Shown here: piece after piece, positions 1-39,386 of the stretch
Numbering within the stretch: the first letter of the stretch is position 1
Layout: the number at the start of each line of letters is the position of its first letter
Source: Bacteroidales bacterium
GTDB lineage: Bacteria > Bacteroidota > Bacteroidia > Bacteroidales > Muribaculaceae
Length of the DNA stretch: 39,386 nt
Assembly: GCA_022768005.1 (NCBI GenBank)
Contig: JALEMF010000016.1
Location: forward strand, 1 to 39,386
Reading direction: 5' to 3'
Position numbers and translations under genes: made by a program
The notes under the pieces: model-generated
Told to the model about the DNA's origin: nothing
The model's input: the letters and a program-made list of their open reading frames with translations, nothing else
Databases searched by the model: none

Positions 1-2
1 TA

Positions 3-140
3 CTGAACTACTTCATCGAACGTCAGACAAATGCCTCAGCAGAATCACTGAACTCAAAAATCAAATGCTTCCGGGCACAAGTGAAAGGAGTCAGAGATAT
101 ACCTTTCTTCATGTATCGTTTAGCAACAGTTTTGGGTTAG
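3..140 (+). mobile_element. 3' end of a transposase gene (ISL3-like DDE transposase C-terminus), truncated by window start
   Basis: Frame 3 reads LNYFIERQTNASAESLNSKIKCFRAQVKGVRDIPFFMYRLATVLG*, which resembles ISL3-type transposase C-termini (N/SAESxNxKIKxFRxQxxGVRD). The gene starts outside the window. Confidence 0.75.
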
Positions 141-391
141 CATCCGTACACCCTCCCCACAGGGTTTGTCGGTTGCGCCAATAAAGATTTTGATATAGAA
201 TTTCTATGCTGAGCGACATCTTTGGAAATCATAAAAAGTTTGGTTAGTAAATTTGTAAAAAAGTTTATTGGTGCAAATTTAACTTTTTTATGGCGAAAAA
301 AAAGACTATTTATTCTTGGTATTTGACTGATAAAAGTTGTTTTGTTGTCCGATTTATACGAATTAGACACTTTTTTTTCGTCATTATACAC

Positions 392-423
392 AAAAAAAAA
401 GACGGCTGAATTCTCAGCCGTCT
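392..423 (-). terminator. Rho-independent terminator downstream of tRNA-fMet
   Basis: GACGGCTGA-ATTC-TCAGCCGTC hairpin (401-423) followed on the minus strand by a run of nine T. Confidence 0.85.
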
Positions 424-426
424 GCT

Positions 427-501
427 TGGTGGCGGGAGGAGGACTCGAACCTCCGACCTTTGGGTTATGAGCCCAACGAGCTGCCACTGCTCCACCCCGC
501 G
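427..501 (-). tRNA. tRNA-Met (CAT), initiator type
   Basis: Reverse complement CGCGGGGTGGAGCAGTGGCAGCTCGTTGGGCTCATAACCCAAAGGTCGGAGGTTCGAGTCCTCCTCCCGCCACCA. CAT anticodon, GGG/CCC pairs in the anticodon stem, unpaired 1-72 position (C/C), encoded CCA. Confidence 0.95.
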
Positions 502-580
502 ATGTTTTGGTAGTGCAAAGGTACAACCTTTTTTATTAGCAGGCAAGTTAAATAATGTTAAATAAACATTAAGAGGCTCT

Positions 581-603
581 GACTCGTCCGACAAGTCCGA
601 CTC
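581..603. repeat. Intergenic GTCSGAC nonamer repeat, copy 1
   Basis: gactcGTCCGACaaGTCCGACtc; two heptamers at 9-bp period. Confidence 0.6.
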
Positions 604-652
604 TTCTAAAAATTTTTCTCCGAAAATCCTACCCCCCTTCGGAAATAATCCT

Positions 653-660
653 TAACTTTG
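653..660 (+). promoter_or_regulatory. Candidate -7 box (TAACTTTG) upstream of the YhcG-like gene
   Basis: Matches the Bacteroidetes TAnnTTTG -7 consensus about 110 bp upstream of the 771 ORF. Confidence 0.45.
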
Positions 661-770
661 TTATGGTAACAAAGTTCCATTTAAAAATATACTCTGACAG
701 CAAGTCAAACTTAAAAGGTCTTTTTACTGATTATTGACACCAATTCGAATAAACTTAAAATGGACTCACT

Positions 771-1763
771 ATGATTACAGATGACATAATTCACATCATA
801 AAAGAATCACGTAGTAACGCTGTCAGGTCAGTAGATTTCTGTCGTGTTTTGATGTATTGGCATATAGGACAAAGAATTGTTGAAGAAGAACAATGTGGAA
901 ATATTCGTGCCGAATATGGAATCGGACTTATTAAAAATCTTGCTAATCAACTCGAACCTCAGTTCGGCAGCGGCTTTTCATACCGTCAACTCAATTTCAG
1001 CCGCCAGTTCTATCTTGAATACCCAAAAGTGAACGCACTGCGTTCACAATTTAACTGGACTCAGTACCGCACACTTATTCAGATATCAGATAAAGACAAA
1101 CGAGCGTACTACGAACTTGAAGCAGCAAATAATAATTGGACTGCAAGGGAAATGGAAAGACAAATTCATTCAATGCTATATGAACGACTATTATTAAGCG
1201 CCGACAAAGAGTCCGTTTTGGCAGTTGCAAGACGAGAAAGAATACCGGAATCACCCAATGAGATTATAAAAGATCCTATGGTGCTTGAATTTCTTGGTTT
1301 AAAGAAAAATGCACATTACTACGAATCAGAACTTGAAACTGCATTAATTGACCATTTACAAGAATTTCTTCTTGAACTCGGTAATGGATTTACATTCGTT
1401 GCACGTCAGAAAAGACTTATCCTTGAAGATGACGAGTTTTTTGCTGACTTGGTATTTTATAATAGACTAATGAAGTGTTTTGTTATTATTGAATTAAAGA
1501 CTGGAAAGGTAACTCACCAAGATTTAGGTCAACTTCAAATGTATGTCAACTATTACGATAGGTATGAAAAGTCTGTTGATGAAAACCCGACTATCGGCAT
1601 ACTTCTTTGCTCTGAGAAAAATGACACATTAGTCAAAATGTCACTTCCGGAAGATAATAATACGATATTAGCCTCAAAATATCAACTTTATCTACCTACT
1701 GAACAACAACTCATTGATGAAGTTGAAAAAGTTAAATCAGAACTTGGAAGAGACTCTTTATAA
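771..1763 (+). CDS. PDDEXK nuclease domain-containing protein (YhcG/DUF1016 family)
   Basis: N-terminal YWHIGQRIVEEEQ...AEYGxxLIxxLAxxL...GxGFSYRQLNFSRQFYLEYP and C-terminal ALIDHLQEFLLELGNGFTFVARQKRL...FADLVFYNRLMKCFVIIELKTGKVTHQDLGQLQMYVNYYD. Confidence 0.93.
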   Translation: MITDDIIHIIKESRSNAVRSVDFCRVLMYWHIGQRIVEEEQCGNIRAEYGIGLIKNLANQLEPQFGSGFSYRQLNFSRQFYLEYPKVNALRSQFNWTQYRTLIQISDKDKRAYYELEAANNNWTAREMERQIHSMLYERLLLSADKESVLAVARRERIPESPNEIIKDPMVLEFLGLKKNAHYYESELETALIDHLQEFLLELGNGFTFVARQKRLILEDDEFFADLVFYNRLMKCFVIIELKTGKVTHQDLGQLQMYVNYYDRYEKSVDENPTIGILLCSEKNDTLVKMSLPEDNNTILASKYQLYLPTEQQLIDEVEKVKSELGRDSL

Positions 1764-1910
1764 GAATCAATACCACAAATTGAACTATACGGAACCGCCG
1801 AGCTTTGCGAACAGAAAAAAAGAAAACGGTCATAAGACTCCTAAAGGAATTCTTTGACCGCTTCTATGATATCTCAGGTGGAGAATTTTTCAGAGAGTAA
1901 ATGGGAGGAA

Positions 1911-1927
1911 GTCGGACTGGTCGGACT
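1911..1927. repeat. Intergenic GTCSGAC nonamer repeat, copy 2
   Basis: GTCGGACtgGTCGGACt, 9-bp period, just past the 3' end of the minus-strand gene ending at 1944. Confidence 0.6.
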
Positions 1928-1943
1928 TTTCCTGATTTCCTAA

Positions 1944-2951
1944 TCATCCTATTATCAAATTAGTGTAATATCTGATACCTGAGCCGTAGTTATAGACTGA
2001 TTGGAATTCGAGGGTGATGTATTGATTGTCATAGCCCCACCATGTCACTCTTCTGCCGTTTGCTATTGACTGTGAAACTGCCGGTGCACCGTACATATTG
2101 TAAAGTTGATTGTAAAGATTATTGTAACGGTAGCCATCATAGTTTGACGTTGAATAACTGAATTGCGATGATGCAAGGTAGCCGTTGTTATAGTAAAGCA
2201 TCACATCGGGCCAAGTGTAATTATATGCATTCAGATTTCTCATATACAGATAGTTGTCAGCATATCCGTCAACGTAATAGTTGCGAGCGAGGAAAATGTT
2301 TACTGAATTATCAAATGCCACTCCGAGTGCCACTCCCAATATTGCTTGCAATGGACTGATATGGCAATGCGGACGATAATGTACAGGTGGTGCAGGACGA
2401 TGATAAGGACAAGGAGCAGGACGATAAGGACGTTGTGGAGGACGATGTATGTGTCCGTAGTGATTGCCGCCATAACCCGGACCCGGTCTGTAACCGCCAT
2501 GGTCATGATGGTATCCGTCGTGTCCGCCGTGATTGTGTCCGTAATCAGGACGACCGCCGTTATTACCCGGACGGTAACCGCCGTTATCAGGTCTGCCACC
2601 ATAGTCAGGACGTCCACCGTTATTACCCGGACGATAACCGCCATTATTGCCGCCATTATTGCCATTACCCGGACGGTAACCGCCGTTATCAGGTCTGCCG
2701 CCATGGTCAGGACGACCACCGTTATTACCCGGACGGTAAGAAGAACCTTTATCACCTCCGTTATCTTGATGACGATTATCTCTATTACCATTGTTACCAC
2801 GGCTCGGACGGTTAGGTTGACTGCCTTGTCTTCCGCCACGGTCACGCTGTTCGCTGCCATTACGCGAGCCTCTTTCAGAAGCGGATATTTCCGGTATCAT
2901 CATTGCACCGCAAACGAGGCAGATTGTCATAATGTAAAAAAATCTTTTCAT
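1944..2951 (-). CDS. Secreted Gly/Asn/Arg/His-rich repeat protein with a Tyr/Asn-rich C-terminal domain, unknown function
   Basis: N-terminal signal peptide (MKRFFYIMTICLVCGAMMIPEISA), low-complexity RPGNNGGRPDYGGRPDNGGY repeats, His-rich stretch, then a conserved-looking ~130-aa C-terminus. Confidence 0.75.
   Translation of the reverse strand: MKRFFYIMTICLVCGAMMIPEISASERGSRNGSEQRDRGGRQGSQPNRPSRGNNGNRDNRHQDNGGDKGSSYRPGNNGGRPDHGGRPDNGGYRPGNGNNGGNNGGYRPGNNGGRPDYGGRPDNGGYRPGNNGGRPDYGHNHGGHDGYHHDHGGYRPGPGYGGNHYGHIHRPPQRPYRPAPCPYHRPAPPVHYRPHCHISPLQAILGVALGVAFDNSVNIFLARNYYVDGYADNYLYMRNLNAYNYTWPDVMLYYNNGYLASSQFSYSTSNYDGYRYNNLYNQLYNMYGAPAVSQSIANGRRVTWWGYDNQYITLEFQSVYNYGSGIRYYTNLIIG
2541..2740 (-). 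repeat. In-frame ~60-bp tandem repeats within the Gly-rich secreted protein gene
   Basis: 2541-2580 and 2601-2640 are near-identical at exact 60-bp spacing (tcaggacgaccgccgttattacccggacggtaaccg); a third copy lies at about 2706-2740. Encodes RPDxGGRPDNGGYRPGNNGG. Confidence 0.85.
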
Positions 2952-3090
2952 TGTCGTAATGTTTAAAAGTGAACTTTCTGTTTTTCTTTCTATGATGAAA
3001 AATTAATCGTTAAGTTTAATACAGACTGCAAAAATAAGACAAAAATGCGAAAAATTTTCCCTTTCAGGAAAATTAAAGAGAATGATTGAG

Positions 3091-3114
3091 TCAGACCGGT
3101 CGGACGGGTCGGAC
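3091..3114. repeat. Intergenic GTCSGAC nonamer repeat, copy 3
   Basis: tcagaccgGTCGGACggGTCGGAC immediately past the stop codon of the hxlR-like gene. Confidence 0.6.
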
Positions 3115-3119
3115 CTTTC

Positions 3120-3494
3120 CTAAGCCATTTTTGCTTTATCGTACTCTGCCCTATCCTTCATAATGCCTGTCATATTATCGAGCGACCAGTTTACAAGGTT
3201 TTCAAAGACAGGAATAAATGTCATTGCACGGGGAGTGAGCATATATTCCACTTTCGGCGGAACTTCAGGATAAATCTTCCTGCTCACAAGCCCGTCTGCC
3301 TCCAGAGAGCGCAAAGATGAAATGAGGACTTTTGACGAAATGTCCGGAATCTTCTTCAATAAAGCGGAAAAACGTGTGTTACCGGAATTTTTAAGCGTGT
3401 AAATAATCACTAACTGCCACTTGCCGCAAATACGCGAAAGAATATTGCGGATAGGACAATCCTGAAAAATAATTTCTTTTATCTGACGTGCCAT
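3120..3494 (-). CDS. HxlR family winged-helix transcriptional regulator
   Basis: CPIRNILSRICGKWQLVIIYTLKNSGNTRFSALLKKIPDISSKVLISSLRSLEADGLVSRKIYPEVPPKVEYMLTPRAMTFIPVFENLVNW is a typical HxlR domain with the conserved N-terminal Cys. Confidence 0.95.
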   Translation of the reverse strand: MARQIKEIIFQDCPIRNILSRICGKWQLVIIYTLKNSGNTRFSALLKKIPDISSKVLISSLRSLEADGLVSRKIYPEVPPKVEYMLTPRAMTFIPVFENLVNWSLDNMTGIMKDRAEYDKAKMA

Positions 3495-3520
3495 AACTTA
3501 TTAATATTCTCATTAGTGTA

Positions 3521-3528
3521 CAAAAGTA
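3521..3528 (-). promoter_or_regulatory. Candidate -7 box (TACTTTTG) for the hxlR-like gene
   Basis: Reverse complement of caaaagta fits TAnnTTTG, 27 bp upstream of the start codon. Confidence 0.4.
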
Positions 3529-3611
3529 ACTAATATCCGAAATATACGCCAACCCACCAATGTTAAACAATTATAAAAATGATTTTGTTAACACATTGAA
3601 AGTCAACAAAA

Positions 3612-3627
3612 GTTACCTCGAGGTAAC
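3612..3627. promoter_or_regulatory. Perfect 16-bp palindrome GTTACCTCGAGGTAAC, candidate operator
   Basis: Perfect inverted repeat in the divergent intergenic region between the hxlR-like regulator and the cupin gene. Confidence 0.55.
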
Positions 3628-3672
3628 GTAGTAACTCGAAAGTAAGTTCTTGTATACAACACTTTCCGTTCA

Positions 3673-3680
3673 TAATTTTG
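3673..3680 (+). promoter_or_regulatory. Candidate -7 box (TAATTTTG) for the cupin gene
   Basis: TAnnTTTG match 40 bp upstream of the likely ATG at 3720. Confidence 0.45.
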
Positions 3681-3719
3681 CATCGTCAAAACGAAATAAC
3701 AACTAAACATCAATTCAAT

Positions 3720-4169
3720 ATGAAAACTCCAAAAACAATTATCAGCGCAGCAAACGTAACTGCTGCAAACTTCGGTAAATTCTCCAATCTTAACGATTAC
3801 GTTCTTGAACTCGGACCGGAAGTAAAAATCCCGGGCAAAGTTTTCGGTGGCGGAGCAGTAGGAGCAACAGGCGGTGAATTTTCATTCCAATCATTTGCAC
3901 CGGGCAGCGAAACCGGTTTTCTCCATACACATAAAAATCACGAAGAACTCTACTTCTTCCTCAGCGGAAAAGGTGAATTCCAAGTAGATGGCGAAGTATT
4001 CCCTATTGAAGAAGGCAGCGTAGTGAGAGTAGCACCTGACGGCAAACGCTCAGTTCGCAACAACGGTAACGAACCGCTCGTAATGCTCTGCGTACAGTAC
4101 AAAGGTAACACATTTACTGCTGAAGATGCAAATGACGGAAATATCCTCAGCGAAAAAGTAAACTGGTAA
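3720..4169 (+). CDS. Cupin domain-containing protein
   Basis: Contains GSETGFLHTHKNHEELYFFLSGKGEFQVDGEVFPIEEGSVVRVAPDGKRSVRNNGNEPLVMLCVQY (cupin_2 motifs). Start placed at MKTPKT (3720) rather than the track's upstream TTG. Confidence 0.93.
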   Translation: MKTPKTIISAANVTAANFGKFSNLNDYVLELGPEVKIPGKVFGGGAVGATGGEFSFQSFAPGSETGFLHTHKNHEELYFFLSGKGEFQVDGEVFPIEEGSVVRVAPDGKRSVRNNGNEPLVMLCVQYKGNTFTAEDANDGNILSEKVNW

Positions 4170-4199
4170 TCACAGGTCTCCCCTCATAACCAAACTATA

Positions 4200-4233
4200 C
4201 AGGCTGTGTCAATACTGATGCAGCCTATTTTTA
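4200..4233 (+). terminator. Probable terminator after the cupin gene
   Basis: AGGCTGtgTCA-atac-TGAtgCAGCCT followed by aTTTTTaT. Confidence 0.6.
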
Positions 4234-4249
4234 TCCTTAATCAACTATT

Positions 4250-4293
4250 CCTATTCGTCAAAACCGTGCAAATGCACAGAATTTACGAATAGG
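4250..4293. other. Nested inverted repeat (stem with internal loop)
   Basis: CCTATTCGT ... GTGCA-AA-TGCAC ... ACGAATAGG; outer 9-bp and inner 5-bp stems separated by 7 nt on each side. Confidence 0.5.
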
Positions 4294-4339
4294 GTTCGGT
4301 TTTAACTCCTAAAACGGTAACTATTCAGCGAAAATCGTC

Positions 4340-4379
4340 CATTACCAAAAGTTGCTAATATTGGCACTTTTTGGTAATG
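4340..4379. other. Imperfect 40-bp inverted repeat
   Basis: CATTACCAAAAGT...ACTTTTTGGTAATG, about 13-bp arms. Confidence 0.5.
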
Positions 4380-4495
4380 AGATAGCTACTCGCATCTAAA
4401 AAAATACGGGCTATGACGTAATTTTACACATTGATTTCCGTTAAATAATGGAGCGACACGGTAAGTATGTGCTCACCTTTAATTTTCACATTATA

Positions 4496-4990
4496 ATGAA
4501 AAATTTTGCAGCAATAGACTTTGAGACAGCAAACCAACACCGTTCAAGCGTGTGCAGCGTAGGTGTAGTGATAGTGCGCAATGGAAAAATCGTAGATGAA
4601 TATTACAGTCTTATCTATCCTTATCCTGAATTTTTCACACGCTTCACCACAGCCGTTCACGGACTTACGATGGAGGACGTGGAAGATGCACCAATATTTC
4701 CTCAAGTGTGGGAAGAAATAGAGCCGAAAATAGAAGGGTTGCCACTCGTGGCGCATAACAGCCCCTTTGATGAAGGTTGCCTCAAAGCCGCATTCCGGGA
4801 ATACGGAATGAAATACCCTTGCTACACGTTTTACTGCACTTGCACAGCGGCTCGCCGACATTTCGGCAATAAACTGCCTAATCATCAATTAGACACGGTA
4901 TCAGCCGCCTGCGGGTTCGACCTCTCAGCCCATCATAATGCTCTTGCAGATGCTGAAGCGTGTGCGGCTATCGCCTTAGAAATTCTTTAG
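4496..4990 (+). CDS. DnaQ-like 3'-5' exonuclease (DNA polymerase III epsilon-type)
   Basis: NFAAIDFETANQHRSSVCSVGVVIVRNGKIVDEYYSLIYP (ExoI DxE), LVAHNSPFDEGCL (ExoII) and HHNALADAEACAAIA (ExoIII). Start placed at the internal ATG 4496. Confidence 0.93.
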   Translation: MKNFAAIDFETANQHRSSVCSVGVVIVRNGKIVDEYYSLIYPYPEFFTRFTTAVHGLTMEDVEDAPIFPQVWEEIEPKIEGLPLVAHNSPFDEGCLKAAFREYGMKYPCYTFYCTCTAARRHFGNKLPNHQLDTVSAACGFDLSAHHNALADAEACAAIALEIL

Positions 4991-5000
4991 CATACACGAC

Positions 5001-5040
5001 AAAAAAGCGAGGCATATCAACTGATACACCTCGCTATTTT
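5001..5040. terminator. Bidirectional terminator between the DnaQ-like and FadL-like genes
   Basis: AAAAAAGCGAGG...CCTCGCTATTTT hairpin between convergent genes. Confidence 0.8.
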
Positions 5041-5056
5041 ATATTTAAAATATTTA

Positions 5057-6394
5057 TCAGAACCAGAAAGAAACACCGATTGCAGGGCAAGCTGCATTCA
5101 CTTTATAGTCTGCAGTAAATTCCTTAACGTAATTCGGTGAACCTGCTGCCTTGAGGAGCAAATCCTCGTAAGTGCAAGTAGCATTATCGCGACCGAGACC
5201 TGCAACGTACAGCATAGAGAAATCTATTGCAAAATTCTTTACAGGACGGAATGAAAGACCTACAGACGGCTCTATTTTAGTCATACCCGGAGTTTCCGGA
5301 TTGTAGCAATCCTGATGCATAGGCGCAGTGTCAATCATAAGTCCCGCACGAAGGTCAAGACGATTTGTAGCTGCCCACTGCGCACCGAGGTGATAAGTCA
5401 TAGAGTTCTTATAGTCCTTCAAGATATGCTGGTTAAAACCTTGAAGTTTTTCACTTAAGAAATCAATGTTCAAGTCTTGGTATTGCTTCCAGAAAGAGAG
5501 TTGGAAATCGGCAGCAAGAGTAAGCGACTTGATTGGCTTGTAACTAACACCGAAGTTAAGCACGGATACGCAAGGCATTTCTGCCCTGAAGTCTGCTTCA
5601 TTGATAAGTCCTACTTTTTCTTCAAGAATATATTTAGCCAAATCGTTAGCGTAACTTACAGTAGCAGTACCGGCCGCAACTTTCATCATCATCTTGGAAC
5701 GATAATTCAAGCCGAGTGACCATTGGTCGTTAATATCATAAAGCACACCTACATTGTAGCCCAGAGCAACGTCAGCAGTACCTTTAAGGTTCACTGATGC
5801 AGGAACAATATCTCCGAAGCGCTGTTGTACTCCTTGCTGAGCAAGCATATAGTCAAGAGTAGTAGGAGAAATAAGTCCCTTGTTAAGGTCAACTTTACCC
5901 CAAGTAATCATAAGACCTGCGCCGACAGACAAGTTCGGGAGTATTCTCCAGGAAGCAGTAGGCTGCACAGTGTAAGTGGACAGTTTTACCTTTTGATTAA
6001 GCAATGCACCGTCCCAGTCATTAGTCCAGTTGATATTACTTCCGTAGGGAGTATAAAAGGATACACCCACCTTCAAATTATCATAAACGGAAAAACCGAG
6101 GTTAAAACTCAATGGAGTGCTTGCGGGATTATCAGCCTTGAATTCTTCGCCTTCAGGATTAGTAGCCTTAGCAGTGGCAAAGATTGCGGTAAAAGAGCCG
6201 TTAAAGTCAATTTTCTTATTCATAAAACCCATACCTGCAGGGTTAAAGAACATACTTTCAGCTCCGAGCTTTAGTGCTGTACCGGTATGTCCCATACCAT
6301 TTTGTCTCGCACTGAGGGAATTTACCTGGTATCCCTCCGCATAGAGAGAAAGTGTAGTCGCAATCGCTGCGAACAATGTAGCTATTTTCTTCAT
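5057..6394 (-). CDS. OmpP1/FadL/TodX-family outer membrane transport protein
   Basis: EGYQVNSLSARQNGMGHTGTALKLGAESMFFNPAGMGFM...; FSFNLGFSVYDNLKVGVSFYTPYGS and a C-terminal aromatic residue (FWF). Confidence 0.93.
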   Translation of the reverse strand: MKKIATLFAAIATTLSLYAEGYQVNSLSARQNGMGHTGTALKLGAESMFFNPAGMGFMNKKIDFNGSFTAIFATAKATNPEGEEFKADNPASTPLSFNLGFSVYDNLKVGVSFYTPYGSNINWTNDWDGALLNQKVKLSTYTVQPTASWRILPNLSVGAGLMITWGKVDLNKGLISPTTLDYMLAQQGVQQRFGDIVPASVNLKGTADVALGYNVGVLYDINDQWSLGLNYRSKMMMKVAAGTATVSYANDLAKYILEEKVGLINEADFRAEMPCVSVLNFGVSYKPIKSLTLAADFQLSFWKQYQDLNIDFLSEKLQGFNQHILKDYKNSMTYHLGAQWAATNRLDLRAGLMIDTAPMHQDCYNPETPGMTKIEPSVGLSFRPVKNFAIDFSMLYVAGLGRDNATCTYEDLLLKAAGSPNYVKEFTADYKVNAACPAIGVSFWF

Positions 6395-6533
6395 AAAATA
6401 GGATTATTAATTAAAAACGGCTGCAAAGGTACTCATTTTTGTCCTAAGAACCTAACATTTTGTTCTATTTTTCATATTTTGTGGTCAGATTTCAACTTTA
6501 TAGTATAAATTGTGTCAGAAACAAGTAAAAAGG

Positions 6534-6571
6534 AAAGAGGCCACATCAATGCGATGCGACCTCTTCAATTA
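6534..6571 (-). terminator. Possible terminator of the SusC/SusD operon
   Basis: Imperfect hairpin AGAGGTCGCATC-gcatt-GATGTGGCCTCT followed by TTCCTTTTTACTT on the minus strand. Confidence 0.5.
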
Positions 6572-6595
6572 ATTTTATTTACTAACTAAATATTA

Positions 6596-8335
6596 TCAAA
6601 ACAATTTAGTCTTGTTAGGATTGATGCACACACCGAGTATAGCATCACTTGTTTCACCATAGCGGAAACATTTCTTCTTATCAGGGTCGTAGTAAACGAT
6701 ACCTTGACCAAGACGAGATGCATCATTTGCTACAGGACGGAAACCGAAGTAAACACGACCTGTTTCCTTATCAAGGGCGAGCTGACTGGTGTAAACACCT
6801 TCATCAGCAGTAGTATTGATCGGGTCTGCCTCCATAGCTATTTTAACAGTAGCATCTCCCATAGCAACAGTACTGTTGTAATCAGGCAAGTTGTACACGT
6901 TAAGACCTTCATCAGCAGCAAGACGCCAGATGTAAAGTTGCTTACGTTCTTCATCGATAGTGAATGTACGAAGTTTAATACCTTGGCAAATGATCTGGTA
7001 AGGTGATTCAGCCTTATCGGCATCAGCCTTGGTAGTATAGATATCAGAGTCTTTGAAACGGAAAATACCGTTACCTGAATAGTTCTTAGCCCAATACCAC
7101 ATACCCTTTGAATCACGATAGTGACCTGCTGAGATGGCACCGTAAGCAATACCGCGTCCGTAGTAAGGAATATATTCATTATGGAATGTGTATTCAGAAC
7201 GTTGACCTGTAGATGTAGCACCTACGACTTCACCGCGAGCGGTAAGGTCAATAGCACTTACACCCTGGTTACGGTCAGAGTAATACAACTTACCGTTTGC
7301 AACGAAACCTTGGAACGGGTCATTGAATGCATATCCGCCGACGTTGGTGATAACAGTGTTAACACCTGTACCGTCAACACGCATAGCAGTGATAAGACCG
7401 TCACCGAGTGTACCTGATTCGTCGTTTACGTAGTAATATTGTTTACCGGCATCAAGAATGTAAATCCAGCCTTCCTTAACTTTCGCACCCTCTTCGTTTT
7501 CTATCTCAACTTCACCGTAGCAGATGTTGAAAGGAGAGTTACCGGATTTGACACCCATATCGAATGGCATCACCTTAGTACCCTTAGGAAGTAAAGAAGA
7601 ATCGATAAGTTTGATAGCCTTGATATTACCATCGCGCTGAGCGTAGTAAAGTGTAGGAGCCTCAATAGAAGAACCAACTTGTACGTTCAAGTAAGCATCT
7701 TCAAGACGGCGGTTTTCACCATCAAGGTCAAAGTATGTCTGGATTTCAATCTTTTGAGAACCTATATTCTTGAAAGAAACTTCACCCGGATATTGAACAG
7801 TGCCATCGCTTTCAGCATAGCCTGTAAATGAAGTGATAGGCTTACCGTTAGCATCAACAGTACCGTCCGGGAAAGTCCATTCGTAGCGTACTCGAAGGTT
7901 TTCAGGGTTCGGAAGAGCAAGTTTGAATGAAACCTTAGTGTCATTGATTTCAATAATGTCTGTTGACTGGCTCTCGATAGAAAGAGAAGGAGCAATGTCA
8001 AAAATCATAAGAGGCTCTTCTTTGTAGCCAACTCCGTCAAGAGTTAATCTTACAGTGTATTGACCTGCTTTAGCGTATTTGTGAACCGGATTTGCTTCAG
8101 TAGAAGTAGTACCGTCACCGAAGTCCCAAGTGAATGTTCCCGTTTTAGCGGAAGTGTTGGTGAACTGAATACTCGAAACTACGTAATAGTCGAGCGTGTA
8201 TTGGTCGCCATCAACACTATAACTAAAGTCAACATCCTCTGAAGGAATGTTAATATAGTCTGCTTCTTTGTCAACGCAGGCAGTCATAGCGACTGCAGCT
8301 GCGAAGAAAAGGGCTATTTTATTAAATAATTTCAT
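6596..8335 (-). CDS. PKD domain-containing lipoprotein, last gene of the SusC/SusD operon
   Basis: Lipobox AMTAC; PKD signature TNTSAKTGTFTWDFGDGTTSTEANPVHKYAKAGQYTVRLTL; long C-terminal domain with repeated YYxD-type elements. Confidence 0.88.
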   Translation of the reverse strand: MKLFNKIALFFAAAVAMTACVDKEADYINIPSEDVDFSYSVDGDQYTLDYYVVSSIQFTNTSAKTGTFTWDFGDGTTSTEANPVHKYAKAGQYTVRLTLDGVGYKEEPLMIFDIAPSLSIESQSTDIIEINDTKVSFKLALPNPENLRVRYEWTFPDGTVDANGKPITSFTGYAESDGTVQYPGEVSFKNIGSQKIEIQTYFDLDGENRRLEDAYLNVQVGSSIEAPTLYYAQRDGNIKAIKLIDSSLLPKGTKVMPFDMGVKSGNSPFNICYGEVEIENEEGAKVKEGWIYILDAGKQYYYVNDESGTLGDGLITAMRVDGTGVNTVITNVGGYAFNDPFQGFVANGKLYYSDRNQGVSAIDLTARGEVVGATSTGQRSEYTFHNEYIPYYGRGIAYGAISAGHYRDSKGMWYWAKNYSGNGIFRFKDSDIYTTKADADKAESPYQIICQGIKLRTFTIDEERKQLYIWRLAADEGLNVYNLPDYNSTVAMGDATVKIAMEADPINTTADEGVYTSQLALDKETGRVYFGFRPVANDASRLGQGIVYYDPDKKKCFRYGETSDAILGVCINPNKTKLF

Positions 8336-8367
8336 AGTGAATGAATGTTATTATGTAGTTTGACGTA

Positions 8368-9450
8368 TTAGTTGATTGTAATTTCACGCTTATCTGATGC
8401 AATACCTTCATTGCCTTCAGTGTCATATACGTGGAACTCAGCCTCAAGAACGTAATTACGATTAAAGTTAACAGCGTAAGACTTGTTAGCAGTATCGTAA
8501 ATCCATTCTTCGAATGAAATCAACTCAAGGAGTTGCTTGAATGCAGGATAGTATTCCGGACGTACTGTTGAAACGATAGCACCGGCATCGTCATCGTAGC
8601 GGCAGAATACCCAGTTACAAGATTTGTAAACAGGATAGTAGTTAATGCCTTCAATCGGTTCATAGTCCTTAGCCACTTCATGATAAACTTTTTTGCCTTG
8701 TTCATCAAGAGTAATATAGTAGTAACCTACGATACCTGCATCGTAAGCGGTAGTAGTAGTGAACCAACGGTCAGACTTGTCACCCGCACCGTTATCGGAC
8801 TTCATCTGAATGTCTGTAGGAAGATTAACACCGTGAGCGGCATTAGCTTCAGCAAACTGTTCATTTGTGAACGGATAGTTGATGTAAGCGTATTTAAGTG
8901 CTTCGTAGTAAGTGTCATCTTTAGTAAGATAATCCACTACAGTCTTCTTAAACTCGTCAGCAAAGCCTTCAGGGAAGAAACCGTCGAACTTGAATTGGTC
9001 CCAAGTGGCAACGTTAGCCCAAGTGACAGGAGACAAAGTAGAAGAAGTAGGAACTTGTCCTGAGATTACGAATTCGTGTCCGTCCCATTCAGCAAGAGAG
9101 TGAGCGAAAGATACTACGCTTTGATTAGTGCGGACAACGTCAGAGTTAGCCACTGATTGTGAATACTTGAGAGTAGTTCCGCAGAGCTTCACTGTTGCTT
9201 CAGCAGTTTCATTACGAGTGATTTTGTACCACACTTCACTGTGATCAGGCACGTGCTTGTCCTCAGTGTAGTATTTACCTTTGAACTCGAAATTTTCACC
9301 GGCTTTACATGCAGTGGAAGTAACTTCCCAATAGCAAGTCGGGAGTCTTTCACCCATTTCCGTTTTGTCTTTGAACAAATCGTGCTTAGCGCAAGAAGAG
9401 AGAGCGACTAATGCAAAAGCCAGAATACTTGATTTATATAATAATTTCAT
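8368..9450 (-). CDS. Hypothetical surface lipoprotein of the SusC/SusD operon
   Basis: Signal peptide with lipobox ALSSC; located between the susD-like and PKD-lipoprotein genes with short intergenic gaps. Confidence 0.75.
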   Translation of the reverse strand: MKLLYKSSILAFALVALSSCAKHDLFKDKTEMGERLPTCYWEVTSTACKAGENFEFKGKYYTEDKHVPDHSEVWYKITRNETAEATVKLCGTTLKYSQSVANSDVVRTNQSVVSFAHSLAEWDGHEFVISGQVPTSSTLSPVTWANVATWDQFKFDGFFPEGFADEFKKTVVDYLTKDDTYYEALKYAYINYPFTNEQFAEANAAHGVNLPTDIQMKSDNGAGDKSDRWFTTTTAYDAGIVGYYYITLDEQGKKVYHEVAKDYEPIEGINYYPVYKSCNWVFCRYDDDAGAIVSTVRPEYYPAFKQLLELISFEEWIYDTANKSYAVNFNRNYVLEAEFHVYDTEGNEGIASDKREITIN

Positions 9451-9492
9451 ATCGTTTTATCGTTAAATGTTGATTATAAAACTTTTTACGAG

Positions 9493-11355
9493 TTATTCTT
9501 CAGTCAAACTTTTGCGTGTGCCTGCCTGTTCCGCCCAAATCATAGGCTTGCGGAGCCATTGATAGTTCTTGTAAGCACCAAGACGTTCAAGTTCTTGTCT
9601 GTTGTACTTATCTTCAGTTTCAGGGTCGTAGTTTAGACGTTGAATCCAAGTATTTTCCTTTTCAGCTTCAGTCAAACCGTCAACCCAATATGCAGAATAG
9701 AGGTTGTAAGGACGACGAAGTGTAGGATAAATGATTTCTTGAGCATCACCGATACCGTAGTTGTTACGCTTGTCAGAGAAGTGATAACGACGCATATCAG
9801 TGAATTGTTCCGGTTGCATATACATTGAGATGTATTTCTGCTCCATAAGGTCAGAAAGAGTGTAGTTTGCTTCATCAAAGAACCAATGTTTGTTACCTAC
9901 TTCAGTACATGCTTTTGTCTTAGGAGTTACAGAACTTGCCAAGTTCTCAAGGAACGCAGTTTCAATGTGTTCAAAACGTAAGCGGTTTGTTTGGTTAACT
10001 TTTTCGTTAGTGTTAGGCACACAACCTTCACCCGGGTAAAGACCCTCATTGTCTGCAAGGAAACGTTCAAGGTGACGTTCAATATTGTGTTGAGTAGCCT
10101 CTTTAGCGAGTTGACATGCACGAGCTTTATTGCCCATCCAGTACTGTGCTTCTGCCTGAATGAAGTAAAGTTCTTCCATTGTGAACAAGCAGTTGTAAGC
10201 ATCATTTCCGCCTGCGTATGCACCTGCGTAAAGTTTCGGATAGTGTGCTTGCTTGTAAGTAGAACCTGCACCGATGTTGTTTTCAAGGCAACGGTACATT
10301 ACACTTGGAGAAGATACAGTTGCTGATTTAGGACCTGATTGCGGTACCATAAGCAAGAACAAACGAGGGTCAGTACCATAACCGTTATCACGGTTCCAAG
10401 TACCTTGGTTGTCAGTTCCCGGGTTAAGAAGACCGAGAAGGTCAACAGCGAAGAATTTAGAAGGAACTGCTGAAGTAAGTTCGTTTGCACGAGATTCCCA
10501 CGAGTTGATTTTAGGTTGGCTTTCACTCCAAGGAGCGTTTTGTTCACCTGTACCGCCTGAGAATACGTAACGAGGTTCATTACCGAACCATGCACCGTAA
10601 CGAAGGTCACCTGAACGCCAAATATCTATAGCCTTTTGAGCAGCATCGTAAATAGCCTGGCAAGTAGCGGCACTTGTATCAATGTTAGGAATATTGCGAA
10701 GAAGAAGACGAGCCTTGATAGCATATACAAGACCTTTCCACATCTTAAGGTCACCTGCATAGATGCGGTCCATAGTTTGAGAAATAGGAAGGTTTGATGG
10801 ATTGTTGATATAGTTATCGTCTTCGTAAAGTTTGCACAACTCATCAATTTCTTCAAACATATATTTATATATAGATGCTTGAGTATCGTATTTAGGTGCA
10901 TTTGAGAGGTAAGCCTCAGTACGCGGCATATCACCGAATGCATCAGTAGTGAGCTGCATTGACATCAACTGGATAGTGCGGGCAATCAATTCAAAGTTCG
11001 GAGAATTAACGGACCTGGAATTTTCAATAAGAATATTACCGTTACGGCCGATATCGTAGAAGTGACGACGCCACTGCGGGTGACGGTTCATTGAAAGAAA
11101 CTCCCAACCGCTCTTATATGCGTAAGAACCGGTCTGGCTTTTACCCATAGTGGTGAGGCACTGTGACAAGTAGATGTAATATTCTGCATGGTCATATACG
11201 GATTGATTTGCATAGAAAACCAATACCGGAAGTGCTTGACTCGGTTCGTTGGTGTGAGCCTTGTCCGGGTTGACATTGTCTTTAAGAACATCTTCACAAC
11301 CGGTGAGGCTTATCCCCAACAGAAGAGACAGTGCTATATATTTTAATTTATTCAT
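9493..11355 (-). CDS. SusD/RagB-family nutrient-binding outer membrane lipoprotein (SusD-like_2 type)
   Basis: Lipobox SLTGC; ELIARTIQLMSMQLTTDAFGDMPRTEAY, KMWKGLVYAIKARLLL, FTMEELYFIQAEAQYWMGNKA; located directly downstream of susC. Confidence 0.93.
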   Translation of the reverse strand: MNKLKYIALSLLLGISLTGCEDVLKDNVNPDKAHTNEPSQALPVLVFYANQSVYDHAEYYIYLSQCLTTMGKSQTGSYAYKSGWEFLSMNRHPQWRRHFYDIGRNGNILIENSRSVNSPNFELIARTIQLMSMQLTTDAFGDMPRTEAYLSNAPKYDTQASIYKYMFEEIDELCKLYEDDNYINNPSNLPISQTMDRIYAGDLKMWKGLVYAIKARLLLRNIPNIDTSAATCQAIYDAAQKAIDIWRSGDLRYGAWFGNEPRYVFSGGTGEQNAPWSESQPKINSWESRANELTSAVPSKFFAVDLLGLLNPGTDNQGTWNRDNGYGTDPRLFLLMVPQSGPKSATVSSPSVMYRCLENNIGAGSTYKQAHYPKLYAGAYAGGNDAYNCLFTMEELYFIQAEAQYWMGNKARACQLAKEATQHNIERHLERFLADNEGLYPGEGCVPNTNEKVNQTNRLRFEHIETAFLENLASSVTPKTKACTEVGNKHWFFDEANYTLSDLMEQKYISMYMQPEQFTDMRRYHFSDKRNNYGIGDAQEIIYPTLRRPYNLYSAYWVDGLTEAEKENTWIQRLNYDPETEDKYNRQELERLGAYKNYQWLRKPMIWAEQAGTRKSLTEE

Positions 11356-11381
11356 ATCTTTTTTGCTATTGAGGAAGATTA

Positions 11382-14300
11382 TTAGAATGTTAAGTTCACG
11401 TTAAAGTTGAAGCTGCGGAGTGATGGAACTGAGTAGTTATCAATACCCATGCTACCTGTACCTGATGCTACGCCTGACATGATTTGAGGGTCACTGCCGG
11501 TGTATTTGGTAAGAAGGAAGAGGTTACGTCCTGTGAGAGAACATTTAAGACCTTTGATTGGGTTTGAACCGCCGAGTTTCTTCATATACTTGCTGAAATC
11601 GTATGCTACTGTCACGTAACTCAAACGAATGTAAGAACCATCTTCGATAAAGTTTGAAGATACGTTGTAGAAGTAGTTGGAGATTGTCTGTTGGTCAAGA
11701 ATGATAGGCTTGGTGTTCGGAGCGTATGTTCCATCTGCTTGTTCTACTACGCCTTTGAAGATTGCTTCACGGTTACGATAGTTTTCAAGAATGTAAGCCT
11801 GACCGTTTGAAAGGAGTCCGCGACCTGTAACATTTGCAACGTCACCACCTACACGACCGTCAACGAGGAATGACACTGAAAGGTCTTTCCATGTGAAGTT
11901 AGAGCCGAAACCGAGCAAGAAGTCAGGTTCACGATTACCGATAAGCACACTCTTTGTAGGATTGATTTTAGGATAACCGTTTTCGTCACAGATTACTTGA
12001 CCGTCATCAGTTCTGAGGTAATCCTTACCTGTGATAGAAGTACTTGAACCGTTAAGGTAAGCAGATGCGAAGATATCACCGAATTGTCCACCTTGGATTT
12101 CAGTAATTCCGTCAGGCAATGATTTTACCTTACCGCGGTTAAGAGAGAAGTTAAGAGTTGCTGTCCATTGGAAGTCACGGTTTTGAATAATGTCTTGGCT
12201 GAGTGTTGCTTCAACACCTGTATTTTCAAGGACACCTTCATTACGTGTTTGCAAAATAGTACCTGCTGCCGGTGATACACGAACTGTCACAATTTGGTTG
12301 TCAGCAGTTGTTGAATAGTATGCCAGGTCAAGTCTTGTCTTTGAATTGAAGAAACGCAAGTCAGCACCAATTTCCCATGTTTTAATCATTTCAGGTTGCA
12401 AATTTTTATCCGCAATAGCAGTAGTCGGGTCTATTGAGAAACCACCGTCAGGGAATGTAGCCCATTTCTTATAAGAAGGAGTGAAAAGATAACTTGAACA
12501 GTCCTTACCTACTTTTGCCCAGTTACCACGGATTTTACCGTAAGAGAACCAGTCGTTATGCAAGTTGAAAAGTTCAGAGAAGATTACACCGGCAGTAAAT
12601 GACGGATAGAAGTAAGATTTTTTCTGTGCTTGTAGCAAGCGAGAAGTAGTATCAATACGTCCTGTCGCAGAAACTTGTACCATACCTTTGTAGTCATAAC
12701 GGAGTTCACCGAAGTAACCGTATTTATTCCAACTTGTGTGGTAAAGAGAAACGTTTGAAGTAGAGAACCAGTTGTCTGAGATATTATTTAATGAGTAGAA
12801 GTCACCGCCGAGAATAAATTCAGTACCGTCAATACCTGCTTCAAGTCCATTGTACTCAGTGTATTCACTACCGACGAATGCTGATACGTTGTGATCTTTT
12901 GTGATATCGTATGAATAGTTGATAAGACCTTGTACAACTAATTTATTACCTCTTGAAGGAGTGAAAGAATACGTACCCATACGTGAAGCGTACGATTCGT
13001 AAAGTGCACTATTCTTAAGTTCATCAAGTGAAACTGTAAATTCGTCACCTTTGAAACGTTGACGAGTATAAGAATCGTAAGTAGAGTGAGAACGGTCGTT
13101 ACTTACTTTTGCAGTAAACACGAGATTCTTGATTGGTTCCCAAGAAAGTGAACCGTTGAGGATAACACGCGTGCTTTCAGTCTTTGAATCGTCCATATAA
13201 CGGCTGTAATACGGAGATAGAGTAGCATTAATACGCTGACTGTCAGTAAGTGAAGCCCAATCGTCGTATCTGTTTGACCAGTTAGGATAACCTTCAAGTG
13301 TACGGTAGTCACTCATATCTTTGTTGACAGCCCAACCGTAGATAGTTGACATTGAGTTACCGAACCCGCGTGATTTTGTATCAACATAGTTAATTGAAGC
13401 CAAGGCCTTTACGGTTTTTGACAACTTGAATTCACCTTTAAGGAACATACCGAGTTTCTTCTTGTAGTCGTCGTGTACAACACCTTCAGCATCAAGGTAG
13501 TTAACAGAAGCGTAAGCAGAGAACTTTTCGCTACCGCCTGACACTGAGAAGTCATATTTCTGTTGGAAACCAGTACCGAGGAAGTTACCGAGGTTGTCAT
13601 AAACCTGCTCATCAGAATTAAGACGAGGACCCCAACCGCCTGCGCTGTTTGAAACGTAGAAACCGTTGCTACCAGGTCCGTAAACCTTTTGAAGATGCGG
13701 AGTGTTAAGCGTATTGGAAATTTCCCAACCACCTGATGCGGTAGTTTTCAATTCACCTGCTTTACCACTCTTGGTAGTGATAAGGATTACACCATTAGCA
13801 CCTTCAGTACCGTAAAGTGAAGAGGCTGCAGCACCTTTAAGTACACTCATCGTTTCAATATCATTCGGGTTGATATCAGCCATTGAAGTTGCTGAGCCGC
13901 TGATTGCCATACCATCGATTACGAATAGCGGTTGGTTGTTCTGAGTATTGTTTATTGAAGAAATAGAGCGGATAACGATTTGTGAAGCAGAGTTCGGAGA
14001 ACCGCCCGCCATACCTACTTGAACACCGGCAACCTTACCTTGCAATGTATTTACGAAGTTTGTACTTTGACCTGCAGTAAGTTCATCGCTGTTAAGTGCC
14101 TGAACGGCATAGTTCAATTTTTTCTTTTCTTGAACTTGTCCCATGGCTGTTACAACAACTTCTTGAAGAACTGTTGAATTTTCAGTCATTACAATGTCAA
14201 CCACATTTCGGCTGCCTACTTTCTCCGTAACGGTATTCATACCGACGTAAGTAAACACCAAAACTGCATCGTCGCTCTTGACGTCGATTGAATATTTTCC

Positions 14301-14462
14301 ATCTATGTCAGTGCTGGTACCCACCTGAGTACCTTTCACCATAACCGATGCACCAATCACCACGTCACCGTCACTCGCTTGTGTGACAGTACCTGTGACG
14401 GTGCGACCCATCATAGTCACCGTTACGATAGAAAACAACAGAAACAATAACTGTTTTTTCAT
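11382..14462 (-). CDS. SusC/RagA-family TonB-linked outer membrane protein
   Basis: CarboxypepD_reg-like N-terminus (GASVMVKGTQVGTSTDIDGKYSIDV), plug VLQEVVVTAMGQVQEKKKLNYAVQ, PLFVIDGMAISG, IETMSVLKGAAASSLYGTEGANGVILITTKSG. Confidence 0.97.
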   Translation of the reverse strand: MKKQLLFLLFSIVTVTMMGRTVTGTVTQASDGDVVIGASVMVKGTQVGTSTDIDGKYSIDVKSDDAVLVFTYVGMNTVTEKVGSRNVVDIVMTENSTVLQEVVVTAMGQVQEKKKLNYAVQALNSDELTAGQSTNFVNTLQGKVAGVQVGMAGGSPNSASQIVIRSISSINNTQNNQPLFVIDGMAISGSATSMADINPNDIETMSVLKGAAASSLYGTEGANGVILITTKSGKAGELKTTASGGWEISNTLNTPHLQKVYGPGSNGFYVSNSAGGWGPRLNSDEQVYDNLGNFLGTGFQQKYDFSVSGGSEKFSAYASVNYLDAEGVVHDDYKKKLGMFLKGEFKLSKTVKALASINYVDTKSRGFGNSMSTIYGWAVNKDMSDYRTLEGYPNWSNRYDDWASLTDSQRINATLSPYYSRYMDDSKTESTRVILNGSLSWEPIKNLVFTAKVSNDRSHSTYDSYTRQRFKGDEFTVSLDELKNSALYESYASRMGTYSFTPSRGNKLVVQGLINYSYDITKDHNVSAFVGSEYTEYNGLEAGIDGTEFILGGDFYSLNNISDNWFSTSNVSLYHTSWNKYGYFGELRYDYKGMVQVSATGRIDTTSRLLQAQKKSYFYPSFTAGVIFSELFNLHNDWFSYGKIRGNWAKVGKDCSSYLFTPSYKKWATFPDGGFSIDPTTAIADKNLQPEMIKTWEIGADLRFFNSKTRLDLAYYSTTADNQIVTVRVSPAAGTILQTRNEGVLENTGVEATLSQDIIQNRDFQWTATLNFSLNRGKVKSLPDGITEIQGGQFGDIFASAYLNGSSTSITGKDYLRTDDGQVICDENGYPKINPTKSVLIGNREPDFLLGFGSNFTWKDLSVSFLVDGRVGGDVANVTGRGLLSNGQAYILENYRNREAIFKGVVEQADGTYAPNTKPIILDQQTISNYFYNVSSNFIEDGSYIRLSYVTVAYDFSKYMKKLGGSNPIKGLKCSLTGRNLFLLTKYTGSDPQIMSGVASGTGSMGIDNYSVPSLRSFNFNVNLTF

Positions 14463-14631
14463 AATTAATTTGTCATTTAGTTTTATTTTGGATTAGGTAA
14501 TTAATTTTCCACCTATCAGGTTGGTATTTAAGGGGTTTGTCAAACGATTGTAAGTCGAATTCTGCGGTGTTTGACAGGACTGCTTTTTTTGCTGCTGACT
14601 TATGTTATACTTACTTGTTCTCTATTCTTGA

Positions 14632-14660
14632 CAAAGTTACTCTATTTTTTTCAATTCAAA
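14632..14660 (-). promoter_or_regulatory. Predicted promoter of the SusC/SusD operon (TTTG-N17-TAACTTTG)
   Basis: Minus-strand TTTGAATTGAAAAAAATAGAGTAACTTTG matches the Bacteroidetes -33/-7 consensus; it lies about 170 bp upstream of the SusC start codon. Confidence 0.65.
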
Positions 14661-14766
14661 CATATCTTTTTCATCAAAACTAACACCCTTTACGAATTAT
14701 AAACATATTTTCACAATAGCATTTATGTTAAAACCTTAAATTTTAACTATTAATACCTGAATAAAG

Positions 14767-14833
14767 AGTCAAACAAGTCATACCGGTCCGAAACGTCGGA
14801 CAAGTATGACTCATCGGACTACTCATCGGACTT
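14767..14833. repeat. Intergenic cluster of GTCGGAC/CATCGGAC-like repeats, copy 4 (more degenerate)
   Basis: agtcaaacaagtcataccggtccgaaacGTCGGACaagtatgactcATCGGACtactcATCGGACt. Confidence 0.5.
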
Positions 14834-14893
14834 TCACTACTCGCAGGGCGTATTTTTTCTTGGCACAGTAATTGCATTGTAAACTATTATGAT

Positions 14894-14901
14894 TAACTTT
14901 G
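14894..14901 (+). promoter_or_regulatory. Candidate -7 box (TAACTTTG) for slyD
   Basis: TAnnTTTG about 50 bp upstream of ATG 14953. Confidence 0.5.
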
Positions 14902-14952
14902 CAAAGAGTTATCTCAACGCAATATTTACTAATATAATATCAAATTTTATCA

Positions 14953-15555
14953 ATGGAAGTTATTAAACCGGGAAAGTACGTAGAATTAGGCTACGACCTT
15001 TACAGCATTGACGCTGATGGACACGAAACACTTATGCATCAGACAGATGCTGAAGATCCTGAAAGTTTTGTTTTCGGTGTCACAAGAGGTCTTATCAATC
15101 CTCTTGAAAAAGACCTTGACGGCAAAGCACAAGGTGACGAATTCGATGTTGTTGCCAAGCCGGCTGAAGCATTCGGCGAATACGATCCGGAGCAAGTTGC
15201 CACTCTTGAAAAGGGCATTTTTATGGTTGACGGCAAATTCGACAGTGAATTCATCAAGCCGGGTGCTTACGTGCCTATGATGACTGCTGAAGGTTTCCAC
15301 ATAACAGGACTTGTAAAAGAAGTTACAGGTGAAACAGTAATTATGGACTTTAATCACCCTCTCGCAGGCAAGGGTGTACGCCTTAAAGGTAAAGTTCTCA
15401 CGGTAAGAGACGCTACTCCGGAAGAATTACAGCCTTCTCACGGTTGCGGTTGCGGCTGTGGTCATGACCACGGTGACTGCGATTGCAATGACGATGATTG
15501 CGGCTGCAATGAAGGTCACGACCACTGCGGTTGCGGTGACGGTTGCTGCCACTAA
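14953..15555 (+). CDS. slyD: SlyD-type FKBP peptidyl-prolyl cis-trans isomerase with a Cys/His-rich metal-binding tail
   Basis: GKYVELGYDLYSIDADGHETLMHQT...FVFGVTRGLINPLEKDLDGKAQGDEFDVVAKPAEAFGEYD...DFNHPLAGKGVRLKGKVLTVRDATPEEL plus the tail HGCGCGCGHDHGDCDCNDDDCGCNEGHDHCGCGDGCCH. Confidence 0.93.
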   Translation: MEVIKPGKYVELGYDLYSIDADGHETLMHQTDAEDPESFVFGVTRGLINPLEKDLDGKAQGDEFDVVAKPAEAFGEYDPEQVATLEKGIFMVDGKFDSEFIKPGAYVPMMTAEGFHITGLVKEVTGETVIMDFNHPLAGKGVRLKGKVLTVRDATPEELQPSHGCGCGCGHDHGDCDCNDDDCGCNEGHDHCGCGDGCCH

Positions 15556-15573
15556 TAGTATTACCCCATAAAG

Positions 15574-15621
15574 AAAGCGGGTTGCATCATTCTTATCTGA
15601 TGCAACCCGCTTTTTATTTTT
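15574..15621. terminator. Bidirectional terminator between slyD and ferritin genes
   Basis: AAAGCGGGTTGCATCA-ttcttatc-TGATGCAACCCGCTTTTTATTTTT, a strong hairpin with flanking A/T tracts. Confidence 0.92.
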
Positions 15622-15632
15622 GATAGCAATTA

Positions 15633-16157
15633 TTATTCACCTGCAGTGGCAAGCGGTGCGGCTACTGTGTAAACACGTGCAGCAAGTTCCTGGTCAAGCA
15701 TATAGTGACCCATACCATTATCACCGATAAGACGGAATTTATCAATAAGAACTTGTGCATTTTCCTCTACCTCAACTTGTTCTGTTACGAACCATTTAAG
15801 ATTTTCGCGAGTAGCGTAATCTTTTTCTTCTTCAGCGAGAGCGAAAAGATTATTGATGAGTGAAGTCACCTTACGTTCATGTTCAAGAGTTGCCACGAAT
15901 GCGTCAAGCGGGGTATCCCATTTCACAGGGACTTCAGCGATAGGTTTAAGCACCACCTTACCTCCGCGACTGTTGATATAGTTCATAAAAATGAGTGCGT
16001 GGTCCTGTTCTTCCTTGAATTGAACTTTAAACCAGTTTGCAATGCCCGGTCTTCCGGCTGCTTCAAAGTTCATACCCATAGAAAGGTAAAGATAAGCAGA
16101 CCATAGTTCTGCATTAATTTGCTCATTGAGAGCATCTTCCATTTTTTTACTAAGCAT
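15633..16157 (-). CDS. ftnA: Ferritin
   Basis: LNEQINAELWSAYLYLSMGMNFEAAGRPGIANWFKVQFKEEQDHALIFMNYINSRGGKV...WFVTEQVEVEENAQVLIDKFRLIGDNGMGHYMLDQELAAR. Confidence 0.96.
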   Translation of the reverse strand: MLSKKMEDALNEQINAELWSAYLYLSMGMNFEAAGRPGIANWFKVQFKEEQDHALIFMNYINSRGGKVVLKPIAEVPVKWDTPLDAFVATLEHERKVTSLINNLFALAEEEKDYATRENLKWFVTEQVEVEENAQVLIDKFRLIGDNGMGHYMLDQELAARVYTVAAPLATAGE

Positions 16158-16185
16158 AGTATTTTTGATTTTAAAACGTTGTATG

Positions 16186-16815
16186 TTAGTTAGCGGCTTG
16201 TTTGCGAATTACATATTTCTTGTCATGCACTTCGCAGACAAACGACTGATTGTCTTTATCCATTACAATATCTTCTACTTCAAGGAGTTCGCTCGCCTTG
16301 GTCATAAAGATAATTTTCATTCTGTCTGACACTGACTGTGCTATCGCATTCTTATAAGTCGCTGCAATGCTGTCACTTGCTGAGAATGGAGCATTTGGGA
16401 GCAGAATAGTTTCAGCCGGGAAATCCGCAACTACTGAAGCCGGGTCGTAAGATACCGTTATTTCATCATCATCTTTAACAAGCCAAGTACCTTTTGCGTT
16501 AATAGTACCTGATGCGGAAAAAGTAATAGCCTGAAGGAAACCTTGCTCGGAAGTGAGCGAGGAAGTCACGTTTACAAGACCGCTGAATTGCACTTCGCCT
16601 TCAAGTTTATCCGGTGTCCTGGTCACTACGAAAGTACGAACACATACCACGTTCGCATCTTTACCGCTTTCAATCTGTGTAGGCGGACACGTCCATGTTC
16701 CTTCAAGGTTTTCTGCAAGCATTTCCTTGCCATTGCATGATACGAACACTGAAACGCATACTATGACTACAATCAATAGCAATGCCGCTGATATTAAAAC
16801 TTTTTTATTTTTCAT
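16186..16815 (-). CDS. Hypothetical lipoprotein/secreted protein (lipocalin-like topology possible)
   Basis: Start trimmed to MKNKKVLISAALLLIVVIVCVSVFVSCNGKEMLAENLEGTWTCPP (16815); signal/TM segment ending in SC; no confident family. Confidence 0.65.
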   Translation of the reverse strand: MKNKKVLISAALLLIVVIVCVSVFVSCNGKEMLAENLEGTWTCPPTQIESGKDANVVCVRTFVVTRTPDKLEGEVQFSGLVNVTSSLTSEQGFLQAITFSASGTINAKGTWLVKDDDEITVSYDPASVVADFPAETILLPNAPFSASDSIAATYKNAIAQSVSDRMKIIFMTKASELLEVEDIVMDKDNQSFVCEVHDKKYVIRKQAAN

Positions 16816-16876
16816 CACCTTATTATATTTTAACAATATATATATAATATATATAACGAAATAGTCTGTAAAAAGT

Positions 16877-18133
16877 TTATTCGCAAGTGCCAAAAATGTG
16901 TCGGAAAATAATGTCGGTTGCACCGATATTCTCCTTAATATACTTCTTGGCAACTGTTGCCGCCTTTTCTCTTGCTTCAGAATCGGATACGAGCAGAGTC
17001 AGCACTTTTGACGTCTCCTGAGTGCTTTTGACACTGAATGCGCCTCCTGCCTTTATCAAGTCTTTTGCTTCCTTGAATTTATTATACTTGGGACCGAAAA
17101 CTATCGGCATTCCGTAAACTGCCGCCTCATTAATATTATGAATACCGGCACCGAAACCTCCTCCGATGTATGCGATTTTGCCGTAACGATATATTGTGGA
17201 AAGTTTTCCGAACGAATCTATTATCAATCCTCTGACGTCAGGGGCAATACCGGTTTTGATAAACTCTTTTTCGTATTCAGATAGAAACAATACTTTACCG
17301 GACTTGATAGAACTCTTCAGGAGTGCCAGACGGTGGTCATTAAATTCGTGAGGTGCTATAATAAATGTAATTTCCGGGTGAGAGTTAAGCCATGCAGTAT
17401 AGTGCAATTCATCTGCATGCCAACTGCTGCCGAAAATAATATCCACGCCTTTGCCTCCTCGCAATTCCTCTATTCCCGGGATATGTGCGGGAGAAGACAT
17501 AATCTGAGTAACACGATCAAAACGTGTGTCACCCGCGATTGTCACATTTGTAATACCTATAGAAGATAATAGCGCTGCGGACTCTTTGTCTTGCACAAAA
17601 AGATGCTTGTAGCATTTCAGCACTTCACGCATAAAGCCTCCGTAGCTCCTGAAGAAAAGTTGCGACGGACGGAATATGGCGGATATGATATATACCGGGA
17701 TATTTCTTCGTGAAAGTTCCTGAAGGTAGTTGCCCCAAAATTCGTATTTCACAAAAATTGCCATTGACGGATTCACGATGCCTATGAATTTTACGACATT
17801 TTCCTTAGTATCAAAGGGTAAATACGCCACGGCATCAACTTTGTCGTAGTTTTTTCTCACTTCGTAGCCCGAAGGCGAAAAAAAAGTAAGAAGAATTTTT
17901 GTCTGCGGATATTTCGCCTTTATCTGCTCTATCAGCGTCCTGCCCTGCTCAAATTCACCGAGTGACGCTGCATGAATCCAAATTGGTCTATCCTCGCTAT
18001 TAAAAATAGATGACAAGTAGTCAAAGGACTCTTGTTGTCCTCTGACCATCTGCGATACTTTATGACTTTTTATAGCTGCCAACTTAGCGGCGCCGGCAAA
18101 AATTCGAATTGCGGTGTTGTATAGCCAATTCAT
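16877..18133 (-). CDS. waaA: 3-deoxy-D-manno-octulosonic acid transferase
   Basis: PIWIHAASLGEFEQGRTLIEQIKAKYPQTKILLTFFSPSGYEVRKNY, YEFWGNYLQEL, FGSSWHADE, AYIGGGFGAGIHNINEAAVYGMPIVFGPKYNKFKEA. Confidence 0.95.
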   Translation of the reverse strand: MNWLYNTAIRIFAGAAKLAAIKSHKVSQMVRGQQESFDYLSSIFNSEDRPIWIHAASLGEFEQGRTLIEQIKAKYPQTKILLTFFSPSGYEVRKNYDKVDAVAYLPFDTKENVVKFIGIVNPSMAIFVKYEFWGNYLQELSRRNIPVYIISAIFRPSQLFFRSYGGFMREVLKCYKHLFVQDKESAALLSSIGITNVTIAGDTRFDRVTQIMSSPAHIPGIEELRGGKGVDIIFGSSWHADELHYTAWLNSHPEITFIIAPHEFNDHRLALLKSSIKSGKVLFLSEYEKEFIKTGIAPDVRGLIIDSFGKLSTIYRYGKIAYIGGGFGAGIHNINEAAVYGMPIVFGPKYNKFKEAKDLIKAGGAFSVKSTQETSKVLTLLVSDSEAREKAATVAKKYIKENIGATDIIFRHIFGTCE

Positions 18134-18152
18134 TACAACCTTGAATAAGCAG

Positions 18153-19706
18153 TTATGCCTGAGGGAGTTTTATCCTTTCAATACCGAGTTCGATACGACG
18201 GATAGTTTCTTCTTTTCCAAGCAGTTCTGTGATGTCAAACATGTGTGGTCCTTTACATTCTCCCACAACTGTAAGACGGAACGCATTCATCACATTACCC
18301 AAGTGATAACCATGTTCTGCAATCCATGCAAGCACGATTTGTTCCTGCGATGCTGATGAAAAATCTTCAATACTCTTAAGTATATCAATAAGGTCTGAAA
18401 GAATAAGCGGCATCTGTTCTGACCAACGTTTCTTCACTGCCTTTGCATCGTAATCTACCGGCTCTACAAAGAAGAATTTACTTTGAGCCCAAAGGTCTTT
18501 CACAAAGTTTATTCTGTCTTTCACAAGAGCTACAACGCGTGTTATATATTCACTTGTAAACTTGTCTGTATCAACACCTTCACTCTTCAGCACAGGAATA
18601 AACATTTGTGCCAACTTTTCATTGTCAATCTGCTGGAGATAGTGGTGGTTGAACCACTTACCTTTTTCAAAATCGAATTTAGCACCTGAGCGTGAACATC
18701 TGTCGAATGAGAACTTTTGGATAAGCTCGTCCATTGACATTATCTCAGTATCATCACCCGGATTCCAGCCAAGCAGTGCGAGGAAGTTAATCACGGCTTC
18801 AGGGAGATATCCTGCTTCACGGTAGCCTGATGAAATTTCACCGCTCTTAGGGTCATGCCATTCAAGAGGGAATACAGGGAAACCGAGACGGTCACCGTCA
18901 CGCTTGCTAAGTTTACCTTTACCGTCAGGCTTGAGGAGCAACGGGAGATGTACGAATTGCGGCATTGTATCTCTCCAGCCGAATGCTTCGTACAGAAGAA
19001 CGTGAAGAGGAGATGAAGGCAACCATTCTTCACCGCGAATGACGTGTGTCACTTCCATCAAGTGGTCATCAACGATGTTTGCCAGGTGATAAGTAGGAAG
19101 GTCATCGGAACTCTTGTATAGAACCTTGTCGTCAAGGATTGAAGAGTTTATCACAACTTTTCCGCGGATAAGGTCATCTACTTCAACGTCTCTGCCCGGC
19201 TCGATAAGGAAACGGACAACGTATTTTTCACCTGCTGTAATAAGTGCGTCAACCTCTTCCTTACTCATAGAGAGAGAATTGCGCATCTTAAGCCTTGTAG
19301 TGGCATCGTACTGGAAATTAGGATTTTCAGCGTGAGCCTTTTCAAGTTCTTCAGGAGTATCAAAAGCGATATATGCTTTACCTGCATCAAGGAGAAGTTT
19401 TACGTGTTCACGATAAATATCACGTCTTTCACTTTGCTTGTAAGGACCGTATTTACCACCTTCCTTGACACCTTCGTCAATCTTTATTCCAAGCCAGTTA
19501 AGTGCTTCATTTATATATTCCTCTGCACCGGGAACGAAACGACGAGAGTCTGTATCTTCAATACGTAGTATCATTGTGCCGCCATGCTGACGAGCATACA
19601 AATAGTTGTAAAGCGCAGTGCGGACACCACCGATATGTAGCGGACCTGTAGGCGACGGAGCAAAGCGTACTCTTACAGGACGCGAATTATTATTATCGTT
19701 AGCCAT
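18153..19706 (-). CDS. gltX: Glutamate--tRNA ligase
   Basis: [66 protein letters not shown]. Start trimmed to [11 protein letters not shown] (19706). Confidence 0.97.
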
Positions 19707-19730
19707 TGTGTATAGTTTGTATATTGCGTA

Positions 19731-19738
19731 CAAAATTA
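19731..19738 (-). promoter_or_regulatory. Candidate -7 box (TAATTTTG) for gltX
   Basis: Reverse complement of caaaatta, about 25 bp upstream of the trimmed gltX start. Confidence 0.5.
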
Positions 19739-19828
19739 CTAAAAAAAAGTGAATTTGTGAATTATTTATCACAAAATCTGAATATATACACCTAACCACC
19801 TGATTTTCAGACTTACAAATTAAAAGCA

Positions 19829-19858
19829 AAAAAGGTTGCGCCACTCGGCGCAACCTTG
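19829..19858 (-). terminator. Terminator downstream of pgi
   Basis: AAGGTTGCGCC-gagt-GGCGCAACCTTTTTT on the minus strand. Confidence 0.88.
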
Positions 19859-19906
19859 GGATTTCAGTGTTTTATCGGTAAAAAGATTCTTATTTACCTT
19901 AAGTGA

Positions 19907-21250
19907 TTAAGAAAGACGCGAGCGGATAGCCTCGGTTTCTTTCTCGTAACCGGGCTTGGCAAGGAGAGCAAACATATTTTTCTTATATGCTTCAACTCCC
20001 GGCTGATTAAACGGATTGACTCCGAGAATATAGCCGCTGATACCGCAGGCTTTCTCAAAGAAGTAAATAAGTTCACCCAGACATTCTTCACAAAGGGAAT
20101 CAACTGTGATGTGGATATTAGGTACGCCGCCGTCAACGTGTGCGATGCGTGTACCGAGTTCCGCCATCTTATTGACCTCGTCAACACGACGAGAAGCAAT
20201 ATAATTGAGTCCGTCAAGATTTGCCTCGTCAGTAGGAATAACGGCTTTGTGGCGTTGGTTTATCACAGAGATAACAGTTTCAAAGATAGTTCTCTCACCA
20301 TCTTGAATCCATTGACCCATAGAGTGAAGATCCGTAGAGTTATCCACAGCGGCGGGGAAAATACCCTTGTGGTCTTTACCCTCGGATTCGCCGTAAAGCT
20401 GTTTCCACCATTCAGCAAAATAGTGAAGTTTCGGGTTGTAGTTAACTAAGATTTCAATTTTCTTACCTGCAGCATAAAGTGCATTACGAGTCTTGGCATA
20501 AAGCATAGCCATATTGTCTTCAACACCTTGTGCAGTGGCTTTCTCCATTTTTCTTGCGCCTTCCACAAGTTTGCGGATATCAAAACCTGCAACTGCGATT
20601 GGCAAAAGACCCACAGGAGTAAGCACAGAGAAACGTCCGCCAACATTGTCAGCGATGACGTATGTCTTGTAGCCTTCTTCCGTAGCAAGCTGACGGAGTG
20701 CGCCTCGTTTTGCATCTGTGATTGCCACAATTCTCTTGGCAGCCTCAGTTTTACCGATTTGCGCTTCAAGTTGTTCTTTAAGCATACGGAAAGCAATAGC
20801 CGGCTCGGTGGTAGTACCGGATTTTGAAATAACTACGATACCGTATTTTTTATTCTTGAGATAAGAAGTAAGTTCGTAAAGATAATCCTCACCGATATTT
20901 TGACCGGCAAAGAGCACTGTAGTGCCATTATCTTGCTTGTAAGCGGCAAAACTGTCGGAAAGTGCTTCTATTACAGCTTTTGCGCCGAGATAACTGCCGC
21001 CGATACCGATTGCGACTACTACTTCACAGTTTGCTCGCATGTCATTTGCTGTCTTGATTATATCATCAACGAGAGCATCATCTGTAGTGGAAGGAAGATT
21101 TACCCAACCGAGAAAATCATTGCCTGCACCCGTACCGTCGTGGAGCATACGGAGAGCATCATCAGCCTTAGCTTCAAATGAATTGATATTATCCATACTT
21201 ACCGTAGCAAGCACGTTTTTGACATCAATGTTAATATTCTTCATCTTCAA
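19907..21250 (-). CDS. pgi: Glucose-6-phosphate isomerase
   Basis: [78 protein letters not shown]. Confidence 0.97.
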
Positions 21251-21276
21251 GTTGCTTTTAATTTGTGTTTATTTTG

Positions 21277-21284
21277 CAAATTTA
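21277..21284 (-). promoter_or_regulatory. Candidate -7 box (TAAATTTG) for pgi
   Basis: Reverse complement of caaattta, 27 bp upstream of the pgi start. Confidence 0.5.
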
Positions 21285-21327
21285 CAAAAAAAATAGCAGT
21301 TTTTAATCTTATAAAGCAAAAAAAGTG

Positions 21328-21335
21328 TAACTTTG
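21328..21335 (+). promoter_or_regulatory. Candidate -7 box (TAACTTTG) for the S8 peptidase gene
   Basis: TAnnTTTG 31 bp upstream of ATG 21366; overlaps the track's ORF start at 21333, supporting the later start. Confidence 0.5.
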
Positions 21336-21365
21336 CATTTGTACTCACATTTTAAAGATAAAATA

Positions 21366-23582
21366 ATGAAATCTTCTTTACTTAGTTTAGCGTTGTTAAT
21401 CGCAGCATCATCGTCAATGTTTGCTGCAGAAAAGATAAGCCCTATGGGATTAATGTTTCTTCAGAAGGCAAGTCTTGAAAAAAACATTACCGGTTCAAAG
21501 ATAATGACAGTCAATGGCTCTCAGTACGAGAAAGTACTTGTTACACTCAAAGAGGGTGCTACTGTTGATGACTTTGAGGGCTACGACATTGACTGCAATA
21601 TCGGTAACAAATTCTTAGTAGTAAACCTTCCAATTGACGAAATCCGCTCATTCTCTGAACTTGACGCTGTCAAGACTCTTACTTGCGGTGAAGTTTTCGA
21701 GCCGTGTCTTGACCAAGCTCTCAAATCCACTAAAATGGACATTGTCCACGCTGGAGGCGAAGGACTTCCTCAAGCATTTGACGGCACCGGTGTTATCGCC
21801 GGTCTCTTTGACACAGGCATAGACCCGAACCACGCAATGTTCCGCGGACCGGACGGCACATCTTACCGTGTAAAGAGATTCTTCAATATGGCAAACGGTG
21901 TAACTTACACTGATGAAACAATGTCAAAGGCTACTACTGACATGTCAACGGAATCACACGGTACTCACGTAGCCGGCATTATGGCAGGTCTTGGCGGTCA
22001 AAACGGTCAATATGGTGGAATTAAGAAAGTATTCGGTAAAGAAACAGCCACAAAAGTAACAGGTAACATTCCTTTCACAGGCGTTGCCTCCGGTGCAGAC
22101 ATCGCTATGGGCGGCGGCTCACTGACAATAGCAAACATCACGTCAGGCTGCAAAAAAATAGTTGACTATGCAAAATCCGTAGGAAAGCCTGCCGTCATTA
22201 ACTTATCACTCGGCCACGTTGTAGGTCCTCACGATGGTTCTTCGAATTTATGCCAAGTACTTGATGAATTAGGTAAAGATGCTATTATATTCGTATCATC
22301 AGGAAACGATGGAGAAACTGACTGTTCTCTAACTAAGACATTTACTGCTTCAGACAATAGCATCAAGACATTCATTGCTCCGAATAAGTCTGCATACGAT
22401 GCAACATCAGCATTCTGGGCATACGACAACAAACCGCTTTCATTCCAAATTGCCCTTTACAGCAAAAAAGGCGGAAATATTACCAAAACTCTTGATGTTA
22501 ACAATTCAATGATTCTTGCAGGTACTAATTACACAAATCCCGCTTATAGCCATGATGTAGATTTCAACAATGCTTTTTCTTCATCAAGTTATATCATTGT
22601 TGAAAAAGGTGTGGATTCAGTCAACAAACGTGCTTACATCACACTCAGCATAAGCTGGACACGCAACTTAAGCACTAACAGCAGCAACGATATCGTACCG
22701 CTGTTTATAGTAAAAGGTGCTGAGGGTCAGAAAGTTCTTGGTACAGTAACGTCTAAACTCGGTTTCTCAAACCTTGACCTTGCAGGCTTTGATAACGGTA
22801 ATGCAAAAGAATCAATTAACGATAACGCAACAGGTAAAAATATCATAGCAGTAGGTGCTTACAGTACACGCAGCACTTTCATCACTCTAAGCGGTAAAGT
22901 ATATGGATTCAATAATCCTGACATGTTGGGAGACGTAGCAAGTTTCTCTTCTTACGGAACTTCTTTTGATGGTAGAAACTTACCTAACATTTGTGGTCCG
23001 GGCTACCCTGTAATTTCTGCTTATAGCAGATATTATTACACTAGTCAAAACCTTACTGAAGATGATATCGAAGCAAAGGCAACAGTTAACGACCGCGATA
23101 ACCATTGGGGTCAAATGTCAGGCACTTCAATGTCTTCTCCATTCGTTGCAGGTGTAGGTGTAGTAATGCTCCAAGCAAACCCGAACCTCACGGTAAGCGA
23201 AGTAAGAAACATCATGATGGAAACTGCTACTAAAGACGAATACACCGCAAAGGGCGACCCAATCCAATGGGGTGCAGGTAAAATCAATGCACTTGAAGCT
23301 GTTAAGAAAGTTCTTGGTCTCGGCGGCGTAGGTGAAATCTTTGCAGATGAAAACACAAGACTCATTCTTACTCAGAGCGGCGACAAGCAGTACAACGTAT
23401 TCCTCGCAGGTGTTGACGAGTTTAACGCAACTGTTTACAATATGTCAGGCTCAGCCGTTAAGACAGTAAACTTCGCAGGCAACGAAGGAACTCTTGATGC
23501 TTCATCACTTTCTGCAGGCGTTTACGTCGTAGAAGTAAAGGCGGACAACGCTCACTTCACAAAGAAAATCGTAGTGAAATAA
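21366..23582 (+). CDS. S8 (subtilisin) family serine peptidase with a T9SS-type C-terminal sorting domain
   Basis: VIAGLFDTGIDPNHAMF, ESHGTHVAGIMAG, WGQMSGTSMSSPFVAGVGVVMLQANP; C-terminal LDASSLSAGVYVVEVKADNAHFTKKIVVK. Confidence 0.94.
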   Translation: MKSSLLSLALLIAASSSMFAAEKISPMGLMFLQKASLEKNITGSKIMTVNGSQYEKVLVTLKEGATVDDFEGYDIDCNIGNKFLVVNLPIDEIRSFSELDAVKTLTCGEVFEPCLDQALKSTKMDIVHAGGEGLPQAFDGTGVIAGLFDTGIDPNHAMFRGPDGTSYRVKRFFNMANGVTYTDETMSKATTDMSTESHGTHVAGIMAGLGGQNGQYGGIKKVFGKETATKVTGNIPFTGVASGADIAMGGGSLTIANITSGCKKIVDYAKSVGKPAVINLSLGHVVGPHDGSSNLCQVLDELGKDAIIFVSSGNDGETDCSLTKTFTASDNSIKTFIAPNKSAYDATSAFWAYDNKPLSFQIALYSKKGGNITKTLDVNNSMILAGTNYTNPAYSHDVDFNNAFSSSSYIIVEKGVDSVNKRAYITLSISWTRNLSTNSSNDIVPLFIVKGAEGQKVLGTVTSKLGFSNLDLAGFDNGNAKESINDNATGKNIIAVGAYSTRSTFITLSGKVYGFNNPDMLGDVASFSSYGTSFDGRNLPNICGPGYPVISAYSRYYYTSQNLTEDDIEAKATVNDRDNHWGQMSGTSMSSPFVAGVGVVMLQANPNLTVSEVRNIMMETATKDEYTAKGDPIQWGAGKINALEAVKKVLGLGGVGEIFADENTRLILTQSGDKQYNVFLAGVDEFNATVYNMSGSAVKTVNFAGNEGTLDASSLSAGVYVVEVKADNAHFTKKIVVK

Positions 23583-23601
23583 AGATAATCACAATAAATA
23601 A

Positions 23602-23637
23602 AAAAGGCACTCCGCAAAACGGTGTGCCTTTTTTTAT
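23602..23637. terminator. Terminator between the S8 peptidase and riboflavin synthase genes
   Basis: AAAAGGCACtCCG-caaaa-CGGtGTGCCTTTTTTT between convergent genes. Confidence 0.85.
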
Positions 23638-23655
23638 TTTGAGGTATAACGCATT

Positions 23656-24258
23656 TTAGTGTTGCATAAGTCGAGCAAGGTATTTTCCGATAATATCAAA
23701 TTCGATATTTACAACATCTCCTACCTTAATATTGCAGAAATTTGTGTGAGTGAAAGTGTATGGGATAATCGCTACGCGGAAACTGTCTTTTTCACTGTCA
23801 CACACTGTGAGTGAAACACCATTCACTGTCACGGAACCCTTCTCCACTGTCACATAACCTTTAGAGACGAGGTCTTTATCTACAGTGTATTGGAACTTAA
23901 AGTATTTACTCCCGTCAACTTCTTCTATATCAACACACTTGGCGGTAGTATCCACGTGACCTTGAACGATATGTCCGTCAAGACGACCGTTCATCATAAT
24001 AGAGCGCTCAAGGTTGATGAGGTCGCCGGGTTTAAGTTGTCCCAAATTACTCCTGTCAAGCGTCTCCTGAATTGCAGTAACAACGTACGTTTTGTCATCA
24101 TTAACAGCCACTACAGTAAGGCACACACCATTATGCGCTACAGACTGGTCTATCTTCAATTCATCAGTAAACGTGCACTGAATCGTAAGATTTATATTTC
24201 CACCATTACGCTCAATCGAAACCACCTTTGCAGCTTCTTCAACTATTCCTGAAAACAT
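23656..24258 (-). CDS. ribE: Riboflavin synthase (alpha subunit)
   Basis: MFSGIVEEAAKV...DQSVAHNGVCLTVV...NLERSIMMNGRLDGHIVQGHVDTTAKC...GSVTVNGVSLTVC (two lumazine-binding repeats). Confidence 0.96.
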   Translation of the reverse strand: MFSGIVEEAAKVVSIERNGGNINLTIQCTFTDELKIDQSVAHNGVCLTVVAVNDDKTYVVTAIQETLDRSNLGQLKPGDLINLERSIMMNGRLDGHIVQGHVDTTAKCVDIEEVDGSKYFKFQYTVDKDLVSKGYVTVEKGSVTVNGVSLTVCDSEKDSFRVAIIPYTFTHTNFCNIKVGDVVNIEFDIIGKYLARLMQH

Positions 24259-24285
24259 AATAATATAATTAATTAACTGTCTATA

Positions 24286-24328
24286 AAAATCCCGCTACGA
24301 GCAGTGATAACGTTTCGCAACGGGATTA
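24286..24328 (-). terminator. Probable terminator downstream of the yebC-like gene
   Basis: Minus strand AATCCCGttgcga...tcgtaGCGGGATTTTTAT hairpin. Confidence 0.6.
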
Positions 24329-24367
24329 ATGAGTTATTTTTATTTAAGGGAAATGAGAGATAAATAC

Positions 24368-25102
24368 TTATTCAGCATCTTCCTCATCATCTTCCTTCAT
24401 ATTGTGGAACACGTTCTGAACGTCTTCGTCATCTTCAAGTTTTTCAAGAAGTTTTTCAATAGTAGCTCTTTGCTCAGCATTAACTTCTTTAAGTTCATGA
24501 GGAATACGTTCAAATTCGGCACTGACGATTTCAAAGCCGTTGCTTTCGAGATACTTCTGAATATTAGCAAATTCTTCAAAAGCACCGTAAAGCATAATTT
24601 CTTCTTCATCAGGAACGATTTCATCTACACCGTAGTCGATAAGTTCAAGTTCAAGGTCTTCAAGTGAAACACCTTCTTTAGCCTTGATTTTGAAAACGCT
24701 CTTATGGTCAAATAAGAAAGTGAGTGAACCTTGTGTTCCGAGGTTACCACCGAATTTAGTGAAGTAAGAACGAACGTTAGCCACGGTTCTTGTATTATTG
24801 TCAGTAGCTGCTTCCACGAAGATAGCAATACCAAAAGGTCCGTATCCTTCGTAAGTGATTTCCTTGTAATCGCCGGCATCTTTATCAGTTGCTTTCTTGA
24901 TAGCGCGTTCTACAGTGTCCTTAGGCATATTTGCAGCCTTGGCATTCTGAAGGAGTACGCGTAAGCGAGGGTTCGCAGAAGGATCTGATCCACTTGCTTT
25001 TACAGCGATTGTAATTTCTTTACCAATACGGGTAAATGTTCTTGACATATTACCCCAACGTTTGAGTTTTCTTGCTTTGCGGTATTCAAAGGCTCTTCCC
25101 AT
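24368..25102 (-). CDS. YebC/PmpR family DNA-binding regulatory/translation factor
   Basis: MGRAFEYRKARKLKRWGNMSRTFTRIGKEITIAVKASGSDPSANPRLRVLLQNAKAANMPKDTVERAIKKA...YEGYGPFGIAIFVEAATDNNTRTVANVRSYFTKFGGNLGTQGSL. Confidence 0.97.
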   Translation of the reverse strand: MGRAFEYRKARKLKRWGNMSRTFTRIGKEITIAVKASGSDPSANPRLRVLLQNAKAANMPKDTVERAIKKATDKDAGDYKEITYEGYGPFGIAIFVEAATDNNTRTVANVRSYFTKFGGNLGTQGSLTFLFDHKSVFKIKAKEGVSLEDLELELIDYGVDEIVPDEEEIMLYGAFEEFANIQKYLESNGFEIVSAEFERIPHELKEVNAEQRATIEKLLEKLEDDEDVQNVFHNMKEDDEEDAE

Positions 25103-25152
25103 GAGTGTTGTTTATTTTATTGTGATATTATGATGTTTTTTAATTTTTTCTA

Positions 25153-27624
25153 TTATCTGAGTTCAGCTCCGAGTTGTTTTTTCAAATTGGTGATAATCTT
25201 GTTCATTATACCATCGATTTGCTTGTCCTGCATAGTCTTTTCATCATCTTGTAGAGTAATGGAAATAGCGTAGGACTTCTTACCTTGAGGTAAGTTTTTA
25301 CCTTCGTAAACGTCAAAGAGTTTCACGGAGCGGAGAAGTTTGCGTTCGCTTTCACGTACCACTGCTTCAATCTTTTCCATTGCCACAGCTTTGTCAATAA
25401 GGAGTGCAAGGTCACGAACCACAGGCTGAGTCTTAGGCAACGGAGTGAAAGTCACTTTGCTTCGCAATGACATTTGTACGAGAAGTTTCCAGTCAAGTTC
25501 GGCATATACCACTTCTTGCTTGATATCAAGTTTTTTGAGTTGCTGTTTTGACACAATACCCATACGTCCGATATGTTTACCTGCCTTTGTGTCAATAGAA
25601 AGTGCGGCAGCGAAAAGTTCATTATCGGCATTTTGTGCAATAACGATTTCTTTGCCGTTAATTCCGAGACGACGCAAAATGTTTGCTACGATTGCTTTCA
25701 AGTCATATATTGTAGCAGGAGTAGCAGCAGAGTTCCATGATTGTTGACGGATATTTCCGGTAAGCCAGATTGCGAGGCGAGAAGCTTCGCTGAATGGTGC
25801 GAGCGGGGCTTCGTCTGTTGACTGTGCTTCAGGATTGCAGAAATACACGTTACCGAACTCGTACATCATCAAGTCCGACAGACGACGGTTGACGTTATGT
25901 GCAATGGATTCAAGTCCGCCGAAGATGAGTGACTGACGCATCACGTTGAGGTCATTGCTGAGCGGATTGAGCAAGCGCACGCAGTTTGCAGCCGGATATG
26001 TCTTGAGGTCAGCGTAATATGCTTCGGCAGTAAGAGAATTGTTAAGAATCTCATTAAAGCCCTGTGCAGTCAACTGCTCTGAAATCATCTTCTGGAGGTC
26101 GTCGGCACTATCTGTTGCAGTCTTGAATGAAAGAGAAGCGTGAAGTGCCTGAGGCATTTCAACATTGTTATATCCGTAGATTCTCAACACATCTTCCACC
26201 ACGTCGCAAGGACGAGTTACGTCAACGCGGTAAGTAGGCACTGCAAGGTTAAGTGCGCCTTCTTCTCTTGACACGATTTGTATTTCAAGTGCTTTGAGGA
26301 TTGTGTCAACAGTTTCTACAGGAATATCTTTGCCCACGAGGTCATGGAGATATTTGTATTCAAGATGCACTTCTGCAGGTTTTACTTCCACAGGATATAC
26401 ATCAACGAAATCACCGGCAATTTCCCCGCCTGCGAGTTCTTGTATCATCTTAGCGGCAATCTTGAGTGCGTACATCGTGCCGTTTGGGTCAACACCGCGT
26501 TCAAAACGAAACGATGAATCAGTGCTGAGCTGATGACGGCGAGCAGTCTTACGTACTGATGTAGGGTTGAAGCAAGCGCTTTCGATGAATACGGAGGTAG
26601 TACCTTCCGTAACACCGGAGTCAAGTCCGCCGAACACGCCTGCGAGACACATCGGCTCTGCGTCGTTGCATATCATCAAGTCATGGCTGTCAAGTTTGCG
26701 TTCAACGCCGTCAAGAGTGGTGAACGGTGTACCGTCAGCACAAGTTTTCACAATAATTTTGCCACCCTTGATTTTATCTGCATCAAAGCAGTGCAACGGC
26801 TGGCAGAACGCGTGAAGGATAAAGTTCGTGATATCCACAATATTATTAATAGGACGGATACCTACGGCTGAAAGTCTGTCTTTAAGCCATTTAGGACTTT
26901 CAGCAACTTTTACGTCATGAATAGTAATGCCGCTGTAACGTGTGCAAACGTCTTTGCTGACCACGTCAACTGCAATAGGTGCTTTTGCCGACTTGTTTAC
27001 ATCAAATATCCCTGTCTCAGGCTTATGAAGCGATGCCTCAACACCTGATGCGATAAGTTTTGCGCACAAGTCGCGGGCTACGCCGTAATGCGATGCAGCA
27101 TCTATACGGTTCGGAGTAAGGTCAACTTCAAGAACGAAGTCTGAAGTGATGCCGTAATATTCGGCAGCCGGAGTACCCGGTTTAACCTCTTCTTTCAGCA
27201 CGATAATTCCATCGTGAGAAGTACCGATACCGATTTCATCTTCAGCGCAAATCATACCGAATGATTCAACACCGCGGATTTTAGACTTTTTAATTTTAAA
27301 TTCTTTGTCACCATCGTAAAGGACAGTGCCGACAGTAGCTACAACCACCGTTTGACCTGCAGCAACATTAGGTGCGCCGCAGACGATCTGAGTAGCATTA
27401 CCGTCACCAAGGTCAACTGTAGTGATGTGCAAGTGGTCACTGTCAGGGTGTTCAGTACAAGTGAGCACTTTACCGATAACAATTCCGCGAAGTCCGCCGC
27501 GGATAGATTCAACTTCTTCTACAGAACCTGTTTCAAGTCCGATAGATGTTAGTGCGGCAGCAAGTTCGTCAGGAGTGAGATTGAAATTGACGTACTCTTT
27601 AAGCCATTTGTATGAGATATTCAT
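25153..27624 (-). CDS. pheT: Phenylalanine--tRNA ligase beta subunit
   Basis: MNISYKWLKEYVNFNLTPDELAAALTSIGLETGSVE, tRNA-binding HPDSDHLHITTVDLGDG, B3/B4 and B5 domains, C-terminal FDX-ACB-like LFDVYEGKNLPQGKKSYAISITLQD. Confidence 0.97.
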   Translation of the reverse strand: MNISYKWLKEYVNFNLTPDELAAALTSIGLETGSVEEVESIRGGLRGIVIGKVLTCTEHPDSDHLHITTVDLGDGNATQIVCGAPNVAAGQTVVVATVGTVLYDGDKEFKIKKSKIRGVESFGMICAEDEIGIGTSHDGIIVLKEEVKPGTPAAEYYGITSDFVLEVDLTPNRIDAASHYGVARDLCAKLIASGVEASLHKPETGIFDVNKSAKAPIAVDVVSKDVCTRYSGITIHDVKVAESPKWLKDRLSAVGIRPINNIVDITNFILHAFCQPLHCFDADKIKGGKIIVKTCADGTPFTTLDGVERKLDSHDLMICNDAEPMCLAGVFGGLDSGVTEGTTSVFIESACFNPTSVRKTARRHQLSTDSSFRFERGVDPNGTMYALKIAAKMIQELAGGEIAGDFVDVYPVEVKPAEVHLEYKYLHDLVGKDIPVETVDTILKALEIQIVSREEGALNLAVPTYRVDVTRPCDVVEDVLRIYGYNNVEMPQALHASLSFKTATDSADDLQKMISEQLTAQGFNEILNNSLTAEAYYADLKTYPAANCVRLLNPLSNDLNVMRQSLIFGGLESIAHNVNRRLSDLMMYEFGNVYFCNPEAQSTDEAPLAPFSEASRLAIWLTGNIRQQSWNSAATPATIYDLKAIVANILRRLGINGKEIVIAQNADNELFAAALSIDTKAGKHIGRMGIVSKQQLKKLDIKQEVVYAELDWKLLVQMSLRSKVTFTPLPKTQPVVRDLALLIDKAVAMEKIEAVVRESERKLLRSVKLFDVYEGKNLPQGKKSYAISITLQDDEKTMQDKQIDGIMNKIITNLKKQLGAELR

Positions 27625-27712
27625 TATACTATGTGATATTTTTTTTCGAAAAAAAACAGTGTTTAAACGGCTATCTTTTCACACATAACGAAATAAGACG
27701 CGTTTAATCGTG

Positions 27713-27744
27713 CAAATTTACAAAGAATACGTTGATTATGCAAA
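27713..27744 (-). promoter_or_regulatory. Predicted pheT promoter (TTTG-N20-TAAATTTG)
   Basis: Minus-strand TTTG (27741-27744) and TAAATTTG (27713-27720), about 90 bp upstream of the pheT start. Confidence 0.55.
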
Positions 27745-27770
27745 AAATAATTTTAGAGTTCGAACAGGCA

Positions 27771-27803
27771 CAAAAAAAATTATCCGTCATCACGACGAAT
27801 AAT
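27771..27803 (-). terminator. Rho-independent terminator of a short minus-strand transcript
   Basis: Minus strand ATTATTCGTC-gtgat-GACGGATAATTTTTTTTG: 10-bp stem (one mismatch) and T8 tract, with no long ORF upstream. Confidence 0.75.
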
Positions 27804-27834
27804 CTCTTACCTTAAATCTAATACCATGAAAAAC
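27772..27834 (-). ncRNA. Candidate ~60-nt short transcript with six-codon ORF (MVLDLR) and terminal hairpin
   Basis: Minus strand TAACTTTG-tacaagtttttc-ATGGTATTAGATTTAAGGTAA-gag-hairpin-T8: promoter element, mini-ORF (27807-27827) and terminator in about 75 bp. Confidence 0.55.
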
Positions 27835-27839
27835 TTGTA

Positions 27840-27847
27840 CAAAGTTA
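27840..27847 (-). promoter_or_regulatory. -7 box (TAACTTTG) of the short transcript
   Basis: Reverse complement of caaagtta; exact TAnnTTTG match. The -33 element is weak (TGTTTTAT). Confidence 0.55.
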
Positions 27848-28081
27848 ATGCTTATATGTTATAAAACATAATTTATCACCACATTTTTCTTAGTATTTAA
27901 CATTATTTCATTATTAGGACTGAAAATCAACAGTTATTTACAGTTAATTACTATACACAATTGCTTTCACAAGAGCAAACTGAGATTATTGGTTCATCAA
28001 GAGCTTCTTTAATAAACATCACGATTCTATCATTTAAAAATTGACAATACATTGGGTAAAAGACAACGTAATCAAAGAAAG

Positions 28082-28153
28082 TCGGAGATGTTCGGTCTGT
28101 AAAAAATTCAGAATATTTCCATTAAATCTCTATCACAGACTGCGCATCTCCGA
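28082..28153 (+). other. Long imperfect stem-loop, candidate structured RNA
   Basis: TCGGAGATG-TTCG-GTCTGT...ACAGAC-TGCG-CATCTCCGA; near-continuous ~18-bp stem on the plus strand with G-U pairs, ~34-nt loop. Confidence 0.4.
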
Positions 28154-28237
28154 AGCGCGAATATACAGGAAGTCTGTTTATCACCGAGCAGCACACTATA
28201 TACATGTACATTAAGTACTTACCGGGCGTTTCTTACA

Positions 28238-28257
28238 GCCGAGACTCGCCGAGACTC
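28238..28257. repeat. Direct tandem 10-mer GCCGAGACTC x2
   Basis: gccgagactcgccgagactc read directly. Confidence 0.7.
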
Positions 28258-28381
28258 ACTGATGATGTAGTTTTCACCTGATTTCTTTATTTAACATATC
28301 ATTTCTTCAACTTTAAATGAAAGAGCCGTGACTGCGATAAATAAATATCAGTGTATGAACTTACAGTACAATTATTTTTAT

Positions 28382-28389
28382 TAAATTTG
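28382..28389 (+). promoter_or_regulatory. Candidate -7 box (TAAATTTG) for the TerB/J-domain gene
   Basis: TAnnTTTG 34 bp upstream of ATG 28424. Confidence 0.5.
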
Positions 28390-28423
28390 CAAAATAAACA
28401 CTTGTAAAAAATCACACTGAAAA

Positions 28424-29194
28424 ATGAGTTGTATTCTTGGCTTGATAGGCGGCGCAATAGGTAGTGCTATCGGAGGACCGATTGGTGCTTTCATCGGTTT
28501 TTGGATTGGCAGTTCCATTGGTAATTCCGACGAAGAACAAGCACAAAAAGTTAATTTTCAAGCACAAAGGCAGCAGCAAGCCGATAATTTTTTTGAAGCA
28601 TTGATGATGCTTTCGGCGCACGTTATCCTTGCAGACGGCAAGATCATGCATTCCGAAATGGAAACCGTCAGAAACTTTCTCAGAGTAAATGGATTCAACG
28701 AAACCATGGTGCTTCGCGGAGATCAATTACTCAAAAGTCATTTCGACTACTACAAGACTTACGGTCAATACAGCTGGGAAAACAGAGTCCGCACGGCTTG
28801 CTACGATGTTTCCGCAACATTACCTGTTGAATACCGAATCCAACTCATTTCTTACCTTGCCGAAATAGCCAAATCGGATAAGAAAGTTGACAAGGAAGAA
28901 ATTGATGCTATTCACTTCATCGCAGCCAACCTCGGACTTGAGCCATCTATCGCAGACCAATTCCTTTCAATATCCGACACTTACAGTTCACTTGAAGATG
29001 CCTATAAAGTATTCAACATCGCATCAAATGCTACAGACGATGAAGTGAGAAAAGCGTACCGTAAACTCGTCTTGCAGTACCACCCGGACAAAGTGGCTCA
29101 CCTCGGTGAAGAAGCAAAGGCTAATGCCACAAGGAAACTTCAGGAAATAAACAAAGCGCGTGACCTTATTTTTCAATCACGCGGCATGAAATAA
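28424..29194 (+). CDS. TerB-like/DnaJ-domain protein (DjlA-like architecture)
   Basis: Gly-rich hydrophobic N-terminus; TerB-like [24 protein letters not shown]...[23 protein letters not shown]-terminal J domain [37 protein letters not shown]. Confidence 0.93.
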
Positions 29195-29216
29195 TATTCT
29201 TACGATTACACTTGAC

Positions 29217-30014
29217 ATGAAACAATATCTTGACCTCCTGCAGCATATTCTCGACAACGGAGTTGACAAATCCGACAGAACGGGTACAGGCACTCGCAGC
29301 GTATTCGGCTACCAGATGAGATTTAACCTTGAAGAAGGTTTTCCGCTCATCACTACGAAAAAAGTTCATCTAAAATCCATTATCTATGAACTCCTGTGGT
29401 TTCTTCGCGGAGACACGAACGTCAAGTACCTTCAAGAGCATGGAGTGAGGATATGGAACGAATGGGCAGACCCTCTGACAGGAGACTTAGGACACATTTA
29501 CGGATACCAATGGCGCTCATGGCCGAACTACAACGGTGGATTTATTGACCAGATAAGTGAAGCCATTGAGACTATCAAGAACAATCCGGACTCAAGAAGA
29601 ATAATCGTAAGCGCATGGAATGTTGCGGACTTGGACAATATGAATCTACCTCCGTGCCACGCATTTTTCCAGTTTTACGTAGCAGACGGACGACTCAGCC
29701 TGCAACTGTACCAACGCAGTGCTGACACATTCCTCGGAGTGCCTTTCAATATCGCCTCTTACGCATTACTCCTAATGATGGTGGCACAAGTGACAGGGCT
29801 TAAAGCCGGCGACTTTGTACACACTCTCGGAGATGCACATATTTACAACAATCACTTTGAACAAGTAAAACTGCAACTCACTCGAGAGCCTCGCACATTA
29901 CCCAAAATGATACTCAACCCGGAAGTAAAAAATATTTTTGACTTCAAATACGAAGACTTCCGGCTTGAAGGCTACGACCCACACCCGCATATCTCCGGCG
30001 CAGTATCCGTATAA
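29217..30014 (+). CDS. thyA: Thymidylate synthase
   Basis: [100 protein letters not shown]. Confidence 0.98.
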
Positions 30015-30055
30015 CAGCTAAAAAACGAATTATTAACTCCTTAAATCACAAATAA

Positions 30056-31516
30056 ATGACCCCATTAATCGTAATTCTGACAATAGCAGGCTACTTTGGT
30101 CTCCTACTGACAATTTCCTTTTTTGCATCAAGAGGAAGCGACAACTCTACTTTTTTTACCGGCAACAGACGAACTCCGTGGCCACTCGTAGCTTTTGCTA
30201 TGATTGGTGCCGCAATTTCCGGAGTGACATTCGTATCAGTCCCGGGAATGGTAGTAAACAGCGGATACTCGTACCTCCAGATGGTACTCGGATTCATAGT
30301 CGGATACTTTATAATAGCAGCAGTACTTGTGCCTATATTTTACAAGCACAATCTCGTGTCAATTTACGGCTATCTTGAGAACCGTTTCGGAACGTCAACT
30401 TATCGCACCGGAGCATGGTTTTTCTTCGTATCAAAAATGCTCGGCGCATCAGTTCGATTTCTCGTAGTGTGTGTAGTGCTTCAAAACTTGGTATTTGAAC
30501 CATTCGGTGTTCCTTTCGTTTTCAACGTAATAGCGACAATAGCATTAATATGGCTCTACACCGTCAAAGGAGGAGTTAAGACACTTATATGGACAGATAC
30601 CCTTAAAAGTTTCTGCCTCATTACATCAGTAGTACTATGTATTTACTTCATTGCGAAGAATCTCGGTTTCTCTATCGGCGAAATGATCTCCGCAGTAAAG
30701 GCTCACGAGACTTCACAAATGTTTTTCTTTGACGACCCTAAAGCCGGAACATATTTCTGGAAACAGTTCCTTGCCGGAGTATTTATGGCAATCGCCACAA
30801 ACGGACTTGACCAGGATATGATGCAGAGAAATCTCGCTTGTCGTGACTCTAAGGAAAGTCAGAAAAATATGATTGTAAGCGGAGTCCTGCAATTCTTCGT
30901 AGTAGCACTGTTCCTTGTTCTCGGCACAATGCTAATAATTTTCCTCACCACAAACGGAATCGAAATTCCTAAAAAGACTGACGAAATATTTGCCCTCGTA
31001 GCTACTAATCCTACTATGCCTGTGATAGTGGGTATCCTCTTCGTCCTCGGACTTATCGCAGCTGCATACTCGGCAGCAGGCTCGGCACTTACATCTCTCA
31101 CAACTTCATTTACCGTGGATATTCTTAACGGTGAAAAGAAATACGAAGATGAAAAATTGACAAAAGTTCGTAAGGCCGTACATATCGCTATGTCAGTAAT
31201 TATGGGACTCGTTATTATCTGCTTCTACTATGCAAGCGACCAAGACGCTATCAGCGCAGTCTATCAACTTGCGTCTTACACCTACGGTCCTATCCTGGGT
31301 CTCTTCACGTTCGGATTGTTCTGCAAACGCCCTGTAAGAGACGGTGCAGTACCGGCTGTGTGTATCTTAGCCCCGATAATCTCATGGTTCGTGCAAGATT
31401 TTCTCAAAAATCAGTTTGATTACCACACAAGTTTTGAACTTCTAATCATCAATGCGCTCATAACTATGGCAGGACTCCTCGTATTCTCCATCGGCGCTAA
31501 GAAAATTCAGAAATAA
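30056..31516 (+). CDS. Sodium:solute symporter (SSS) family transporter
   Basis: Multi-TM protein with FFTGNRRTPWPLVAFAMIGAAISGVTFVSVPGMV, TNGLDQDMMQRNLACRDSKESQKNMI, AAAYSAAGSALTSLTTSFTVDIL. Confidence 0.95.
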   Translation: MTPLIVILTIAGYFGLLLTISFFASRGSDNSTFFTGNRRTPWPLVAFAMIGAAISGVTFVSVPGMVVNSGYSYLQMVLGFIVGYFIIAAVLVPIFYKHNLVSIYGYLENRFGTSTYRTGAWFFFVSKMLGASVRFLVVCVVLQNLVFEPFGVPFVFNVIATIALIWLYTVKGGVKTLIWTDTLKSFCLITSVVLCIYFIAKNLGFSIGEMISAVKAHETSQMFFFDDPKAGTYFWKQFLAGVFMAIATNGLDQDMMQRNLACRDSKESQKNMIVSGVLQFFVVALFLVLGTMLIIFLTTNGIEIPKKTDEIFALVATNPTMPVIVGILFVLGLIAAAYSAAGSALTSLTTSFTVDILNGEKKYEDEKLTKVRKAVHIAMSVIMGLVIICFYYASDQDAISAVYQLASYTYGPILGLFTFGLFCKRPVRDGAVPAVCILAPIISWFVQDFLKNQFDYHTSFELLIINALITMAGLLVFSIGAKKIQK

Positions 31517-31534
31517 AATACCGCACTACAAGTA

Positions 31535-32419
31535 ATGGCAAGAGAATTATTCGGAAAATACGTGTGGCTTATGGACACTATTCGGAGGTGTAAAAGAGTC
31601 ACACGCAACGAAATAAATCGGTTGTGGCTTCTTTCTTCCATCTCGGATAAAAAGCCTATACCGCGCCGCACGTTCTGCAACTATCTGAAAGCCATACAGG
31701 ACCTGTTCAACGTCAACATAGAGTGTGACCCGAGTACGTTCGAATACTATATCAGCAACAGCGATGAATACAATGACTCCGTCACATCATGGCTGCTGAA
31801 CTCCGTTGCCGTCAGCAACGTCCTGACCGGTTCCTTGGACGTGGCAGACAAGATTTTTATTGAGGACGTTCCTTCCGCCAAGGAATTTCTTCACATAATA
31901 ATCGGTGCGCTGAGGGCTAACCACTCCATAAAGTTCGATTATCAATCGTACGACCATTCTCTGCCTAAACCCGGCATCGTCATTGAACCGTATTTCATCA
32001 AAATCTTTGAGCAAATATGGTACCTCACCGGTTACGTCCCGAAAGACAAGAAAATCAAGACCTACGCACTGGATCGAATGAAGAACGTGGCGGAAATGCA
32101 AGAAGAATTCAAGATTCCCGCAAATTTTGACGCCGAATCATTCTGCAAAAACTCTTTCGGAGTGATTTTCAACGAGAGTAAAGTCAGAACTGTCAGGCTG
32201 AAGTTCGATGACAGAACGGCTAAGTACCTTCGTGCATTGCCAATCCACTCCACTCAGACGGAAGACTGCGGAATATTCACCTACAAACTCCGCATCACCA
32301 TTGATTTTATAAACAAAATTCTCTCGTACGGTCCGCAAGTCACAGTACTTGAACCGGAAGAATTAAGAAAAATGGTAATCAAAAATCTTCAGGATACACT
32401 CAAAAATTACAATTTATAA
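31535..32419 (+). CDS. WYL domain-containing transcriptional regulator
   Basis: N-terminal HTH-like region (ITRNEINRLW...RRTFCNYLKAIQDLFNVNI); WYL core IKFDYQSYDHSLPKPGIVIEPYFIKIFEQIWYLTGYVPKDKKIKTYALDRMKNV. Confidence 0.92.
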   Translation: MARELFGKYVWLMDTIRRCKRVTRNEINRLWLLSSISDKKPIPRRTFCNYLKAIQDLFNVNIECDPSTFEYYISNSDEYNDSVTSWLLNSVAVSNVLTGSLDVADKIFIEDVPSAKEFLHIIIGALRANHSIKFDYQSYDHSLPKPGIVIEPYFIKIFEQIWYLTGYVPKDKKIKTYALDRMKNVAEMQEEFKIPANFDAESFCKNSFGVIFNESKVRTVRLKFDDRTAKYLRALPIHSTQTEDCGIFTYKLRITIDFINKILSYGPQVTVLEPEELRKMVIKNLQDTLKNYNL

Positions 32420-32523
32420 CCGCTCGTCGCACCTTATATTTTGTTAATCACAATAAATTTATTAACTTAGCATCGCTAAACAATTAGCGCAGATACATAA
32501 TTTCAAAAAAATATAATATCAAA

Positions 32524-33732
32524 ATGTCTAAAGTCATTATAATCGGCTGCGGAGGTGTGGGTACTGTTGTTGCTCACAAATGCGCACAAAATTCTGACGT
32601 CTTTAATGAAATCGTCATTTGCTCTCGCACATTGAGCAAATGTCAAGCAGTGGTTAAGGCTATCGGTAAGCCTAACGTTTCTGCCGACAGCGTTGACGCT
32701 GACAGCGTACCTCAACTCGTGGAACTTTTCAAAAAGCACAAACCGGATCTCGTGATAAACGTTGCACTGCCTTATCAGGATCTTACCATTATGGACGCTT
32801 GCCTTGAATGTGGTGTAAACTACCTTGACACAGCAAACTATGAGCCTAAGGACGTTGCACACTTCGAATATTCTTGGCAATGGGCTTACAGAGAAAGATT
32901 TGAAAAGGCAGGACTTACGGCTATTCTCGGCTGCGGTTTTGACCCGGGTGTAACCGGCGTAATGACTGCTTACGCTGCAAAACACCATTTCTCTAAAATG
33001 GAATACCTCGACATCGTTGACTGCAACGCAGGTGACCACGGTAAAGCCTTCGCTACGAACTTTAACCCGGAAATCAATATCCGCGAAATCACTCAAAACG
33101 GTCGTTATTATAAAGACGGAAAATGGATTACTACCGGACCACTTGAAATTCATGCTGAACTTAATTACCCTAACATCGGTCCGCGCGATTCCTATCTTCT
33201 CTATCACGAAGAGCTTGAATCACTCGTTATCAACTTCCCTACTATCAAACGTGCCCGCTTCTGGATGACATTCGGTAAAGAATACCTTACTCACCTCCGT
33301 GTTATCCAAAATATCGGTATGGCGCGAATTGACGAAGTGGAATACAAGGGTATCAAGATTGTGCCACTTCAATTCCTCAAAGCCGTTCTTCCTAATCCTC
33401 AGGACCTTGGAGAAAACTATCACGGCGAAACTTCTATCGGGTGTAGAATCTCCGGTCTTGACAAAGAAGGCAAACCGCTTACTTACTATATCTACAACAA
33501 CTGCAGCCACGAGGCTTCTTACCGCGAAACAGGCATGCAAGCCGTAAGTTACACCACAGGTGTACCTGCTATGACAGGTGCTATGATGTTCCTTACAGGA
33601 AAGTGGGTAAAACCGGGTGTCCATAACGTTGAAGAATTCGATCCTGACCCATTTATGGAACAACTTATGATTCAAGGACTTCCTTGGCACGAAATCAAGA
33701 ACTGCGACTTGGAAGTAGATGCAATAAAATAA
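32524..33732 (+). CDS. Saccharopine dehydrogenase family protein, probable carboxynorspermidine dehydrogenase
   Basis: Rossmann VIIIGCGGVGTVVAHKCAQNSDVFNEIVICSRTLSKC; LGCGFDPGVTGVMTAYAAKHHF; YNNCSHEASYRETGMQAVSYTTGVPAMTGAMM. Confidence 0.9.
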   Translation: MSKVIIIGCGGVGTVVAHKCAQNSDVFNEIVICSRTLSKCQAVVKAIGKPNVSADSVDADSVPQLVELFKKHKPDLVINVALPYQDLTIMDACLECGVNYLDTANYEPKDVAHFEYSWQWAYRERFEKAGLTAILGCGFDPGVTGVMTAYAAKHHFSKMEYLDIVDCNAGDHGKAFATNFNPEINIREITQNGRYYKDGKWITTGPLEIHAELNYPNIGPRDSYLLYHEELESLVINFPTIKRARFWMTFGKEYLTHLRVIQNIGMARIDEVEYKGIKIVPLQFLKAVLPNPQDLGENYHGETSIGCRISGLDKEGKPLTYYIYNNCSHEASYRETGMQAVSYTTGVPAMTGAMMFLTGKWVKPGVHNVEEFDPDPFMEQLMIQGLPWHEIKNCDLEVDAIK

Positions 33733-33748
33733 GTTACTGACATACACT

Positions 33749-33781
33749 AAAAAAGGCAGCACATCTGTGTTGCCTTTTTTG
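33749..33781. terminator. Bidirectional terminator between the saccharopine dehydrogenase family gene and radA
   Basis: AAAAAAGGCAgCACA-tc-TGTGtTGCCTTTTTT between convergent genes. Confidence 0.85.
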
Positions 33782-33797
33782 TTATACTTTATCAGTG

Positions 33798-35162
33798 TTA
33801 AGCAAACAATGCTCTGAATGCTTCCTCCACTTTTGCCACTTCCGTGATTTTGATTGTGCGTGATGAAGTGTCAATTCCTTTAAGGTTTCCTTTGGGAATA
33901 AGTATCTGTGACATACCGAGTTTTTCAGCCTCCATAATTCGCTGCTCGATACGTGTCACCGGGCGAATTTCACCGGATAAGCCTACCTCACCACTCATAC
34001 ACACGCCGTGAGGAATATTCATATCCACATTTGAGGACAGTATGGCACATATCACCGGTAAGTCAAGAGCCGGGTCATTGACTTTCAGCCCGCCTGCTAT
34101 GTTAAGAAACACATCTTTCTGTATTAACTTGAACCCTACTCTCTTTTCAAGTACAGCAAGCAGCATATTCATTCGCTTTGAGTCAAAACCTGTTACGGAA
34201 CGCTGAGGTGTACCGTATGCTGCAGAACTTACAAGTGCCTGAGTCTCTATAAGGAATGGTCTTGCACCGTCAATAGTAACACCAATTGCCACTCCGGAAA
34301 GATCTTCATCGCTCTGTGAAAGCAGCATTTCCGACGGGTTCTGCACTTCGCGCAGCCCTCTCTGACACATTTCGTAAATACCTATCTCGGAAGTGCTTCC
34401 GAAACGATTTTTTATCGAGCGAAGTATTCTGTACATATATTTGCTGTCTCCTTCGAACTGCAACACGGCATCTACTATATGTTCAAGCACCTTAGGACCG
34501 GCAAGGCTACCCTCCTTGGTGATATGACCGATAAGGATTACCGGCACTCCGCTTTCCTTTGCGTACTTCAACAGGCTGACTGCACATTCACGCACCTGAC
34601 TTACACTGCCTGATGCAGATTCAAGGTCATCAGAGGCGATTGTCTGGATAGAGTCAATAATTAGCAGTCCTGGCTTAATATCTTCAATATGCTCAAATAT
34701 ATTTTGTAGCGAAGTTTCTGTAACTATATAGCACGAATCGCTGACACGTCCGAGACGGTCGGCTCGCATCTTTAGTTGTACCGCACTCTCTTCACCGGAA
34801 ACGTAAAGCACGGTACGCGAACGGATTGAAAGTATATTTTGCAGTACAAGCGTGGACTTTCCTATTCCCGGTTCACCGCCTATTAGTACTAACGACCCGG
34901 GCACAAGACCTCCACCGAGAACTCTGTTCAGCTCACCGCTCGGCAATGTGATACGCACCTCCTCTGAAGCCTTTATTTCAGACACCTTTTGCGGTTTGCT
35001 TTTTCCGATACGTGACGTATTTACTATTCCCTTGTTTTTAGGCTGTACCTTCTCTTCCACCATACTGTTCCAAGCACCGCAGAAAGGGCAGCGACCTTCC
35101 CACTTTGGTGATTCACCGCCACACTCGGTACAGTACCACACCGTCTTTACGTTTTTAGCCAT
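33798..35162 (-). CDS. radA: DNA repair protein RadA
   Basis: Zn finger YCTECGGESPKWEGRCPFCGAWNSM; Walker A GGEPGIGKSTLVLQ; KNRFGSTSEIGIYEM; Lon-like C-terminal domain. Confidence 0.98.
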   Translation of the reverse strand: MAKNVKTVWYCTECGGESPKWEGRCPFCGAWNSMVEEKVQPKNKGIVNTSRIGKSKPQKVSEIKASEEVRITLPSGELNRVLGGGLVPGSLVLIGGEPGIGKSTLVLQNILSIRSRTVLYVSGEESAVQLKMRADRLGRVSDSCYIVTETSLQNIFEHIEDIKPGLLIIDSIQTIASDDLESASGSVSQVRECAVSLLKYAKESGVPVILIGHITKEGSLAGPKVLEHIVDAVLQFEGDSKYMYRILRSIKNRFGSTSEIGIYEMCQRGLREVQNPSEMLLSQSDEDLSGVAIGVTIDGARPFLIETQALVSSAAYGTPQRSVTGFDSKRMNMLLAVLEKRVGFKLIQKDVFLNIAGGLKVNDPALDLPVICAILSSNVDMNIPHGVCMSGEVGLSGEIRPVTRIEQRIMEAEKLGMSQILIPKGNLKGIDTSSRTIKITEVAKVEEAFRALFA

Positions 35163-35174
35163 AACAATTTATAA

Positions 35175-35939
35175 TTACAACATTCTACGACGAAATTCCG
35201 AAACTATCACTGCGGTTGCCATTGACACATTCAACGACTCCACACACTCCGCATCTGCCGGGAATGGCGGGATATACAACTTGTGAGAAACACATTTCTC
35301 TACTTCGGCGCACATTCCTTTCCCTTCATTTCCCATCACGATAACGCCCGTGTTCTGAAGCGGCATTGAATACAAATTATCACCGCTGAGAGAAGTGCCG
35401 TAAACTGGCATACTCTCTTTAAGGCGACTCAAAGTCTCCGACAAATTGACGTAATACACTTTCACTCGCGCCATTCCACCCATAGTAGCCTGCACCACCT
35501 TGGGATTGAACACGTCAACAGTGTCATAAGATGCCAATATGGTATCTATTCCGAACCAGTCAGCAATACGCATTATCGTACCGAGATTTCCCGGATCCTG
35601 AACACGGTCAAGAGCCAATACCAATTTATCCTTCAAATCACCGGGAGAGCACTGTACAGGTAATTCAAAAACTCCGATTACAGGCTGAGGAGTGCGAAGC
35701 TGTGACATTCGCTCAATATCGTTATTCGTCACAATTATCACCTCCCTGCCGGCAATTTTATCCTTATTCTGTTCTATCCACTTATTAGTGGCGAAAAGAT
35801 AGCGAACACGAAAAGCATTTATCAATTCAAAAACGCACTTTGCCCCTTCTGCAACAAATAGTCCTGTCTCTTTTCGGCTGCGAGCATCTCCAAGCGACCT
35901 TACAAGTTTGCGTATATTATTAGTTAATTCCGGTGTCAT
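35175..35939 (-). CDS. TrmH/SpoU-family RNA 2'-O-methyltransferase
   Basis: KETGLFVAEGAKCVFELI; LVLALDRVQDPGNLGTIMRIADWFGID; GVIVMGNEGKGM; LYIPPFPADAECVESLNVSMATAVIVSEFRRR. Start trimmed to MTPELTNN. Confidence 0.95.
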   Translation of the reverse strand: MTPELTNNIRKLVRSLGDARSRKETGLFVAEGAKCVFELINAFRVRYLFATNKWIEQNKDKIAGREVIIVTNNDIERMSQLRTPQPVIGVFELPVQCSPGDLKDKLVLALDRVQDPGNLGTIMRIADWFGIDTILASYDTVDVFNPKVVQATMGGMARVKVYYVNLSETLSRLKESMPVYGTSLSGDNLYSMPLQNTGVIVMGNEGKGMCAEVEKCVSHKLYIPPFPADAECVESLNVSMATAVIVSEFRRRML

Positions 35940-36103
35940 CAGAGAAAAAAATATATTTCTCAAAGTTACGCATTTTTTAACTGCCTGCTATATAATAAAG
36001 CCGGAAATTTAATCCGTAGTGACGAAAATCGGTAAAATTGCCGTTTTTCGCTAATTGAAATCTAAAAATTCCGCTTAAACATTATTTTCTCGCAACTTTT
36101 CGC

Positions 36104-36111
36104 TAATTTTG
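36104..36111 (+). promoter_or_regulatory. -7 box (TAATTTTG) of rnpB
   Basis: TAnnTTTG ends 7 nt before the inferred 5' end of RNase P RNA. Confidence 0.6.
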
Positions 36112-36117
36112 CACTAC

Positions 36118-36500
36118 AAAGCAGCCGGACGTCTCGTCGCTGACAAGATTTTTTACTTGTTTGAGGAAAGTCCGGGCAACATAGAGCACCATATTTCTTA
36201 ACGGGAAGTTATCGGCAACGGTAAAGGCAACGTGACAGAAAATAACCGCCACTGACGTGGTAAGGGTGAAAAGGTGGGGTAAGAGCCCACCGGGTGGCAT
36301 AGTGATATGCTGCGCCGCACGCCTTATGGGTTGCAAGGTCAAGTATACCGCCATTTAAGGGTTGCTCGCCCATTGGCGGGGGGTAGACTGCTATAGAACC
36401 GTGGCAACACGTTTCACAGATAAATGACGAGACGCTGATGTTGGCTCGCTCCGGCGATAGTGACTCAGCGACATAACCCGGCTTACAGTTCGACTGCTTT
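36118..36500 (+). ncRNA. rnpB: RNase P RNA (bacterial type A)
   Basis: Hallmarks GAGGAAAGTCCGGGCaacatagagca, ACAGAAAATAACCGCC, GGTAAGGGTGAAAAGGTGGGGTAAGAGCCCACCG, and 3' AGATAAATGACGA...ACATAACCCGGCTTACAG; terminal P1 pairing AAAGCAG/CTGCTTT, then poly-T. Confidence 0.97.
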
Positions 36501-36596
36501 TTTTATTTTACTATTCTACATATTTTAACATTCTTAAATGTAACCAAACCATATTCCGCTACGTCTATATCACAGAAACAAAAAACAGACGCAGAT

Positions 36597-37328
36597 ATGA
36601 AAAAAATATTCAAATACGCTATCGCATTAACGGCAATTCTCTTTATTGCAAGTTGTTCAAGTTCTCGTGAATATTCCGACGCAGACCATAAGATAACCAC
36701 TACAACGTTAGACGTCACATCTTTCAAGAGAATTGACGTTTCATCAAGCATTCAGGTGGTATATACTCAGAGCAAAGAATACTCCGCAAAAGTAGTTATG
36801 CCTAAATACGTCAATGAGTTTTTCAAATACAATAATAACGGAAACACCCTTGAACTTCACCTTGACAGAGGTTGGAACTTTGACGTGGATAGCGAAAATA
36901 TCGTGGTGTATATTTCAGCTCCTTGCATCACCGGAGTAAGCATTGCCGGGGCTTCCACTTTTAATGCCGAGAGCATCAATCAGCTTAACAAGCCGTTAAA
37001 TATCGAATGTGCAGGGGCTTCTTCCGTAACTATTGACAATTCTTTCGTGGAATGTTTGAATCTGGAGTGTGCAGGAGCAAGTGTATGCAACATCAATGTC
37101 AAAACTGCTGACGTTAACGCGGTTTGTGCCGGAGCTTCTAAAATAATTCTTTCAGGCAAGGCTAACAGAGCGAATCTCGAGGCTGCAGGCGCAAGCAGAA
37201 TTTACGCTAAGGAACTGAAGACTAAAAGCGGAGAAGTTTCTGCCGTTGGTGCATCTTCAATATCTTGCAATATTGACGAACTTAGTTCTAAAATTGCCGT
37301 TGGAAGCTCTTCCGTGGACAACAAATAA
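36597..37328 (+). CDS. Head-GIN domain (DUF2807) putative lipoprotein
   Basis: Signal peptide with lipobox LFIASC; ITTTTLDVTSFKRIDVSSSIQVVYTQSKEYSAKVVMPKYV followed by repetitive beta-helical ECAGASSVTI/ECAGASVCNI/VCAGASKIIL units. Confidence 0.92.
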   Translation: MKKIFKYAIALTAILFIASCSSSREYSDADHKITTTTLDVTSFKRIDVSSSIQVVYTQSKEYSAKVVMPKYVNEFFKYNNNGNTLELHLDRGWNFDVDSENIVVYISAPCITGVSIAGASTFNAESINQLNKPLNIECAGASSVTIDNSFVECLNLECAGASVCNINVKTADVNAVCAGASKIILSGKANRANLEAAGASRIYAKELKTKSGEVSAVGASSISCNIDELSSKIAVGSSSVDNK

Positions 37329-37364
37329 TCACTGAATAAAAATATAAGAAACACTATAACTGAT

Positions 37365-39386
37365 ATGAAAAATTTATTCTTATCAGCACTCGCTATGTGC
37401 CTTTGTATATGCACATACGCTGAAGACGAAAAGACTGATACCATTGAGGCTCAGACACTTGCTGAAGTCACTATTGCCGCACCTAAAGTTATTCGTAAGG
37501 CAGATATGGACGTATATTACCCGAGTGTTTCCGCCGTTGAAAATTCCAAGAACGGATTACAAATCATTTCCAATCTGCGAATTCCTCAGCTGCTTGTGAA
37601 TGAACTTCAGAACAAAATCACTTCGGTAGGAAAAGACGTGCAAGTCAGGATAAACGGGCGAGTGGCTACTATTGAAGAGGTTCAAGCTCTGATGCCGGAA
37701 ACTATCAAGAGAGTGGAATGGATTGACAATCCGGGACTCAGATACGAAGGGGCTAATGCGGTGCTGAACGTTATAGTACGAAACCCGGAAGTCGGAGGTT
37801 CACTAATGTTAGATGCCACTCAAAGCGTACACAGCGGCTGGGGTACTTATCTTGCAGGACTTAACCTCAACTTCGGCCGTTCACAGTTTTCTATTATGGG
37901 AAACGGCAAACTCATCGCTGATTTCAACACTTCCAGAGACTATTACGAAACTATCACCTTCCCTGACGGCAAAAGTCTGACAAGAAAGGAAACGCCTGTT
38001 GACGGCAAACTTGACGGCTCTTCCGTTACCGGCAGACTCGGATACAGCTACATTAAGCCTGACACTACCGTCGTTTACGTTCAGTTCGGCTCTCACTGCA
38101 AGGTAAAGAGTTATTCTCGCTTCAACGGCAAAATGTCGCTTAGCGACGGCTCTGATGACATCTTTCTGACTAATATTCAAGATGGAAAAGGTTACACCCC
38201 TGCTCTATCTTTCTATTTGGAACAATATTTTGCTCACAAGCAAATGATTATCTTTAACTTAAGCGCATCTTTTTACACCGGACACACTTCTTCCGGATAC
38301 CTCGAGCAAGATATTAACAACAATATTCTCAACGATATAAACACTTACATCAAGGACCGTAATCAAGCATACGGCATTAAGGCAAATTACATTAAAAACT
38401 GGGACAAGTCTCGTCTCACCATCGGTGGTTCTTTCACGGCTAAACGAAATCGCTCTACTTACGTTGACCTTGACAACAGTGTTTTCCACCAGAGGCAGAA
38501 CATGACATATTTCTTCGGTGAATACTTTCAAAGGGTAAAATACGTCACTTTAACTGCCGGCATCGGTGCTGATTACTCTATTTTAAATTTCAGGAAACAG
38601 GAAAAGGAAATGACTCGTGGAACGTATCTCCACATTTTACCGCCACTTACAAGCCGAACAGCGTCTCACAGTTCCGACTTAATTTCTCCACTTGGCAAAA
38701 TACTCCCAATCTGAGCCAAACGAATGAAACTCCTCAGCAGATAGATGCCATTCAGTGGAGTATCGGCAACCCGAACCTTTCCACTCAATTTTCTTACAAT
38801 ATCGCTACAAAATACAGCTTCACACTACCGATTATCAGCGGTTCTTTCGGTGCTGAAGGTTATTTTATAGATAATGTCATTGCACCGTATATGTACTGGG
38901 AAGGCGACAGACTTATTAATTCCTACGAAAACGGAAAAGGTTTCCGACAATTCACTCTATGGTTTGCACCTGAAGTAACTGTGATCCCTCACTGGCTATA
39001 TCTTCAAGGCTCGGTAACTTACTGCGCAGAAAATTCACGCGGCGGGAACTACTCAATATATAATCACAACTGGAGCGGAAACGTTCAGGCTACGGTTTCA
39101 CACTACGGCTGTATGCTCTCCGTGATGTACAAACGCGCACAAAGACAACTCTACGGCGAAAGCATCATTTGGGGTGAAGATTGCACCTCAATAGACTTCG
39201 GATATAATTGGGAAAAATGGCAATTCGGTGCCGGGTGCTTTATGCCTTTCGGTAAATACGACCAAGGCAATATCTGCTACAACAAGTACAACAAAAAAGA
39301 ATTCCACCTCAAGCCGGATAGCCGATTCTTCTACATCAAAGTTGCCTACAACCTCCAGTGGGGTAAACAGAAAAAAGGTGTCAACA
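37365..39386 (+). pseudogene. Outer membrane beta-barrel protein (TonB-receptor-like), apparent frameshift near 38588-38591, runs off window end
   Basis: First frame 37365..38714 has signal peptide, plug-like region and barrel, then ends in an uncharacteristic tail. From about 38591 a second frame is open to the window end: QETGKGNDSWNVSPHFTATYKPNSVSQFRLNFSTWQNTPNLSQTNE...FFYIKVAYNLQWGKQKKGVN. Confidence 0.85.

Follow-up and report, generated by a model that had tools for sequence, protein, structure and literature searches.

FopS was first described in Bacteroides thetaiotaomicron (Ruttiger et al. 2025; PMC11697453), in which 14 paralogs of approximately 65–70 nt each combine an unpaired 5′ seed (R1/R1′) with a terminator hairpin. 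Through pairing at translation starts they keep susC-type mRNAs from being translated, an effect relieved by the RRM protein RbpB, and control of the RNAs was ascribed to an 'unknown transcriptional regulator' (PMC11697453). The range reported earlier for the family was the Bacteroidaceae. Cur (BT4338) is a Crp-family master regulator of carbohydrate use with the consensus wwwTATGTTnTAnAACATAwww (PMC3878776; PMC6989115). It acts both ways, activating and repressing, and fusA2 is its strongest target in B. thetaiotaomicron (PMC6989115); a Cur site was also reported upstream of BT4338 itself (PMC3878776). FopS and Cur are two central glycan-use switches of gut Bacteroidales and have so far been handled separately. 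The RNA analysed here belongs to a known family, and the worthwhile new point is a conserved Cur operator over FopS promoters.

Architecture and family assignment of the unit upstream of pheT

A minus-strand promoter, a small RNA and an intrinsic terminator had been claimed upstream of pheT in the window (the whole stretch of 39,386 nucleotides that was analysed), and direct reading of the sequence found them in place, with an RNA of ~67 nt. In 5′ to 3′ order on the minus strand, TAACTTTG (27847–27840) is followed by TACAAGTTTTTC, ATGGTATTAGATTTAAGGTAA (27827–27807), a stem-loop and T8. Immediately 5′ of the promoter box lies the palindrome TATGTTTTATAACATA (27870–27855), which the preliminary description had overlooked. 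The features, all on the minus strand, were as follows:

27852–27873, minus: 22-bp operator AATTATGTTTTATAACATATAA, matching the Cur/BT4338 consensus in full (read directly; recurrent in FopS promoters)
27867–27870, minus: TATG, bases 1–4 of the operator, where the −33 box would stand, with 19 nt between it and the −7 box (promoter spacing comparison)
27840–27847, minus: −7 box of the sigma-ABfr promoter, TAACTTTG (read directly; box in 90 of 93 FopS copies)
27770–27836, minus: FopS sRNA, full length of the RF04319 model, 1–71 (57.3 bits, gathering cut-off 56)
27809–27833, minus: unpaired seed UUUUUCAUGGUAUUAGAUUUAAGGU, corresponding to R1/R1′ (covariance alignment, fold and comparison of 93 copies; role from PMC11697453)
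27807–27827, minus: mini-ORF ATG GTA TTA GAT TTA AGG TAA within the seed (frame comparison, 93 copies)
27772–27803, minus: intrinsic terminator, 10-bp stem, 5-nt loop and T8 (folding; covariation)
27713–27744, minus: second sigma-ABfr promoter, TTTG-N20-TAAATTTG, presumably that of pheT (read directly)
25153–27624, minus: pheT, phenylalanyl-tRNA synthetase beta chain, neighbour outside the unit (annotation)

Elsewhere in the window, a class A RNase P RNA (36121–36501, plus strand) and a tRNA (430–501, minus strand) were located.

The transcription start was placed at ~27836 by homology to the RF04319 model. The arms of the terminator stem were read at 27803–27794 and 27788–27779, with T8 at 27779–27772, and folding of the RNA returned this single hairpin (−14.7 kcal mol−1, z = −2.9; 2 of 200 shuffles were equally good). 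The sigma-70 promoter scan and the generic terminator scan were uninformative at this locus, the terminator being absent from the output of the latter. The 20-nt core occurred once in the window at ≤3 mismatches and was not found in shuffles.

An Rfam search, which the preliminary description had proposed, matched the RNA to RF04319 (BTncRNA_FopS) over the full model, and on this covariance match the minus-strand RNA is a FopS family member, with a score barely above the cut-off (57.3 vs 56 bits; E = 6e-8 for a 401-base region). The stretch GUUUUUCAUGGUAUUAGAUUUAAGGU is the same as in the RF04319 model and is unpaired in the predicted fold, the only hairpin is the 3′ one, which forms the intrinsic terminator, and the RNA has its own sigma-ABfr promoter, with TATG instead of TTTG at −33. 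Five FopS copies were found in this genome, which its PheT relatives assign to the Muribaculaceae. The related sRNA GibS (RF04182) was rejected as the identity of the RNA at 29.4 bits against a gathering cut-off of 115.

Distribution, copy classes and the six-codon frame

The impression that the core recurs in Bacteroidales was correct: the RNA was present in 29 of 40 relatives, in 88 of 393 genomes of the order and in all 23 sampled Muribaculaceae genomes, with 1–14 matches each. Copy statistics were computed on 93 unique FopS copies gathered by a pattern that requires GTATTAGAT, so that these nine bases are invariant by construction. The main class, A, comprises 54 copies with AAGGTTA; class B, to which the window copy belongs, comprises 29 copies with a short linker and AAGGTA; in the 8 copies of class C, ATA replaces ATG.

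Several further occurrences were recorded. Class C copies with the seed variant ATAGTATTAGATTAAGATAAAGG are followed directly by an ECF sigma factor gene (PG0214-like; L005:1501-2176 and L161), and a degenerate cNMP-binding gene stands on the opposite flank. Tandem FopS-like RNAs, consisting of TTCATGGTATTAGTTTTTAAGGTTA with a hairpin and, ~84 nt apart, ATGGTATTAGAAGGTTAATTAGTTAAGC with a second hairpin, stand at the pheT loci L143, L145, L147, L148 and L150 of Prevotellaceae and rumen Muribaculaceae. The exact FopS seed, mostly with a hairpin, is also present in eight viral contigs (L225–L232), in which no TAnnTTTG box was found just 5′ of the seed; in L225 the seed comes after a tRNA-like 3′ end.

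The preliminary description had left the choice between an independent RNA of ~60 nt and a micro-peptide gene, and likewise between a widespread small RNA and a leader-peptide family. The independent RNA of ~60–70 nt and its wide occurrence as RF04319 were borne out, and the peptide half of both proposals was not. A gene for a micro-peptide (MVLDLR) or leader peptide would account for the intact six-codon frame of the window and for class B, in which 25 copies hold ATG, six codons and a stop (TAA in 23, TAG in 2). Against it, ATG is absent from 12 of the 93 copies and the six codons with the stop are intact in only 25 of the 93. In the other 4 class B copies the frame extends to TGA after 12 codons, and class A has different frames, of which 30 stay open as far as the sequence was read, and mostly lacks a stop inside the RNA, so that the main class has lost the stop. 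Conservation of the seed is at the nucleotide level and takes in third codon positions as well as the bases that precede ATG, and small ORFs were excluded at the fopS loci of B. thetaiotaomicron by the authors of that study (PMC11697453). When mini-ORF and stem were compared for conservation, as had been suggested, it was the hairpin that covaried: all cells of its alignment (100%) were paired, three pairs had changed on both sides, and the covariation score was matched by 0 of 500 shuffles. The micro-peptide was rejected on frame conservation and is hardly credible. Since ATG and stop vary across classes A, B and C, the mini-ORF is, judged from these comparisons, a by-product of the base-pairing seed of FopS and no peptide gene.

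The unit and pheT share a strand and are 146 nt apart, with the unit upstream, an arrangement that would suit a pheT leader or attenuator, yet no FopS was found just upstream of pheT in any of 80 PheT loci of relatives, the closest (87% identity) included, and the same RNA occurs at unrelated loci. The separate TTTG-N20-TAAATTTG promoter that had been reported between terminator and pheT was seen at 27744–27713, which gives pheT its own promoter after the FopS terminator, and the mini-ORF holds no Phe codon. Attenuation of pheT was rejected on synteny and is very improbable, in agreement with the earlier view that the unit is not simply a pheT attenuator.

The palindrome over the FopS promoter

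In the window, all specified bases of the Cur consensus are matched by the operator, which is centred at −26.5 and covers the −33 position and the spacer. When a match of ≥10 of the 12 half-site bases was required in the upstream 80 nt, 42 of the 93 FopS copies carried such a site against 3.1 ± 1.8 in shuffles, and exact half-sites were found in 23 of the 93 against 0.01 expected; the copies are related by descent and these shuffle statistics overstate independence, though sites with dissimilar flanking sequence were found in 11 families. Forty of the 42 sites stand at one fixed place, centred −26.5 to −31.5 from the inferred start, and have TATG or CATG (once TTTG) in the −33 position, N19–N23 before the −7 box. 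When copies were picked by the left half-site alone, the right half followed at spacer 4 in 26 of 26, with one chance match at another spacing. Operator-type copies were present in all 11 families sampled.

The operator stands in for the canonical TTG at −33, which was found in 8 of 42 copies with an operator vs 38 of 48 without (p = 1.4e-8); operator-less copies mostly have TTTG/TTG N18–N22 before the −7 box. About half of the FopS copies are operator-less, including two of the five in this genome. The genome holds 11 exact TATGTT-N4-AACATA sites, of which three are FopS promoters; another lies between two divergent susC-type genes (G000:C23:7546-7561, L202).

The elongation factor G2 gene (NCBIfam EFG2_Bacteroid; fusA2) of this genome served as a positive control: an exact site directly precedes it, with the same ACAT spacer as the published fusA2 site (cf. 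PMC6989115). A 232-aa Crp-family protein (cNMP_binding and HTH_Crp_2) was detected in 6 of 7 congeners and, when used as a query, in 7 of 7 other family genomes searched. The palindrome precedes the gene of this protein at 12 of 21 loci against 0.74 expected, and because this matches the site reported for BT4338, the protein is a likely Cur ortholog. Searches of the present assembly (92.75% complete) with the Crp-family profile and the 232-aa query did not find cur. The gene lipA, its usual neighbour in congeners, was not found in the assembly either, in a search run without a positive control; with lipA also missing and the assembly at this completeness, an assembly gap is the likely cause. 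An HTH_Crp_2 match was discarded as a candidate for the genome's own Cur at 18.3 bits (cut-off 27), in a 277-aa ORF unlike a Crp protein.

The palindrome could instead serve a Crp/Fnr-type regulator other than the Cur ortholog that prefers the same site. Genomes of the genus contain several Crp-family genes, and all that the assembly yielded was a weak cNMP-binding gene next to a FopS copy of class C; against such a regulator, the site is the Cur consensus and stands upstream of EF-G2 in this genome and of the conserved 232-aa Crp gene in many relatives, which makes this reading rather unlikely. A Cur ortholog is preferred, and the unit is very probably a trans-acting FopS sRNA with its own sigma-ABfr promoter and terminator, under a Cur/BT4338-type Crp-family regulator acting at 27855–27870.

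Proposed regulation and comparison with known systems

Transcription of FopS would begin at ~27836 under the sigma-ABfr promoter and stop at the terminator of the unit; the unpaired 5′ half of the RNA, UUUUUCAUGGUAUUAGAUUUAAGGU, is expected to pair with the translation start regions of target mRNAs. By analogy with the susC-type glycan transporters of B. thetaiotaomicron, the outcome would be translational repression in trans. A Cur-type regulator is predicted to bind the palindrome at 27855–27870 and, when active under carbon limitation, may turn FopS off; sugar-rich cells would then produce FopS and silence non-preferred uptake systems, as with Spot 42 under CRP in E. coli.

Repression by Cur appears likelier than activation because the operator covers the −33 region and the spacer. 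A published anticorrelation between FopS and GibS agrees with repression, since GibS levels peak on mucin and Cur targets are induced there (PMC10994844). Were Cur instead to activate FopS, it would under carbon limitation bring polymerase to promoters whose −33 element is poor, and FopS would then leave idle PUL mRNAs untranslated. Operator copies do lack the −33 TTG, a frequent trait of activator-dependent promoters; the sRNA MasB of B. thetaiotaomicron is activated by Cur (PMC10994844); and FopS has been described as a repressor 'when substrates are limited'. Against activation, the operator centre at −26.5 to −31.5 falls over the core promoter, whereas at fusA2 of this genome, an activated target, the site is well upstream, ~32 nt before the −7-like box, and the anticorrelation of FopS with GibS, whose peak is on mucin, where Cur targets are induced, runs the other way. 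Activation is thus somewhat unlikely, and repression is the sign adopted below. Control through Cur leaves unexplained the bile-salt response reported for FopS of B. thetaiotaomicron, and the operator-less half of the copies also counts against it.

A duplex-energy scan of start regions from 77 genes of the same genome gave no preference for susC. The seed complement was found at 8 places in the genome at ≤3 mismatches; FopS genes account for 5 of these, and a single place (C108, 3 mismatches) was shown to coincide with a start codon. The start region of EF-G2 (fusA2), TCTAATAACATGAAGG (L208:1574-1625), ranked third in the 77-gene scan; around its start codon it shows complementarity to the FopS seed, which is noted as a lead and not as a result. 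Should this pairing be real, fusA2 would be under Cur directly and a second time through FopS.

RRM_1 proteins, the class of RbpB, were found neither in this genome nor in 22 of the 23 sampled family genomes, many of them 97–100% complete; the one exception was a family relative, and the control genome of Bacteroides ihuae was positive. With FopS in 23 of 23 family genomes and RRM_1 missing from 22 of 23, FopS of Muribaculaceae seems to work without the RbpB-type antagonist known from B. thetaiotaomicron. The RbpB partner is a reported property of B. thetaiotaomicron and stands outside the definition of the RF04319 family.

Compared with FopS of B. thetaiotaomicron (RF04319; PMC11697453), the RNA is alike in length, 5′ seed, terminator hairpin, sigma-ABfr −7 box and the presence of multiple copies per genome. 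It differs in its Muribaculaceae host, in the class B copies with a shorter linker (67–68 nt), in the absence of RRM_1 proteins from most of these genomes, and in the Cur operator over the promoter, of which PMC11697453 makes no mention. GibS (RF04182; PMC7366714) shares the R1 seed with FopS and differs in being longer and in having a second seed, R2, and a PM2 promoter. MasB of B. thetaiotaomicron (PMC10994844) is likewise an sRNA, and experiments have assigned it to the Cur regulon; it is a different sRNA with a different target, and is activated rather than repressed by Cur.

Taken together, a Bacteroidales circuit of catabolite control like that of Spot 42 may be proposed tentatively, at slightly less than even chance, with Cur at the −33 of many FopS genes, FopS off under carbon limitation, and no RbpB in Muribaculaceae. 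Spot 42 works together with Hfq. Bacteroides is without Hfq according to the FopS authors (PMC11697453). Spot 42 (spf of E. coli; PMC3295665) is alike in the proposed logic, a Crp-family sugar regulator repressing an sRNA that silences non-preferred sugar uptake, and was also once suspected of encoding a short peptide; its sequence is unrelated to that of FopS, and the Cur–FopS step is a proposal. If it holds, the conserved Cur operator over the FopS promoter (11 families) would join FopS and Cur in one circuit. The circuit would parallel that of CRP and Spot 42, in bacteria whose phylum is described as having neither the classical sRNA chaperones nor, in the case of Cur, cAMP signalling.
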